NCBI RefSeq assembly: GCF_000384415.1
Contig: NZ_ARVU01000001.1
Coordinates: forward strand, 930,001 to 994,000
Length of the DNA stretch: 64,000 bases
Source of the DNA: Cycloclasticus pugetii PS-1
GTDB taxonomy: Bacteria; Pseudomonadota; Gammaproteobacteria; Methylococcales; Cycloclasticaceae
Direction: 5' to 3'
The notes below the pieces were generated by a model that ran no database searches, was not told the DNA's origin, and saw only the letters and a list, made by a program, of their open reading frames with translations. Of the stretch, positions 1-64,000 are shown piece after piece. The first letter of the stretch is position 1; every line of letters begins with the position of its first letter. The translations under genes were made by a program, and so were the position numbers.

Positions 1-51
1 TTTTCAGGTAAATAGGGTGTCAGGCTATTTTTAGGTTGGCATTCATCATAC

Positions 52-2466
52 CTACCATCGCCCATAACGATTTATGTCATATATTCCTGATTCTAATGGC
101 CGCTTAGTATTAAGTGATGTGGTGAAATCATGCAAAACGTTCCAGAAATTTGGATTCATGCGTCGAATACCCCATTTATTAATCACGGCATCAAATGCCT
201 CAGGGGTGTCTGCTTGAGATAAGGCAAAAACAAAATCATTTAGCTCCTTGATGCTAATAACAAACATTAGGTTAGGGTAGCTGCCAATTAATTCAGGGAA
301 AATAGCTAAGGTATCTTGCTGATCTTGGTGCCTTAAAGATTCACCTAAAATAAAGGAGACACTACTGTGACGACGGTTTTTTAACATGCTGTAAGACAAA
401 AACTGACCGTCTAGCTGTTCAATTTTAATAAAGCTGATTTCTGGTAACCAGTTGATTGCCTTTAATTGCGAAGCAGGGGTGCTGGCAAGCTTAGAGAGTA
501 ACTGGTTTATTTGAGTACCTTGATGTTCGAACGTTTCTTTTTTAAGGCTGGCTGCTTCATGACATTCAGCATCACAGCGGTTAATACTATCTTTTGCTTT
601 GGTTAATGCTGGGTAGTCATTTAGTTGTGACGTAAGTAATTCTGAGTAAGGCTCTTTTGTCTCGTAGTTAATGGCTACCGGCGAATCTATATCTATATCA
701 TGATAGGTAAACTCGGTTTTAATATTGGCGAAGGTTGGGTACCATTTTTTATACAGTGGTTCTCGGTAATCAGCAGGCATTAAGCGCAAGAAATTAACTT
801 CTGAACTATTACGAATTAAATCAAAATAGAGCCGAGTTTGTGTTTGATGAGAAGCGCTACCAAACACATTAAAACTGACTACTAATTCATAATAGGTTCT
901 TTCGAGTAAGGGGTAATCCATTAGCCACGTGGTTAATGGTAATTCTCCCTTCCATCCCTTTGTAACAGAAGCGTTATCGTGGTGGCGAAACACGGTAAGG
1001 AAAGCATTGTCATTGACCTGTTCCCCATTCCATATATGTTCCTTGGTTGCACCTTGTGGAAATGTTTTTTGATAGGTGAGTTGACGCTGACCTATATATT
1101 GGTTTCGTTTGGTCTCATATTTCATCCATTGGCTACCAAAATCCAGTAAGGATGTTTTTTCACCTGGCAGCCCTAAGTAAGGATTCATTGCATGTTGGTA
1201 ATCAGGGTTATTGGTGTAGACCTCATGTTTTGGGTTTTCAAACATAACCCAAAATTGGTCACGGATAACATTGGTTGCTATTTGCCCTCGGCAGACTGGG
1301 CCGCGAATAAAGTTGCGTATAAAAAATTCGGCGTTATCTAGTAGAAAACGGTAACGGGCTTTTGCTGGAATAGCCTGATAAGTGATAAAAGGGTTTGACC
1401 TTTCTAAATAAGAATAGCCGGGAAGTTTGTCGACAGACCACCCAGGAGTCATGAATAATTGTTTAAAGTGTTTTAAGCGTTGTTGATCAAACCTATATGG
1501 AATATGGGTTTTATGCACAATGGTTTCTTCAATAGCTTTTAAACGATAATAAAAAGCCTGATTTACATCGTCAAACGGTCTTGCTGTATTAACAGGCATA
1601 ATTTTTTGACCGCTGGGAGTATAAGATCTCACCAGTGAATAAAACTGTATGCCTGCGTTGGGTGAGTTACCGGCAGATTGGTTGACTTGATCGAAATATA
1701 AATGGCCTAAGAAAAGGTGTTCATATAAATAGCGTGCTACCAATGCTGTACGTTTATCGTTACTGTTTAACCAAGTTTCCCACTGGACAATCATTGCCTG
1801 ATGTTCTGGTGAAATATCGATGTTCTTTGTGACGATTTTAGCGCCCTCACTCAGCCAAGTGCTTAAGGTTTGTGCCTCGTTTTCATTTAGACCGGCAACA
1901 GCTAGCGGCATTCCTCCATGTGGGTTGTTTTTTGCGTAGTCAGAAAACTCTCCGGGAGCAGGGCAGGTATTCTCTCGTTTTAAGCCAAGTTGAATATTTT
2001 TTGGGATCGGCTGATTAGGTGTTAGCGGGTTTTGTAAGGCTAAATCAATCATGTTTTTAAACAAGGGCTGATTATTATTCTCTCCCCCGTGTTGTAGACG
2101 TTTTTCTAACACAGAAAAAAAGCCTTTTTCTCGCCATTCTTTTGCACTTTGAGCATCGATTGATAATCGAGTAGGGCTAGCATCATTTAAACGGGTAGCA
2201 TCGTACACCGATTGCTTTGTTGCTCCACGCTCAAGACCATCAGGTGACTGCATTTTTAGTTGACAAGGAGCGTCATAACAAGCATGACAAGCAATACATT
2301 TCTTTTCAAGAATAGGTTTAATGTCGCTGTGGTAATCGAAGGTTTGATGTTTGCCGATAACCCTTGGGGCCGTTCTATTGTCTTTTTCACAGGCTGCAAG
2401 AACTAAAACGAGTGAAAAGAAAACCATAAAGTTCAGGTTTTTGTTACGAATGGTGTTTGTATGCAT
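52..2466 (-). CDS. cti: Cis/trans fatty acid isomerase, heme-binding lipoprotein
   Basis: Periplasmic enzyme that converts cis- to trans-unsaturated fatty acids in membrane phospholipids as a fast response to solvents and heat. The 804-residue protein has a hydrophobic leader ending in a lipobox (LAAC, Cys26), so it is probably a lipoprotein. The c-type heme motif CIACH lies at residues 57-61, followed by CYDAPC, a signature characteristic of Cti proteins. Length fits the family (about 760-800 residues). It is divergent from the DUF502 gene, with about 80 bases between starts. Such an enzyme makes sense in a cell exposed to aromatic hydrocarbons, which fluidise membranes. The family assignment rests on recognised motifs; activity is inferred. 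Confidence 0.92.
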   Translation of the reverse strand: MHTNTIRNKNLNFMVFFSLVLVLAACEKDNRTAPRVIGKHQTFDYHSDIKPILEKKCIACHACYDAPCQLKMQSPDGLERGATKQSVYDATRLNDASPTRLSIDAQSAKEWREKGFFSVLEKRLQHGGENNNQPLFKNMIDLALQNPLTPNQPIPKNIQLGLKRENTCPAPGEFSDYAKNNPHGGMPLAVAGLNENEAQTLSTWLSEGAKIVTKNIDISPEHQAMIVQWETWLNSNDKRTALVARYLYEHLFLGHLYFDQVNQSAGNSPNAGIQFYSLVRSYTPSGQKIMPVNTARPFDDVNQAFYYRLKAIEETIVHKTHIPYRFDQQRLKHFKQLFMTPGWSVDKLPGYSYLERSNPFITYQAIPAKARYRFLLDNAEFFIRNFIRGPVCRGQIATNVIRDQFWVMFENPKHEVYTNNPDYQHAMNPYLGLPGEKTSLLDFGSQWMKYETKRNQYIGQRQLTYQKTFPQGATKEHIWNGEQVNDNAFLTVFRHHDNASVTKGWKGELPLTTWLMDYPLLERTYYELVVSFNVFGSASHQTQTRLYFDLIRNSSEVNFLRLMPADYREPLYKKWYPTFANIKTEFTYHDIDIDSPVAINYETKEPYSELLTSQLNDYPALTKAKDSINRCDAECHEAASLKKETFEHQGTQINQLLSKLASTPASQLKAINWLPEISFIKIEQLDGQFLSYSMLKNRRHSSVSFILGESLRHQDQQDTLAIFPELIGSYPNLMFVISIKELNDFVFALSQADTPEAFDAVINKWGIRRMNPNFWNVLHDFTTSLNTKRPLESGIYDINRYGRW

Positions 2467-2546
2467 GAGTGAAAAATTACTACATAATGTTGATTACCTT
2501 AAAGACCAACAAGTTTACTCGACAATCGCTGACTGAAAATTTAATT

Positions 2547-3137
2547 ATGAAAAAATTATGGACGATATTACTGAAAGGCAGTGTTGCTGTTTTTCCTGCA
2601 CTGTTAACGTTGTACTTTTTTTATTGGCTGGTGACGACAATAGAAAAAACGGTGAGTCCTTTAATTATGTTCATTATCCCCGAGCAATATTACGTGCCTG
2701 GCATCGGTTTGTTAGTCGGTATTTGCTTTTTGTTTTGTGTCGGTTTATTGGTTAATGCTTGGATCTTTAAGTGGGTATTTGGACTTGGTGAGAAACTGTT
2801 AGAAAGAATTCCATTGATAAAGTCAGTGTATGGCGCACTTCGCGACTTTATGCACTATTTTTCACCATCAGGCGAGCAAAAAGAGCTTAAAAAAGTGGTG
2901 ATGGTTAGCATTAATAATATGCAATTAATCGGGTTTATGGTCAGTGAGGCAGGTGAGCTTCCTGGTGTTGATATGCCTGATGATAAAGTGGCCGTTTATC
3001 TACCCATGAGCTACCAAATAGGCGGGTTTACTGTGTATATATCAAAAGAGAATATTCAGCTCATCGATATGTCTGTAGAAGATGCTATGCGCCAAGTATT
3101 GACGGCCGGCTTGTCTAAAAAGAAAACAGCTCCATAG
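2547..3137 (+). CDS. DUF502 family inner-membrane protein
   Basis: Integral membrane protein of the DUF502 family, about 196 residues; molecular function unknown. Two strong hydrophobic segments near the N-terminus (about residues 8-30 and 45-70) are followed by a soluble domain with the family-typical run around LERIPLIKSVYGALRDF and a conserved FMVSE-like strand. An in-frame ATG lies 78 bases upstream, but the segment it would add is polar and unlike the family, whereas MKKLW begins just before the first membrane helix; I therefore start at 2547. It is followed by a hairpin terminator shared with the convergent nrdB. Confidence 0.85.
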   Translation: MKKLWTILLKGSVAVFPALLTLYFFYWLVTTIEKTVSPLIMFIIPEQYYVPGIGLLVGICFLFCVGLLVNAWIFKWVFGLGEKLLERIPLIKSVYGALRDFMHYFSPSGEQKELKKVVMVSINNMQLIGFMVSEAGELPGVDMPDDKVAVYLPMSYQIGGFTVYISKENIQLIDMSVEDAMRQVLTAGLSKKKTAP

Positions 3138-3179
3138 TTTATAAAAAGCATCAATCAAGTGTGTTTTTATCTAAGGGTG

Positions 3180-3218
3180 AAGGTTTGCCGCAACTGTCAT
3201 TGTCGGCAAACCTTTTAT
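3180..3218. terminator. Bidirectional hairpin terminator between DUF502 gene and nrdB
   Basis: A perfect 11-bp stem (AAGGTTTGCCG at 3180-3190 pairing with CGGCAAACCTT at 3204-3214) encloses a 13-base loop and is followed by a short T-run. It sits between convergent stop codons, so it probably ends transcription from both sides. Confidence 0.8.
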
Positions 3219-3248
3219 TGATAAGACCTTTATAAAACGATTTTTAAT

Positions 3249-4361
3249 TTACCAATTTAATGCACCACCAGTTTGATATTCGGTCACGCGTGTTTCAAAG
3301 AAGTTTTTTTCTTTACGCAAATTAGCTTGCTCATCTAACCATGCTAGGGTGTTTTTTGCGCCTGGAAAGGGCTCTTTTAATGCTAAGGTGCGTGAGCGTC
3401 GGTTGGCAATAAAGCGAAACTGCTCAATATGGTCAGCTTTGTTGTAGCCTAAAATGGGCTTCTCTAGCAGGTAGTTGGCATAGTCAAGCTCGGCGGCTTC
3501 AGCTTCCTCCCAAAGTGCTTGTACTGCCTGTGGGTCTAACTGGATATTTTCTTCAATTAAAATTTGTTTGATAACGCGCAGACCAAAAGAGCAGTGCATG
3601 ACTTCATCGCGCATAATATATTGAAGTTGCTCGGCAGTTCCCTTCATTAAACCACGCCGTTGTAAGGCAAAAATGGGGCTAAAGCCGTTATAAAACCAAG
3701 TTCCTTCAAAAATGGCAGCAAAAAAGAAATACGCCATGACAAAGTTTTGCAGTTCATCTTTATTCGTTAAATCAATGTCGGGGCGCATAATTGAGCCCAG
3801 CCGTTGATTACACAATTGAATTTTATGATGTATTTGCGGCACAACGCGATAGCGGTTGTAAATCTCCGATTGGTCAAGCCCAATGGTTTCTATGCAATGT
3901 TGGTAGGTCCATGTGTGCATAGCTTCTTCATACACTTGTCGAGCCTGATAAATTTGTAGCTCGGGCGCACTCATCTTTTCCATCACCGCCAATCCGATAT
4001 TTCTCATGGCGAGAATGTCCGAGGTGGTCAGGTAAGCTAAAACATTTTCATAAACATGGCGCTCTTCGGGCGTTAGTTTATGTTGATAATCATGAATATC
4101 TTGAGTCATATTGACATCTAACGGTGTCCAATGATTTTTATTCGCATTGATAAAGTAATTCCATGCCCAGTGATATTTAAAGGGGGCCAGTTGGTTAATG
4201 TCAGCCATGCCATTAATTACCCGTTTATCTTCTGGGTTAATTGGCGAGTTAGCTGGCCGTGAAGACGTAGCAGCTTGCGCTTGGTTGACAGTGGGTTTGT
4301 TGCTTGATGTGTTTTCTTTGCTTGAGTTTTTCGCAAATGGATCATTCCAATTTAGCATCAT
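3249..4361 (-). CDS. nrdB: Class Ia ribonucleoside-diphosphate reductase, beta subunit
   Basis: Small subunit that carries the diiron centre and tyrosyl radical used by NrdA to reduce ribonucleotides. In the 370-residue protein the metal-ligand pair E146-x-x-H149 is followed at +4 by Y153, the spacing of the E. coli radical tyrosine, so this is a tyrosyl-radical enzyme. A second ligand set is in DEVMHCSFG. The C-terminal tail, which docks on NrdA, is present. The first 45 residues are a Ser/Asn/Ala-rich extension not needed for the fold. A good AGAGGA ribosome-binding site precedes the start. It lies 32 bases downstream of nrdA and is surely co-transcribed. Confidence 0.95.
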   Translation of the reverse strand: MMLNWNDPFAKNSSKENTSSNKPTVNQAQAATSSRPANSPINPEDKRVINGMADINQLAPFKYHWAWNYFINANKNHWTPLDVNMTQDIHDYQHKLTPEERHVYENVLAYLTTSDILAMRNIGLAVMEKMSAPELQIYQARQVYEEAMHTWTYQHCIETIGLDQSEIYNRYRVVPQIHHKIQLCNQRLGSIMRPDIDLTNKDELQNFVMAYFFFAAIFEGTWFYNGFSPIFALQRRGLMKGTAEQLQYIMRDEVMHCSFGLRVIKQILIEENIQLDPQAVQALWEEAEAAELDYANYLLEKPILGYNKADHIEQFRFIANRRSRTLALKEPFPGAKNTLAWLDEQANLRKEKNFFETRVTEYQTGGALNW

Positions 4362-4393
4362 AATTCCTCTTAATTTACATGTTAGGTGATGGC

Positions 4394-7186
4394 CTACTGG
4401 CAGGCATCACAATCAGGGTCTAAGATAGAGCAGACCTGCGGTGCTTGTTCGGACGTCGCGTCGTTATGATTATCATTTTGTTCCATATGGGTCGCCCCTA
4501 TGGAGCGCAAATAATAGGTACACTTTAGGCCTCTTGCCCAAGCGAGCATGTAGAGACTATCGAGTTTTTGGCCTGATGCTTCAGCCATATAAAGGTTGAG
4601 ACTTTGTGATTGATCAAGCCATTTTTGTCGCCGCCCAGCCGCTTCAATGAGCCAGCGCGAATCTATTTCAAATGCTGTGGCATAAAGGGCTTTAAGTGCT
4701 TCAGGTACACGTTCAATGTGTTGCACAGAACCGTCGTAGTACTTTAAGTCATTAATCATGACCTCATCCCACAGGCCAAGCTCTTTGAGATCAGCCACCA
4801 AATGAGTATTGATAACAGTAAACTCACCAGACAGATTAGATTTAACAAACATGTTTTGATAGGTTGGCTCGATAGATTGCGAAACGCCGCAAATATTTGA
4901 GATCGTGGCCGTTGGTGCAATCGCCAAACAGTTACTATTTCGCATACCTGTGTTCATTACTTGCTGGCGTAAGCTGTCCCAGTCTAGGGTTTGACTTTGG
5001 TCAACTTGTAAATACTGGCCACGCAGCTCAGCCAGCGTTTTTAATGAGTCAATCGGTAAAATGCCTTTGCTCCATAAAGAGCCTTTGAAACTAGGGTAGG
5101 AACCCCGTTCAGCGGCTAACTTACAGGAGGCGCTAATGGCGTAATAGCTGATTAACTCCATTGATTTATCAGCAAACTCAACCGCTTGTTCACTGCTGTA
5201 GGGTATTTTTAATTGTTGTAAACTGTCTTGAAAGCCCATTATGCCCAGGCCAACTGGGCGATGCTTTAAGTTTGAGTTGCGCGCTTGCGGGACACTGTAA
5301 TAATTGTAATCAATCACGTTATCGAGCATTCGCATGGCGGTGGTAATTGTTTTTTCTAAATGTACAAGATCCAGTTCGTTACCCTGTAGATGGGCGGGTA
5401 GATTGATAGAACCCAAATTGCAAACAGCAATTTCTTGCTCACTGGTATGTAAGGTGATTTCGGTACAAAGATTCGAGCTGTTAACAACACCGACATGCTG
5501 ATTGGTATAGCGAATGTTACAAGGGTCTTTAAAGGTAATCCAAGGGTGACCGGTTTCAAATAACATGCCCAGCATTTTTCGCCAAAGATCTACTGCTTTG
5601 ATGGTTTTATGTAATTTTATCTCGCCTTGCTGAGCTTTCTGCTCGCACAGCTGGTACGCCTTTTTAAAGGCTTCACCAGTTAAGGCATGAAGGTGGGGCA
5701 CTTCGTCGGGTGAAAAAAGAGTCCAATCATCTTGTTCGATAACGCGTTGCATAAATAGATCAGGGATCCAGTTGGCGGTATTCATATCGTGGGTTCGGCG
5801 GCGCTCATCACCGGTGTTTTTTCGAAGCTCTAAAAAGGCTTCAATATCAATATGCCATGTTTCAAGGTAGGCACAAACAGCCCCTTTACGTTTGCCGCCT
5901 TGATTAACCGCAACCGCGGTGTCATTGGCGACTTTTAAAAAGGGAATCACTCCTTGAGATTGGCCATTGGTCCCTTTGATCTCAGCGCCTAAGGCACGAA
6001 CTTGCGTCCAATCATTGCCTAGCCCACCGGCATATTTAGAGAGTAAGGCGTTATCTCTGAAAGATGAGTAAATATCGGCCAAATCATCGTTAACGGTGGT
6101 GAGGTAGCAGCTGGACAGTTGTGGCCTTGGTGTGCCCGCATTAAATAAGGTTGGTGTCGAACTCATAAAGTCAAAAGATGAGAGTAATTGATAAAACTCA
6201 ATCGCTCGTTCTTCTCGCTCAACCTCATTAATTGCTAAGCCCATTGCTACGCGCATAAAAAAGGCTTGTGGTAACTCAAAACGGGTGTCTTTTGTGTGAA
6301 TGAAATAACGGTCGTAGAGTGTTTGTAAACCAAGGTAACTAAAATTAAAATCACGCTCACTTTGTAGCGCCTCGGCTAGCTTATCTAGGTCGAATCTTGA
6401 TAATTCTTCATCTAATAAGTTTAATGAAACGGCTTTGTTGATATAAGCTTTGAAATACTCAGGATAGTCGGCGAGCATCTCAGCTTGGCTTCGGCTGGTG
6501 GTTTGTTGGTGAGTAAAACTTAATGCCTCGGTGCGTAAATTATTAAGCAGCAACCTTGCTGCCAATTGGCTATAGTCGGGGTCTGTGTCAATCAAGCCTC
6601 TGGCACCCATAACAATGGCTTGTTGGAAGGCGGACTCGGGCATTTCATCAAAAAGGTTATTTTTAATTTCGTTGATTACTCGTTCGACTGAAATATCATT
6701 AAGCCCTTCTGCGCACTCTGATATTAAGTCGCTCAGTGATTCTTCGTTAAATGGCTGGAGGGACTGGTCAACTTGCTGGATGCTAATTTGCCAGCTGGAT
6801 TGTTCAGCTGTTTCTTCGGCAGAACGTTCAGCGGATCGTTGTTCACGATACAAAACATAGGCACGGGCTACCTTATGTAAGTCGGCGCGCATCAGTGCTA
6901 ATTCCACTTGGTCTTGTATGCTTTCGATATGAATGGTGTCACTTATCGATAGATGCCTAACAATAGCCTGTTGTACTTGGCTGCTTAGTTGAGTGGCAAG
7001 ATCGTGAATATGACTAGATTGTTGTGTATGTTCACCTTCTACCGCCAATAAGGCTTTACTGATGGCAATATAAATTTTATTAACATCGAATTGGGTTAGT
7101 TGCCCGTTGCGGCGAATAACTTGATAGTTGACAGCTTGCGCAGCTGCTGGATGATCTGTTGTTAAAGCGACAGAAAGATCGTTCAT
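4394..7186 (-). CDS. nrdA: Class Ia ribonucleoside-diphosphate reductase, alpha subunit
   Basis: Large catalytic subunit of aerobic ribonucleotide reductase, about 930 residues. An ATP-cone activity-control domain occupies roughly residues 20-110. The barrel carries the expected cysteines (SSCYL, NLCTEI and AVCNLGSINL segments), and the C-terminus ends in the redox pair CDAC used for re-reduction by thioredoxin or glutaredoxin. The frame is open to an ATG at 7231, but I choose the ATG at 7184-7186: it has a GAGGA ribosome-binding site at the right distance, and the upstream ATG lies only a few bases after the T-run of the leader terminator. Expression is probably controlled by cobalamin and NrdR (see the leader elements at 7236-7433). 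Confidence 0.95.
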   Translation of the reverse strand: MNDLSVALTTDHPAAAQAVNYQVIRRNGQLTQFDVNKIYIAISKALLAVEGEHTQQSSHIHDLATQLSSQVQQAIVRHLSISDTIHIESIQDQVELALMRADLHKVARAYVLYREQRSAERSAEETAEQSSWQISIQQVDQSLQPFNEESLSDLISECAEGLNDISVERVINEIKNNLFDEMPESAFQQAIVMGARGLIDTDPDYSQLAARLLLNNLRTEALSFTHQQTTSRSQAEMLADYPEYFKAYINKAVSLNLLDEELSRFDLDKLAEALQSERDFNFSYLGLQTLYDRYFIHTKDTRFELPQAFFMRVAMGLAINEVEREERAIEFYQLLSSFDFMSSTPTLFNAGTPRPQLSSCYLTTVNDDLADIYSSFRDNALLSKYAGGLGNDWTQVRALGAEIKGTNGQSQGVIPFLKVANDTAVAVNQGGKRKGAVCAYLETWHIDIEAFLELRKNTGDERRRTHDMNTANWIPDLFMQRVIEQDDWTLFSPDEVPHLHALTGEAFKKAYQLCEQKAQQGEIKLHKTIKAVDLWRKMLGMLFETGHPWITFKDPCNIRYTNQHVGVVNSSNLCTEITLHTSEQEIAVCNLGSINLPAHLQGNELDLVHLEKTITTAMRMLDNVIDYNYYSVPQARNSNLKHRPVGLGIMGFQDSLQQLKIPYSSEQAVEFADKSMELISYYAISASCKLAAERGSYPSFKGSLWSKGILPIDSLKTLAELRGQYLQVDQSQTLDWDSLRQQVMNTGMRNSNCLAIAPTATISNICGVSQSIEPTYQNMFVKSNLSGEFTVINTHLVADLKELGLWDEVMINDLKYYDGSVQHIERVPEALKALYATAFEIDSRWLIEAAGRRQKWLDQSQSLNLYMAEASGQKLDSLYMLAWARGLKCTYYLRSIGATHMEQNDNHNDATSEQAPQVCSILDPDCDACQ

Positions 7187-7235
7187 TGTTAAATCCTCAG
7201 GTTGATTATTAGGCAAACCTCGAGGCAACAATGGG

Positions 7236-7270
7236 AAAAAGTGATATCAATACGGGGCTGATACATCACT
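7236..7270 (-). terminator. Riboswitch expression platform: intrinsic terminator in the nrdA leader
   Basis: Read on the minus strand, AGTGA (7270-7266) and TATCA pair with TGATA and TCACT to give a 10-bp stem with a two-base bulge, directly followed by five T residues. It stands between the cobalamin aptamer and nrdA, the normal place for a regulated terminator. Its position argues against the upstream nrdA start at 7231. Confidence 0.7.
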
Positions 7271-7291
7271 GATTACAATCCTTAACGCGAG

Positions 7292-7384
7292 GCTTGGCAA
7301 AAAATAGAGGTAATCGGACTGAGTGAATATAAGATTCACAACACCGTTGCGCGACAGTTCTGGATTCTAACCAGATTCCCCTCA
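7292..7384 (-). promoter_or_regulatory. Cobalamin riboswitch aptamer upstream of nrdAB
   Basis: On the minus strand the leader reads GGGAA, then a CTGG/CCAG hairpin with loop TTAGAAT, then CTGTCGCGCAACGGT. This follows the E. coli btuB leader (GGGAA, CCGG/CCGG with TGCGAAT loop, CTGACGCGCAGCGGT) almost base for base. Next come a small hairpin (GTGAAT/ATTCAC) and AGTCCGATTACCT, which resembles the conserved 3' core segment. The usual large peripheral stems are missing, as in the short adenosylcobalamin-variant class. A terminator hairpin follows. B12 riboswitches on B12-independent ribonucleotide reductases are known in other bacteria; here B12 would be expected to turn nrdAB off. Confidence 0.8.
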
Positions 7385-7385
7385 A

Positions 7386-7433
7386 ATACTATATATAGTG
7401 CTTAAATATTTATTGGCTAACAAGATAATGTAA
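7386..7433 (-). promoter_or_regulatory. nrdAB promoter with two NrdR-box-like palindromes
   Basis: Bases 7386-7401 match the NrdR consensus ACACWATATATWGTGT at 14 of 16 positions, as I align it. A weaker copy (10 of 16) sits at 7418-7433, leaving a 16-base gap; this is the paired, helically phased arrangement typical of NrdR targets. On the minus strand a TATATA -10 (7397-7392) lies inside box 1, 17 bases after a weak TTAGCC -35 that overlaps box 2. Transcription would then begin close to the first base of the riboswitch. Box 1 is convincing; box 2 and the hexamers are tentative. Confidence 0.65.
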
Positions 7434-7457
7434 AATTAATGTATTTACAAGTGCTTG

Positions 7458-8354
7458 TTATTTTTTATTTTTGAACCCCCGTGCTAATTCAATAAAGGCA
7501 CTGATGTAAGGTGTTTCAATATCTTGCTCACGGCAAGCAGCATGTAACATCCCATGCATGCCCTTAGCGCCCAGTGGTTTTCCAATTAATGACTGTGCTG
7601 TTGATGGCGCATCCAATAACCAGTCGGGTAGGGCAGCCACCCCTTGGCCAACGGCAATTAATTGCATCATCATTGTGGTTAATTCAACCTGACGAACTTG
7701 CGCGGGTTCTACATTGGCAGGGTCTAGGTAGTGTCTAAATACATCAAGGCGACTACGCTCAACTGGGTAGGTAATAAGCGTTTGCTCGGCTAAGTCTTCT
7801 GCGTTAATGAAGGCTTTATCTTTCAATGGGTGCTGATCATTCATCACTAACAAGGCTTGATACGGAAACAGCGTTAAGAATGAAAGACCTGGTTTATCAA
7901 CTGGGTCGGTACTAATAACTAAGTCAATTTCACCACGACTCAGCGCCGGTAGCGGATTAAAACTCATACCGAGTTTGATATCAATATGGATGTCTGGCCA
8001 TTGCTTGCGGTATTGCTCTAAGGTTGGTAATAACCATTCAAAACAGGCATGACATTCAATGGTAATAAAAAGCCTTCCTGCTTTGCCATTAGCAATTTGT
8101 TTAAGCTCATGCTCGGTGTTTTCAACCAACGGTAATACTCGCTCAGCTAGATCTAATAAGCGTTGCCCCGCATCAGTAAGCCCGAGGGGCTTGTGTTGGC
8201 GGAAAAACAGCGTCGTTTCAAAGTGGTTCTCAATTGTTTTTATTTGGTGTGATAAGGCCGATGGTGTCAGATGAAGCTTTTGTGCGGCTTGATTAAGGTT
8301 TTTACTGCGGGCAATGGTGTAAATGGCCCTGAGGTGTCGAATTTCTAAGATCAT
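7458..8354 (-). CDS. metR: LysR-type regulator MetR
   Basis: Homocysteine-responsive activator of methionine genes. The 298-residue protein has an N-terminal winged helix-turn-helix (residues about 5-60, LTPSALSHQIKTIE) and a LysR substrate-binding domain with the MetR-type segment ECHACFEWLLP. It is divergent from metE, its standard target, with 97 bases between the start codons. A perfect MetR operator lies only three bases upstream of the metR start codon, which suggests autoregulation. No clear ribosome-binding site is visible for metR, because the operator occupies that position. Confidence 0.9.
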   Translation of the reverse strand: MILEIRHLRAIYTIARSKNLNQAAQKLHLTPSALSHQIKTIENHFETTLFFRQHKPLGLTDAGQRLLDLAERVLPLVENTEHELKQIANGKAGRLFITIECHACFEWLLPTLEQYRKQWPDIHIDIKLGMSFNPLPALSRGEIDLVISTDPVDKPGLSFLTLFPYQALLVMNDQHPLKDKAFINAEDLAEQTLITYPVERSRLDVFRHYLDPANVEPAQVRQVELTTMMMQLIAVGQGVAALPDWLLDAPSTAQSLIGKPLGAKGMHGMLHAACREQDIETPYISAFIELARGFKNKK

Positions 8355-8356
8355 GG

Positions 8357-8369
8357 TGAATTTATTTCA
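8357..8369. promoter_or_regulatory. MetR operator (TGAA-N5-TTCA)
   Basis: TGAATTTATTTCA fits the MetR consensus TGAANNNNNTTCA exactly. A second, imperfect site starts at 8379 (TGAA-N5-TGAG), just upstream of the predicted metE -35. Two neighbouring sites upstream of metE are the norm in enteric bacteria. Confidence 0.75.
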
Positions 8370-8392
8370 ACTTAATGGTGAAAATTATGAGA

Positions 8393-8421
8393 TTGATTCA
8401 ATTCTATGCTTGCTGGATACT
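8393..8421 (+). promoter_or_regulatory. Predicted metE promoter
   Basis: TTGATT (8393-8398), 17 bases, then GATACT (8416-8421). Each hexamer matches the sigma-70 consensus at four of six positions, as expected for an activator-dependent promoter placed just downstream of MetR sites. Confidence 0.45.
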
Positions 8422-8451
8422 TCTCGCAACATAAAAATAATGAGGTTAAAG

Positions 8452-10743
8452 ATGATTCGTACACATAATTTAGGTTTTCCACGTATTGGCGCGCAAAGAG
8501 AGTTAAAAAAATCATTAGAGTCGTATTGGCAAGGAGAGATAGATTCGCAAGATTTGTTTAATAATGGCCAACAATTAAGAAAGAACAACTGGCAAACTCA
8601 AGCTGACTCGGGCTTAGACCTTATACCCGTGGGTGATTTTTCGTGGTATGACCATGTGCTAGATATGAGCGCCTTACTAGGCTGTATACCTGAACGATTT
8701 AAGCATGATGGTGGTGCAGTGGATATTGACACGTACTTTCGGATGGCGCGTGGCCGTTCTGTTGATGGTGGTGATGTTAGCGCTTGCGAAATGACTAAAT
8801 GGTTTGATACGAATTATCACTATATCGTGCCCGAATTTCAGCCCGAGCAGTCGTTTAAGCTATCCACTGAAAAGTTGTTTGAGGAGGTAAATGAAGCGCT
8901 TCAATTAGGCCATCGTGTTAAACCCGTTATTTTAGGCCCGCTGAGTTTTCTTTGGCTTGGCAAGGCAGAGGGCGAGAAGTTCGATAAGTTAAACGTGCTC
9001 GATCAACTGCTGGCAGCTTATGGTGAGATATTAAATCGTTTATCTGATCTGGGTGTCGAATGGGTACAAATTGATGAGCCTATTTTAGTCCTCGATTTGC
9101 CTGATCAATGGAAGTTAGCCTTTGAACAGGCCTACCATAAATTACAACGAGGCGATCTAAAGTTATTGGTGGCAAGCTACTTTGGCGAGTTAGCTGACAA
9201 TTTAAAGCTTGTTTGCGATTTGCCCGTGGCAGGGCTGCACATCGATGCGATTAGAAGCCCCGAACAAGTCCAACAACTGATTGACTGGTTGCCCAGTTAT
9301 AAGGTGTTGTCAGTCGGTATTATTGATGGCCGAAATGTTTGGAAAAACAATTTGGGCGCGACAGTCAGCGTGACACAAGCTATTCAACAACATTGGGCTG
9401 GCGAGTTATGGCTGGCACCTTCTTGCTCTTTACTGCATGTGCCTGTTAATTTGGCGTTTGAAACGTCATTATCGGATGATATTAAATCTTGGTTATCTTT
9501 TGCCACAGAAAAACTTACCGAGTTACAGTTGGTAAAAGCCGCGGTGTTAGATAATAACTGTTTATCAAGCGATGAGTTTTCACGTAATAGGGAAGCCATT
9601 AGCAATAGAGAAAATTCTTCGCTGGTGCATAATAAAGACGTTCAGCGATGTTTAGAGAATGTGAAAAGCTTAAGCTTAAAGCGAGGCTTAGATTTTAACG
9701 AGCGGATTAAACTTCAACAGCAGCATTTGCGCCTACCTAATTTCCCAACGACGACCATTGGCTCGTTTCCACAAACCACCGATATTAGATCAAACAGGCG
9801 ACGTTACAAACAGGGTGAACTTTCTCAGGCAGACTACCAATCAGTCATGCAACAAGAGATTGCTGATGTCATTGCCAAGCAAGAAGCGCTAGGCTTGGAT
9901 GTGTTGGTGCATGGTGAGCCAGAAAGAAACGACATGGTGGAGTATTTTGGTGAACAACTACAGGGCTTTGCCTTTACACAAAACGGCTGGGTGCAGTCAT
10001 ATGGCTCGCGTTGTGTGAAACCGCCGATTATTTATGGGGATGTGTCTAGACCTAAACAAATGACAGTGAATTGGGCTAACTATGCACAATCGTTAACCGA
10101 TAAACCGGTTAAAGGCATGTTGACTGGGCCGGTGACCATTTTGAATTGGTCGTTTGTTAGAGATGATCAAGACCGTGCGACTACATGCCAACAAATAGCC
10201 TTAGCAATACGAGATGAGGTGCTGGATTTAGAAAAAGCAGGTATTCGCATTATTCAAATAGATGAAGCGGCGTTACGAGAAGGCTTACCATTGCGAAAAA
10301 AACAATGGTCAGAATACTTAAACTGGGCTATTGAGGCTTTTTGTATTACCACCTCAGGGGTGAAAAATGAGACACAGATTCATACCCACATGTGTTATTC
10401 AAACTTTAATGACATCATGAGCTCTGTCAGTGACATGGATGCTGATGTGATTACCTTTGAAACCTCACGATCAGATATGAAATTACTAGATGCTTTTGAA
10501 CAGTTTCAATACCCAAATGAAATTGGCCCTGGGGTGTATGATATCCACTCGCCAAATGTTCCAAAAATTGAGCAGATAGAATATTTAATGCAGCAGGCAG
10601 CAAGGCGGATTCCGTTGGAGAGACTGTGGGTGAACCCAGATTGTGGCTTAAAAACACGTGCTTGGCCGGAAGTGCAACAAGCGTTGCGCAATATGGTCAC
10701 AGCCGCTAAGCAATTAAGGCAGTCGGTTACAGTGGTTGAGTAA
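8452..10743 (+). CDS. metE: Cobalamin-independent methionine synthase
   Basis: Transfers the methyl group of 5-methyltetrahydropteroyl-triglutamate to homocysteine without B12. The 763-residue product starts IRTHNLGFPRIG, typical of MetE. The catalytic zinc ligands are visible as H646-M-C648 and C731 (NPDCGL), each offset by five from E. coli H641, C643 and C726. The frame is open 129 bases further upstream through the metR promoter region, but the ATG at 8452 has a TGAGGT ribosome-binding site and matches the family start. No riboswitch fits in the short leader; control is probably through MetR. Confidence 0.96.
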   Translation: MIRTHNLGFPRIGAQRELKKSLESYWQGEIDSQDLFNNGQQLRKNNWQTQADSGLDLIPVGDFSWYDHVLDMSALLGCIPERFKHDGGAVDIDTYFRMARGRSVDGGDVSACEMTKWFDTNYHYIVPEFQPEQSFKLSTEKLFEEVNEALQLGHRVKPVILGPLSFLWLGKAEGEKFDKLNVLDQLLAAYGEILNRLSDLGVEWVQIDEPILVLDLPDQWKLAFEQAYHKLQRGDLKLLVASYFGELADNLKLVCDLPVAGLHIDAIRSPEQVQQLIDWLPSYKVLSVGIIDGRNVWKNNLGATVSVTQAIQQHWAGELWLAPSCSLLHVPVNLAFETSLSDDIKSWLSFATEKLTELQLVKAAVLDNNCLSSDEFSRNREAISNRENSSLVHNKDVQRCLENVKSLSLKRGLDFNERIKLQQQHLRLPNFPTTTIGSFPQTTDIRSNRRRYKQGELSQADYQSVMQQEIADVIAKQEALGLDVLVHGEPERNDMVEYFGEQLQGFAFTQNGWVQSYGSRCVKPPIIYGDVSRPKQMTVNWANYAQSLTDKPVKGMLTGPVTILNWSFVRDDQDRATTCQQIALAIRDEVLDLEKAGIRIIQIDEAALREGLPLRKKQWSEYLNWAIEAFCITTSGVKNETQIHTHMCYSNFNDIMSSVSDMDADVITFETSRSDMKLLDAFEQFQYPNEIGPGVYDIHSPNVPKIEQIEYLMQQAARRIPLERLWVNPDCGLKTRAWPEVQQALRNMVTAAKQLRQSVTVVE

Positions 10744-10854
10744 GAGAGCAGTGTTTTCATAGGATTTGTGTGTTACATCACCTAATCGGGTTGTGCTGGA
10801 ACAAATAGTCATGGTTTGAAAAACATAGGACGTTTAAAATATGAGAAGGTCGGT

Positions 10855-10895
10855 GCTAGTCTTAATGGTTTAAGGCTGGCATTGATTTTTGTTTT
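10855..10895 (+). terminator. Hairpin terminator after metE
   Basis: An 11-bp stem with two G-U pairs (10855-10865 with 10870-10880, loop TGGT) is followed by a T-rich stretch (ATTGATTTTTGTTTT). It separates metE from the metal exporter gene 50 bases further on. It could also serve as an attenuator of that gene. Confidence 0.55.
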
Positions 10896-10933
10896 AATAC
10901 GCCATTGATTAAGTCAAAAATATGAGGGACTGT

Positions 10934-11845
10934 ATGCACGAACGCACGTTAGATCATTTAAAACACAGTCATGATTTCTCGTTGAAAAATGAACGTGGAG
11001 AACGGCGCACACAATATGTGTTGATATTGACCGCTATTACCATGGTCGCAGAAATAGTGGCTGGTACTGTGTTTGGCTCAATGGCGTTGTTAGCTGATGG
11101 CTGGCATATGGCCACTCACGTAGCAGCCTTTTTAATTACTATATATGCCTATCGTTATGCACGTAGGCATGCAAAAAATAAGGCTTACACGTTTGGTACT
11201 GGTAAAGTCGGTGTGCTAGGTGGTTTTGCCAGTGCCGTTGCCTTGGCTGTTGTAGCATTTGTGATGGTGATTGACTCTATCCAACGCTTGATTGATCCTC
11301 AAGTGATACAATTTAATGCGGCGATTGGTGTGGCAGTTATTGGCCTTCTGGTAAATTTTATTAGTGCTTTTTTACTTAAAGAAGACCATCATCATGGCCA
11401 CGCTCATGACCACAATTTAGAAGCGGCTTATATGCATGTTCTCGCCGATGCATTAACATCATTACTCGCTATTGTAGCATTGCTATCTGGCAAGTATTTT
11501 GGTCTTAATTGGCTTGATCCAATGATGGGTATAGTAGGAGCAGTAATTATTACTCGCTGGTCTTATGGCTTATTAAAGCAGACGAGCCCTATTTTACTGG
11601 ATGGCAGTGTTGATGAGAAATATAGGCTTGCCATTAAAGACAGCATTGAAAAAGACGCCGATAACCGTGTTTCAGATATTCATATCTGGAAAGTCAGTGC
11701 AAATCATTATGCCGCAATTATTTCTTTGGTCACACATGACCCGAAGCCGACAGAACACTATAAAGATCTATTAGCGGGCTTTCAGCAACTTTCTCATATT
11801 ACCGTTGAGGTATATGAATGCGCTGATGAGGTTTGCGAAATTTAA
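10934..11845 (+). CDS. dmeF: Cation diffusion facilitator, DmeF-type Co/Ni/Zn exporter
   Basis: Inner-membrane proton-coupled exporter of divalent metals, about 303 residues with six predicted helices. The second helix carries ADGWHMATH, the His/Asp motif arrangement of DmeF (cobalt/nickel) proteins rather than of plain zinc CDFs. A His-rich loop (HHHGHAHDH) lies between helices 4 and 5, and a cytoplasmic domain ends in VYECADEVCEI. An ATG four codons upstream is in frame, but GAGGG sits correctly only for 10934. The stop overlaps the convergent GST gene by four bases. Metal specificity is inferred from the motif. Confidence 0.85.
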   Translation: MHERTLDHLKHSHDFSLKNERGERRTQYVLILTAITMVAEIVAGTVFGSMALLADGWHMATHVAAFLITIYAYRYARRHAKNKAYTFGTGKVGVLGGFASAVALAVVAFVMVIDSIQRLIDPQVIQFNAAIGVAVIGLLVNFISAFLLKEDHHHGHAHDHNLEAAYMHVLADALTSLLAIVALLSGKYFGLNWLDPMMGIVGAVIITRWSYGLLKQTSPILLDGSVDEKYRLAIKDSIEKDADNRVSDIHIWKVSANHYAAIISLVTHDPKPTEHYKDLLAGFQQLSHITVEVYECADEVCEI

Positions 11846-12498
11846 ACCTTACCGAATACAACGGTTGCTTGATTTTCTGTCCAAGGTTCGTGCTTGACCA
11901 TTGCTTTTGTAAAAACAGCTTGTTGGTATTGGGCTGTTAACCATCGCTGTAGAGCGGGGTAAGGCGCTTGTAGATACCATTGCCGTTCAACACGAGAGAA
12001 TTGCCTGATAAAGGGTAAAATCGCATAGTCGACTAAGCTGGGGTTATCGCCCATGATGAACTCATGTCGGTTAAGTCGCTGCTCAAGTTGTTTAACGTAT
12101 TCTTCACAGTGCCCGCGGTAAGTGTTTTTCTCTTTGTCGTGATATCGAGAGGCCGCTTTATATTTTTTAAGTGAGTCTACGAAGGTGATATCGTTATGTT
12201 CAATGAACTTAAGCATATCCTCTAGCATGCTGGCTTGGTGCTTATAAAGTAAGTTACTAGGGTCATTTTTATTTAAGGCCCAAAGCATAATATCGATACT
12301 TTGATCGATGACTAAGCCATCATTTAAGACCAGTACGGGAACGGTTGCTTTTGCTGAAACAGATAGCATCTCTTCGGGCTTTTTTTTCATGTTCACTTCA
12401 CGCAAAGTAACGACTTGTTGAGCCATTAATAAACCCATTCGTGCTCGCATCGCATAAGGGCACTGACGTAATGAATAAAGCGTTGGTAAAGAGGGCAT
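11842..12498 (-). CDS. Glutathione S-transferase family protein
   Basis: The 218-residue protein has an N-terminal thioredoxin-like domain (residues about 5-80) with a glutaredoxin-like CPYAMRAR site and a cis-Pro segment TVPVLV. A helical C-terminal domain contains the N-capping region SLVDYAILPFIRQF. The CPYxxR site suggests a thiol-transferase/reductase-type GST (Grx2-like) rather than a classical conjugating enzyme. It stands alone on the minus strand. Substrate unknown. Confidence 0.85.
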   Translation of the reverse strand: MPSLPTLYSLRQCPYAMRARMGLLMAQQVVTLREVNMKKKPEEMLSVSAKATVPVLVLNDGLVIDQSIDIMLWALNKNDPSNLLYKHQASMLEDMLKFIEHNDITFVDSLKKYKAASRYHDKEKNTYRGHCEEYVKQLEQRLNRHEFIMGDNPSLVDYAILPFIRQFSRVERQWYLQAPYPALQRWLTAQYQQAVFTKAMVKHEPWTENQATVVFGKV

Positions 12499-12726
12499 AA
12501 AAGAGGTCGTTGTTTTGAATGTAATGGAAATGTCTTGAGTATAAGGGTGATTGTAGCGTCAAGTTGTGAGTGTCACATAGTTTTGATCTAATGAGGTTTA
12601 ATAAATACCTCAGCATCAGAAAAGACTGCGTTAAACACTGTAAAATGCGGATTCAAGTTTTTTTACATATGCACTTCGGAGATAACCATCAACGCTTTTC
12701 TATCTATCCCTCTAGGTATTCGCTAC

Positions 12727-13575
12727 ATGATACTCAGTGCTTTTGCATTCAGCATCATGGCATTGTTTGTAAAATTAGTCGGTGATCACGGGATTCCTGT
12801 TTTAGAAATAGTTGCTGCGCGCTCGCTCATTTCATTGGTCATCAGTTACCTAGGGCTAAGGCGAGAAGGAATCGCAGTATTGGGTACACGTAAAGGCTTG
12901 TTGGCGGCACGCGGCTTAATTGGTTTTGCTGCCCTTATTTGTGTGTTTTATGCAATTACCCATTTGCCCTTAGCCGAAGCAATGGTTTTACAGTATCTGC
13001 ACCCTATGTTTACTGCGTTATTAGCACTGTTTTTTTTAAAAGAGGTGTTAAGAGTTGGCACGCTGGTATGTATTTTTTTAAGTTTTTTCGGCGTATTAAT
13101 TATAGTGCAACCGGACGTTCTGTTCTCTTCAACTACGGTTGATTTTGATTTTTTCACAGTGATGATTGCTATTGCGGGTGCGTTTGGTAGTGCCGTTGCC
13201 TATACCTTAGTTCGAGCCTTGGGGAAAACAGAGCACCCCTTAGTGATCGTGATGTATTTTCCGTTAATTTCCTTACCGGCTAGTCTGATTTTGCTATGGG
13301 GCGACTTTGTCATACCAGTAGGGATTGAATGGTTTTACCTACTAGCCATTGGGGTTGCAACCCAAGTAGGTCAGGTAGGTCTAACAAAAAGTATGCGCAC
13401 TGAATCTGCCGGCCGTGCTACAAGCTTTGGTTACTTACAAGTTGTTTTTGCGATGTTATTAGGTATGCTTTTTTATCAAGAATATCCAAGTCTAAATACC
13501 TTATTGGGGGCCGGTTTGATTATCATAGGCGCATACCTCAATCTCACTTGGAAAGAAAAAGTTAAGGAAATATAA
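12727..13575 (+). CDS. EamA-family drug/metabolite transporter
   Basis: Inner-membrane protein of the DMT superfamily, 282 residues from the first ATG, with two EamA repeats (about residues 1-130 and 140-275); substrate unknown. The start is uncertain: the reading frame continues upstream without a stop and encodes INAFLSIPLGIRY, which would complete the first membrane helix, and a CGGAG ribosome-binding-like sequence lies at 12677-12681. No in-frame ATG, GTG or TTG follows it, only ATC or ATA codons. The ATG at 12727 falls inside helix 1. The next gene, a parvulin, starts directly after the stop codon, so the two are probably one operon. Confidence 0.85.
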   Translation: MILSAFAFSIMALFVKLVGDHGIPVLEIVAARSLISLVISYLGLRREGIAVLGTRKGLLAARGLIGFAALICVFYAITHLPLAEAMVLQYLHPMFTALLALFFLKEVLRVGTLVCIFLSFFGVLIIVQPDVLFSSTTVDFDFFTVMIAIAGAFGSAVAYTLVRALGKTEHPLVIVMYFPLISLPASLILLWGDFVIPVGIEWFYLLAIGVATQVGQVGLTKSMRTESAGRATSFGYLQVVFAMLLGMLFYQEYPSLNTLLGAGLIIIGAYLNLTWKEKVKEI

Positions 13576-13854
13576 ATGGCAAAAGCATGTGCACGACATA
13601 TATTGGTTAAAACTAAGGAAGAGGCCGAGAGACTGAAAAAACAGTTGGCTGGTGGCGCTGATTTTGCAAATTTAGCTAAAAAGCACTCACAGTGCCCTTC
13701 AGCAAAAAAAGGCGGGGATCTTGGTGAGTTTAGCCCAGGTAAGATGCTAAAAGCATTTGATAATGTTGTTTTTAAAAAAGCATTGTTAACTGTTCATGGC
13801 CCCGTTAAAACGAAGTTTGGCTATCATCTTATTGAAACCATTTACCGGACTTAA
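13576..13854 (+). CDS. ppiC: Small parvulin-type peptidyl-prolyl isomerase (PpiC)
   Basis: Single-domain rotamase of 92 residues that catalyses cis/trans isomerisation of peptidyl-proline bonds in the cytoplasm; no signal peptide is visible. Family motifs are ARHILVK (start), GADFANLAKKHSQCPS, KGGDLGEF and the terminal FGYHLIE. Length equals E. coli PpiC (93 residues). The ATG immediately follows the stop of the transporter gene, suggesting translational coupling. Confidence 0.93.
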   Translation: MAKACARHILVKTKEEAERLKKQLAGGADFANLAKKHSQCPSAKKGGDLGEFSPGKMLKAFDNVVFKKALLTVHGPVKTKFGYHLIETIYRT

Positions 13855-13875
13855 TGATCAGAAAACTGTCAGATT

Positions 13876-14118
13876 ATGAAAATATTATTTAGTAAACCTC
13901 AGCAGTTGAGCGAGGAAAAAAATGTTGAGCTGGTGGCGCAATTGAGCGGTGTCTTGTCATATAAAAACCTTGATGATATGCATACTCACTTCTTATTAGA
14001 GTTGGACAATGAAACTGTAGAGTTTGATTCTATTAAGCAGTTGTTTAGTTTATTTGAGCAATGGAATATTGATCAAAGCCCGCTTGAATCTTTATTGCAG
14101 ATGGTTAATATGAAATAA
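13876..14118 (+). CDS. Hypothetical 80-residue protein
   Basis: I do not recognise this protein. It is acidic and soluble, with leucine-rich amphipathic stretches (LLELDNETVEFDSIKQLFSLF) and no cysteine, signal peptide or membrane segment. It begins 21 bases after ppiC on the same strand and ends 46 bases before an acyltransferase gene, so it is probably part of that transcription unit. No overlapping frame competes with it. Confidence 0.6.
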   Translation: MKILFSKPQQLSEEKNVELVAQLSGVLSYKNLDDMHTHFLLELDNETVEFDSIKQLFSLFEQWNIDQSPLESLLQMVNMK

Positions 14119-14164
14119 AAAAATCGCACTGGCTGATAGTTTTAATAAAAAAAGAGGGTCACTC

Positions 14165-15082
14165 ATGGCAACTCAAAAATTTAAATTAAGTTACCTGCAT
14201 CCTAAATATTGGCTAGCGTGGTTAGCGGTTGGAGTGAGCCGATGTATGGCTATTCTTCCGAGGTCTTGGCAGTTTAGCTTGTCAAAATGGATTGCGAATA
14301 GGCTGGCGAGTAAAGAAAATCGTCGCATTAGCACTATTCGACGAAATATTGACCGCTGTTTTGCTAATGAAACAGATGCTTATCGAGAGGAACTTGTTCG
14401 CGCTAATATCAAGTCATCAGCCTTAATGTTATTTGATTTGTTTAATATAATTTGGCGGCCACCCGCTGATATGACCGCTAACATTAAGGTTGTTGGTGAA
14501 GAATATCTAGAACAGGCGTTGCGTGCAGATAAACCTCTTTTGTTAGTCATTGGGCATTTTACGCCACTTTTTCACGCCATTAGTAAACTGAGTACCTTGG
14601 CCCCCTTTGACGTGATTTATAGGCGTATGAATAATCCAGTAATGGAAGCAAATTTGTATCAACGGGGTGCTGGGAAATACCCGATAACCTTATTCCATCG
14701 TAAAGATATTCGTAAAATGCTAGAAAAATTGGCTGATAACGGGACGGTTTTTATTGCACCAGACCAAGATTTTGGTGTCAGTCGTGGCGCATTCGTTTCT
14801 TTTTTTGGTATTCCAACAGCGACGATTACCACTATTCCACAATATGCCCAACAGACGAATGCGCAAGTGATGTTACTTAGCGCATATCGAGATGGTGAAA
14901 AAGGTTCTGTAATTGAGTTTGAGCCTGTTTTAGAGAATTACCCAACGGGTGATGATGTGGCGGATACGCAGCGCTGGACGGATTGGTTAGAAGAAAAAAT
15001 ACGTTTACATCCGGCAGACTATTTATGGATGCATAAGCGCTTTAAAACTCGGCCTAAGGGCGAACCTGGTTTTTATAAATGA
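14165..15082 (+). CDS. LpxL/HtrB-like lysophospholipid acyltransferase with altered active site
   Basis: Member of the lipid A biosynthesis (late) acyltransferase family, 305 residues, with a basic, membrane-binding N-terminus. In LpxL the catalytic dyad is H-x4-D/E. Here the block is GHFTPLFHAI: H131 is present, but the residue five positions later is Phe136, not an acid. Other family blocks remain (PDQDFG, FFGIPTATITT, YLWMHKRFKTRP near the C-terminus). The protein may use another residue, act on another substrate, or be non-catalytic. A sequencing change in the codon is also possible. The gene starts after a GAGGG ribosome-binding site. Confidence 0.85.
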   Translation: MATQKFKLSYLHPKYWLAWLAVGVSRCMAILPRSWQFSLSKWIANRLASKENRRISTIRRNIDRCFANETDAYREELVRANIKSSALMLFDLFNIIWRPPADMTANIKVVGEEYLEQALRADKPLLLVIGHFTPLFHAISKLSTLAPFDVIYRRMNNPVMEANLYQRGAGKYPITLFHRKDIRKMLEKLADNGTVFIAPDQDFGVSRGAFVSFFGIPTATITTIPQYAQQTNAQVMLLSAYRDGEKGSVIEFEPVLENYPTGDDVADTQRWTDWLEEKIRLHPADYLWMHKRFKTRPKGEPGFYK

Positions 15083-15118
15083 ATACTAGGATTATCATCA
15101 TTAAAATAACGAGCAGCT

Positions 15119-16645
15119 ATGCAACAAGCTAAACGCCGATTATCGCAACGATTGTTACGTAGAGTTGAGGCGTGGGGTAATACCTTACCTCACCCAACGA
15201 TGTTGTTTATTTACTTATGTTTTTTAGTGATAGGGGTGTCATGGATAGGCCATTATCTTGGTTTGTCGGCTATACACCCTGTTAACGGTGAACAAATTAG
15301 CGTAGTAAACCTGTTTAATGCGGCTGGTTTGCATCAAATACTGGGCAAAATGGTTTCAAATTTTATGACTTTTGCCCCCGTTGGTCCTGTATTAGTCGCA
15401 ATGCTTGGATTAGGTATCGCCGAACGATCGGGTTTAATTCAAACCGCTTTGCGTTTAATGGTGATGAAGGCGCCGACAAAGTTTTTAACGTTTATTGTTG
15501 TGTTGGCGGGGGTGCTATCTAGTATTGCAGTGGACTCTGGTTATGTAGTGATGATACCAATGGCGGGCGTTATATTTTTAGCCGCAGGACGGCACCCATT
15601 AGCGGGCATTGCGGCCTGCTTTGCTGGTGTTTCTGGGGGATTTAGTGCGAACTTATTAGTTGGCCCATTCGATGCTATTCTCGGTGGTATAAGCACAGAA
15701 GCTGCGCGCTTGATCGACTCGAATTATGACGTAACCGCTACTGCAAACTACTATTTTATCGTTGTTTCTACGCTGCTGATCTCTGTAGTGGCGACGTGGG
15801 TAACCGAGCGTTTTATTAGCCCGATGTTAGGCGAATACCGTGGTGCAGAACAAGGTGATTTAAAAACGGTGTTAACAAGCGAAGAACAAAAAGGTTTAAA
15901 AGGGGCCTTTGTAGTTGGGCTGGTTATTGTCGTGGGTATTTTATGGGGGCTAATCCCTGATCAAGGGTTGTTAAGAGACCCTGTAACAGGCGGTATTATT
16001 AAGTCACCATTTATGTCTGGTCTGATTGCCTTAATTGCTTTAAGTGCCGCTCTTATGGGGATAACATATGGCAAATTGTCTGGCTGTTTTAAAACCCATG
16101 TCGATGTGATTAAGAGCATGGAAAAAAGCATGGAAATAATGGCTACTTACATCGTTTTGATGTTTTTTGCAGCCCAATTTGTTAATTATTTTAATTGGAC
16201 TAATCTGGGGTTAATTCTTGCCATTAATGGTGCTGATACATTAAAAAATAGTGGGTTGGGTGCTGTTCCATTAATGTTAGGTTTTATCTTTTTTTGCACA
16301 TTTGCAAATTTATTTATTGGTAGCGCATCAGCTAAATGGGCCATCATGGCCCCTGTTTTTATTCCGATGTTTATGTTGATGGGAGTGGCACCAGAGGTTG
16401 TACAGGCGGCTTACCGTGTTGGGGATAGCTCTACTAATATCATTACACCATTGATGCCTTATTTTGCTTTAGTGTTTGCTTTTATGAAACGCTATGATGA
16501 TAAGGTTGGTGTGGGGACAATCATGACGCTGATGCTACCTTACTCAGTAGCCTTTTTATTAAGTTGGGGGTTATTGTTAAGTCTATGGTTAATGTTGGGT
16601 ATTCCATTAGGCCCAGGAGCCTCATTGTTTTTAGCCATACCCTAG
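15119..16645 (+). CDS. AbgT-family transporter
   Basis: Polytopic inner-membrane protein (508 residues, many hydrophobic helices) of the AbgT family. Known members import p-aminobenzoyl-glutamate or export sulfonamide-type antimetabolites using an ion gradient. Recognisable features are the N-terminal VEAWGNTLPHPTMLF, AVDSGYVVMIP, GVSGGFSANLLVGPFDA and VGDSSTNIITPLMPYF near the C-terminus. The length matches E. coli AbgT (508). No peptidase abgAB genes are nearby, so an efflux role is as likely as folate salvage. Confidence 0.92.
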   Translation: MQQAKRRLSQRLLRRVEAWGNTLPHPTMLFIYLCFLVIGVSWIGHYLGLSAIHPVNGEQISVVNLFNAAGLHQILGKMVSNFMTFAPVGPVLVAMLGLGIAERSGLIQTALRLMVMKAPTKFLTFIVVLAGVLSSIAVDSGYVVMIPMAGVIFLAAGRHPLAGIAACFAGVSGGFSANLLVGPFDAILGGISTEAARLIDSNYDVTATANYYFIVVSTLLISVVATWVTERFISPMLGEYRGAEQGDLKTVLTSEEQKGLKGAFVVGLVIVVGILWGLIPDQGLLRDPVTGGIIKSPFMSGLIALIALSAALMGITYGKLSGCFKTHVDVIKSMEKSMEIMATYIVLMFFAAQFVNYFNWTNLGLILAINGADTLKNSGLGAVPLMLGFIFFCTFANLFIGSASAKWAIMAPVFIPMFMLMGVAPEVVQAAYRVGDSSTNIITPLMPYFALVFAFMKRYDDKVGVGTIMTLMLPYSVAFLLSWGLLLSLWLMLGIPLGPGASLFLAIP

Positions 16646-16708
16646 TGAACAGGGATCGTGGTGCACATTACTATCAGTATCAATAAATATAATAAAGGGG
16701 AATAAGAA

Positions 16709-17167
16709 GTGAATATAGTTGGTCAAAATTTTATCTACGCTGCAGTGATGTTTTTGGCGGGGGTAGGCATTCCTATCATGGGTGCGCTAAGTGGCGGTTT
16801 AGGCGCAAGGTTACAAAGCCCAGCGTTAGCAGCGGTTATATTATTTGTAGTTGGTTTTGTGATTGCAGGTGTTTATTTGTTTGTTGTAGAAGGCTTACCT
16901 AGTGGGTTACCTGATGCATCAATACCAATACAGTATTATTTGGGCGGTGTATTTATTATTTTTTACACATTAGGGATTACCTATATAGGCCCTAAATTTG
17001 GCATTGGTAATGCTGTGTGTTTTGTGTTGTTAGGTCAGCTTATTTCAATGACTGTGATTGATCATTTTGGTTTATTAAGCTCACTTCAGTATTCAATTAC
17101 TATGCAGCGTTTGGTAGGCTTGTTATTTATGGCGACTGGCGTTTTTTTGGTAGTAAAGCGTTTTTAA
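16709..17167 (+). CDS. YdcZ-like (DUF606) DMT-superfamily membrane protein
   Basis: Small hydrophobic protein of 152 residues with about five membrane helices, resembling the DUF606/YdcZ half-size drug/metabolite transporters (PIMGALSGGLGARLQSPALAA motif near the N-terminus). It uses a GTG start preceded by AAAGGGG. Members often work as pairs; no partner is seen here. Function unknown. Confidence 0.75.
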   Translation: MNIVGQNFIYAAVMFLAGVGIPIMGALSGGLGARLQSPALAAVILFVVGFVIAGVYLFVVEGLPSGLPDASIPIQYYLGGVFIIFYTLGITYIGPKFGIGNAVCFVLLGQLISMTVIDHFGLLSSLQYSITMQRLVGLLFMATGVFLVVKRF

Positions 17168-17213
17168 TTAAAAGGCTTTAATGAGCTGAATTAAACGTCT
17201 CAGGAGAGGTTAA

Positions 17214-18116
17214 GTGGCAGACATGAAAATAGGGTTGGCATTAGGAAGTGGGGCCTCTCGTGGCTGGTCACATATTGGGGTTATTAAAGCGCTGATTAAA
17301 CAGGGCATAGAACCAGATATCGTTTGTGGAACATCAATAGGTTCACTAGTAGGCGCATCCTATGTATCGGGTCATTTAGATGATCTGGAACAGTGGGCGC
17401 TTTCGTTATCTAAGCTTAATACAGTTAAATTCTTTGAGATTAATCGTTCATTTAATGGGTTTGTTAATAAAGATCGGTTGCATCATTTTCTAAGTCAATA
17501 TGTTGCTTCAGATAAAGCACTCATTGAAGAATTTGACAAGGACTATGCCAGTGTAGCGACAGACCTTAAGACGGGGAGAGAAATATGGCTGTCTGAAGGG
17601 TCAGTGTTAGAGGCTGTGTGGGCTTCTATTTCGTTACCGGGTTTGTTCCCAGCGATACAGCATGACAATAAATGGCTGGTCGATGGAGGCTTAGTGAACC
17701 CTGTGCCTGTTTCTACTTGTCGAGCCTTAGGCGCGGATGTAGTGATTGCGGTAAATTTAAATGGAGACATTGTCGGTAAGCATATAGGAAAACAAGAGAA
17801 AACCATTAAACCATCCGGAAAAGTGGTCGATAAGCTCACCAATTTAGTCGCTGAATATACCGATTCAATTTTTTCATTTGATAGAAACCAAGAACAGACG
17901 CCTAGTTTATTTGAGGCGATTGCTGGCTCAGTTAATATTACCCAAGACCGAATTACCCGAAGCCGTATGGCAGGAGACCCCCCAGATATTATCCTGACGC
18001 CTAAGTTATCACAAATGGGTTTGTTGGAGTTTTATAGGGCGCAAGAGGCAATAGATGAAGGGATGGACTGTGTCGAGCGGATGATGCAAGAGATACAATG
18101 TACTGTGGGTAAATAA
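17214..18116 (+). CDS. rssA: Patatin-like phospholipase, RssA type
   Basis: The 300-residue protein carries the patatin fold signature: glycine-rich oxyanion loop GSGASRG (residues 11-17), nucleophile elbow GTSIG with Ser41, and catalytic DGG with Asp157. These are the residues of a Ser-Asp acyl hydrolase. It begins with GTG after a GGAGAGG ribosome-binding site; an ATG lies three codons inside. It resembles RssA of E. coli, for which the physiological substrate is not firmly known. Confidence 0.87.
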   Translation: MADMKIGLALGSGASRGWSHIGVIKALIKQGIEPDIVCGTSIGSLVGASYVSGHLDDLEQWALSLSKLNTVKFFEINRSFNGFVNKDRLHHFLSQYVASDKALIEEFDKDYASVATDLKTGREIWLSEGSVLEAVWASISLPGLFPAIQHDNKWLVDGGLVNPVPVSTCRALGADVVIAVNLNGDIVGKHIGKQEKTIKPSGKVVDKLTNLVAEYTDSIFSFDRNQEQTPSLFEAIAGSVNITQDRITRSRMAGDPPDIILTPKLSQMGLLEFYRAQEAIDEGMDCVERMMQEIQCTVGK

Positions 18117-18157
18117 AAAAATATTGGTATCTAAAAATAATAATAAGAGGGTAGACA

Positions 18158-18940
18158 ATGGCAGAGGGTTTAAAATTTAATGATGAGGTAAGTCATGCAT
18201 TAAAAATGGCTTATCAAACGCCGGATATTGTGTCAGCGAGAGGTCAAGTGATTGCCTCACTTAAACTACAAAACGGTTTAAAGGTGCTTGATATTGGCTC
18301 TGGTCCTGGCTTATTAGCTAAAGATATCAGCCAGCATATAGGTCCTACAGGGTCAGTGGTTGGTGTTGATATGGCAGACAATATGATTGAGTCGGCTAAA
18401 CAACTCTGTGCTGATGCTGTGAATGTCACCTTTGAGCAAGGTGATGCAATGTCCTTACCCTTTGCCGACAACAGTTTTGACTCGGTTGTTTCAACGCAGG
18501 TCTATGAATATGTTCCTGACTTAAATGCTGCTTTATTAGAGTTCGCAAGGGTACTTCGCCCAGGTGGGCGAGGGGTTATTGTTGATACAGATTGGGCGTT
18601 CCCGTACTGGAGCGCAGCGGATGTTGATTGTCGTGACCGTATTATTCATGCATGGAAGCAGCATTGTGCGCAAGAGTCTGTTCCTATGCGTTTGGCTGGC
18701 GCCATTAAATCAGCAAGCCTGCAATTAAGTAAGGTGGAAGCGTTGCCAATTATGAACATTGAATATAATGATAAAAATTTTAGTTATTGGTTATCTAAAA
18801 TTATTGCCTCGTTTGCAATTGACCGTAATGGTGTGACTAATAAGGACTCTGAGGCTTGGTTAGCAGGAATTGAGTCACTTGAACAAAAAGGGGAATACTT
18901 TTTTTGTATTAATCGTTATCTTTTTGAAGTGACAAAATGA
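18158..18940 (+). CDS. Class I SAM-dependent methyltransferase (UbiE/arsenite-methyltransferase-like)
   Basis: Rossmann-fold methyltransferase of 260 residues. Motif I is VLDIGSGPGLLA (about residues 40-51), followed by VVGVDMADNMI, DAMSLPFADNSFDSVV and ARVLRPGGRGVIVDTDW, the typical order of the methyltransferase-11 domain. The C-terminal third is not diagnostic. Substrate cannot be told from the sequence. A GAGGG ribosome-binding site precedes the ATG. Transcription ends in the downstream hairpin at 19126. Confidence 0.85.
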   Translation: MAEGLKFNDEVSHALKMAYQTPDIVSARGQVIASLKLQNGLKVLDIGSGPGLLAKDISQHIGPTGSVVGVDMADNMIESAKQLCADAVNVTFEQGDAMSLPFADNSFDSVVSTQVYEYVPDLNAALLEFARVLRPGGRGVIVDTDWAFPYWSAADVDCRDRIIHAWKQHCAQESVPMRLAGAIKSASLQLSKVEALPIMNIEYNDKNFSYWLSKIIASFAIDRNGVTNKDSEAWLAGIESLEQKGEYFFCINRYLFEVTK

Positions 18941-19125
18941 TTTTTTGTAATGGTATTTTTTGCACAGAAAATTAACGTGATTGCACTTATTTATGTAATA
19001 GGTTTATCAAGCGAAAACAATAGCTCATTTCTAATGATTAAACGAGTTAGTACGAGGAGGTTGGCATTGGCTACTTCTATTCGATAGATTAAAAGAGGTA
19101 GTTTTTTAATGCCTATGCTATTTAA

Positions 19126-19155
19126 AAAGAACGCCCACTTCAGTGGGCGTTCTTT
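19126..19155. terminator. Strong bidirectional terminator
   Basis: A perfect 14-bp inverted repeat (AAAGAACGCCCACT at 19126-19139 and its complement at 19142-19155) with a two-base loop, A-run on one side and T-run on the other. It separates the methyltransferase gene from the convergent dioxygenase unit and serves both strands. The rest of 18941-19216 shows no other feature. Confidence 0.9.
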
Positions 19156-19216
19156 ACACTGAAACTACCAAAGTTCAGTAAGTGCTAATCAGTGATAGCC
19201 TGAATATAGTGCCTTG

Positions 19217-20116
19217 TTATATATCAATATCCATACCATAACCAGACGCTTCTACACCATGACCAAAAATGTCACCAGCATAATGCTCTTGTGTCTCTGG
19301 TTTAACATAATCACCCCAACCTAATTCCATCAACCAACCAGAAGGAGTAGCTGAATAGAAGGTATACAGTTGATCATTAGCATGTTTACCTAACTGCATA
19401 GCAACATCAATACCTTGGTTGCGAATAATATCGTGAGATTGGCCAAAATCGTCTAAGTGACTGTATTGGATATGAAGGTGGTTTAGCCGCTCAACCATGC
19501 CATGGAAACCAAAAGCAATGGAATGTTGACGGCTGTTACAGTGCATAAAGCAAGGCTCAGCAAAGTTACCATCGGGCATTGGAATTCTATACTCTACCGA
19601 GCCAACTAAGCCTAATAATTTATAGAAGTTATACGTTTCTTCATCGTTATCTGAACGCACAAGAACGTGACCTAACCCTTGGTCGCCAGCAATAAAGTTG
19701 CCAAATAATGGGCGGCCAGGGTGGAAGGGTTTCATAACATCTACTTGAGGACTGTAATAAATTTCATTCGCTGTGCCTGATGGATCTTTAAGTTTTATCA
19801 GCGCCAATACATGACGCTCACGCGCTTCTTCAGGCGTTCCAACTTGAAAATCAACGCCAGCATCTGTTAGTTGTTTTTGCATGGCTTTGAATTCTTCTTG
19901 CCCAGCGACACGCCAGCCCATATAAGCTAAATCATCACAATCAGCTGTTTCATGAACAGTAATACGATGATGCTGAAGGTCCATTCTTAGATGAAAGCGG
20001 TCATCTTGACCACTTTCAACAATTTGAAGACCAATGCATTCTGTCGCGTATTTCCGCCAAGCAGCAGCGTCAGTGATATTAAGACCTAAATAACCTAGTT
20101 CTATTACCTTTACCAT
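19217..20116 (-). CDS. Extradiol (meta-cleavage) dioxygenase, BphC/NahC type
   Basis: Two-domain vicinal-oxygen-chelate enzyme of 299 residues that opens a catechol-type ring next to the hydroxyl groups using Fe(II). The iron ligands are visible in the C-terminal domain as H150 (GLGHVLV), H213 (LNHLHIQY) and E264 (WLMELGWG). It belongs to the type I group that acts on bicyclic diols (2,3-dihydroxybiphenyl, 1,2-dihydroxynaphthalene). GAGGAG precedes the start. It is the last gene of a minus-strand unit alpha-beta-extradiol, fitting a PAH or biphenyl upper pathway; no dihydrodiol dehydrogenase is present in the unit. Confidence 0.92.
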   Translation of the reverse strand: MVKVIELGYLGLNITDAAAWRKYATECIGLQIVESGQDDRFHLRMDLQHHRITVHETADCDDLAYMGWRVAGQEEFKAMQKQLTDAGVDFQVGTPEEARERHVLALIKLKDPSGTANEIYYSPQVDVMKPFHPGRPLFGNFIAGDQGLGHVLVRSDNDEETYNFYKLLGLVGSVEYRIPMPDGNFAEPCFMHCNSRQHSIAFGFHGMVERLNHLHIQYSHLDDFGQSHDIIRNQGIDVAMQLGKHANDQLYTFYSATPSGWLMELGWGDYVKPETQEHYAGDIFGHGVEASGYGMDIDI

Positions 20117-20144
20117 TTTCTCTCCTCGTTAAGCTTAAAGATGT

Positions 20145-20693
20145 TTATAAAAATACGTTTAAACTTTTGTTCATAAAGATGTTTTGATCCAAAATAATTT
20201 TACGTTTGGCCAGTTTTAATTGCCCATCAACGCGACGTAAAATATCAGTACGATGACCAACCATTAGGTGTTCTTCATCTTCATTCATATTGCGGTTGAC
20301 CGTTGTTAATGAATACACTTTGTACTCATCTGGATTCTTTGTATGTTCAACCTCGATATTGCTGATAACATGAGAAGAGCGTGTGGCTGGGTCTTCAGAC
20401 CAACACGTTCCGGTATCATTTCGTAGAACTCGCCTTTTTAAGTTATGCATATCATCATTGTAATAAGCCATACCCTTCACGGTTGGTTCTACATGGTTTT
20501 TACGATAGCGCTGATAACGATAAGGCATCCAGTAGTGAATATCGTCGGTTAGGATACCCAACCAAGCATGAAATTCTTCGGTATCTAGTAAACGAGCTTC
20601 TTTATACAAAAACTGCTCAACCTCAAAAGTAAGCTCCATAGAGGCCGGTACTGGTGCTGCTACTGCTGCTGTTTTTTCTGATAAATTTGTCAT
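20145..20693 (-). CDS. Ring-hydroxylating dioxygenase beta subunit
   Basis: Small, structural subunit (182 residues) of the alpha3beta3 Rieske oxygenase, SnoaL/NTF2-like fold. Family features are VEQFLYKEARLLDTEEFHAWL near residue 25, DIHYWMP, and the C-terminal RKIILDQNIF segment. TAGGAG precedes the ATG. It lies 15 bases downstream of the alpha gene and 28 bases upstream of the extradiol dioxygenase gene, so the three are one transcription unit. Confidence 0.93.
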   Translation of the reverse strand: MTNLSEKTAAVAAPVPASMELTFEVEQFLYKEARLLDTEEFHAWLGILTDDIHYWMPYRYQRYRKNHVEPTVKGMAYYNDDMHNLKRRVLRNDTGTCWSEDPATRSSHVISNIEVEHTKNPDEYKVYSLTTVNRNMNEDEEHLMVGHRTDILRRVDGQLKLAKRKIILDQNIFMNKSLNVFL

Positions 20694-20708
20694 CGACCTA
20701 GCTCCTAT

Positions 20709-22025
20709 TTAGTTGTTTTTTGTATGACGGGGTCTGTAACGTGTTGGTACGTCATTCCATGAATCAGCATTCATCAAGTCAGCCCAGCGGGTATAGAAAT
20801 GTCGTTGATTGGCGTCGTTAAACTGGCCTTTGTAAATGATGCCCGGTAGCTCTTCGTGCTCAATTTCTCGGGTAATACCGCAGCCATAATGAAGTTTTTC
20901 TTGGCGAGTTAAATAACCCTTATTGACCTGTGTATTGCCTTCCCAGTTTTCCCCATCGTCCATCTCAAGAACACCGGCTGGGTTAAAGGTCATCATGCAA
21001 GCATTATTAATTTCTTGTTTGATCTCTTCGGGCATGTTTTTATTAACAATGGTGAAAACACGTAGTTCTAACTTTTTAGGCCCTCTAGGTAACCAAACAC
21101 GAAATGTTTGAATGCCAGGTAAAAATGAAATATTGGGAAATAATGAAACGGAGGCTAATGAACCAAATATATTGGAGCGAAGCTCACCATATTTCTCTTT
21201 AATTTTAGGTTTAATGATGTCTCTGACATAATTAAGCCACTTTTCAGACCCACCAATCACTACATCTGCGTAGCCATCGGTTCCAAACTCCCAACCATGC
21301 CCATTAATACTTGCGTGATAAGAGTTTTCAGTTACTGCTGGGCCAAAGCCTTCACCTTTATTCATGGCTTTAAGGCCAGAGTCATGGTTCCAAAGCGCAT
21401 GGTAAGCATCACCAACAAAGTTTTCTACGCCAAATTTCCAGTTGGCATTAACATATGATTTAATGCCGCCATCAATGAATTCTGTTTCTCCATCGTTGTC
21501 AAACATCATGTCTAAGTACCAACGAAAATCACCGAGCCACTCATCCAGCGAAGGTGCATCTTGGTCAAATGTCGCAAATATTAAGCCCTTATAGGTTTCA
21601 ACACGCGCTTGTTTTGGGCTCCATTTTTCTTTATCAATATCGCCTTCATCATAAACATGCTCGTTCGCTAAAGCGCCTAGCTTGCCGTCAATACCAAAAC
21701 TCCAGCCATGGTAATTACATATAAAAGAGCGAGCATTGCCTTCGTCTGCAAAACAGAATTTGTTTCCACGGTGTGGGCATGAGTTTAAAAAAACTCTGAC
21801 GTTACCATCTTTTTGTCGCGCCCCAATAACACCATCTTCGCCCATATAAGTGGTATAGAAATCATTAGCATTGGGAATCATTGAGTCATGAGCGATGAAT
21901 TGCCATGATTTAGCAAAAATTTGTTTTAATTCTTGCTCATAAATTTCTTCTTCCCAAAAAATACGTCGATCGACCCATCCTTCGTCATTATCAATAAATT
22001 GATGGTAGTCGGTATTATTAGTCAT
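20709..22025 (-). CDS. Aromatic ring-hydroxylating dioxygenase alpha subunit (PAH/biphenyl type)
   Basis: Catalytic subunit that adds both atoms of O2 to an aromatic ring to give a cis-dihydrodiol. The 438-residue protein holds a Rieske [2Fe-2S] site (C83, H85 in CPHRG; C103, H106 in CNYHGW) and the mononuclear iron site D206, H209, H214 (GDAYHALWNH), with the NahA/BphA-type bridge. The reading frame extends 25 codons further upstream, but TAGGAGA sits correctly only before the ATG at 22025. Ferredoxin and reductase genes are not in the unit, so electrons must come from components encoded elsewhere. Substrate is inferred from class only. Confidence 0.93.
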   Translation of the reverse strand: MTNNTDYHQFIDNDEGWVDRRIFWEEEIYEQELKQIFAKSWQFIAHDSMIPNANDFYTTYMGEDGVIGARQKDGNVRVFLNSCPHRGNKFCFADEGNARSFICNYHGWSFGIDGKLGALANEHVYDEGDIDKEKWSPKQARVETYKGLIFATFDQDAPSLDEWLGDFRWYLDMMFDNDGETEFIDGGIKSYVNANWKFGVENFVGDAYHALWNHDSGLKAMNKGEGFGPAVTENSYHASINGHGWEFGTDGYADVVIGGSEKWLNYVRDIIKPKIKEKYGELRSNIFGSLASVSLFPNISFLPGIQTFRVWLPRGPKKLELRVFTIVNKNMPEEIKQEINNACMMTFNPAGVLEMDDGENWEGNTQVNKGYLTRQEKLHYGCGITREIEHEELPGIIYKGQFNDANQRHFYTRWADLMNADSWNDVPTRYRPRHTKNN

Positions 22026-22383
22026 AAAGTAGGTTCTCCTAAGTGACGAGTTATAAAATACAGTTGCTTTCAAGTAATATTTGTTTTTACTGTGGCGCAA
22101 ATTCTAATGTTTAATGCCTATAACTACTCTGATGTAGATCAGGAAAATAAAAAGAAGGAAACCCTACTAAAGCAAGTTCTACTATTAAGTATTTACACAA
22201 TAAAACTTGTTGAAAAAGCAGGATGAGAAGGGCCTGAAAGCCTTTGAATAATTGATGCTAACCATTGAGACCGATAATAAATTTAAAATTTGAGCTAGAC
22301 TTTCTTTATCGACAAGGGGGTTTTTTTAAGGTCAAATGATCACTGATACGACCATGAGGGCAGTGTTTACACTGATATAAATT
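22026..22383. other. Divergent intergenic region, dioxygenase unit and serine protease
   Basis: 358 bases with no gene. It must hold the promoter of the dioxygenase unit (leftward) and that of the protease gene (rightward). A TTGATG-N17-TAATAA pair around 22252 is a weak candidate for the latter. No copy of the TGAAC-N4-GTTCA palindrome found at 58 kb is present, so the two aromatic units are probably not under the same regulator. Nothing else recognised. Confidence 0.5.
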
Positions 22384-23469
22384 ATGCGTTTTATAATCAC
22401 CTTAACAACAGTCTGCTTACTTTATATTCCAAGCACTTGTGTGGCGGAAATATTTAAATATAAGGATAAAGGTGGGCATTGGCAGTTTTCTGATTCGCCT
22501 ATCAATGAGGATGGGGCTACCGAGGTTCGCGCATATAAAAATTCAACCGCCTCTGTCGAGAGGTCAAATGATTTTATAACGCTGCTAAATAGTAAATACC
22601 CATTTACTAATCCTGTTCAGCAAGCAACGAAGGCTGTTGTTACTGTTAAAAGTAAACTTGGTTCTGGATCTGGCTTTTTTGTAACCGAGGATTGTTATTT
22701 AGTGACGAATAAGCATGTGGTTCGCCCCGCTAAAGGTAAGCAATGGGATGCGACGCAGGCAAAGATCAAAAAAAATAGTTTAATATTTAATAGTAATAAA
22801 ATACGGCTTAATCAACAAAAAGAGCGGCTCTTTATTAATAAGCAAAAACTCGATGATTTTCGAATATATATAGACGGTTTGAGATCAGACAAAGAAAAAC
22901 AAATCGCGTTACGCGAGTACGCGCTTTATGAGCAGCAATATCAGCAAGACCTGCAACAACTGAATGAAACGCAGAGGCGCCTGAGCTTGGATGAGGACAT
23001 CTTTAATCGACAAAAATCTGACTTTAACTTCTCTAGCGCGGTGTCAAATGTTGCTCAGTCATTTGATATTGTTTTAAAAGATAATACTAAAGCAAGAGCC
23101 AAGCTAATTAAGGTGGCGTCGACAGATGACTTGGCTTTGCTGAAAGTAAATGCCTGTAAAGCGCCTTACTTAGAAATGGCACCTGGCTCAGTCGTACAGG
23201 GTACAACCGTTCATGCAATTGGAAGCCCCTTGGGGTTACGTGATCAGTTAACAGATGGGACGGTAACTCAGGTGTTGCAAAACCGAATAGTCACTGACGC
23301 ACAGATTTTACCGGGTAACAGTGGTGGGCCATTGATAACCGATGATGGTCATGTGGTGGCAGTTAATACCATCAAAGTAGCAAAAGGGTCTGCGTTAAAG
23401 ACTGGGTTTGGCGTTTCGATTCCAATTGCTAAGGTTAGGAAAAATTTTGCTGAGTATTTAAATAATTAA
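22384..23469 (+). CDS. Secreted trypsin-like serine protease with DUF4124 domain and coiled-coil insert
   Basis: The 361-residue protein has a signal peptide (cleavage likely after CVA, residue 21), a short DUF4124-type segment (residues 22-50, KYKDKGGHWQFSD) and an S1C/HtrA-like protease domain. The triad is H111 (TNKHVV), D249 (STDDLALL) and S313 (PGNSGGPL). Between His and Asp lies a charged Gln/Lys/Glu-rich stretch of about 90 residues (122-212) that should form a coiled coil and is not part of the normal fold. No PDZ domain is present. It stands alone; the role, perhaps envelope quality control, is inferred. Confidence 0.85.
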   Translation: MRFIITLTTVCLLYIPSTCVAEIFKYKDKGGHWQFSDSPINEDGATEVRAYKNSTASVERSNDFITLLNSKYPFTNPVQQATKAVVTVKSKLGSGSGFFVTEDCYLVTNKHVVRPAKGKQWDATQAKIKKNSLIFNSNKIRLNQQKERLFINKQKLDDFRIYIDGLRSDKEKQIALREYALYEQQYQQDLQQLNETQRRLSLDEDIFNRQKSDFNFSSAVSNVAQSFDIVLKDNTKARAKLIKVASTDDLALLKVNACKAPYLEMAPGSVVQGTTVHAIGSPLGLRDQLTDGTVTQVLQNRIVTDAQILPGNSGGPLITDDGHVVAVNTIKVAKGSALKTGFGVSIPIAKVRKNFAEYLNN

Positions 23470-23489
23470 ATAAAAGGTATTTATTAAGA

Positions 23490-23717
23490 TTAGCGAGGGC
23501 CAGTCCATTCATAGATATCTATTGTCTCGGGGTCACAACTTCTACAACCACCTTGGCAAAGTGAGCCAGCTGGAAGTTTTTTTGCATAACCTTTTTTTAC
23601 CCAGTGTTCGAGCATTGATTTGGCGTCATCTTGAGAGATTTTGAAATGTAAGGCTAAATCACGAACAGGAGCGCTTCGTGCGGCTTGTAAGTAATCACGG
23701 ACCTCTAATAAAATCAT
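23490..23717 (-). CDS. feoC: Ferrous iron transport protein FeoC
   Basis: Small winged-helix protein of 75 residues (LLEVRDYLQAARSAPVRDLALHF at the start) with a cysteine-bearing wing, C-x3-C-x2-C (LCQGGCRSC), the site proposed to bind an iron-sulfur cluster in FeoC proteins. Its start overlaps the feoB stop by four bases. It probably protects or regulates FeoB, as known for some enteric homologues. Confidence 0.88.
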   Translation of the reverse strand: MILLEVRDYLQAARSAPVRDLALHFKISQDDAKSMLEHWVKKGYAKKLPAGSLCQGGCRSCDPETIDIYEWTGPR

Positions 23718-26071
23718 GCGTCTTTAATCAGTGTTGGTTCAACAGCGAGTAATTTCTGGCCAAGTTGGCGAAGCGTAAGCCATATTCCTAGAAAGCCAGC
23801 AATGAATACACATAACCAAATCAGTGTTTGTGTTGGATGGCTTGAAAAGTTCGCAATTTGATAGAAAGAAGTCGCCATGCTGTATGCCAAATAAAGGCTC
23901 CAGAAAATAGAAAATAAGGCCCAACGTGTTCCTGTTTCACGTTTAACGGCGGCAATCGCAGCAACACAAGGGACATATAAAAGAATAAAGAGTAGATAAC
24001 TAAAGGCACCAATTTTGCCATCAAAATATTTCACCAAGGTGCCAAAGAGAGCTGAGCTAACTTCTTGCTCAGTTGCGGCTTCATCAAGATTGTCGTTGGC
24101 ATCAAGTGTCCTTAAACCAAGCGGGTCGCCCATGTTTTGGAACGCATCATTTAAATTATCTTTAGTTGTTGTCACAGCTTCTGAGAACTTATTTTTAAGG
24201 CTAAAGTTTTCGTCGTTATCGTCGGTGTTGCCTTCAATATTTGAATAAACTGCATCGAGTGTTCCAACAACCACTTCTTTAGCGAGTAAGCCACTAAAAA
24301 TACCAACGATAGCGGGCCAATTTTCTTCTTGGATTCCCATCGGTTCAAAGGCAGGTGTGAATGTTTTACTGACTTCACTCAAGACTGATTTTGAACTGTT
24401 TTCATTACCAAAACTGCCATCAGTGCCAACGGAATTAAGAATATTGATCACCATGACCATCATGACGATAAATTTGCCAGCTTCTAATACGAAACCCTTT
24501 AGGCGTTCCCAAGTGTGGATTAGTAAGCTTTTGATGGCTGGTCGGTGGTAAGGGGGGAGTTCTATGAGAAAACTATCAGACTCACCCTCAAGCACGCTGC
24601 TTTTTAGTAACAGTGCGGTAAAAATAGCCGCTGCAATACCTAATAGATATAGTAAGAAAACAATATTTTGCCCAGATTGAGGAAAAAAAGCTGCAGCAAA
24701 CAAGGCATACACAGATAACCGTGCACCACACGACATAAACGGCGCCATCATCACCGTCATAATGCGGTCACGTTGCTTTTCTAGGGTACGTGTAGCCATG
24801 ATGGATGGTACGTTGCAACCAAAGCCAATAATTAATGGCACAAAAGCTTTGCCGGGTAGTCCAAGCTTACGCATAAAACGATCCATAACAAAGGCAGCTC
24901 TGGCCATATAGCCGGAGTCTTCGAGTATAGATAAACAGAAATAGAGAGTCGCGATGATGGGGATAAAGGTAGCAACAACTTGGATACCACCGCCTAAACC
25001 ATCAGCGAGTAAGACTTGAAACCAATTGGGAAAATCCAAATTCTGGAGTTGAATTTTAAATCCATCAACAAACAGCGCGCTGGCGGTAATGTCAAAGAAA
25101 TCAATAAAAGCGCCACCAAAGTTAATGGTTATACTGAACATTAAGTAGATGGCTAAAAAGAAGATAGGTAAGCCGAGATAGTCACTAAGAATGACTTTGT
25201 CTACTCGGTCAGACCATGTTTGTTGAATGTTTTTGACTTGCTTGACTACCTGTAAGGTTAGCTGGTGTGCAAATTCATAGCGGCTGGCAGCAATAAGAGT
25301 ATCTGCATCTTCTCCAGTTGAATCTTTTATATAGAGCTGTCGGCTAGCACAAATTTCTTCGGTTTGCTGTGTTGTAGTGGGGGAGAAGTACCCCTCTAAG
25401 CATTGAAGCGCATGCCATCGTAGAATAAATGGGGAGTTGCGTTGCGTATTTAACGTCGGAATAATTTCATCAAGAGCTGAGGTAACGGCAGTCGGGTATT
25501 CAATGTTTAAGTGATGCTTAGGCTGCTCATCAATTACCGTTAATATGCTTTCTAAAAGTGAGGTGATTCCTTGGTTTTTACGTGCAACAATAGGAAAAAC
25601 AGGGCAGCCAAGAGCGTTAGATAAAGCCTCTAGGTCGATGTTCATGCCACGAGATTTGGCAACATCCATCATGTTTAACGCAAGTACAGCTGGAATGCCG
25701 GTTTCAAGTAATTGACTGGTAAGGAACAGGCTGCGTTCTAGATTGGCTGCATCTGCAACAATTAAAAGTGCATCAGCCTCTTCGGATAAAATATATTGGC
25801 GAGCTATTTGTTCATCAAGAGCCTCGCGGTCACTATCAAGCGCATAAACACCTGGTAAGTCGACCAAAACAAGCTCTTGGTTGTTAACTTTAGTAAGCCC
25901 TTCACGACGGTCCACTGTAACGCCAGGCCAGTTCCCCGTTTTTTGTTTAATGCCTGTAATAACATTAAATAATGTTGATTTTCCGCAGTTAGGGTTGCCA
26001 ATAACGGCAATGACAGGGCTTTTATTAGAGGGGCGTACGGGCATATTTTCTTCGCAACATTGCTTGGTCAT
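23714..26071 (-). CDS. feoB: Ferrous iron transporter FeoB
   Basis: Inner-membrane Fe(II) permease with an N-terminal GTPase, 785 residues. G1 is GNPNCGKST (25-33), G3 is DLPG (71-74), and NMMD is G4. The membrane domain shows the two nucleoside-gate repeats, with GFGCNVPSIMATR and SCGARLSVYALF. An acidic loop of about 80 residues before the last helices (rich in Asp/Asn/Glu) is long for the family. Start and stop overlap feoA and feoC by four bases each, giving one operon feoABC behind a Fur box. Confidence 0.95.
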   Translation of the reverse strand: MTKQCCEENMPVRPSNKSPVIAVIGNPNCGKSTLFNVITGIKQKTGNWPGVTVDRREGLTKVNNQELVLVDLPGVYALDSDREALDEQIARQYILSEEADALLIVADAANLERSLFLTSQLLETGIPAVLALNMMDVAKSRGMNIDLEALSNALGCPVFPIVARKNQGITSLLESILTVIDEQPKHHLNIEYPTAVTSALDEIIPTLNTQRNSPFILRWHALQCLEGYFSPTTTQQTEEICASRQLYIKDSTGEDADTLIAASRYEFAHQLTLQVVKQVKNIQQTWSDRVDKVILSDYLGLPIFFLAIYLMFSITINFGGAFIDFFDITASALFVDGFKIQLQNLDFPNWFQVLLADGLGGGIQVVATFIPIIATLYFCLSILEDSGYMARAAFVMDRFMRKLGLPGKAFVPLIIGFGCNVPSIMATRTLEKQRDRIMTVMMAPFMSCGARLSVYALFAAAFFPQSGQNIVFLLYLLGIAAAIFTALLLKSSVLEGESDSFLIELPPYHRPAIKSLLIHTWERLKGFVLEAGKFIVMMVMVINILNSVGTDGSFGNENSSKSVLSEVSKTFTPAFEPMGIQEENWPAIVGIFSGLLAKEVVVGTLDAVYSNIEGNTDDNDENFSLKNKFSEAVTTTKDNLNDAFQNMGDPLGLRTLDANDNLDEAATEQEVSSALFGTLVKYFDGKIGAFSYLLFILLYVPCVAAIAAVKRETGTRWALFSIFWSLYLAYSMATSFYQIANFSSHPTQTLIWLCVFIAGFLGIWLTLRQLGQKLLAVEPTLIKDA

Positions 26072-26316
26072 AATGTTTCTATTACTACTTGTTTTGCGAG
26101 GGTTTCATTCAGAGCAATACGAGTATTTCCAATACTGACAATAATTCCACCTTTGCTTCTTTGAGTAACCTGAAGGGGAATTAATTTAGAAAAGCCTAGC
26201 GTTAGCAATTTTTTTTCTAACGAATGAGCCATTTGATTTTTACACAGCATTACTTCCTGGCCAATTTCAATATCAGCAAGAGTAGCGTACTGGTTTAATG
26301 CCTGGTTATTTGACAT
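26068..26316 (-). CDS. feoA: Ferrous iron transport protein FeoA
   Basis: SH3-like cytoplasmic partner of FeoB, 82 residues (LADIEIGQEVMLC at the start of the domain, KGGIIVSIGNTRIALNETLA near the end). First gene of feoABC. The Fur box ends 13 bases upstream of its start, so iron-replete cells should switch the operon off. Confidence 0.92.
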   Translation of the reverse strand: MSNNQALNQYATLADIEIGQEVMLCKNQMAHSLEKKLLTLGFSKLIPLQVTQRSKGGIIVSIGNTRIALNETLAKQVVIETL

Positions 26317-26328
26317 GTGATCTCAAAC

Positions 26329-26347
26329 GTTAATGATAATGATTCCC
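26329..26347 (-). promoter_or_regulatory. Fur box upstream of feoABC
   Basis: The 19 bases match GATAATGATAATCATTATC at 15 positions (including the intact core AATGATAAT). Position immediately upstream of an iron-uptake operon supports the call. Confidence 0.75.
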
Positions 26348-26385
26348 ATTCTAATCTATGATTGAGTCATGTCAAGGATGTGGAA

Positions 26386-27252
26386 TTAAGAATGCGGTTG
26401 ATACTTAGGTTTAATGACATAGATCAGGTAAGCAAAAATGATTACGCTAATCCAAATAAAACTAAGAATACCAATTATGCCATCGTATTGCCCAGTTAAG
26501 TAAGTCCAGCTTGATGCGGGGTTATGGTCAGTGAGTTCTTTAGTTATTTTTATGAGGAAAACCCAGCTAGCATGTAGACCAATGCAATAAGCAAGAGTAC
26601 GTGTCTGAAGACGAACTAGGGCAAGGAAAGCGCCAACAACAAAAAGCGCTAGAAAGTCATCAAGCGGCATAAATGCAACTGCTTTAAATGCATTAACGAT
26701 AACTTCAAAACCAGTGCCTATATATAAAAGGTTTTGATCAATATGTTCAATGGGTTTAATAAAGTGCAAAATGGCATAAAAAAAACTACTAACAACAACC
26801 GCCGTAAAACCGTTGTGCCATTGTTGGCTTAGCTTGAAGAATAGCCCTCTAAATAAGGTTTCCTCTATTAAAGCAACGACGATTCCGGCTAATAATGCTT
26901 TAGAAACAAGTTTCCATGTGAATTGAGCATCTTCTGACAGTACTCTAATATCAAGAACGATCAGAGTAAACACAACAACGCCAAGAATTAACAGGCCAGA
27001 AATAAAGCCGAATGATGTTTTTTTAAAGAAGTTGCCATAGGTATTATTGTGTCCAATGGCGTTTAAACTCAATTTAAAAAACTTAAAACATGGAATCAGT
27101 CCTAAGATTAAAAATAAAAGGGCGGCGCGCGTAACCCATTTTTCAAAACGATATTCATTTGTGCCAAACGCTAAAAATAATGGATAGGCGATTAAAGCAG
27201 CCAAAACAGAGGCTGTTAAGAAGTAAAAAACAAAAAATAAGGTAGCTTTCAT
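26386..27252 (-). CDS. CPBP-family intramembrane metalloprotease
   Basis: Polytopic membrane protein of 288 residues with the CPBP (Abi/CAAX-protease-like) signature: EETLFRG with E130, E131 and R135, and a conserved helix with FYAILHF (H163), plus a later GLHASW. These residues form the metal site in Rce1-type proteases. Substrate unknown; many bacterial members lack an assigned role. It is a single gene on the minus strand, facing away from the tRNA-Leu. Confidence 0.85.
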   Translation of the reverse strand: MKATLFFVFYFLTASVLAALIAYPLFLAFGTNEYRFEKWVTRAALLFLILGLIPCFKFFKLSLNAIGHNNTYGNFFKKTSFGFISGLLILGVVVFTLIVLDIRVLSEDAQFTWKLVSKALLAGIVVALIEETLFRGLFFKLSQQWHNGFTAVVVSSFFYAILHFIKPIEHIDQNLLYIGTGFEVIVNAFKAVAFMPLDDFLALFVVGAFLALVRLQTRTLAYCIGLHASWVFLIKITKELTDHNPASSWTYLTGQYDGIIGILSFIWISVIIFAYLIYVIKPKYQPHS

Positions 27253-27347
27253 ATGGTTTTTTTACATTTAAGTAAAATTGTATTCAAAAAGGAGTGCAAA
27301 AATGTTGAAAGAGTCGGTATGATACCGCACATTATTTCCAACCAAAA

Positions 27348-27433
<86 letters not shown>

Positions 27434-27479
27434 TCTATTTTTTTGAACAATCATCAATAAACTACACTAGAGAATAATT

Positions 27480-28787
27480 ATGCAGGTTTCTGTTGAATCT
27501 ATTTCTGATATTAAAAAAACATTAACAATCGTTGTCCCTCAAGAAGAGGTCGATACGGCGATCAATAAGCGTTATGACGATGTGAAACGAAACGCACGGA
27601 TTGATGGATTTAGACCTGGTAAGGTTCCTATGAGCGTTATCAAAAAGAAATTTGGAGCAAGTGTGCGCGCTGAAGCGTTATCAGAGTTAACACAAAGCTT
27701 TTTTTATAAAGCAATCATGGAAGAAAAGCTAAACCCAGCCAGTGCGCCTGTTATTAAAGCTAACGAAGCTGAGGTTGAAGGGTATGAGTTCTCAGCAAGC
27801 TTTGAAGTCTATCCAGAGATTACAGTTAACCCAGTTGAAGACTTATCACTGAATAGCCCAGTAGTGGAAATTGCAGAGTCTGATATAGATAATATGGTTG
27901 AAAAGCTGCAAAAACAAAAAGCAAGCTGGAAAGAAGTTAAAACCAAAGCTAAAGACGGTAACCAAGTAACAGTTAGTTTTGAAGGTAAAGTAGGTGATAA
28001 GCCTATCTCGGAAGAGCCTATTAAAGGTTTCCCTGTTGTTCTTGGCTCAAAAAGCATGATACCTGGGTTTGAAGAAAACTTAAAAGGCGTGAAAACTGGT
28101 GAGAAATTAAGTTTTGAAGTGACTTTTCCTGAAGACTATCAACAAGCTGACTTTGCCGGCAAGGTTGGGGTTTTTGATGTAGAAGTGGATAAGGTTGAAA
28201 AGAGCGAATTACCTGAAATAAATGAAGAGTTTATTAAGGAATTTGGTGTGGAAAGTGGTGATGTGGCTGACTTTAGAGCAGACCTTGCTAAAAATATGGG
28301 CGGTGAGTTAACTCGTGCATTAGCAACTAAACGTAAAGAAATTGTCATGGATGCAATTGTTGAAAACAATGAAGTGTCTGTGCCAGAAGCACTTGTTGAT
28401 AATGAAATTAATCAAATGCTTGCTTCGCTAAATGAAAAAGCAGCTCAGGCAGGTCAACCAGCACAGCCGGATTTACCAAAAGAGCTTTTTAAAGATCAAG
28501 CAACTAAACGCGTTAAATTAGGCTTGCTATTGTCTGAAATGATCAAGCAAAATGATATCAAAGCGGATGCTGAAAAAGTACAAGCACGAATTGAAGAGTT
28601 TGCTCAAACGTATCAATCGCCTGAAGAAGTTATCAATTGGTATAACTCTAACCCAGAAGAGCGCAATAAAGTTGAAAGCGTTGTATTAGAAGACCAATTG
28701 GTTGATTGGGTGTTAGAAAAGGCTAAAATAACAGAAACTCAGTTAACGTTTGATGAGCTAATGGCACCTACTCAAGCAACTGGATAA
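27480..28787 (+). CDS. tig: Trigger factor (ribosome-bound chaperone)
   Basis: Ribosome-associated folding factor and prolyl isomerase, 435 residues. The N-terminal ribosome-docking domain contains GFRPGKVP (residues about 43-50). The FKBP-like domain lies at about 150-245 and the C-terminal helical chaperone arms follow. It heads the tig-clpP-clpX-lon block and ends where the clpP region begins, so the first three genes may share transcripts. Confidence 0.96.
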   Translation: MQVSVESISDIKKTLTIVVPQEEVDTAINKRYDDVKRNARIDGFRPGKVPMSVIKKKFGASVRAEALSELTQSFFYKAIMEEKLNPASAPVIKANEAEVEGYEFSASFEVYPEITVNPVEDLSLNSPVVEIAESDIDNMVEKLQKQKASWKEVKTKAKDGNQVTVSFEGKVGDKPISEEPIKGFPVVLGSKSMIPGFEENLKGVKTGEKLSFEVTFPEDYQQADFAGKVGVFDVEVDKVEKSELPEINEEFIKEFGVESGDVADFRADLAKNMGGELTRALATKRKEIVMDAIVENNEVSVPEALVDNEINQMLASLNEKAAQAGQPAQPDLPKELFKDQATKRVKLGLLLSEMIKQNDIKADAEKVQARIEEFAQTYQSPEEVINWYNSNPEERNKVESVVLEDQLVDWVLEKAKITETQLTFDELMAPTQATG

Positions 28788-28811
28788 ATGACAGATAATA
28801 AGGGAGTTAAG

Positions 28812-29432
28812 ATGCAAAATAAACTAGAGGCGCAGGCACTTGGATTAGTTCCGATGGTGGTTGAGCAGACTGCACGTGGCGAACGTTCATACGATATTTA
28901 CTCTAGACTCCTTAAAGAACGGGTTATTTTCTTAGTAGGCCAAGTGGAAGACCATATGGCTAATTTGATTGTTGCTCAGATGCTATTTTTAGAATCTGAA
29001 AACCCTGATAAAGATATCCACCTATATATTAATTCACCAGGTGGTTCTGTCACAGCAGGTATGTCTATCTATGACACGATGCAGTTTATCAAACCAGATG
29101 TTAGTACTATGTGTATCGGTCAAGCAGCCAGCATGGGTGCATTATTGTTGACAGGTGGTGCTGAAGGTAAACGATTCGCTTTACCACACTCAAGAATGAT
29201 GATCCACCAACCGCTGGGTGGTTTTCAGGGTCAAGCATCTGATATTGATATTCATGCGAAGGAAATTCTATTAATCCGTGATCGTTTAAACAAAATTATG
29301 GCTTCACATACAGGCCAGCCGTTAGATGTTATTCAAGGTGATACCGATAGAGATAACTTTATGGGTAGTCAACAAGCCGTTGAATACGGCCTGATTGACC
29401 AAGTATTAAAAACACGTAATATAGAAGAGTAG
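28812..29432 (+). CDS. clpP: ATP-dependent Clp protease proteolytic subunit
   Basis: Serine peptidase core of ClpXP, 206 residues, close to E. coli ClpP (207). The catalytic triad is Ser107 (GQAASMGA), His132 (MMIHQPLGG) and Asp181. An in-frame ATG eight codons upstream directly abuts the tig stop, but AAGGGAG is placed correctly for the ATG at 28812, which also gives the family length. Partner of ClpX, encoded next. Confidence 0.95.
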
Positions 29433-29460
29433 AATAGTTAGCGCTTGGACTGGACAGATT

Positions 29461-29503
29461 TATAATCTTTAGCATACTGTATATAGCATGTAACTAAAGA
29501 TTA
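29461..29503 (+). promoter_or_regulatory. Predicted clpX promoter -10 overlapped by an inverted repeat
   Basis: A perfect TATAAT at 29461-29466 is the best -10 in the clpP-clpX gap; no good -35 is visible. Its last bases enter a perfect 10-bp inverted repeat (29463-29472 with 29494-29503, 21-base spacer). No T-run follows, so it is not a typical terminator. It may be an operator or an mRNA stem. Confidence 0.4.
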
Positions 29504-29556
29504 AGAGTAATGAAACAGTCAACCCTAATAATGAGTGTTAAAGAAAAGAGGTTTGT

Positions 29557-30834
29557 ATGAGTGATGATAAAGACAATGGCGAGAATGATAGTAAGCTTTT
29601 GATTTGCTCGTTTTGTGGAAAGAATCAGCATGAAGTTAGAAAGTTAATTGCAGGCCCTTCTGTTTTTGTTTGCGATGAGTGTGTAGAGCTTTGTAACGAT
29701 ATTATTAAAGAGGAGCTTCAAGAGAATGAAGCGACAGGCGCAGGTGATAAATTACCTAAACCCTCTGAAATTAAAGAATCCTTAGATAAGTATGTGATAG
29801 GCCAGCAACAGGCCAAAAAAATCTTATCAGTTTCAGTCTATAACCACTATAAGCGTCTAAATGCCTCAAAAGGTGTTGATGATGTTGAGTTGGCAAAAAG
29901 TAATGTATTGTTAATTGGCCCCACCGGCTCAGGCAAAACATTATTGGCTGAAACATTAGCAAGAATGTTAAATGTTCCTTTTACCATTGCAGATGCTACG
30001 ACGTTAACTGAAGCGGGTTATGTTGGAGAGGATGTCGAAAACATTATTCAAAAAATCTTACAAAAATGTGATTTTGATGTCGATAAAGCTCAAAACGGCA
30101 TCGTGTACATTGATGAAATAGATAAGATCTCACGGAAGTCGGACAACCCGTCTTTAACACGTGATGTTTCTGGTGAAGGTGTCCAACAAGCATTGTTAAA
30201 ATTGATTGAAGGAACAGTTGCTTCAGTCCCTCCACAAGGTGGAAGAAAACATCCACAGCAAGAATTTTTACAAGTAGATACCAGTAACATCTTGTTTATT
30301 GTTGGTGGTGCGTTTGCCGGTTTAGATAAGGTTATTAAAGATCGTTCTCAAAAAAATGTCGGCATCGGTTTCTCAGCTGAAGTAGTAAGCGAGAATGAAG
30401 CGCCAGATGTCAGTGATGTTTTGCAAAATGTTGAGCCGGAAGATCTTGTTAAATATGGTTTGATTCCAGAATTTGTTGGCAGGTTACCTGTTGTAGCAAC
30501 GCTTGAAGAGCTAGATGAAGATGCATTAATTCAAATACTCAGTGAACCTAAAAATGCATTAACAAAACAATATGTAAGGCTTTTCGAAATGGAAGGCGTT
30601 GAACTTGAATTTAGAGAAGAAGCCTTAAGAGAGGTCGCAAAGAAAGCGATGGCTCGTAAAACAGGTGCTCGTGGTTTAAGGACAATTTTAGAACATGTAT
30701 TACTAGACACAATGTATGACTTACCTTCGCTAGATAATGTTTGTAAAGTTGTTATTGATGATAAGGTTATTCGGGGTGAGTCTGACCCTATGTTTATTTA
30801 TGAAAATGATAAAAAAGTAGCATCATCGGAATAA
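29557..30834 (+). CDS. clpX: ATP-dependent Clp protease ATP-binding subunit ClpX
   Basis: AAA+ unfoldase that feeds substrates to ClpP, 425 residues. The N-terminal zinc-binding domain has C17, C20, C39 and C42. Walker A is GPTGSGKT, Walker B YIDEIDKI, followed by the pore-loop and sensor regions typical of ClpX. It is separated from clpP by 124 bases that hold a likely promoter of its own, and it is followed by a strong terminator. Confidence 0.97.
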
Positions 30835-30851
30835 AATAGACTTCAAAGAGA

Positions 30852-30879
30852 AAAAAAGGCGCTTTAAGCGCCTTTTTTT
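30852..30879 (+). terminator. Terminator after clpX
   Basis: GGCGCT (30858-30863) pairs with AGCGCC (30867-30872) around a three-base loop, extended by A-T pairs and followed by seven T residues. Confidence 0.9.
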
Positions 30880-30890
30880 ATGAGTTATGG

Positions 30891-30920
30891 CTTGAAAATA
30901 ATGTTCGGTGCCCTGATATT
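30891..30920 (+). promoter_or_regulatory. Heat-shock (sigma-32) promoter of lon
   Basis: CTTGAAA (30891-30897), 13 bases, then CCCTGATAT (30911-30919). The -35 is a perfect sigma-32 element and the -10 is close to CCCCATNT. It lies between the clpX terminator and lon, a classic heat-shock gene. Confidence 0.65.
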
Positions 30921-30959
30921 CTTACTAATACTAAATTTAATTCTTTAAGGCGGTAACTA

Positions 30960-33371
30960 ATGAACGAAAAACTAGATTTAACAAACTTACCAATTCTTCC
31001 GCTGAGAGATGTGGTTGTTTACCCACATATGGTGATTCCGCTTTTCGTTGGTCGCGATCGATCAATACAGGCGATTGATTTTGCGATGGAAGATAATAAA
31101 AAAATTGTTCTAGTTGCACAAAAAAACCCAGATAACGATGATCCCAAAGAGGGTGACCTTTATCAAGTCGGTACCTTAGCCACTATTTTGCAGCTCCTTA
31201 AGTTGCCTGATGGAACGGTAAAGGTTTTAGTAGAAGGTGAGCAGCGAGTTAATATTGATAAGATTTATACCAATGAAAAATTGTTTGGTGCAGATGTCAG
31301 TTTGCTGAAAGATGCCGTAGACCTTGAAGAGCAAGAAATGGATGTGCTAATTAGGACCGTTAGTTCCGCCTTTGAAAGCTATGTGAAGTTAAATAAAAAA
31401 GTACCACCTGAAGTATTAACTTCATTATCTGGTATTGAAGACTCTGGCCGTCTTGCAGATACTATGTCAGCGCACATGGTGTTGAAAGTTGAAGAAAAAC
31501 AAAAAATACTGGAAACATATAACCTTCGCGAACGTTTAGAACATTTGCTGTTATTGATGGAGGGTGAAGTTGATATTCTGGAAATGGAAAAACAAATCCG
31601 TAGCCGGGTTAAGCAACAAATGGAAAAGAATCAGCGCGAATATTATTTGAGTGAGCAAATGAAGGCCATTCAAAATGAATTGGGAGACATGGAAGAAGGT
31701 TCAAATGAGATAGATGAACTCGAAAAGAAAATAGCTGATGCAGGGATGTCAAAAGAAGCAAAAGAAAAAGCTGAATCAGAACTGAGCAAGTTAAAAATGA
31801 TGTCCCCGATGTCAGCTGAAGCCAGTGTTATACGTAATTACATTGATTGTATGGTTAATGTGCCGTGGAAAAAACGTACGCGTATTAGGCATGATCTCGC
31901 TGCTGCACAAAAAGTGCTTGATGCTGACCATTATGGGCTAGAGAAAGTAAAAGAAAGAATTTTAGAGTACTTGGCTGTTCAACAACGGGTTAAAAACATG
32001 AAAGGGCCAATTCTTTGCTTGGTCGGGCCTCCAGGTGTTGGTAAAACATCCTTGGGGCAATCTATTGCTCGTGCGACGAACCGTAAGTTTGTAAGAATGT
32101 CTTTAGGTGGTGTGCGAGATGAAGCTGAAATACGTGGACATCGTCGTACATACATTGGTTCAATGCCAGGTAAAATTTTACAAAACTTGTCAAAAGTTGA
32201 AACAAAAAACCCTTTATTCTTGCTTGATGAAATAGACAAAATGGCAATGGATTTCAGAGGCGACCCTGCTTCTGCTTTACTTGAGGTGCTTGATCCAGAA
32301 CAAAACAGTACGTTTAACGATCATTACTTAGAAGTGGATTTTGATTTGTCTGATGTTATGTTTGTCGCGACTGCAAATAGCATGAATATACCGGGTCCCC
32401 TGTTGGACCGTATGGAAGTGATTAACCTCGCTGGTTATACTGAAGATGAGAAAATTAACATCACGGAGAACTACCTCATTACCAAACAATTAAAAAATAA
32501 TGGTTTGAAAGAGTCGGAATTGCACGTAAGCCAATCAGCGATTAGAGATACGGTGCGTTATTATACGCGTGAGGCTGGAGTTAGAAATATCGACAGAGAA
32601 ATGTCTAAAATTTGTCGAAAAGTAGTGAGAGACATTTTACTGAGCAAACCTAAGAAGCGAATCAATGTTACATCGCGTAACCTTAGTAAATACTTAGGGG
32701 TTAGGCGATTTGACTTTGGTAAAGCCGAAGAAACTAATCAAATTGGGCAAGTAACTGGCTTGGCTTGGACAGAGGTTGGTGGTGAATTACTAACAATTGA
32801 ATCAGCTATTAGCGAAGGTAAAGGCAAGTTAACACTTACCGGTAAGTTAGGTGATGTTATGCAAGAATCTATTCAAGCTGCTTTAACAGTGGTCAGAAGT
32901 CGTGCTGCAATGTTAGGTGTTCCAGCTGATTTTTATCAAAAGAACGATATACATGTACATGTTCCTGAAGGAGCAACGCCTAAAGATGGTCCAAGTGCAG
33001 GTATCGGTATGTGTACGGCCTTAGTATCATCCTTAACGGGTATTCCTGTATTAGCTGATGTGGCTATGACAGGGGAAATTACGCTTCGAGGTGAGGTGTT
33101 ACCGATCGGTGGGCTTAAAGAAAAATTGTTAGCAGCTCTTCGCGGTGGAATCACAACGGTTGTAATCCCACACCAAAATGAAAAAGATTTAATAGAGATG
33201 CCGGCTAATATTAAACAAAATTTAACGATAATCCCTGTCCGCTGGATTGATGAGGTGCTGGAAGTCGCGCTTGAACGGTCCCCGACACCATTGAAAGGAA
33301 GTGAAAAGTTAATAAAAAAAGATGACAAAAAAAGTAAACCTTCAAAAAATAAAACGGTGACAGCACATTAA
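30960..33371 (+). CDS. lon: ATP-dependent protease Lon
   Basis: Cytoplasmic AAA+ protease, 803 residues. The N-terminal LON domain (about 10-200) is followed by the ATPase with GPPGVGKTS and the protease domain with the Ser/Lys dyad (KDGPSAGI and GLKEKLLA). The C-terminal tail is Lys/Ser-rich and divergent. Degrades misfolded and regulatory proteins. It has its own heat-shock-like promoter. Confidence 0.97.
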
Positions 33372-33456
33372 GCTGAAGTGTTTGATTTAATTGAGGCAAG
33401 TAAATTAATTGAAGGTATGCTTTAAAAAAAATATAGTCATAAAAACCTTCTGAAGC

Positions 33457-33486
33457 TTGACACTGGTGGGGGGGAAAGGATATAAA
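33457..33486 (+). promoter_or_regulatory. Predicted hup promoter
   Basis: TTGACA (33457-33462), 18 bases, then TATAAA (33481-33486). A perfect -35 and near-perfect -10 suit a highly expressed gene. The spacer contains a run of seven G residues. The leader to the HU start is about 100 bases and AT-rich. Confidence 0.7.
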
Positions 33487-33590
33487 ATCTCCTGTTGTGT
33501 GAATAGTGAGGTAGATATAGCCGCTCTAAACACCAGTAACAAAAAAAATTAACTTTAAAAATTATTTAATCATCCTATTGGGGAAAATTT

Positions 33591-33863
33591 ATGAACAAAT
33601 CAGACCTTATCAATGCAATCGCTGAAGAATCAGGACTTACTAAAGCTGACGCAGGCCGCGCATTAGATGCCACTATCTCTTCTGTTAGTAGTGCACTTAA
33701 AAGCGGTGACTCAATCTCACTTATTGGCTTTGGTACCTTCTCTGTAAAAGAGCGTTCTGCACGCACAGGCCGCAATCCACAAACGGGTGAAACGATTCAA
33801 ATTAAAGCTTCAAAAATTCCTTCATTTAAAGCTGGCAAAACTTTAAAAGACTCTGTAAACTAG
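33591..33863 (+). CDS. hupB: DNA-binding protein HU
   Basis: 90-residue histone-like nucleoid protein that bends and compacts DNA as a dimer. The beta-arm region [21 protein letters not shown] (about residues 46-66) and the closing segment [11 protein letters not shown] are typical. It follows lon, as in E. coli. GGGG lies upstream of the ATG. No terminator separates it from the tRNA-Val 17 bases later. Confidence 0.95.
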
Positions 33864-33880
33864 CGCCTCTTCTGTTCTTG

Positions 33881-33956
33881 GGGTGCTTAGCTCAGCTGGG
33901 AGAGCGTCGCCCTTACAAGGCGAATGTCGGGGGTTCGATCCCCTCAGCACCCACCA
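33881..33956 (+). tRNA. tRNA-Val (anticodon TAC)
   Basis: 76 bases, acceptor GGGTGCT/AGCACCC, anticodon loop CTTACAA giving TAC, T-loop GGTTCGATCC, encoded CCA. Four bases before tRNA-Asp. Confidence 0.96.
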
Positions 33957-33960
33957 TTTA

Positions 33961-34037
33961 GGAGTGGTAGTTCAGTTGGTTAGAATACCGGCCTGTCACG
34001 CCGGGGGTCGCGGGTTCGAGTCCCGTCCACTCCGCCA
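33961..34037 (+). tRNA. tRNA-Asp (anticodon GTC)
   Basis: 77 bases, acceptor GGAGTGG/CCACTCC, anticodon loop CTGTCAC giving GTC, encoded CCA. Forms a pair with tRNA-Val, probably one transcript with or after hup. Confidence 0.96.
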
Positions 34038-34044
34038 TTGGTAC

Positions 34045-34083
34045 AAAAAACCATTAATTTGAAAAAATTAATGGTTTTTTTTT
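34045..34083 (+). terminator. Terminator after the tRNA-Val/Asp pair
   Basis: A 16-bp AT-rich perfect stem (34045-34060 with 34065-34080), loop GAAA, followed by a T-run. Confidence 0.88.
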
Positions 34084-34451
34084 GCTCATCGAAAATGTGA
34101 GTTAATTTAGAACACGATGCAATTAATAGGATGTTTATAAGTGACCCCTATAAAGTGCTATCCGTTGTTTAATAAATGCAGTTGCCAGCAGTAACGCCGC
34201 TTAATATCGTTTTCTTGGCTAGTGTCCTTGTTGTTGTAAAGGATAGTTTGTTCAAACTAACGCACACTAGCCTAAAATATGGTTTAATTTCCTCACATAT
34301 AGTGCAATAGTGAATTCCCTTTTAGGATGCTGCGGCCACTGTCAATAAACATTAAATTGTTAATGCAGTGGTTTTATATAAACTGAGAGTGTTGTCTTTT
34401 GAGACGACTGTTAAGCACTATTTTTTTAAATTTTTATGCGGATTATTTTTT
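34084..34451. other. Gene-free region between tRNA-Asp terminator and ppiD
   Basis: 368 bases with no convincing gene. It holds the three-way-junction element at 34217-34272 and must hold the ppiD promoter, which I cannot place. The ppiD frame is open for 28 codons upstream of the chosen start, but that segment does not look like protein. Confidence 0.5.
34217..34272. repeat. Nested inverted repeats predicting a three-way junction
   Basis: A 9-bp perfect outer repeat, GGCTAGTGT (34217-34225) with ACACTAGCC (34264-34272), encloses two separate hairpins: TCCTT/AAGGA (34225-34229 with 34239-34243) and TAGTTTG/CAAACTA (34244-34250 with 34253-34259, two-base loop). The whole 56 bases can fold as a compact three-way junction on either strand. 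It could be a small RNA, a structured 5' region or the remnant of a miniature element. No T-run follows on the plus strand. Confidence 0.5.
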
Positions 34452-36359
34452 ATGTTAGATAGATTGCGGGTACATGTTAAAGGTTGGTTGGGTATGGTTA
34501 TTCTTATAATGATCTCTATCCCATTTGCTTTGTTTGGCTTACAAAACTACACCAATGGTGGGTCCGAAAAAGCGGTCGCTAAAGTAGGGGATTATAAAAT
34601 TTACCAAGCGGATGTTAATCAGGCTTATCAAAACCGCGTGGCTCAATTAAAAGAGCAATATGGTGATCAATACTCTGCTGACTTATTTAATCAAGAGGCA
34701 ATACGCCAAGAGTCGTTGAATCGATTAATTCAAGAACAACTAGTTTTGCAAACAGTTAATAAAGATGGCTATGTCGCATCAAACAAGGCCGTTCTTGATG
34801 TAATTTCTAATATAGATGCCTTTCATAAAGACGGACGGTTTGATAAAACAACCTATGAGCAATTATTACAAGCAAGAGGCTTAACAACCACTGATTTTGT
34901 AGAAACGGTACGTGCAAGCATTGAACGAGAACAATTTATAAACTCTATTATAGGTACGACCTTAGTAGACGAGAGTGAAATAGATGAATTTCATCGTTTA
35001 ACGAATCAAACTAGGGATATTAAGTATTTGTTGCTGCCTATTTCTTCAGTGGTTAATGAAGTGGTGGTAACAGATGAAGAGCTTAACGAACATTATTCAC
35101 AAAATAAGCTTCTTTATAGATCACCTGAAGAAGCATCTATTGAATATATTTCATTAAACTTGTCTGACTTGATGTCGGAGGTTTCCCCGTCGAAAGATGA
35201 ATTGTTAGCGTTCTATGAACGTGAGCGTCAGTCATTTACGGTATCCGGTCATCGAAGAGCGAGCCATATATTGATTGAAGCAACTGCTGATCTCGCAGAT
35301 GCAGAGAGAGAGGAAAAGAGAGCAAAAGCCGACATGGTTTTAAGCCGACTTAACAAAGGAGAAAATTTTGCAAGCTTGGCTAAAGAGTTGTCTGAAGATA
35401 TTGGTTCGGCTGAATCAGGTGGTGACTTAGGCATCATCACCGACGGTATGATGGGCGCAGAGTTTGAAAAAACGCTGGATTCTCTTGAAGAAGGCGAGGT
35501 TAGTAACGTAGTTCAAACTCAATACGGCTTTCATATTATAAAGCTGGTCTCAAAAGAGGCTGATAAGGTGCAACCATACGAAGCAGTAGAAGAGACAGTA
35601 ACAGAACTGTTTAAATTAAATGTTGCTAGCGAAAGGTTTTATCAACTAGCAGAGCGTTTTGCTGAGTTAGCGTTTGAAAATCCAGATTCATTAAACCCTA
35701 TCGCTGATGAATTAGGGTTAACGGTTGAACAACAAACGGGTATTACACGTACTAGTGATGAGGGCATTGCTGCCAGCACTAAAGTGCGTCAGGCTGTGTT
35801 TAATGAAGATGTTTTAGCGGGTAATAATAGCGATGCAATTGAAATAGGCTCTGAGCATTTAGTTGTATTACGTATTAATGACTATGTTCCTGAGGCAACA
35901 ATGCCGTTAACTGCAGTAAAAGATAGAGTTGAATTGTCTGTTAAAAAAGATAAGGCTAATGAATTGTTAACACAGAAAGCGGCTGATTTACTGTCTCAGC
36001 TAACATCAGGGGTAACGATTAATACCTTGTCAACGTCAGATGATGTCCTGCTTGAAGATATTGGACCGGTGACAAGGCATGATAAATCGGTTCCAGTAAA
36101 ATTATTAAACGATGCGTTTAGTATGTCTCACCCAACACAGGGAAAACCCTCTTTTAAATTAAGTACGCTAGACAATGGCGATGTTGCGATTATTGAGTTG
36201 AGTAAAGTAACTGATGGCGACCCAACAGAGATGACAGAGACTTCACGCCAAACATTTAAGCAGTTTTTATCACGTTTAACTGGTGAAGTAATGTTGGCCG
36301 CAACAATAGAAAATTTAAGTGTTGAGGCAGACGTGGTTTTAGCTAATCAAGCACAATAA
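34452..36359 (+). CDS. ppiD: Periplasmic folding chaperone PpiD (SurA-N domain, parvulin)
   Basis: Membrane-anchored periplasmic chaperone, about 635 residues. One N-terminal helix (about residues 13-33) anchors it, followed by a SurA-like N-terminal domain and a rotamase domain at about 265-365 (RRASHILIEA, GGDLGIITDGMM, QYGFHIIKL). The C-terminal half is chaperone-like without motifs. I start at MLDRLRVHVKG, the family start; a longer open frame upstream adds an unlikely peptide. Follows hup as in enterics. Confidence 0.93.
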   Translation: MLDRLRVHVKGWLGMVILIMISIPFALFGLQNYTNGGSEKAVAKVGDYKIYQADVNQAYQNRVAQLKEQYGDQYSADLFNQEAIRQESLNRLIQEQLVLQTVNKDGYVASNKAVLDVISNIDAFHKDGRFDKTTYEQLLQARGLTTTDFVETVRASIEREQFINSIIGTTLVDESEIDEFHRLTNQTRDIKYLLLPISSVVNEVVVTDEELNEHYSQNKLLYRSPEEASIEYISLNLSDLMSEVSPSKDELLAFYERERQSFTVSGHRRASHILIEATADLADAEREEKRAKADMVLSRLNKGENFASLAKELSEDIGSAESGGDLGIITDGMMGAEFEKTLDSLEEGEVSNVVQTQYGFHIIKLVSKEADKVQPYEAVEETVTELFKLNVASERFYQLAERFAELAFENPDSLNPIADELGLTVEQQTGITRTSDEGIAASTKVRQAVFNEDVLAGNNSDAIEIGSEHLVVLRINDYVPEATMPLTAVKDRVELSVKKDKANELLTQKAADLLSQLTSGVTINTLSTSDDVLLEDIGPVTRHDKSVPVKLLNDAFSMSHPTQGKPSFKLSTLDNGDVAIIELSKVTDGDPTEMTETSRQTFKQFLSRLTGEVMLAATIENLSVEADVVLANQAQ

Positions 36360-36365
36360 GTTGAA

Positions 36366-37628
36366 ATGAAACTACACTGGCAAATTTTTATTGCAATTGG
36401 CTTAGCGATTATTGCGGGTATTGCAACAGGAGAAGAAGCGGGTATAGGTTCATTCACTTTTTATGATGTGTATGTATTTTTAGGTACGTTATTTCTTAAT
36501 GCACTAAAAATGTTGATAGTCCCATTGATCTTGTCATCGATTATTTGTGGAATTGCAAATATGGGTAACTTAGGTGGTTTAGGTCGTTTAGGGGGGAAGA
36601 CAATTACGTATTATCTGTCGACCAGTCTGGTTGCTATTTTAATCGGTTTGGTTTTGGTTAATATCGTAGAGCCAGGCATCATTGCTGGTGAACCAGTTCG
36701 TGATCGTGTTGGCTTAACGGAAGATATTACAGAGGTTGCTTCAAAGCTAGAAGGAAAAGGAGCTGCTGATATCACCGGTATATTTTTACGGATGGTGCCA
36801 ACCAATATTGTCGCAGCAGCAGCCAATGGCCAAATGTTAGGGCTGATCTTTTTTGGACTATTATTTGGCTATTTTATGACTCAAATAATCGAACAAAGAA
36901 AAACAGTTTTGCTGACATTTTGGAATGCAGTATTGGATGTAATGATGAAAATGACCGATTGGGTCATGAAGTTTGCACCGATCGGTGTTTTTGGCTTAGT
37001 AGCTAAAGTAGTTGCTTCAACAGGCTTAGCTGCTTTTTTACCATTAGCCTATTTTTTCTTTACGGTATTAGGTGCTTTAGTTATTCATATGTTTGGTGTT
37101 ATGCCATTAGTGTTGAAATACCTCGGTGGCGTTAAACCACTTCGCCATTACAAAGCGATGACCCCCGCATTGCTGACCTCTTTCTCAACAAGCTCGTCGT
37201 CAGCCACACTGCCCATTACGTTAGAGTGTGTTGAAAAAAACGCAGGTGTTTCAAATCGTACAAGTAGCTTTGTCTTGCCGTTAGGTGCAACTATTAATAT
37301 GGATGGTACGGCGTTATACGAATGCGTGGCAGCTATGTTTATTGCTCAAGCTTATGGCTTAAGTTTAGGGTTTACTGAGCAGTTTCTTATTGTCCTAACA
37401 GCCTTGGTTACCTCGATTGGTGTAGCGGGTATTCCAGCGGCAAGTCTTGTTGCAATCAGTATTATTTTGGTAACAATAGGGCTTCCATTAGAGGGCATTG
37501 GGCTTATTCTTGCTGTCGATCGTGTTTTGGATATGTGTAGAACCAGCGTTAATGTATTTAGTGATTCTTGTGGCGCAGTTATTATTGCTCGAAGTGAAGG
37601 CGAAGATCAGGTTTTACAATCAAAATAA
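36366..37628 (+). CDS. Dicarboxylate/amino acid:cation symporter (DAACS family)
   Basis: Sodium- or proton-coupled carrier of the GltP/DctA family, 420 residues. The two re-entrant-loop signatures are present: the serine-rich SFSTSSSSATLP and NMDGTALYE in helix 7, with GIPAASLVAISI in the second hairpin. Six bases after ppiD and seven before the next gene, so possibly co-transcribed. Substrate (glutamate/aspartate or C4-dicarboxylate) cannot be decided by eye. Confidence 0.92.
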   Translation: MKLHWQIFIAIGLAIIAGIATGEEAGIGSFTFYDVYVFLGTLFLNALKMLIVPLILSSIICGIANMGNLGGLGRLGGKTITYYLSTSLVAILIGLVLVNIVEPGIIAGEPVRDRVGLTEDITEVASKLEGKGAADITGIFLRMVPTNIVAAAANGQMLGLIFFGLLFGYFMTQIIEQRKTVLLTFWNAVLDVMMKMTDWVMKFAPIGVFGLVAKVVASTGLAAFLPLAYFFFTVLGALVIHMFGVMPLVLKYLGGVKPLRHYKAMTPALLTSFSTSSSSATLPITLECVEKNAGVSNRTSSFVLPLGATINMDGTALYECVAAMFIAQAYGLSLGFTEQFLIVLTALVTSIGVAGIPAASLVAISIILVTIGLPLEGIGLILAVDRVLDMCRTSVNVFSDSCGAVIIARSEGEDQVLQSK

Positions 37629-37634
37629 ATCATC

Positions 37635-39782
37635 GTGAATAAGCCAGTAATTAAACTGCGTAGGGCAGCGGGTTTTCTCTTTTTAGTGCTATTAATGTCT
37701 GCTTGTACAGATAAGGCTTTAAATAACCCTTATGTTGAGGATCACGGAGAAGGCAAGGTCATATATTCGTCATTTTCTGAACGGCCTAAGCATCTTGATC
37801 CTGCGAAAGCGTACAGTTCAAATGAGTATGCCATTATTGCGCAGGTCTACGAACCATTATTTCAATATCATTATTTAAAACGGCCTTATCAATTAGAACC
37901 GTTAGCGGCCGCTAAAATGCCTTCGGTCAGCTACTTAAATGCGAAAGGTGAATATTTGTCAGACGATGCGGATGTGGCCAATATTGCTTTTAGTGAATAT
38001 CATTTAACAATTAAAAATGATATTAAATTTCAGCCCCACCCGAGTTTTAATCTTGAATTACATAAAACATTGCCCGAGGGTTGGGATACTCGGTCTTTAT
38101 ACGACTTACCAACGGCAACACGTACATTAACGGTAGATGATTTTATTTATCAAATAAAGCGTTTGGCTGACCCAGCAACACAATCACCAATAGCCAGCTT
38201 AATGGCGAACTATATAGTGGGTTTTAAAGAGTTTTCAGAAACACAAACGGCATTACAAAATAAATCGCCTAGATTAAGTAAAACTCAACGTTTGCACTCT
38301 GAGCAAATGACTGGCATCAAAAAATTAACGGGTCAACACTTTACGATTCGCATCAAAGGGAAATACCCACAGTTTATAAATTGGTTAGCAATGCCATTTT
38401 TTGCACCAATGCCCTGGGAAGCAGATGAGTTTTATTCAAACCCTCTATTGGTAGAAAAAAACATAACATTAGATTGGTTCCCTGTGGGAACAGGACCATA
38501 TTTTTTGCAAGAAAATAACCCTAATAGACGAATGGTTCTGGCAAAAAACCCTAATTTTCATACGGAGTATTACCCTTCAGAAGCATACCCTGGTGCAGAT
38601 ATTCAGACCTTATTGATGGATGCAGGCAAACCATTACCCTTAACAGATAAAGTGATTTTCTCGTTAGAAAAAGAGAGCATTCCTTATTGGAATAAATTTT
38701 TACAAGGTTATTACGATGTCTCCGGTATTAGTTCAGATAGTTTTGACCAAGCGGTTAGTTTTTCGGCGCAAGGGGATGTTGGTTTAACCGATAATATGAT
38801 TGCACGTGGCATTGGCCTACAAACAGCGGTGACAACATCGACCTATTATTTCGCGTTTAATATGTTAGATAATGTTGTTGGTGGTGATTCTGACAAGACT
38901 AGAAAGCTACGTCATGCTATTTCTATAGTTATGGATTATGAGGAATATATTTCAATTTTTCAAAATGGTCGTGGTGTTCCAGCACAAAGTATTATTCCTC
39001 CAGGTATTTTTGGTCATGTTGCTGGTAAGCAAGGGATGAACCCTGTTGTTTATAACTGGCGTGATGGCTTACGCAGACGGACTGTGGCTGAAGCAAGGGA
39101 GTTGCTGGCTGAGGCGGGCTACCCGAATGGGTTAGACCCAGCAACTGGGAAACCGTTGGTTTTATATTTTGACACAATGGACAGTGGGCCAGATAGCAAA
39201 GCTAGACTAAATTGGTTACGTAAACAGTTTGATAAACTTAATATTCAACTGGTTATTCGTAGTACAGATTACAATCGCTTCCAAGAAAAAATGCGTAATG
39301 GTAATGCGCAAATGTTTATGTGGGGTTGGAATGCAGATTACCCAGATCCTGAGAATTTTTTATTTTTGTTATACGGCAAAAATGCCAAATCAATTCATGG
39401 CGGTGAAAATGCTTCTAATTATCAAAATAAACAGTTTGATCGTTTGTTTGAGAAAATGAGCGCTATGGAAAATACCCCTGAACGCCAAGCGATCATTAAA
39501 CAAATGGTAGCAATCAGCCAACAAGATGCACCGTGGTTATGGGGCTTTCATCCAAAAGCTTTTTCACTACATCATGCTTGGTATAAAAATGCATACCCCA
39601 ATTTAATGGCCAATAATAAAACTAAATACATCAATATTGACCCTGAGATGAGGGATGAATATCAAAAGAAATGGAATGCGCCGGTTTATTGGCCATTAGT
39701 GTTCGTTTTATTGGTGATAGCCTGTTTACTATTACCTGCTTACATTATCTATCGGCGAATTGAGCGTTCCACAGCCCTATGA
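37635..39782 (+). CDS. Peptide-type ABC transporter substrate-binding lipoprotein with C-terminal membrane helix
   Basis: Family 5 (oligopeptide/nickel) solute-binding protein, 715 residues, longer than the usual 500-600. A GTG start leads into a signal ending in LMSAC, so Cys24 is probably lipidated. The core family motif region (RPKHLDPAKAYSSNEY) is present. Unusually the C-terminus carries a hydrophobic helix (VYWPLVFVLLVIACLLL) followed by basic residues, predicting a second membrane anchor. It overlaps the next permease gene by four bases. Confidence 0.88.
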   Translation: MNKPVIKLRRAAGFLFLVLLMSACTDKALNNPYVEDHGEGKVIYSSFSERPKHLDPAKAYSSNEYAIIAQVYEPLFQYHYLKRPYQLEPLAAAKMPSVSYLNAKGEYLSDDADVANIAFSEYHLTIKNDIKFQPHPSFNLELHKTLPEGWDTRSLYDLPTATRTLTVDDFIYQIKRLADPATQSPIASLMANYIVGFKEFSETQTALQNKSPRLSKTQRLHSEQMTGIKKLTGQHFTIRIKGKYPQFINWLAMPFFAPMPWEADEFYSNPLLVEKNITLDWFPVGTGPYFLQENNPNRRMVLAKNPNFHTEYYPSEAYPGADIQTLLMDAGKPLPLTDKVIFSLEKESIPYWNKFLQGYYDVSGISSDSFDQAVSFSAQGDVGLTDNMIARGIGLQTAVTTSTYYFAFNMLDNVVGGDSDKTRKLRHAISIVMDYEEYISIFQNGRGVPAQSIIPPGIFGHVAGKQGMNPVVYNWRDGLRRRTVAEARELLAEAGYPNGLDPATGKPLVLYFDTMDSGPDSKARLNWLRKQFDKLNIQLVIRSTDYNRFQEKMRNGNAQMFMWGWNADYPDPENFLFLLYGKNAKSIHGGENASNYQNKQFDRLFEKMSAMENTPERQAIIKQMVAISQQDAPWLWGFHPKAFSLHHAWYKNAYPNLMANNKTKYINIDPEMRDEYQKKWNAPVYWPLVFVLLVIACLLLPAYIIYRRIERSTAL

Positions 39783-40756
39783 TTAATTACATTATCAGAC
39801 GTTTGTTTTATGTATTACCTGTGTTGCTTGGGGTCAATATATTAACGTTTGTACTATTTTTTATTGTTAATTCACCCGATGATATGGCGCGAATGCAACT
39901 GGGTGATAAACATGTGACTCAGGCTGCGGTTGATAACTGGAAGCAACAACGTGGCTATAATTTACCGTTACTGTGGAACAAGCAAGAAGCGGGTGTTAAA
40001 CAGTTTTCGGAAACAATTTTTTTTGAAAAATCAGTGGGTTTGTTTGTATTTGATTTAGGCGTTTCTGATAGTGGTCGTGATATTGTTGCCGATATTTCGC
40101 AACGGATGTGGCCCAGTTTAGCTATCGCTATTCCATCATTAATATTTGGGGTATTAGCAAATATTACATTTGCCCTCTTATTAATATTTTATCGAGGCAG
40201 TATTTTAGAGTTTGGTGGTTTGTTTTTATGTATAGCCTTAATGTCTATTTCAGGGCTGTTTTATATTATTGCTGGTCAATATTTTGTAGGCAAGTTGTTA
40301 GCGCTAACCCCCATTTCTGGATATGCTCCGGGTGTCGATGCACTTAAGTTTATTATCCTACCTGTGTTGATTGGTGTGGTGTCTGGTTTAGGCTCTGGTG
40401 TTCGCTGGTACCGTACGTTATTTTTAGAAGAGGCTGCAAAGGATTATGTTAGAACAGCAAAAGCAAAGGGGCTGTCTGATATCGAAGTATTATTTAAACA
40501 TGTGCTTAAAAATGCCATGATTCCAATTCTAACCGGCATTGTTGTGATATTACCCTTGCTCTTTATGGGGAGCTTGATTACCGAATCGTTTTTTGGAATA
40601 CCGGGTTTAGGCAGTTACACCATTGACGCGATCAGTAGTCAAGACTTTGCTATTGTTCGTTCAATGGTGTTTCTTGGTTCATTTTTATACATTATTGGCC
40701 TGCTTTTGACCGATATTTCTTACACCTTGGTTGATCCAAGAGTACGGCTAGATTAA
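39779..40756 (+). CDS. ABC transporter permease, DppB/OppB type
   Basis: Inner-membrane subunit of 325 residues with six predicted helices. N-terminal YIIRRLFYVLPVLLGVNILTF is typical of DppB-type permeases, and the EAA loop is AAKDYVRTAKAKGLSDIEVLFKHVLKNA. Overlaps the binding-protein gene by four bases and the next permease by one, so translation is coupled. Confidence 0.92.
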   Translation: MINYIIRRLFYVLPVLLGVNILTFVLFFIVNSPDDMARMQLGDKHVTQAAVDNWKQQRGYNLPLLWNKQEAGVKQFSETIFFEKSVGLFVFDLGVSDSGRDIVADISQRMWPSLAIAIPSLIFGVLANITFALLLIFYRGSILEFGGLFLCIALMSISGLFYIIAGQYFVGKLLALTPISGYAPGVDALKFIILPVLIGVVSGLGSGVRWYRTLFLEEAAKDYVRTAKAKGLSDIEVLFKHVLKNAMIPILTGIVVILPLLFMGSLITESFFGIPGLGSYTIDAISSQDFAIVRSMVFLGSFLYIIGLLLTDISYTLVDPRVRLD

Positions 40757-42105
40757 TGCTGACGCTTTTATGGACAGATATGGCTGTGTTTGCCCTTGTG
40801 ATCAGTGGGGTATGGGCTGTTTGCTATTCTCGAAAAAAAGAACATTTACGCCGGCCTTGGTTAAAAGTAATGAACAACTCGGTTGGCGTTATATCACTAA
40901 CCGTTTTATTGGTGTTTTTATTGATTGGTACGTTAGATTCTATTCGGCTTGAGCATCATGAAACATTAGCGAATGGACAAATAAATGAACATGCAGAAGT
41001 CGTCAGTGTGTTGGATATCATATTGACGCCTTTGCGCACAAAGGTAGAGAAAACGTACTCTAAGCCTTTTGCACATTTGGCCTATGCTAAAGAAATGCGT
41101 GTCGATGCAAGCGGTGTTACTCGCTGGGTTTATCCTCCGTTGCTTCATGGAGGGGCGCATTTAGCTAAACCATCTAATAAGCAAAAAGATATCCTGGTTA
41201 AAATCTTACAAGGACTAGCAACGGGGGTTTTGGTCTGGTTCTTCTTAATAGCTATTTTTAAGCTGATAAGTAAACGTGCATTATTTACTGGCTCTAATGG
41301 CCTAAAGAGTTGTCTCTTAACGCTATTGGTTATATTTTGCTTAGTGTCTGTTTTAACAATGTTAGCACCTCATTACCATGTTTTAGGTACAGACAAGGTG
41401 GGCGAAGATGTGCTTTATCAAGCGATAAAAAGTATTCGTACAGGCTTGGTTATTGGTGCACTGACAACCATTGTTATGTTGCCTATAGCGATTACTTTTG
41501 GCTTAACCGCTGGGTTTTTTCGCGGTTGGATAGACGATGTTATTCAATACCTCTATACCACCCTAAGCTCCATTCCTAGTGTGTTACTGATAGCTGCAGC
41601 TATCTTAATGGCGCAGGTTTATATGGCAAATAACCCTGAATTATTTACCACAGTTGAAGACAGAGCGGATATGCGGCTCTTGCTGCTGTGTATGATTTTA
41701 GGTATTACGAGTTGGACAGGGCTTTGTCGACTATTACGTGCGGAAACCTTGAAAATTCGCGAAATGGACTATGTTGTTGCTGCTCGAGCATTAGGTGTTG
41801 GGAAGTTTCAATTGTTGAAGCGGCATGTGCTGCCTAATGTCATGCATATAGTGATGATTACCATTGTGCTCGATTTTAGTGGATTAGTGCTGGCCGAAGC
41901 GGTTCTGTCTTATATAAATATAGGTGTTGATCCATCAACCTACAGCTGGGGCAATATGATTAATACATCGCGGTTAGAAATGGCGCGTGAGCCGATTGTT
42001 TGGTGGTCTTTAACCGCGGCGTTTATTTTTATGTTTACCTTGGTGTTAGCGGCTAATTTATTTGCGGATGTCGTACGGGATGCTTTTGACCCAAGATCAA
42101 TATAA
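40756..42105 (+). CDS. ABC transporter permease, DppC/OppC type, with long N-terminal region
   Basis: 449-residue partner permease, well above the usual 280-340. The C-terminal 250 residues form the standard domain (LGTDKVGEDVL, EAA loop MDYVVAARALGVGKFQLLKRHVLPN). The first 200 residues hold three extra hydrophobic segments and a roughly 80-residue soluble stretch (about 68-150) between them. Such insertions are seen in some YejE-type permeases. It is followed by serB rather than the ATPase gene. Confidence 0.9.
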   Translation: MLTLLWTDMAVFALVISGVWAVCYSRKKEHLRRPWLKVMNNSVGVISLTVLLVFLLIGTLDSIRLEHHETLANGQINEHAEVVSVLDIILTPLRTKVEKTYSKPFAHLAYAKEMRVDASGVTRWVYPPLLHGGAHLAKPSNKQKDILVKILQGLATGVLVWFFLIAIFKLISKRALFTGSNGLKSCLLTLLVIFCLVSVLTMLAPHYHVLGTDKVGEDVLYQAIKSIRTGLVIGALTTIVMLPIAITFGLTAGFFRGWIDDVIQYLYTTLSSIPSVLLIAAAILMAQVYMANNPELFTTVEDRADMRLLLLCMILGITSWTGLCRLLRAETLKIREMDYVVAARALGVGKFQLLKRHVLPNVMHIVMITIVLDFSGLVLAEAVLSYINIGVDPSTYSWGNMINTSRLEMAREPIVWWSLTAAFIFMFTLVLAANLFADVVRDAFDPRSI

Positions 42106-42151
42106 TTGAAAGCGTAGATTAACTTAAATTAAATTTGTAACGTATTGAATA

Positions 42152-42979
42152 ATGAATAAATATATTTTCCATGATGCTCTTTTTTCTGATCAAGACCTTT
42201 CTTATATCAGTAAGGTTTTTGATACAAAAGCTGAACCTAACGATGGGTTTTATAGCTTAACGAGTCCACAGTTTGTTGAGCTTTCAGCAGTACGCCAGGC
42301 ATTAAACTGCGATGTAAGTCGGTTACCAGATCATTTCGATGGACAGCAAGTACGCTTAATAGTCACTGATATGGACTCAACATTAATTTCTATTGAATGT
42401 ATTGATGAAATTGCTGATATGTTAGGTATCAAGCCAAAGGTGTCGAGTATTACAGAAGCTGCGATGCGTGGTGAGTTAAATTTTGAAGAGTCGTTGACTC
42501 AACGAGTTGCGTTATTGAAAGGGTTACCTGTCGGGGAGTTGCAGCGTGTCTATGATGAACGGTTAAAGCTAAACCCGGGTGCAGAGAAACTTAATGATTA
42601 TTTAAAGCAGTCAAAGATAAAGTTGGCCCTAGTGTCAGGTGGTTTTACTTTTTTTACTGAAAAATTAAAAAACAGATTAAACCTAGATTACACACTAGCT
42701 AATACCTTGGAAGTTGCTGATGGTTGCCTAACCGGTGCAGTGGAGGGTGATATTGTTGGCGCACAATCAAAAGCAGATTTGTTATTAGCGTTGTCTAAGG
42801 AATTGGGGTTAGCGCAGCATCAAGTGATAGCAATGGGTGATGGCGCCAATGACTTGTTGATGATGAATTGTGCTGGTTTAAGCGTGGCTTATCATGCAAA
42901 ACCAACCGTTCAGGCTCAAACGGATATTCAATTAAACCATCGTGGTTTAGATGCTGTGGTTGATCTACTGAAAGCTTAA
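42152..42979 (+). CDS. serB: Phosphoserine phosphatase
   Basis: Last step of serine synthesis. HAD-superfamily protein of 275 residues with nucleophile motif DMDSTL (D73, D75), ALVSGGF (motif II), and GDGANDLLMM (motif IV), all typical of SerB. It is shorter than E. coli SerB (322) because the N-terminal ACT-like domain is reduced. It sits 46 bases after the ABC permease and 5 bases before the ABC ATPase, an odd place for a biosynthetic gene. Confidence 0.94.
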   Translation: MNKYIFHDALFSDQDLSYISKVFDTKAEPNDGFYSLTSPQFVELSAVRQALNCDVSRLPDHFDGQQVRLIVTDMDSTLISIECIDEIADMLGIKPKVSSITEAAMRGELNFEESLTQRVALLKGLPVGELQRVYDERLKLNPGAEKLNDYLKQSKIKLALVSGGFTFFTEKLKNRLNLDYTLANTLEVADGCLTGAVEGDIVGAQSKADLLLALSKELGLAQHQVIAMGDGANDLLMMNCAGLSVAYHAKPTVQAQTDIQLNHRGLDAVVDLLKA

Positions 42980-42984
42980 TTAAG

Positions 42985-44979
42985 ATGCGCGCACCGATAC
43001 TGTCCGTTGACGGACTGATGACTCAATTTAATCAACCGTCTGAAACGGTTAAAGCGGTTGATGGTGTAAGTTTTGACATTGCTGAAGGGGAGACCTTTGC
43101 ACTGGTTGGTGAGTCGGGTTGTGGCAAGTCAGTGACTGCTTTATCAGTAATGAGGCTGTTGTCTAATAACGCGCAAATAACAGCAGGAAAGGTACTATAT
43201 CGGGGCGTCGATCTATTACGGATGGCAGAAAAAGATATGCGTCAGGTACGTGGAGCGCGTATATCGATGATATTTCAAGATCCAATGACATCGTTGAACC
43301 CAGTGCTAAGTATTGGGGAGCAGATTGCAGAAGCAGTTTTAGTACATAAGAAACAAGCCGCTGAGGATGTGAGAAAACGTGTCATAGGATTGATTAAACA
43401 AGTCGGTATACCGGATGCAGATGAACGTTATGCTGATTACCCCCATCAATTATCCGGAGGAATGAGACAGCGAGTGATGATTGCCATTGCGTTAGCAAAT
43501 GAGCCTGATTTATTGATTGCCGATGAGCCGACAACAGCGCTAGATGTAACTATCCAAACGCAAATTCTACAGTTGCTTAAAGAATTGCAGCGAGAAATGG
43601 GCATGTCGTTATGGATTATCACGCATGACTTGGGCATTGTGTCTGATATGGCTGACAAAGTTGCGGTGATGTATGCAGGGCAGTTAGTTGAAATGGCATC
43701 GCGAGATGACTTTTTTAAAAAGCCAGTACATCCTTATAGTCAGCGTTTATTTGATGCTGTTCCTAAAATGGAAAAGCGCAAGGAGTCGTTGGTAACCCTG
43801 CCAGGCACAGTTCCTAAGCTATCGCAGCCATTTGTTGGCTGCCGGTTTGCAGATCGTTGTGATTTTAAACAGTCGTCTTGTGTAGATTCGACTATGGTTG
43901 AGTGGACCGAGGTATCTAATACACATCAAGTAAGGTGTATAAGGGTAGGCGAGCTTGAACTGGTTGAGAAACTAGGGACTACATTGGCTCCTTCAAATGA
44001 AGATGCGGTAAACCATTCATCGTTAACGGTTAATCAATTAAAAGTTCATTTTCCGATCAAGAAAGGCTTGCTAAAGCGCACGGTTGGGCAGGTTAAGGCG
44101 GTAGATGAGGTTAGTTTGGACTTAACAGCAGGCAGTACAACTGCGTTAGTTGGGGAGTCCGGTTGTGGCAAAACCACGTTAGGAAAAGCACTGTTACGAT
44201 TGTTGCCTATTACATCGGGTGATGTTGTATATAAGGGGCAGAATATCGCAAAGCTCTCAGAAAAAGCTTTTCAAGCATACCGCCAGCAGCTGCAAATTAT
44301 TTTCCAAGATCCATTCTCATCGATGAACCCAAGAATGCTGGTTGGTGATATTTTGGAGGAAGGAATTAGGGCGTTAAAACCTAATTTAAGTGATGCCGAT
44401 GTTGTGCGTGAGTGCAACAGCTTACTGCTTAAAGTTGGCTTAACAACAGAGGTTAGATTACGTTATCCTCACGAGTTTTCAGGTGGGCAGCGTCAACGTC
44501 TTTGTATTGCCCGTGCTTTGGCGGTTAATCCGTCAGTAATTGTTTGTGATGAACCAACCAGTGCATTAGATGTTTCTGTGCAAGCGCAAGTTTTAAATTT
44601 GTTGAAACAACTGCAACATGAGAAAGGGCTTAGTTATTTATTTATTACTCATGATCTGTCAGTGGTGGCTTATTTAGCTGATAAGGTTGCCGTTATGTAT
44701 TTAGGGCGAATTGTTGAATATGGCAAGGTTGAAGAGGTACTTAATCGCCCGGCTCACCCTTATACAAAGGCATTGATTGAAGCAGTTCCTAGCTGGGATA
44801 AAGATTTGGGGAAAAAGGTCATTAAACTGCCAGATAATATGCCATCACCCGCTAATCCGCCAACTGGCTGCCATTTCCATACACGTTGTGATCAAGCGAT
44901 GGCTGATTGTAGCCAAATCAAACCGACTGATGTGTTATTGAGTGAAAGCCATAAAGTAGCCTGTTTGTTGTATCGGTAA
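42985..44979 (+). CDS. ABC transporter ATPase, two fused nucleotide-binding domains (peptide type)
   Basis: 664-residue tandem ATPase, like YejF or GsiA, that would serve the permease pair upstream. Domain 1: Walker A GESGCGKSV, signature LSGGMRQR, LIADEPTTALD. Domain 2: GESGCGKTT, FSGGQRQR, VCDEPTSALD. Each is followed by an oligopeptide-transporter C-terminal segment with Cys-containing FADRCDF and HTRCDQA motifs. The four ABC genes are complete, with serB between permease and ATPase. Confidence 0.94.
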   Translation: MRAPILSVDGLMTQFNQPSETVKAVDGVSFDIAEGETFALVGESGCGKSVTALSVMRLLSNNAQITAGKVLYRGVDLLRMAEKDMRQVRGARISMIFQDPMTSLNPVLSIGEQIAEAVLVHKKQAAEDVRKRVIGLIKQVGIPDADERYADYPHQLSGGMRQRVMIAIALANEPDLLIADEPTTALDVTIQTQILQLLKELQREMGMSLWIITHDLGIVSDMADKVAVMYAGQLVEMASRDDFFKKPVHPYSQRLFDAVPKMEKRKESLVTLPGTVPKLSQPFVGCRFADRCDFKQSSCVDSTMVEWTEVSNTHQVRCIRVGELELVEKLGTTLAPSNEDAVNHSSLTVNQLKVHFPIKKGLLKRTVGQVKAVDEVSLDLTAGSTTALVGESGCGKTTLGKALLRLLPITSGDVVYKGQNIAKLSEKAFQAYRQQLQIIFQDPFSSMNPRMLVGDILEEGIRALKPNLSDADVVRECNSLLLKVGLTTEVRLRYPHEFSGGQRQRLCIARALAVNPSVIVCDEPTSALDVSVQAQVLNLLKQLQHEKGLSYLFITHDLSVVAYLADKVAVMYLGRIVEYGKVEEVLNRPAHPYTKALIEAVPSWDKDLGKKVIKLPDNMPSPANPPTGCHFHTRCDQAMADCSQIKPTDVLLSESHKVACLLYR

Positions 44980-44989
44980 ACGTAGCTTG

Positions 44990-46588
44990 TTATGTCCTGG
45001 TGACATCAACAATAATTTTTAGTTTTTGTCCTGGCTTCAGGTATTTTTTATTTAAGGTGTTCCAACGTTTCAAATCTATAATGCTAACGTTGAACTTCCT
45101 AGAAATAAGGTACAAAGAGTCACCGCTTTTTACGGTATAGCGAATAGTCTGGTTTTTACGTTGAGAGGCAAGTTGTGTGCGCGGGCTTGGATGTGTTGGG
45201 TGCTGACTCCAAATAACCAGCTTTTGACCAATTTTTAAGGTATCTCTGGGGGCCATTGCATTCCATTTAGCTAAGCTGCGAACGCCCACTCCGTATTGTT
45301 TAGCAATACTCCAGAATGAATCGCCTGACTGAACGTAATACTCTACTTTTTGCCCCTGGCGCGTGGTGTTAATAATGTCACTTTTACGCATATCCGCACT
45401 ACTAGCGTATAAACGATTATTGTAATTAGCCGTAGGTATAAGTAGATGCTTGCCAGCTCTGATCAGGTTGTTTTTAATAGGGTTAGCTTGTTTTATTTGT
45501 GTAACCGTCGTGCGGTAACGTCTAGCAATTTGTCCCAAAGTTTCGCCGTTTTTAACTTTATGGCGAACCCACTTTAAGCGTTGTGAGTCGGGTAAAGCAG
45601 CCAATTTAGTTTTAAAATCGGCAGATTTAGACACGGGAAGTAGTAGGTAATGGGGCCCTTCAGGGCTGGTTGCCCATTGGTTAAATGAAGGGTTAAGAAT
45701 GTATAAGTCTTCAATGCTAATTTCGGCAAGCTCAGCGGCGCGAGCAAGGTCAAGTTGTTTTGTAATGTTTACTTTTTCAAAAAATGGCTCATTAGGGATA
45801 TCGATGAGTGTTACATTGTACTTGTCGGCATTTGCAAGAATACTTGCAATGGCAATTAATTTGGGGACGTAATGTCGCGTTTCTTTGCGAAGGCTAAGTG
45901 CCCAAAAATCAGTTGGGTGACCGAGTCGCCTGTTCTTTCTCATTGCTGACGACACAGAACCGCCGCCTGCATTATAGCCAGCTAAGGCAAGAAACCAATC
46001 ATCATCAAATCGTTTAGATAGTTTTGTAAGGTAAGTTAAAGCAGCATTTGTAGAAGCGTACACATCACGTCGCCCATCATACCACCAAGTTTGTTTTAAG
46101 CCGTATGCGACACCAGTAGAGGGGATGAACTGCCATAAACCAGCAGCTCTGCCATGCGAATAAGCAAAGGGTTTATAAGCACTTTCAACAATGGGTAAGA
46201 GGGCAAGTTCACCGGGAAGTCCGCGTTTTTCTATTTCATTAACGATATGGAAAAGATACGGTTTTGCATTTTGTTGAACGCGTATTAAATAGTCAGGGTG
46301 TTTGCTGTACCAGTCAATCTCAGCTTGGATGCGGTCGTTTTCAATGGTCGGGAATTGATACAATGAGAACAAACGAGACCAGAGATTTTTCGACAAATTG
46401 ACGTTAGATGAAGGCGTTTTTTGAACAGCCTTTATAGTGCTTGAACTGGCTAGCGATTGTGCTTCAGTAGAAGGGTTTAGTTCAGCTGTTGGCGTCGGTT
46501 TAAGCTGTATCGGGGTACAAGAAATAAGTATAGTAAAGCTGGCAAATAAAAGAAAACTGATCGTTTTATTTGTGATTAAATATCGCAT
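44990..46588 (-). CDS. mltD: Membrane-bound lytic murein transglycosylase D with three LysM repeats
   Basis: Lipoprotein (lipobox ILISC, Cys24) that cleaves peptidoglycan between MurNAc and GlcNAc. The SLT domain spans about residues 105-260, with the catalytic Glu135 in LPIVESAYKP and the AAGLWQFIPSTG block. Three LysM domains follow at about 340-388, 418-461 and 483-527. Length 532 is a little above E. coli MltD (452), owing to the third LysM. Convergent with the ABC ATPase gene, with only ten bases between the ends. Confidence 0.94.
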   Translation of the reverse strand: MRYLITNKTISFLLFASFTILISCTPIQLKPTPTAELNPSTEAQSLASSSTIKAVQKTPSSNVNLSKNLWSRLFSLYQFPTIENDRIQAEIDWYSKHPDYLIRVQQNAKPYLFHIVNEIEKRGLPGELALLPIVESAYKPFAYSHGRAAGLWQFIPSTGVAYGLKQTWWYDGRRDVYASTNAALTYLTKLSKRFDDDWFLALAGYNAGGGSVSSAMRKNRRLGHPTDFWALSLRKETRHYVPKLIAIASILANADKYNVTLIDIPNEPFFEKVNITKQLDLARAAELAEISIEDLYILNPSFNQWATSPEGPHYLLLPVSKSADFKTKLAALPDSQRLKWVRHKVKNGETLGQIARRYRTTVTQIKQANPIKNNLIRAGKHLLIPTANYNNRLYASSADMRKSDIINTTRQGQKVEYYVQSGDSFWSIAKQYGVGVRSLAKWNAMAPRDTLKIGQKLVIWSQHPTHPSPRTQLASQRKNQTIRYTVKSGDSLYLISRKFNVSIIDLKRWNTLNKKYLKPGQKLKIIVDVTRT

Positions 46589-46646
46589 TGAATTGGGCTA
46601 GTTGTGACGGGTTAGTTTAATATTCTAATTATAGGTTGTTTAATTA

Positions 46647-47432
46647 ATGGTAGACAGAAAAAACTCATTTATAGGCAGCACTAGCGAACTTCGTCATTGG
46701 TTTGAGTCGCCTATTGGGCAAATTTTTCGGCAAACGGAATCTGTTTTATTAAGTGAAAAACTCAAAGAGGGGTTTCACCCAGAAGTATTACAGCTTGATT
46801 TTATCGGTTGGGAAGACGAGCTTCATGAAGCAATGCGTTTTGCTCATTACACTATTTTGGACCATGAGTTAAACAAGACGACAAACTACCCATGCATCGT
46901 CGGGGAGGCCGATAGTTTACCGATAGAAACGCATAGTGTAGATGTTGTTATTATGCCTCATACATTAGAGTTTGAAGAAAACCCTCACCAAGTTTTGCGC
47001 GAAGTAGATCGAGTATTAAGGCCTGAAGGCATTATCTTATTGATGGGGTTTAATCCGTGGTCTTTTTGGCATTTACCTCGATTTTTACCAAAAGTGATGA
47101 AAAAAACACCTTGGAACGGTCATTTTATTAGTCGTTATCGGGTGGTCGATTGGTTAAGGTTGTTGAATTTCGAGATTGAAAAAAGCAAAGGTTGCTGTTT
47201 GTTTCCATTGCATAAAAAAGAAGCGACGACGACACGACAAAAACTTATTGAAAAGGTACTGGCCTGTTTGCCCTTTTTGCCAGCCGCATATTTTGTAATG
47301 GGTGTTAAGCGTGTTTCAGGTGGCACGCCTATTTTTCATTTAAAAGATTTAAAAAAACGATTTATTTCACCTCTAACTGAACCAGCGACAAAGGTAATAC
47401 ATGTTAAAAAAGAGCGTACAAATATACACTGA
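46647..47432 (+). CDS. Class I SAM-dependent methyltransferase (YafS-like)
   Basis: 261-residue protein with a methyltransferase-11-type core ([47 protein letters not shown]). Motif I is weak. Position upstream of rnhA and dnaQ is the same as yafS in E. coli, which supports orthology. It overlaps rnhA by 32 bases. Substrate unknown. Confidence 0.82.
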
Positions 47433-47838
47433 CGGCGCATGCCGAGGAAACCCAGGAATAGGCGGTTGGGGCGCCAGTTTGCAGTACAACGGGACTAAAA
47501 AAGAAATTTACGGGGGAGAGCTAGAAACGACCAATAACCGTATGGAGCTAACCGCGGTAATTGAAGCGTTGAAACTATTAAAAGAACCAGCGGAATTAAC
47601 CATCAATAGTGACTCTAAATATGTTTTAAGTGGCATTAATGAGTGGTTACCCAACTGGAAAAAAAGAAACTGGAAAACGGCGAGTAGAAAGCCCGTTAAA
47701 AATGTGGATCTTTGGCAACAATTAGATGCATTGGCTCAACCGCACACTATTAAATGGGTTTGGGTTAAAGGGCATAGTGGTAATGTAGGTAATGATAGGG
47801 CCGATGAGCTGGCAAATATGGGTATAGATTCATTATGA
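47401..47838 (+). CDS. rnhA: Ribonuclease HI
   Basis: Degrades the RNA strand of RNA-DNA hybrids. 145 residues with active-site acids D11 ([11 protein letters not shown]), E in [10 protein letters not shown] in INSDSKY and D in GNDRADELA. The start lies inside the end of the upstream methyltransferase gene, a 32-base overlap; the stop overlaps dnaQ (ATGA). Confidence 0.96.
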
Positions 47839-48548
47839 GACAAATTATTTTAGATACTGAAACCACTGGGCTTGAGCCAAAACAGGGGCACCGTATTATC
47901 GAGGTAGGATGCGTTGAGTTGGTTAATAGACGTTTAACAGGGAACAATTTCCATTATTACTTGAATCCGCAGCGAGATATTGATGAAGGGGCTGTTGAGG
48001 TGCATGGTTTAACAGCTGAGTTTTTAGCGGATAAACCGTTATATGAGAATATTGCAGAAGAACTTTTCGAGTATCTAAAAGGAGCCGAAGTGATTATTCA
48101 CAACGCGGCATTTGACGTTGGCTTTATTAATCATGAATACAGTTTGATGGGTTCGGATCATACAGATATGGCATCGTGGTGTGAGGTGACAGACTCTCTG
48201 CATATGGCTAGAAAGATGTTTCCTGGCCAACGCAATAGCTTAGATGCGCTTTGCAAGCGCTTTGAGATAGACAATAGCCAACGAACGTTGCATGGCGCTT
48301 TGTTAGATGCTGAGATTCTAGCCGATGTGTATTTGATGATGACCGGTGGGCAAAACTCCCTGTTTGCTGATGAGCATCAAACGGATACTGTATTTGAGCC
48401 TAAAATGTTAGATAAGAATCGCCAGCTTTTACCAGTTATTAAGGCGAGCAGTGACGAGTTAGAAAAGCACGCTGAGCGAATGGAAATGATTAATAAGGCG
48501 TCCGGTGGCCAATGTGTTTGGGATAAAATTAACCAAACTGCTCAGTAG
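47835..48548 (+). CDS. dnaQ: DNA polymerase III epsilon subunit (3'-5' proofreading exonuclease)
   Basis: 237-residue DEDDh exonuclease. ExoI is LDTETTGLE (D7, E9), Exo[12 protein letters not shown], Exo[17 protein letters not shown] with the catalytic His. A clamp-binding region near QNSLF follows. The rnhA-dnaQ pair is classic, but in E. coli the genes are divergent; here they overlap head to tail. Confidence 0.96.
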
Positions 48549-48780
48549 GTATAAGGCGTGTAAATATTAAGAAAAGTCATTGGTTTTAAATAGAGACTAT
48601 TTTGTCGATCATGAGCAAATGACTTAATGCGATGTAACGAGCCATTACGGGGCTGCTAAAGCCTTAACGAAAGTTATTATTTTGTGATGGCTTCATTTAG
48701 TAACAGTTTTTTGCTGACTTCCATGAAACTTACCCTCGTTGAGTATAAAATATCGCTTTTATTTTATCTGGTGATTTTAA

Positions 48781-50199
48781 ATGACAGTCCGTACACGATT
48801 TGCTCCTAGCCCCACAGGTTACCTACATGTTGGTGGTGCAAGAACAGCCTTATTTTCATGGTTATATGCTAAAAAAACAAAAGGGCAGTTTGTATTAAGA
48901 ATAGAAGACACCGACCGTGAACGGTCTACAGACGAATCTGTGCAAGCTATTTTTGATGGTATGAAGTGGCTTGGACTATCCCATGATGAAGGGCCTTTTT
49001 TTCAAACAGAGCGATTTTCCCGTTATCAAGAAATTATTGAACAGCTATTAGAACAAGGTGATGCTTATCATTGTTATTGTTCTGCTGAAGAAGTAGAAGC
49101 AATGCGTGAGCAGCAGCGTGCTAATAAACAAAAACCACGTTATAACGGGAAGTGCCGACACCGTACAGAAGCTGTTGAAGGCGTGTCGCCAGTGGTACGC
49201 TTTAAAAACCCAGAAACGGGTATGGTTGTTTTTGATGATTTGGTACGCGGCGAAATATCCATTGCTAATGACGAGTTAGATGACCTGGTTATTGCCCGAT
49301 CAGATGGCACACCAACGTATAACTTAACCGTTGTGGTGGATGACTTAGATATGAATATGACGCATGTGATACGCGGCGATGATCATATCAACAATACACC
49401 TCGACAAATCAACATTATGAAAGCACTTGGTGCTCAGGAACCTCGATTTGCACATGTGCCGATGATTCTTGGCGACGATGGCGCACGATTATCCAAACGA
49501 CATGGTGCGGTTAGTGTTATGCAATATCGCGATGACGGTTTTCTACCCGAGGCCTTATTGAATTATTTGGTTCGTTTAGGCTGGTCTCATGGTGACAAAG
49601 AGTTGTTTACACAAGCTGAAATGATTGAGCTATTTGATATTAAAGATGTCAATAGAACCGCCTCAACATTCAATACAGAGAAACTACTTTGGATTAATCA
49701 ACAATACATTATAAATAGTGACCCTAAGCGGTTGGTTGAGCCATTAAGTGAACAATTAGTAGCGCAAGGTTGTGATGTGGATAAGGGACCATCTATTATA
49801 GAGCTTGTAAAAACACAGCAAGAGCGCGCTAAAACATTAAAAGAAATGGCCGAAAAAAGTCTTATGTTTTATAATAACTATGAGGCGTTTGATGAAAAAG
49901 CAGCTAAAAAGAATTTAAAGGCAGCTAGTTTAGAACCCTTAGAAATGATGTTAGCAACATTTGAAGCGTTAGATGACTGGTCTAAAGAAAAGCTGCATGA
50001 GGTGATTATAAAAACGGCTGAAACTTTGGATTTAAAACTTGGAAAAGTTGCGCAGCCATTACGTGTTGCATTATCAGGTACATCAGTTTCACCAGCATTA
50101 GATGCAACGCTTTTCTTGTTGGGGAAAGAAACCTGTATAAAAAACATCAAAAGAGGGATAGATTACATAAAAAATAGAATTCTTCTGCAAGAAGGCTAG
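48781..50199 (+). CDS. gltX: Glutamyl-tRNA synthetase
   Basis: Class I synthetase charging tRNA-Glu, 472 residues. The HIGH-like motif is [17 protein letters not shown], a zinc-binding cysteine cluster starts at [11 protein letters not shown], and the KMSKS-like motif is LSKRHGA. The anticodon-binding domain fills the C-terminal third. The tRNA-Ala and tRNA-Glu genes follow on the same strand. The 232-base region before it shows no gene or certain promoter. Confidence 0.97.
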
Positions 50200-50241
50200 A
50201 CACTTAGTTAATCATTCAGTACAATTCGCGTCCTGCCAAGA

Positions 50242-50317
50242 GGGGCCATAGCTCAGCTGGGAGAGCGCAACACTGGCAGTGTTGAGGTCAGCGGTTCGAT
50301 CCCGCTTGGCTCCACCA
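50242..50317 (+). tRNA. tRNA-Ala (anticodon GGC)
   Basis: 76 bases, acceptor GGGGCCA/TGGCTCC with the G3-U70 identity pair, anticodon loop CTGGCAG giving GGC, encoded CCA. Confidence 0.96.
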
Positions 50318-50373
50318 TTTTTTTGGTGATAAAGTGATTTAGACGATTCACTTTTGTAGTAAATATAGACTTA

Positions 50374-50449
50374 GTCCCCATCGTCTAGAGGCCTAGGACA
50401 CCGCCCTTTCACGGCGGTAACAGGGGTTCGAACCCCCTTGGGGACGCCA
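50374..50449 (+). tRNA. tRNA-Glu (anticodon TTC)
   Basis: 76 bases, acceptor GTCCCCA/TGGGGAC, anticodon loop CTTTCAC giving TTC, encoded CCA. It lies 174 bases after the gene of its own synthetase. Confidence 0.96.
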
Positions 50450-50452
50450 TTT

Positions 50453-50487
50453 AAAAAACCGCTTACAGAAATGTAAGCGGTTTTTTT
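50453..50487 (+). terminator. Terminator after tRNA-Glu
   Basis: Stem AAAACCGCTTAC with GTAAGCGGTTTT around a six-base loop, then further T residues. Ends the gltX/tRNA transcription block. Confidence 0.92.
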
Positions 50488-50608
50488 ATGCGCGTAGATA
50501 TTTCTCAGATTTAAACAGGCTAGAGTGCTTTAGTAGAAAGATTTTAATAAGGCAGTATTTGTGAGAAACAACAATAAATGCTGAAAGGAGCGGACCTAAA
50601 AGGAGGGG

Positions 50609-51706
50609 TTAGTTTAAATTAAACTCAAGTTGATCAGCGGGCCCATTTTTTGCTTTTTTATCGTTCATACTTTGTAAACCACTGGCACTGATGCCGACTA
50701 ATCGAACACCTTGTTGACCAGCGTCAGTGCGAGAGAGTAATTCTGTGAGTATGTTGGGTATTTCAGGTAATTGAATAAAAATTTTAGTACTGCTGTACGA
50801 ACGAGTCACTGATTTAAAATTTGCGTATTTTATTTTTACGGTGATTGTTTTAGCCATGAACTGCTGAGCTGCTAAATTATCGAAGACCTTTTGCGCTAAT
50901 TGATTGAGTTTTTCAAGCAGTAAGGTTTTATCATAAACATCCGTTTTGAATGTTGTTTCTTTACCTAATGATTTTCGAATACGTGTGCTGCGTACAGGGC
51001 GATGGTCGATACCACGCGCGATTTGGAAAAAGTACTCGGCTGATTTACCAAAATGCTTAGTTAATTCGACAGAGCTTTTAGAGCGTAAATCACGGCCTGT
51101 TTTAATGCCTAATTTATTCATTTTTATCTCTGTGGCAGGGCCAACACCGTAAAAACTTCCAATAGGTAGGGTTGCTATAAACGCTTCGCCTTGTTCTGGT
51201 CTTATAACATACAGGCCATCAGGCTTATCCATATCAGAGGCTATTTTTGCCAAAAATTTATTGTATGAAACACCCGCTGATGCAATCAGCTGCGTTTCGG
51301 CTTTAATGTCATGTTTAATGGCTTCAGCGATCCGCGTTGCTGAGCCTTTATATTCGCTGCTATGGCTAACATCAAGATAGGCTTCATCAAGTGATAAGGG
51401 TTCAACGTCTGTGGCATAACGCCAGAATATTTCATGGATTATTTTTGATACGGCTTTATAGGCATCAAATCTAGGCGGAATAAATATAGCTTGTGGACAA
51501 AGTCTGTAAGCGCGTGAGCAGGGCATGGCAGAATGAATGCCAAATTGGCGTGCTTCGTAGCTACAAGCCGCTACCACACCACGACTATTGGGCTGGCCAC
51601 CGACAATAACAGGTTTGCCTTGTAGTTCAGGCTGGTCACGCTGTTCAACGGAGGCAAAGAAGGCATCCATGTCGATATGGATAATTTTTCGTTGCAAAGG
51701 GGTCAT
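50609..51706 (-). CDS. dinB: DNA polymerase IV (Y family)
   Basis: Translesion polymerase of 365 residues. Catalytic acids are in DMDAFFASVE (D12) and SLDEAYLD (D107, E108). The helix-hairpin-helix thumb (GVGPATEIKMNKLGI) and little-finger domain follow. The C-terminus ends LEFNLN, which contains a likely clamp-binding peptide (QLEFNL). No LexA box could be found upstream. Confidence 0.95.
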   Translation of the reverse strand: MTPLQRKIIHIDMDAFFASVEQRDQPELQGKPVIVGGQPNSRGVVAACSYEARQFGIHSAMPCSRAYRLCPQAIFIPPRFDAYKAVSKIIHEIFWRYATDVEPLSLDEAYLDVSHSSEYKGSATRIAEAIKHDIKAETQLIASAGVSYNKFLAKIASDMDKPDGLYVIRPEQGEAFIATLPIGSFYGVGPATEIKMNKLGIKTGRDLRSKSSVELTKHFGKSAEYFFQIARGIDHRPVRSTRIRKSLGKETTFKTDVYDKTLLLEKLNQLAQKVFDNLAAQQFMAKTITVKIKYANFKSVTRSYSSTKIFIQLPEIPNILTELLSRTDAGQQGVRLVGISASGLQSMNDKKAKNGPADQLEFNLN

Positions 51707-52242
51707 TAACTCACATTATGCCGAGTTTTCTTTATTTTAAGATAGGCAAGGCGCATTGTAATAAATAAGCCAGCAATAAAGATAGTGATGCCTGTTATAG
51801 AACTGCGATTAAAGGGCCCCCGGAATGGAGAAAGTGTCTAAAGAGAAAAAAATAATGGAAATTGTAACAGAGCCATTTAGTGACGGTGTCTGCAAAAATT
51901 AAATCTAGCTTGATGGTGCAGGTGAAATTAGTTTTATAATCGTCGGGCGCGTTATTATATGGCTAATTATGTATCTGCGGTTTAAGTAAATAAGCGTAGG
52001 GCTTGTGTGGTTTATCTGTACGTTTATTATAGCTTTACTAATTTTTCAGCTATACATGATGGTGTCAACATGCTTTAGTGGCTGTGAACAGCTAGGCGGA
52101 TTACGGATGGCTAGTTATGAGAAGTTTTGCTTGCATCTGCCATGCATAGCTCACTTTTCTGTTAGTATTTTTGGCGTCAGGTTATGTTGACTGTTGACCA
52201 TTGATAGCAAACCAATAATGAAAATTAAAATAGGAGAAAATA
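51707..52242. other. Gene-poor region between dinB and the ABM monooxygenase gene
   Basis: 536 bases without a convincing gene. A 25-codon frame (51825-51902) and a 61-codon frame (52005-52190) exist but lack good ribosome-binding sites and recognisable sequence. A short palindrome GCTGT-GA-ACAGC lies at 52081-52092. This marks the start of the accessory aromatic region. Promoters for dinB and the next gene must be here; I cannot place them. Confidence 0.5.
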
Positions 52243-52536
52243 ATGTCTATAGATGTAACGCTGGATATGCACGTGAGTGCAGACAATCGTGAAACGTTAT
52301 TGAATACACTGGAAGCTATTTTGCCAGATACACGGTCCTTTAAAGGTTGTCAGAGTATTGTTGTAACTTGCAATGATGATGACCCTTTAAATATTGTGCT
52401 ACTTGAAAAGTGGGAAACACGTGCAGATCATGAAAGCTATGTTGCTTGGCGTGGAGAACGAGGAGATCTAAAAAAACTGGGTGCTCTGTTAACAGCGCCA
52501 CCGGCTTCTACGTTTCTTTCAGCCTTAGATATATAA
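52243..52536 (+). CDS. Antibiotic biosynthesis monooxygenase (ABM) family protein
   Basis: 97-residue ferredoxin-like fold protein; the motif VVTCNDDDPLNIVLLEKWETRADHESYVAW is the conserved ABM core with the E-x-W-x-x-x-x-x-H pattern. Relatives are small quinol monooxygenases or heme-degrading enzymes, often near aromatic catabolism genes. TAGGAG precedes the ATG. Substrate unknown. Confidence 0.85.
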   Translation: MSIDVTLDMHVSADNRETLLNTLEAILPDTRSFKGCQSIVVTCNDDDPLNIVLLEKWETRADHESYVAWRGERGDLKKLGALLTAPPASTFLSALDI

Positions 52537-52591
52537 GCGTTATTAAAAAATAATAGACTGGAGCTAAAGAAGCTTCAGATAAATAAAAATG

Positions 52592-52639
52592 ATACCTTTT
52601 CTAGGTATTAATACTCGATAGGGGCTGACCTTCAGCCCC
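52592..52639. repeat. Palindrome and GC-rich hairpin upstream of the RND adaptor gene
   Basis: ATACCT/AGGTAT (52592-52597 with 52603-52608) is followed by a perfect 7-bp hairpin GGGGCTG/CAGCCCC (52621-52627 with 52633-52639). The hairpin lacks a strong T-run (AAACTTTTAT follows), so it may be a weak terminator of the ABM gene or a leader structure. The palindrome could be an operator. Confidence 0.45.
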
Positions 52640-52663
52640 AAACTTTTATAATAATAAAAATTT

Positions 52664-53734
52664 ATGCATATTTTATCCGTTGCTCTGATTGCTATTTTAG
52701 CCATCACTCTTAGTGCTTGTGGTGATGTATCGAATAGTCAACCATTAAATAAGCTCGTTGATGTAACTACTTTTTCATATCAACCGGCGACTCGTATTAT
52801 GGATTACCCAGGTCGTGTTCAAGCTCGATATCAAACTGAGTTATCATTCCAGGTAGAAGGTCGTTTGATTGAGCGCCTAGTTGAAGTTGGTGATGTAGTG
52901 CAAAAAGGTGACCTTATTGCAGTGCTTGATGCAAAAGACTATGCGTTGAGCAATGAAAGCTATTCCAATAAGAAAAAGGCTGCTGAAGCAGATTTACAAA
53001 GAGCTCAGCGTGATTTGGCTCGGGCTAAAGAATTACGTCAAAAGAAGTTTATTGGGCAATCCGAGCTTGATAAAGCGATTAATATTGAACGAGCCGCTTA
53101 TGCTGAATTAAACGTGATGAAAGCGGAATATGCTCAACGTGTGAATCAGCATGGGTATACGCAATTATTAGCCCCAGCAGACGGTGTTGTTATTTCACTT
53201 AGTAAAGAAGTCGGTGATGTGGTTAAAGCTGGCGCAGCCATTGCTATGTTTGCCTGGAAAGATGGTTGGGAATTTGTTACAGCGGTAGCAGAAAAAGAGA
53301 TTAATCAATTATCAATTGGTCAGTCAGTCAGCGTTACACTTTGGGCCTATGACGATAAAGAATATGCTGCATCAGTTCGTGAAATTAGCCCTATTTCAAC
53401 CATTAACGCCCCCTCGTATAGAGTAAAACTGAGTCTTAATGAGCAACCCAACGGGGTAAAACTGGGTATGACAGGGCATGCGTTATTTTCAATAAAAGAG
53501 GATCGTGTAGGCTTGTTGCCAACGTCTGCTATTGTTAAGAATGATGGTCAAATGATGGTCATGACCGTTGATTCAACGACAAAACAGGTTCGTGCTAAGC
53601 AGGTTACTCTGGGTCAATCACTAGCAGACCATGTGAGTATTGTTGATGGCTTAAAAGATGGCCAATGGGTGGTGATTGCTGGCGCTAATAAAATTGAAGA
53701 AGGTAATACGGTTAGAGTTTTAACCAATGAGTGA
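52664..53734 (+). CDS. RND efflux periplasmic adaptor (membrane fusion) lipoprotein
   Basis: 356-residue adaptor that links an RND pump to an outer-membrane channel. Lipobox LSAC (Cys19). The biotinyl-lipoyl halves (QVEGRLIERLVEVGDVVQKG and LLAPADGVVISL) flank a short coiled coil (about residues 95-165), followed by beta-barrel and membrane-proximal domains. It overlaps the pump gene by eight bases. No outer-membrane factor gene is adjacent. Confidence 0.92.
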   Translation: MHILSVALIAILAITLSACGDVSNSQPLNKLVDVTTFSYQPATRIMDYPGRVQARYQTELSFQVEGRLIERLVEVGDVVQKGDLIAVLDAKDYALSNESYSNKKKAAEADLQRAQRDLARAKELRQKKFIGQSELDKAINIERAAYAELNVMKAEYAQRVNQHGYTQLLAPADGVVISLSKEVGDVVKAGAAIAMFAWKDGWEFVTAVAEKEINQLSIGQSVSVTLWAYDDKEYAASVREISPISTINAPSYRVKLSLNEQPNGVKLGMTGHALFSIKEDRVGLLPTSAIVKNDGQMMVMTVDSTTKQVRAKQVTLGQSLADHVSIVDGLKDGQWVVIAGANKIEEGNTVRVLTNE

Positions 53735-56700
53735 TAAAGAGCGCATAAACCTCGCACGATGGGGAATAAAGCACTCACAGGTGCTGATCTATTTTATGGT
53801 TGTTATTTTGGTGGCCGGAACGTTTGCCTTTTTCAAGCTAGGGCAGCGTGATTTACCCGTTTTTGCAATTAAAACTATTGTGGTTAATGTGAAATGGCCC
53901 GGAGCGTCGGCAGAAGAAATGTCGCAATTCGTGACAGACCCCATTGAAACAAAATTACTAGAAGTGCCTTGGCTTCGCGAAGTCAGCTCGTTTAGTAAAC
54001 CGGGTGAGGCGTGGTTAATCGTTAATATTGAAGATTTTATGCCAAATGCCGCGATAGAGATGAAGGATCGTGCGTATGACATACGAAAAAAAATCAATGA
54101 TATTCAACACCGGTTGCCTGAAGGTGTTCAAGGTCCTTTTATTAATGATGAGTTTGGCGATATTTTTTCAATGGTGTACAGCTTCAATAGTGACGACTAC
54201 TCATTTGCGGATTTGAAAGATTATGCTGAGAAAGCGCGAAATGCTTTGGTGCGTATTGAGTCAGTGGAAAAAGCTATTTTATACAGCGTACAAAATGAAA
54301 AAATATTTGTAGAGATGGATGATAAGCGTATGTCGGCGCTGGGTTTAGATCCTTTGCAAATTGGTATGTTGTTGCAACAACATAATAAGGTGCAAACCAG
54401 TGGCCGAATAGAAGGCAAGCAGTCCTATTATAGGCTTAGCCTTAATGATCGTTTTCAATCCATTGACGATATAAAAAAACTGCCTATTAAGCTACAGGAT
54501 AATAGCGTTATATATCTTGAAAATATCGCCACTATTAGCCGAGGTTACGACGATCCCCCTGTATTCAGGATGCGTGTTAATGGTAACCCGTCTATTGGGC
54601 TAGGTATTACGATGCGTAAAGGCTATCAATTACTAACCTTGTCAGATGAGGTTAAGGCCACCATGGCAGAGTTTACAGAACAGTTACCCGCTGGTGTGGA
54701 GGTCGTTTTGGTGAGCGATCAGCCTAAATCTGTGCAAGCACAAATTAATCGGTTTTTGCTTAAATTATTAATAGCTGTTTTTATTGTATTGGTGGTTTGC
54801 TATTTCTCACTTGGGTTTCGTACCGGCTTTATCGTAGCGCTAGCCATTCCTGTGGTTTTGGGTTTGGTATTTGTCATGATGTCTATATTAGGAATCCCCC
54901 TTACCCGTACCTCTTTGGGTGCCTTAGTCATTGCACTTGGCTTGTTAGTAGATGATGCGATGATCGTGGTGGAATTAGTTCATGTAAAACTCGAGCAAGG
55001 TTGGGATAGGTTAAAAGCTGCTACCTATGCATATACTGCGACATCGAAACCGATGTTAAGTGGTACCTTAATTGCGGCCGTAGGTTTTTTACCAGTTTAT
55101 ATTGTCGATGCAGCACCGAATGAGATATTGGGTAATCTTTTTGTAGTGATTGGTGTGGCGTTAATTGCCTCTTGGATAGTGGCTGTTTTGTTAACCCCTT
55201 ATTTGTCTTTTAAATTGCTAAAGGTTGAACACCAGGGTAAGCAGCATATACAAACGGCTAATGTCGACAATTCGGCTATGTATCAGAGTGATTTTTATAA
55301 TCGGTTTCGCCGCTTAATCGCTTGGTGTATGTGTCATAACAAAACGGTACTAGGGGTCACGGCACTCTCATTCGTTTTGACCATATTTGGAATGCAGCAT
55401 GTAAAAATGGAGTTTTTTCCAGGCAATGATCGCCCTGAGGCACTGGTCGATGTCTGGTTCCCAGAGGGGACTAGCTACCATCAAATGGAGCGTCAGATCG
55501 CCGATGTTGAACGGTTGCTAGACGCACAAGATAATATTGAAAATTACCTTACTTATATCGGCGGGGATTCTTTGCGTGTACAGAATGATATGTACATAGA
55601 GCAACCTAATGCGAACTACAGCAAAATTATTGTGATTGCAAAGAACCTAGAGGCACGTGCACAAATAAAAACCTTGTTAAGCGACTATTTTGCAACACAT
55701 CAACCCAATGTGCGAACCCGTGTGTATAACCTTGTATATGGTTTACCGTTCAACTACCCCGTTCAATATTTAATCACTGGAAATGATGCTGAAAAATTGT
55801 CTGATATTTCTGAGCAATTAAAAGACATACTCAGAAATAATCCACAAACAAGAGATGTGCATGATAATCGCCGAGAAAAACGGGTGGTGGTAGATATTAA
55901 GCTTGACTTGCCCCGTGTGGCAGCTAGTGGGACTGATCCGGCTCAGTTGAGCAAAACACTCGGTGTTATGCTTAATGGCTTACCGGTGACTCAATATCGC
56001 GAGGGTAATGACCATATTGATGTTGTGCTTCGTAATGAATCGGAGAATCGTTATAACCTAGATCGAATTAATTATTTACAAGTGCCCTTAGGCAACGGCA
56101 CAACCGTTGCGTTGTCTGAGCTGGCAGATATCAGTTTGAAATTTGAAGAAGGTGTTATCTGGCGCTATAACGGATATCGTTCGGTGATTGTGCAGTCATT
56201 ATTGGAAGAGGGCGTGTTGAATTTTGATGTGGTTAAAGCGTTAAAACCACAGATAGATGAATTACGTGATTCATTACCTAGTGGTTATCGGGTTGAAGTG
56301 TTTGGAGAAGTGGATATCTCCAGAGAAGTTGATACACAATTAGCGAAAACAATGCCTTTTATGTTGATTGCGATACTTACCTTATTAATGTTTGAGCTAA
56401 ATAGTATAAAAAAAATGTTCTTAGTTTTAATGACGGTACCATTGGGACTAATTGGAGTTGTCTTTATTTTATTAGTATTGGACTTGTCATTTGGTCTAGT
56501 AGCACGGCTTGGCTTACTGGCCTTGGTGGGTATTATTATTCGAAATTCGATTATTTTAATGGATCAAATTGATCAAGATTTAGCAGCGGGTTCATCACCT
56601 TGGAATGCGGTATTGGAGTCAACTGTACGACGTGCTCGGCCGATTATTTTGACAGCCTTGGCAGCTATTTTCGCGATGATACCGTTGATTACAGATTATT

Positions 56701-56813
56701 TTTGGGGTCCAATGGCGATCACTATGATGTCGGGACTGTTAGTTGCGACCTTGTTAACATTGCTGGTATTTCCAACGATGTACGTGGCGTTTTTTAAGGT
56801 TAAAGGTCAGTAA
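53727..56813 (+). CDS. RND-family efflux pump, inner-membrane transporter
   Basis: 1028-residue proton-driven exporter with the AcrB/MexF-type layout: 12 helices and two large periplasmic loops. The charged pair in helix 4 (LLVDDAMIVVE) used for proton relay is present, as is the second-half RLGLLALVGIIIRNSIILMDQ block. With the adaptor it should expel a hydrophobic compound. Its position beside a TetR gene and aromatic oxygenase genes suggests it exports the substrate or a toxic intermediate; this is inference. Confidence 0.93.
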   Translation: MSDKERINLARWGIKHSQVLIYFMVVILVAGTFAFFKLGQRDLPVFAIKTIVVNVKWPGASAEEMSQFVTDPIETKLLEVPWLREVSSFSKPGEAWLIVNIEDFMPNAAIEMKDRAYDIRKKINDIQHRLPEGVQGPFINDEFGDIFSMVYSFNSDDYSFADLKDYAEKARNALVRIESVEKAILYSVQNEKIFVEMDDKRMSALGLDPLQIGMLLQQHNKVQTSGRIEGKQSYYRLSLNDRFQSIDDIKKLPIKLQDNSVIYLENIATISRGYDDPPVFRMRVNGNPSIGLGITMRKGYQLLTLSDEVKATMAEFTEQLPAGVEVVLVSDQPKSVQAQINRFLLKLLIAVFIVLVVCYFSLGFRTGFIVALAIPVVLGLVFVMMSILGIPLTRTSLGALVIALGLLVDDAMIVVELVHVKLEQGWDRLKAATYAYTATSKPMLSGTLIAAVGFLPVYIVDAAPNEILGNLFVVIGVALIASWIVAVLLTPYLSFKLLKVEHQGKQHIQTANVDNSAMYQSDFYNRFRRLIAWCMCHNKTVLGVTALSFVLTIFGMQHVKMEFFPGNDRPEALVDVWFPEGTSYHQMERQIADVERLLDAQDNIENYLTYIGGDSLRVQNDMYIEQPNANYSKIIVIAKNLEARAQIKTLLSDYFATHQPNVRTRVYNLVYGLPFNYPVQYLITGNDAEKLSDISEQLKDILRNNPQTRDVHDNRREKRVVVDIKLDLPRVAASGTDPAQLSKTLGVMLNGLPVTQYREGNDHIDVVLRNESENRYNLDRINYLQVPLGNGTTVALSELADISLKFEEGVIWRYNGYRSVIVQSLLEEGVLNFDVVKALKPQIDELRDSLPSGYRVEVFGEVDISREVDTQLAKTMPFMLIAILTLLMFELNSIKKMFLVLMTVPLGLIGVVFILLVLDLSFGLVARLGLLALVGIIIRNSIILMDQIDQDLAAGSSPWNAVLESTVRRARPIILTALAAIFAMIPLITDYFWGPMAITMMSGLLVATLLTLLVFPTMYVAFFKVKGQ

Positions 56814-56823
56814 AGGGTACTGG

Positions 56824-56861
56824 CTGAGCGCAGAAACTAATAACGATTATTCTGAGCGCAG
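56824..56861. repeat. Direct repeat CTGAGCGCAG x2 flanking a palindrome
   Basis: CTGAGCGCAG occurs at 56824-56833 and 56852-56861, 28 bases apart, with AATAA-CGA-TTATT (56839-56851) between. It lies just after the pump stop codon and before tetR. Confidence 0.5.
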
Positions 56862-56993
56862 CGGCCTTAAAAGTATTGCTGTATTAAGGAAAGTTATAGG
56901 TTCTTGCACTTATAAACTGCTCTATATCAAGGTTGAAGTTCTTTTTTTTTATATTACTTGTATACTATTTCTTTTAGTTTAATAATTTTTGAA

Positions 56994-57590
56994 ATGAAAT
57001 TATCGAAAGGATTGGATAAGAAAAATAAAATATTTGATGTTGCGTTAACGCTATTTTCAAAATATGGCTTTAAGGCAGTTACTATGAGAGAGATAGCTGC
57101 TAAATCATCGACCAGTCTCGGTTCCTTATATATTCACTATAAATCAAAGGCAGAGTTATATGACATGGTTTTAGACAGTGCTTACCTTGAGCACGCTAAA
57201 GCATGGCGAGTAACCTCTGATCCTGATGAAACTTTAGAAAGCAAACTGTACCGATTTATAAATAACTTTTGCCACTTTATGAATGATAACGTTGAAGTGG
57301 CGAAGCTTTTTAAACGTGAACAACTGGATGCTGATCCTAAGCGTATTAAGAAGCTTGCAGAGAAGGTATTATCCGAAGAATATAATAATTTAAAAGAGCT
57401 AGTGATAGAGGCTAACCCTACATGTCATGCAGATGTCACGACGGTTTTGATTTTTGGTATGGCACTAAATTATTATGAAACGATGGAATTTAGAAAATAC
57501 TTTCCTGGTTATGATGATTCCATCAATAGTCCAGATTTTATTGCAGAGCAAATATTTAATATGGCAATAGCGGGGCTTAAAAGTACGTAA
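56994..57590 (+). CDS. TetR/AcrR-family transcriptional regulator
   Basis: 198-residue regulator. The N-terminal TetR helix-turn-helix is clear (IFDVALTLFSKYGFKAVTMREIAAKSSTSLGSLYIHYKSKAELYDMVL, about residues 12-60, here cited only as a region); the C-terminal ligand domain is divergent. I start at MKLSKGLD; a TTG twelve codons upstream is in frame but unlikely. No ribosome-binding site is obvious. It lies between the RND pump genes and the palindrome array at 57938-58116, and is the likely binder of those palindromes. Confidence 0.88.
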   Translation: MKLSKGLDKKNKIFDVALTLFSKYGFKAVTMREIAAKSSTSLGSLYIHYKSKAELYDMVLDSAYLEHAKAWRVTSDPDETLESKLYRFINNFCHFMNDNVEVAKLFKREQLDADPKRIKKLAEKVLSEEYNNLKELVIEANPTCHADVTTVLIFGMALNYYETMEFRKYFPGYDDSINSPDFIAEQIFNMAIAGLKST

Positions 57591-57737
57591 GCGCCTAGTT
57601 AATCTTCAATATGTTTATGCGAATTGTTCTTAACAACTGTAAGCAAACTCGTTTAAATATCTAAATTATTTAAATTCCCAAGCTAATTCCAGACTTATTG
57701 CGTTGATAATTCCTACTAACGCATTCAGTGTATTGAC

Positions 57738-57751
57738 TACCACGAGTGGTA
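57738..57751. promoter_or_regulatory. Palindrome TACCAC-GA-GTGGTA
   Basis: Perfect 6-bp arms with a two-base centre, preceded by TTGAC at 57733. Different in sequence from the TGAAC palindromes; perhaps an operator for another regulator. Confidence 0.4.
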
Positions 57752-57937
57752 ATAACCTTTATTGTTTTAAGAAATTGATCAGTAAAATCTCATTAATAAT
57801 CAGATCCATTTAAATGTAATGTGACTCTTAAAAGGGGATGGTTATTTATTTCCTAAGTTGTTGATTAATGATGAGTTAGATCGGTTTCAATTATTTCCCT
57901 GTGCACATTCCTTCTGTAAAGTACTTTTAAATATCTA

Positions 57938-58116
57938 TGAACAAATGTTCATTTTGATGTTGAAGTTATAAAAACACGCTGATAATATTTATGTGAACAA
58001 TTGTTCATATTGTTTTAAAAAAACATTTAATCCATAGAATATGGGGATGAACAAAAGTTCAAATAATTGTTGCGACGCAAAAAAACAGGTGGTAGGATTT
58101 AGTGAACAAGTGTTCA
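57938..58116. promoter_or_regulatory. Array of four TGAAC-N4-GTTCA operator-like palindromes
   Basis: Copies start at 57938 (TGAACAAATGTTCA), 57994 (TGAACAATTGTTCA, a perfect palindrome), 58048 (TGAACAAAAGTTCA) and 58103 (TGAACAAGTGTTCA). Centres are 56, 54 and 55 bases apart, so the sites recur at near-constant spacing. The last ends 117 bases before the extradiol dioxygenase start. Symmetry and length fit a TetR-type dimer, and the neighbouring TetR gene is the candidate. Confidence 0.75.
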
Positions 58117-58232
58117 TTTGAACTAGAAATGAAAAGGTAGATGTTAAGTATTAAGACTAATTAATGAATGGTTAACGAAAAAAGTTTCAAAATTTTAACG
58201 TTAAACATTTAATTTATATCAGCAGAGGACGT

Positions 58233-59147
58233 ATGAATTTAGATCAATTAACTCCATCCAGTTTGGGATATTTTGTTTTTAAATCCGATAAATTGGCGGA
58301 ATGGAACACTTTTTTAAAGGACCTAGTTGGTCTGCAGCTTAGTGACAAAAGTAGTGACGATCAACTTGCTTTTCGTATGGATAAGCAAGAACAACGAATC
58401 ATTATTGAAAAAGGGTCAGCAAATGATTTATCAGCAGTCGGTTGGGAATATGATAATGATCAATCGCTGAATGAAGTTGTTCTACATATAAAAGGAAAGG
58501 GTGTTGAGATTGTAAAAGCAGACCAGAAGTTTTGTGAAAGTAGGGGGATTAAGAAAGCCTATATATGCACAGACCCGGATGGGGTTGATCATGAACTATA
58601 TTATGGCGCATCGATTATCCCGATGAATGACAGTTTTAAATCGGATGTTTTGGTTGGGCAATTTTTAGCTGATCGTTTTGGTGCTGGTCACTATGTTGCT
58701 AATGCTGAAAATGTTGAGATGAGTCTTAACTTTTATAGGAATGTATTGTGTATTCGATTAAGCGATTATATCACCGGTGAGGTTTTTCCTGGTGGGCCAG
58801 TATTAGAAGCTACTTTTTTACATACAAAAACTGGCAGACACCATTCTGTCGCCTGTGCAAGTATCCCAATACCTAAAAAGCTACATCATTTTATGATCGA
58901 GTATGAAAATATGAATGACGTTGGTCTCGCTTTTGATCGCTTTAAAAAGGCTGATACACCTTTTTTTATGGAGCTTGGTCATCACCCAAATGATCAAATG
59001 TTTTCTTTCTATGTTCAAACACCCGATGGTTTTGGTTTAGAAATTGGTTGGGGCGGAATAATCATTGAAGAAGATAACTGGGAAGTTAAGACGTATTCCC
59101 AATTAAGTGATTGGGGTCATGTTGAACCTAGATCAAATGACAACTAA
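58233..59147 (+). CDS. Extradiol (meta-cleavage) dioxygenase, BphC-like
   Basis: Two-domain Fe(II) ring-cleaving enzyme, 304 residues. Iron ligands are H153 (GAGHYVAN), H219 (LHHFMIEY) and E270 (FGLEIGWG). It is the type I class, but clearly different in sequence from the enzyme at 19217. First gene of the operon; GAGGAC precedes the ATG. Together with the hydrolase two genes on it would turn a bicyclic diol into a ring-fission product. Confidence 0.92.
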   Translation: MNLDQLTPSSLGYFVFKSDKLAEWNTFLKDLVGLQLSDKSSDDQLAFRMDKQEQRIIIEKGSANDLSAVGWEYDNDQSLNEVVLHIKGKGVEIVKADQKFCESRGIKKAYICTDPDGVDHELYYGASIIPMNDSFKSDVLVGQFLADRFGAGHYVANAENVEMSLNFYRNVLCIRLSDYITGEVFPGGPVLEATFLHTKTGRHHSVACASIPIPKKLHHFMIEYENMNDVGLAFDRFKKADTPFFMELGHHPNDQMFSFYVQTPDGFGLEIGWGGIIIEEDNWEVKTYSQLSDWGHVEPRSNDN

Positions 59148-59163
59148 AAATTTTTTCAAAAAA

Positions 59164-59177
59164 TGAACGTCTGTTCA
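59164..59177. promoter_or_regulatory. Fifth TGAAC-N4-GTTCA palindrome, inside the operon
   Basis: TGAACGTCTGTTCA, with flanking A and T extending the arms (ATGAAC/GTTCAT). It lies between the extradiol gene and the Rieske alpha gene, 50 bases before the latter, suggesting an internal promoter under the same regulator. Confidence 0.65.
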
Positions 59178-59226
59178 TAAGTGTGTGAGTTTGGTAACAA
59201 ATTTGTATTAAGTTCTTTGGAAAATA

Positions 59227-60492
59227 ATGATGAGGGTGAATAAAGTGAATGAAAAAAATAAAGTAATTAATAGCTTGGATTGGAGTGACTCAACAAAAAT
59301 TCCATTTGAAGTTTATACAGACGAAAGTATTTATAAGCTTGAACAAGAAAATATTTTTCGTGGTGAAACCTGGAGTTTCGTTGCGCTGGAATCTGAATTA
59401 GCAGAAGCATTTAGTTATAAGTCGACATTTGTAGGTGATGTGCCTGTTGTCGCAACCCGTGATGATAAAGATAACTTCTATGTATGGGTTAACCGCTGTT
59501 CTCATAGAGGTGCAGAAGTTTGTAGAGAACGACATGGGAAGTCTGAAGATGGCGTTTTTACTTGCGTTTACCACCAGTGGGCCTTTGATGCGTCAGGCGA
59601 GTGTGTTGGGGTTCCTTTTCGTAAAGGCCATGGTGGAAAAGGTGGTTTTCCTAAGGACTTTAAGCCGAGTGACCGACCTTTACAAAAGTTAAAAGTTGAA
59701 AGATTGGGTGGGCTTATTTTTGCAAGTTTTGCTGATCAAGGGCCAACATTAGAGGAATACCTAGGCCCTCAAATGCTCAAAATGATGTTGAGGGTGTTAT
59801 GTAAGCCGATCGAATACCTCGGCGTGACTCGGCAATATGTTAATGCTAATTGGAAGCTATATACAGAGAACACTAAAGACCCTTATCACGCCAGTTTACT
59901 GCATCTTTTTCATGCCACGTTTGGTGTTTACCGATCTACGATGGGTGGTGGTGCTGAAATAGGTGGGCCGTTAAATATGCATAGCCTTCTTAGCGCCTAT
60001 GTTATTGAAAATGAAGATAAATCTGAGTACGAAAAAGGTGATTTAAGAACCTATGATACAGGTGTTAAGTTAGCTGATACCTCTGTTTTAGAAGTTACAC
60101 CAGAATTAGACCCAGTTTTTACCAATCATATCCAATCTATTTTCCCTTCAATGGTGTTACAGCAAATTCATAACACCTTGGCGGTACGTCAAATTATTCC
60201 TAAAGGTGTCGACGAATTTGAGTTGGTGTTCCATTTTTTTGGCTATGAAGATGATACCCCTGAATTAAGAGCTGAAAGAGTTAGGCAGATGAACTTAGTA
60301 GGCCCAGCGGGTTATATCTCTATGGAAGATGGTGAAGCCACTGAATTGGTTCAAAACGCCATTAAGGGTGATCCAAGTCATCATTCATTGATGGCAATGG
60401 GTGAAGACGGAGATGAAGGTACGTTGTTAACCGAGTCGATATTACGTGCCTATTGGAAAGGTTATCAGCAAATTATGGGTGTGACTCAGTAA
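59227..60492 (+). CDS. Rieske oxygenase alpha subunit, salicylate 5-hydroxylase/anthranilate dioxygenase type
   Basis: 421-residue catalytic subunit. Rieske ligands C91, H93 (CSHRG) and C113, H116 (CVYHQW); mononuclear iron D218, H221, H226 (KDPYHASLLH). The CVYHQWAF and ENTKDPYHASLLH blocks resemble NagG-type (salicylate 5-hydroxylase) and AndAc-type proteins more than naphthalene dioxygenases. The start may instead be GTG at codon 7 (59245), which has GAGGG at better spacing. Its beta subunit is two genes downstream. Substrate likely a carboxylated aromatic; inference from class. Confidence 0.9.
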   Translation: MMRVNKVNEKNKVINSLDWSDSTKIPFEVYTDESIYKLEQENIFRGETWSFVALESELAEAFSYKSTFVGDVPVVATRDDKDNFYVWVNRCSHRGAEVCRERHGKSEDGVFTCVYHQWAFDASGECVGVPFRKGHGGKGGFPKDFKPSDRPLQKLKVERLGGLIFASFADQGPTLEEYLGPQMLKMMLRVLCKPIEYLGVTRQYVNANWKLYTENTKDPYHASLLHLFHATFGVYRSTMGGGAEIGGPLNMHSLLSAYVIENEDKSEYEKGDLRTYDTGVKLADTSVLEVTPELDPVFTNHIQSIFPSMVLQQIHNTLAVRQIIPKGVDEFELVFHFFGYEDDTPELRAERVRQMNLVGPAGYISMEDGEATELVQNAIKGDPSHHSLMAMGEDGDEGTLLTESILRAYWKGYQQIMGVTQ

Positions 60493-60526
60493 AGGTTTAT
60501 TAATAATTAAATATAAGGATAAAGAG

Positions 60527-61351
60527 ATGAACGAAGCAGATTTTGAAACAAAATATATTGATGTTAACGGTGTTAAAACTTGTTATATAGAAGAAGGGCA
60601 AGGTGAGCCGGTCATTTTAATTCATGGTGGTGGAGCAGGTGCCAATAGCTACGGTAACTGGTTTGCAAGCCTGCCTCTTTTCGGTAAGAAGTTTAGAGCG
60701 ATTGCCATCGATATGATTGGCTTTGGTAAATCTGAAGGCCCTGCTGTCATTGGAGCGGACTGCTCACAAAAAACCCGCTATGACCATTTAGCTGGCTTTA
60801 TTAAAGCCATGGGGTTTGAAAAAGCAACATTGGTTGGAAACTCTATGGGTGGCGCAACGGCTATGGGTGTTGCGATTGAGTACCCAGAGCTTGTTGATAA
60901 ATTGGTGTTGATGGGAAGTGCTGGTCTCAATACAGAAATCTCAGAAGCATTGATGCCGATCTTGAAATATGACTTCACTAAAGAAGGTATGGTGAAAATG
61001 GTTCAAGCGTTAACCAATGATGATTTTGTTATTACTGATGAGATGATCGATTACCGTTTTGCCAACTCTATAGACCCGAGTAATAAAGAAGCTTATGGCA
61101 ATGTGATGGAGTGGATTAAATCTCAGGGAGGGCTTTTTTACGAGGATGAATACATTGCGAAAATCACCCAGAAAACATTAGTTGTAAATGGCAAAAATGA
61201 TCTGGTTGTTCCCTTAACTCACGCGCACAAATTTTTAGAATTAATTAATGATTCATGGGGTTATATAGTCCCTCATTGTGGTCATTGGGCGATGATTGAG
61301 CATCCAGAAGATTTTGCATCAGCGGTTAGCCAATTTATTGAATCTCACTAA
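60527..61351 (+). CDS. Alpha/beta hydrolase, meta-cleavage-product hydrolase type
   Basis: 274-residue alpha/beta-fold enzyme of the BphD/MhpC group that cuts the C-C bond of vinylogous 1,5-diketones from extradiol cleavage. Oxyanion region LIHGGGAGANS; triad Ser106 (GNSMGG), Asp225 (GKNDLVVP), His253 (CGHWAMIEHP). It lies between the alpha and beta subunit genes, an unusual order. Works logically after the dioxygenase at 58233. Confidence 0.9.
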   Translation: MNEADFETKYIDVNGVKTCYIEEGQGEPVILIHGGGAGANSYGNWFASLPLFGKKFRAIAIDMIGFGKSEGPAVIGADCSQKTRYDHLAGFIKAMGFEKATLVGNSMGGATAMGVAIEYPELVDKLVLMGSAGLNTEISEALMPILKYDFTKEGMVKMVQALTNDDFVITDEMIDYRFANSIDPSNKEAYGNVMEWIKSQGGLFYEDEYIAKITQKTLVVNGKNDLVVPLTHAHKFLELINDSWGYIVPHCGHWAMIEHPEDFASAVSQFIESH

Positions 61352-61367
61352 TTCGAAGGAAAATTAG

Positions 61368-61853
61368 ATGCCTAATATACCCTTAACCATAGAATTAAAA
61401 AGCGAAGTAGAACAACTGCTTAATAGCTATGTCCAGTGTATTGATGATGATGACCTTGAACATTGGCCAGACTTTTTCACGGAAGATTGTTTGTACCAAA
61501 TCATTCCTAGGGAAAACCATGAAATAGGCTTGCCAACAGCGGTGATCTGGTGCGATAGCCGTGGAATGTTAGCTGACCGTGTTACAGCTTTGCGTCATGC
61601 AAATGTATATCAAGTGCAGTGGTACCGTCACATTATTAGCAACCCAATGATCAGTACAGAAGACGGAGAGACCTTTCATGTGCAGTCTAATTATGCGGTC
61701 TTTAAAACATGTAACGACGGTGAAAGTAGCGTTTACAACGTGGGTCGTTATGTCGATGAAATAGTTCGTGATGAAGGGGTTCTTAAGTTTAAAAAGCGTT
61801 CTGCTATTTATGACACTCATCGAATTACGACTCTGATGGTTATCCCAATTTAA
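61368..61853 (+). CDS. Rieske oxygenase beta subunit (NagH/AndAd type)
   Basis: 161-residue NTF2-like structural subunit; motifs YVQCIDDDDLEHWPDFF and CDSRGMLADRVTALRHANVY are typical of salicylate-hydroxylase/anthranilate-type small subunits. It matches the alpha subunit at 59227, from which it is separated by the hydrolase gene. GAAGGA precedes the ATG. Confidence 0.9.
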   Translation: MPNIPLTIELKSEVEQLLNSYVQCIDDDDLEHWPDFFTEDCLYQIIPRENHEIGLPTAVIWCDSRGMLADRVTALRHANVYQVQWYRHIISNPMISTEDGETFHVQSNYAVFKTCNDGESSVYNVGRYVDEIVRDEGVLKFKKRSAIYDTHRITTLMVIPI

Positions 61854-61900
61854 ACCTAAGCATCACTTGTAATTTAAATTTAATTTAAAAGGAAAATGTT

Positions 61901-63073
61901 ATGGATCAAAGTGAAAGAATTTTAGTCAACGAAGAGGTCGTGAAAAAGAACAAGTTATGGCCGAACTTTATTAAGGCCAAGCTGGGGTTTAGAAACCATT
62001 GGTACCCCGTCATGTTCGGTAAAGAAATAGAAGAGGGCAAGCCTGTTAAGGCGATGTTATGTGGTGAAAACCTATTACTCAACCGAATTGATGGAAAAGT
62101 TTATGCCATCAAAGATAGGTGTTTACACCGAGGTGTTGCCTTTTCTAAAAAGCCTGAGTGTTATACAAAAGAGACCATTACCTGTTGGTATCATGCTTGG
62201 ACGTATCGATGGGACGATGGCTCGTTATGCGACATTATGACGGACCCTAAAAGCGATATGATTGGTAAGCATCGTCTTAAAACGTATACCGCGCAAGAAG
62301 CAAAAGGGCTTGTATTTATTTTTCTCGGCGATATTGAACCTACCCCTCTGATTAATGACGTACCACCTGGGTTTTTAGATGAAGGGCGTGCGATTAGAGG
62401 CATTAAACGAGAAGTTGGGTCAAACTGGAGAATCGCTGCTGAAAATGGTTTTGATTCAACACATGTTTTTATTCATAAAGACAGTAAGTTAATACCAAAC
62501 AATGAGACCGTTATTCCATTAGGGTTTGCGACAGATCGTGAAGAAGAAGCAAAAGGCACCTTATGGGAAGTAGTTAATAACGAAGACGGACCTAAGGGTG
62601 TTTACGATAATATCGGCCAGCATGCGGTTCCCGTCGTTGAGGGTAAAGTAGATGGTGAAACAGTTCTTCGTCCGGTTATTGGTGGTGATAAACGCATAGC
62701 CAACCAAATCTCAATATGGATGCCAGGCGCCCTTAAAGTAGACCCCTTTCCAGACCCTTCATTGATTCAATTTGAATGGTATGTGCCAAGAGATGAAAAC
62801 TCACATTGGTATATTCAAACGCTTGGTAAAGAAGTGGCTAATGAAGCTGAAGAGCAAGAGTTTGAAAAAGATTTTAATGAAAAGTGGGAAGACTGGGGGC
62901 TACGTGGCTTTAATGATGATGATATTTGGGCCCGTGAAGCGATGGAAGAGTTTTACAAGGATGACTGGGGTTGGATTAAAGAACAGTTATTTGAGCCAGA
63001 TGGAAATATAGTCGCGTGGAGACAGTTAGCCAGTGAAGCAAATCGCGGTGTCCAAACACTAGAAGATTTATAA
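61901..63073 (+). CDS. CarAa-like Rieske oxygenase (carbazole 1,9a-dioxygenase terminal component type)
   Basis: 390-residue single-subunit Rieske oxygenase. Rieske ligands C74, H76 (DRCLHRG) and C95, H98 (CWYHAW); mononuclear iron D185, H188, H192 (ENGFDSTHVFIH) with a later acid in GFNDDDIWAREAM. From memory the spacing matches CarAa of Pseudomonas (C69/H71/C90/H93, D180/H183/H187) with a constant +5 shift, and long stretches read alike (KLGFRNHWYPVMF, NRIDGK, QFEWYVP). CarAa enzymes are alpha3 and need no beta subunit; they perform angular or monooxygenation of carbazole-like rings. No CarB-type genes are adjacent. Substrate not established. Confidence 0.88.
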   Translation: MDQSERILVNEEVVKKNKLWPNFIKAKLGFRNHWYPVMFGKEIEEGKPVKAMLCGENLLLNRIDGKVYAIKDRCLHRGVAFSKKPECYTKETITCWYHAWTYRWDDGSLCDIMTDPKSDMIGKHRLKTYTAQEAKGLVFIFLGDIEPTPLINDVPPGFLDEGRAIRGIKREVGSNWRIAAENGFDSTHVFIHKDSKLIPNNETVIPLGFATDREEEAKGTLWEVVNNEDGPKGVYDNIGQHAVPVVEGKVDGETVLRPVIGGDKRIANQISIWMPGALKVDPFPDPSLIQFEWYVPRDENSHWYIQTLGKEVANEAEEQEFEKDFNEKWEDWGLRGFNDDDIWAREAMEEFYKDDWGWIKEQLFEPDGNIVAWRQLASEANRGVQTLEDL

Positions 63074-63085
63074 CTGGGTGATCAA

Positions 63086-64000
63086 ATGAGCACACTCAAT
63101 AATGATGCTTTAGACGAACTGTTTGATAGGCGCCCCGACGACGGTATCTACAAGGTTAACCGACGTGTATATAACGACCCCGCTCTTTACGAGCGGGAGT
63201 TGGAGAGTATTTTTGAAGGGTCTTGGATATATGTCGCGCATGAAAGCCAACTACCGAATAAAGGGGACTTTGTTACAGTCACCATGGGTAGACAGCCTGT
63301 CATTATTAACCGCGATATGAATGGGCAAATTAATGGTTTCATCAATGCTTGCCCACATCGGGGCGCACGTTTATGTAGAACAGAACGGGGTAATACGAAA
63401 AGCTTTATATGCACCTATCATGGTTGGGCATTTGCTAGTGATGGTGAAGCAAAATGGATTCAGCGAGAAGAAGAGGGCTATCCCGAGCTGCTTGATCATA
63501 AGAATGACGTCGGCCTAAAACATGTTGAGAAAGTAGAAAGTTATCGTGGCTTTATCTTTGCAAGCCTATCTGCAGATGTTCCTACCTTAGATCAGCATTT
63601 ATTGGGGGGTAAGGCTTATATCGATATGTTGGTTGACCAGGCGCCGAACGGGCTAGAAGTGTTAAAGGGCAGTTCGAGTTGTGTTTATAAGGGTAATTGG
63701 AAACTGATGCTTGAAAATGGCGGTGGTGATGGATTACACCCAGATTATGCACACAGCTCGCTATTAAAAGTAGCCGATCGAAAATTGCAAAGAAGCACTG
63801 CAGTTCAGACCATGCAGGTTTCAAAAATGTATGAGCAAGTTGGTGGGCAGTGGGCTTTTGGTAATGGCCATACTGGCATTTGGTTTAATTTTCCAAACCC
63901 TGAAGACAGACCGGCTTATAAGCATTTGGCTGAACTAAGTAAAGCGTACGGAGAAGACAGAGCTCATTGGATGACCGGTGTGTTTCGTAATCTATCTATC
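63086..64000 (+). CDS. Rieske oxygenase alpha subunit, third in the operon (cut by window end)
   Basis: 305 codons are visible and the frame is still open at the window edge. Rieske ligands C89, H91 (CPHRGARLC) and C109, H112 (CTYHGW); mononuclear iron D215, H218, H223 (GGGDGLHPDYAH). The start RRVYNDPALYERELESIF and the CPHRGARLC block resemble benzoate/toluate/anthranilate (BenA/AntA-type) dioxygenases. Twelve bases separate it from the CarAa-like gene. A beta subunit and reductase may follow beyond the window. Confidence 0.88.
   Translation, partial: MSTLNNDALDELFDRRPDDGIYKVNRRVYNDPALYERELESIFEGSWIYVAHESQLPNKGDFVTVTMGRQPVIINRDMNGQINGFINACPHRGARLCRTERGNTKSFICTYHGWAFASDGEAKWIQREEEGYPELLDHKNDVGLKHVEKVESYRGFIFASLSADVPTLDQHLLGGKAYIDMLVDQAPNGLEVLKGSSSCVYKGNWKLMLENGGGDGLHPDYAHSSLLKVADRKLQRSTAVQTMQVSKMYEQVGGQWAFGNGHTGIWFNFPNPEDRPAYKHLAELSKAYGEDRAHWMTGVFRNLSI

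Follow-up and report, generated by a model that had tools for sequence, protein, structure and literature searches.

Palindromic sites, very probably the operators of an adjacent TetR-family protein, at an aromatic-degradation operon of Cycloclasticus pugetii PS-1

Among described regulators, RolR comes closest to the system considered here. RolR is the TetR-type regulator of resorcinol catabolism in Corynebacterium glutamicum, and one of its operator elements, REP1, is reported to be TGAAC-N4-GTTCA (PMC9210681; PMC3086911). BioQ of C. glutamicum, a TetR-type repressor, shares the TGAAC half-site and recognizes TGAAC-N3-GTTAC (PMC9210681). KstR of mycobacteria is a TetR-type repressor of ring-degradation genes that uses a 14-bp palindrome, and its operator overlaps promoter elements (PMC1995591). 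Within the genus Cycloclasticus, the CRP/FNR-family proteins DPR-1 and DPR-2, with c-di-GMP as effector, activate PAH operons of Cycloclasticus sp. P1 (PMC8547461). We have analyzed a 64,000-nucleotide stretch (hereafter the window) of the genome of C. pugetii PS-1, a marine oil degrader, in which TGAAC-N4-GTTCA occurs four times between a tetR gene (56994-57590) and an aromatic-degradation operon, and a fifth time between the first two genes of that operon.

Palindromic sites and genes of the locus

The genes surrounding the palindromes, in window coordinates, are as follows.

56994..57590, + strand: TetR-family regulator gene, 198 aa, presumed palindrome binder (Pfam TetR_N, E=7.9e-13)
58233..59147, + strand: two-domain extradiol dioxygenase, BphC/HsaC-like, 304 aa
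59227..60492, + strand: Rieske ring-hydroxylating oxygenase large subunit, closest to AndAc, under the equivalog cut-off
60527..61351, + strand: alpha/beta hydrolase, HsaD/BphD-like
61368..61853, + strand: ring-hydroxylating oxygenase small subunit, AndAd-like
61901..63073, + strand: Rieske oxygenase with homotrimeric ring-hydroxylase domain
63086..64000, + strand: further Rieske dioxygenase large-subunit gene, start only

The N-terminal helix-turn-helix of the tetR product is recognized as a TetR_N domain with 48.4 bits against a Pfam cut-off of 24, and the aromatic gene cluster runs on beyond the end of the window. The adaptor and permease genes of an RND efflux pair (52664-56813) immediately precede tetR in the same orientation; no palindrome stands before them, and they may be a separate transcription unit. 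Some 18 kb downstream from the array, the wider aromatic region also holds a CRP/FNR-type regulator gene (L055:12526-13194), beside an hcp-like (hybrid cluster protein) ORF at 13284-14954.

The palindromes themselves are the following.

57938..57951, no strand: O1, putative operator, TGAACAAATGTTCA; about -50 from predicted promoter P1
57994..58007, no strand: O2, putative operator, TGAACAATTGTTCA; about +6 from predicted P1
58048..58061, no strand: O3, putative operator, TGAACAAAAGTTCA; about -50 from predicted promoter P2
58103..58116, no strand: O4, putative operator, TGAACAAGTGTTCA; about +4 from predicted P2
59164..59177, no strand: O5, putative operator, TGAACGTCTGTTCA; follows the bphC-like gene and precedes the Rieske alpha gene

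The original prediction had reported four palindromes and a fifth copy, and its positions are exact (57938, 57994, 58048, 58103 and 59164), as are the spacings of 56, 54 and 55 bases that it gave for the array, measured here from start to start. The genome-wide search that it proposed for TGAAC-N4-GTTCA returned five exact matches in 2,383,924 bases, all of them at this locus; a reversed control pattern returned one match in the same genome. Simulations based on the intergenic region's own dinucleotide content yielded 0.001 expected sites per 642 bp and never at least two sites in that length (0 of 200,000 simulations). Therefore, the presence of four sites within 179 bp is not due to chance. 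Tandem Repeats Finder did not detect the array. Six of the eight distinct sites, which come from three species, fit the longer form TGAACA-N2-TGTTCA, so each half-site probably comprises six bases. The prediction that no site lies upstream of tetR also held, the best match there to the extended form carrying 4 mismatches. The sole one-mismatch match in the window (20160-20173) falls within a coding ORF, at its 3' end, and a different extradiol dioxygenase gene comes next; this match was set aside as probably fortuitous because orthologous loci do not retain it.

Association of the palindrome with tetR across Cycloclasticus

Comparison of 18 Cycloclasticus genomes identified orthologues of the tetR product, besides the window's own (100%), in NAT157 (97% identity), NORP271 (79%) and NORP92 (65%) alone, and the palindrome stands beside tetR in all four of these genomes. 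It is absent from the loci of TetR relatives with 41-43% identity, and operons that contain bphC homologues (54-66% identity) and lack this tetR have no intergenic palindrome. The background matches that were examined in other genomes belong to ORFs or to a terminator-like hairpin. The recognition-helix segment GSLYIHYKSK is common to the orthologues, while one aligned 43% relative (L059) reads SSLYHHFPSK. Since the genomes share ancestry, this co-occurrence represents few independent events, although its direction is consistent. Taken together, these comparisons suggest that the palindromes are very probably operators of the TetR protein encoded at 56994-57590 and that they mark this operon. 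One observation counts against such an assignment. In the NAT157 tetR (L056:7795-8570, equivalent to window 56994-57590), a homopolymer that follows the first codons is one A shorter and the gene reads frameshifted, possibly through an assembly error or as a recent pseudogene, and NAT157 nevertheless retains all four sites. Separately, NORP271 encodes a 41%-identical TetR relative (L052:3672-6052) whose divergent neighbor is homologous to a gene from the downstream cluster of the window. The palindrome is absent there, and this relative may have its own operator.

Occupation of the sites by a CRP/FNR-family activator was considered in light of the same comparisons. The PrfA box is TTAACA-N2-TGTTAA. 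The 14-bp palindromes at this locus resemble it in length and symmetry class and share its upstream position, and DPR-1 and DPR-2 are proven regulators of other PAH operons in Cycloclasticus P1 (PMC8547461). However, TGAAC-N4-GTTCA is found at no other operon of the genome, the other PAH operons included. The CRP/FNR gene about 18 kb from the array is present in genomes without the sites, survives as a remnant in NAT157 and was not found in NORP92 or NORP271, and the one CRP/FNR gene detectable in site-bearing NORP92 is orthologous to one in every genome compared. Judging from these sequences, the CRP/FNR genes that could be compared (proteins of two of the six genes) do not track the sites, and we regard a CRP/FNR-family occupant as very unlikely.

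Another unlinked regulator, such as a LexA-like or IclR-type repressor, could be invoked because of motif likeness. The LexA-like motif is GAAC-N4-GTTC, and the IclR-type group-2 motif is TGRAACA-N1-2-TGTTYCA (PMC13273656). Yet a LexA regulon would place sites elsewhere in the genome, where none exist, and the sites here lack the two additional outer bases of the IclR consensus. As tetR adjoins the sites in 4 of 4 genomes, we give such unlinked regulators scarcely any credence.

Spacing, predicted promoters and single-site relatives

NAT157 is about 99% identical to the window at this locus and contains all four sites, with spacings of 56, 54 and 54. A deletion of about 3.7 kb (window ~58152-61860; L056:9128-9136) has removed its bphC-like, Rieske alpha, hydrolase and small-subunit genes and joins the array directly to the second Rieske gene (61901..63073). 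Neither the operators (0 of 56 bases) nor spacer 1-2 (0 of 42) differ between NAT157 and the window, while the 40-bp spacer 2-3 (58008-58047) carries 7 substitutions plus 2 indels that cancel in length; the 347 bp upstream hold 2 differences. The burst of change, at 9 of about 40 positions, is very local and leaves the length as it was.

The more distant relatives are organized differently. NORP271 has the same gene order as the window with a single site before bphC (L057:1181) and a single site before the Rieske alpha gene (2285), and NORP92, which lacks bphC at this locus, has one site before the Rieske alpha gene (L058:8660). O5 is the equivalent of the palindrome that precedes the Rieske gene in both. 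The original prediction had named relatives keeping the operon without the repeated sites as a finding that would tell against it, and NORP271 is such a relative; its question whether spacing is kept in relatives is answered in favor of conservation by closely related NAT157 and against it by the single sites per promoter of NORP271 and NORP92. The fourfold array is thus specific to the window-NAT157 lineage, since these two relatives hold single sites. A survey of 369 gammaproteobacterial genomes, a sample that excluded NAT157, contained no pair of exact sites 30-60 bp apart beyond the window's own. In these loci, the common state is one putative operator per predicted promoter, and the regular array is not a conserved unit.

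A simple consensus promoter scan found no promoter in the region. A sigma70 weight-matrix scan, whose matrix frequencies are approximate, gave two candidates within the array.

57960..57988, + strand: P1, predicted promoter, TTGAAG-17-TAATAT, start about 57995; second best in the array
58070..58098, + strand: P2, predicted promoter, TTGCGA-17-TAGGAT, start about 58105; the region's top score

Neither score exceeds the shuffled-sequence maxima, so the scores alone are not significant. The P2 hexamers are retained in NAT157, and the O1-O2 segment containing P1 is identical there. A further weak candidate in spacer 2-3 (TTTAAA-15-TAGAAT) was dropped as its -10 element is destroyed in NAT157. For window P1 and P2, NORP271 A, NORP271 B and NORP92, the palindrome centre lies at -49.5 to -51.5 from the start of the best or near-best predicted promoter. 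Each agreement has a chance of 2-5% in shuffles of the region shown, with the qualifications that the offset was noticed after scoring and that the cases represent two or three independent origins rather than five. The -50 promoter of NORP271 A is the best in the nearest 240-330 bp and is outscored by another across the full 465 bp. NORP271 B, the site before the Rieske alpha gene, is followed by a near-consensus TTGACA-17-TAATAT; the corresponding promoter after O5 seems to have decayed in the window, as though its role had passed to the upstream array.

The array can be parsed into two related operator-promoter-operator units, O1-P1-O2 (57938-58007) and O3-P2-O4 (58048-58116). Spacer 1-2 resembles spacer 3-4 (1 of 500 shuffles was as good), spacer 2-3 is like neither, and the single NORP271 site with its downstream sequence resembles the window's O1 unit and spacer 1-2 (z=3.0). 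The likeness of the two outer spacers and the confinement of change to spacer 2-3 fit a promoter-unit duplication with a free middle spacer.

The original prediction had read the regular spacing as cooperative assembly of one regulator along the DNA. On such a reading, TetR dimers on the four sites would touch directly or through DNA bending and build a single higher-order complex, giving the operon a sharp switch. Near-constant intervals of 54-56 bp, which NAT157 keeps through balanced indels between sites 2 and 3, favor such a complex, and an EthR octamer is reported to bind a 55-bp operator cooperatively (cited in PMC9210681). On the other hand, the intervals correspond to 5.33, 5.14 and 5.24 turns at 10.5 bp, rotating successive sites by about 50-120 degrees; with non-integral turns, the sites do not share one helix face. 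Known cooperative TetR operators are contiguous, whereas here no contiguous or overlapping dimer sites of the QacR/EthR type were found and neighboring palindromes are separated by 40-42 bp, more than a TetR dimer covers. The single sites per promoter in NORP271 and NORP92, and the lack of a second such pair in the 369 genomes, also argue against it. The TetR protein is thus very likely the regulator, as originally predicted, on the strength of its co-occurrence with the sites, while cooperative assembly along the DNA is not favored given the turns, the gaps and an array confined to the window and NAT157. We consider it distinctly improbable, and the predicted promoters would account better for the ~55-bp spacing.

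We therefore prefer an explanation, held as a whole with moderate confidence, in which the palindromes are operators through which the adjacent TetR protein would control the aromatic-degradation operon locally. Most likely it would repress P1 and P2, as well as any promoter at site 5, until binding of an aromatic compound, either a substrate or an intermediate of the pathway, released it from the DNA. The basic unit would pair a sigma70-type promoter with an operator whose centre lies about 50 bp upstream, and both the bphC-like gene and the Rieske alpha gene would be preceded by one such unit. In the lineage of the window and NAT157, a further operator may have arisen close to the transcription start of the first unit, and a recent local duplication of the resulting operator-promoter-operator unit may have followed, giving tandem P1 and P2 with an operator on either side of each. 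The ~55-bp rhythm would simply reflect how long an operator and a promoter are together. Two further points count against this explanation: tetR has no site of its own, and -50 is not the commonest position for a repressor site.

In the main alternative, the TetR protein is an activator that aids RNA polymerase at P1 and P2 from about -50, with the +4 and +6 sites being a duplication by-product or serving feedback. In its favor is the conserved operator position upstream of the -35 box, and not over the start, in all three lineages. However, a promoter as close to consensus as that of NORP271 B would need to be repressed, not activated; the additional sites of the window cover the predicted starts, as is typical for a repressor; and characterized TetR proteins are in their majority repressors. 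Activation is accordingly judged unlikely. It is also fairly improbable that a TetR protein placed at about -50 on two duplicated promoters, and either activating or cooperatively filling four even sites, has made the response of a simple one-site switch steep or threshold-like, with NORP271 representing the single-site ancestor.

Relation to known regulatory systems

To the original prediction the architecture had looked undescribed. This applies to the arrangement and not to the motif, since the same palindrome is reported for RolR; given that precedent, the motif, the regulator family and the type of target are not novel. A description of the motif in Cycloclasticus was not found in the open-access literature searched. 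The locus supplies a defined and testable operator/regulator pair for a Cycloclasticus aromatic operon in a genus where the control known so far is by the CRP/FNR-type DPR proteins. Relatives with one, two and five sites provide a natural comparison of the effects of operator and promoter duplication on a catabolic switch, and the operator/TetR pair could, given a known ligand, become an aromatic biosensor part.

The likeness to RolR consists in TetR-family control of an aromatic-catabolism operon and in a REP1 identical to the motif found here. The RolR operator is reported to span 29 bp, to be bound by a pair of dimers and to include a second palindrome, REP2 (TTCAT-N2-ATGAA), whereas the present sites are about 55 bp apart. 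Inspection of the O1-O5 flanks showed none that continues from TTCAT into N2-ATGAA, and no entry named RolR appears among the best 60 of 221 solved-structure matches (E up to 10) to the TetR protein. BioQ differs by a spacer of 3, another second half-site and its biotin genes. KstR differs by its palindrome (TAGAAC-N2-GTTCTA), large regulon and autoregulation, in contrast to the single-locus regulon and the tetR without a site of its own seen here. DPR-1 and DPR-2 resemble the present system in that they control ring-hydroxylating oxygenase operons of Cycloclasticus locally (PMC8547461); they act on other operons, with no sign of action at the array locus. Set beside these systems, the locus is an ordinary catabolic operon under TetR control, and its arrangement of sites is a modest variant confined to one lineage.
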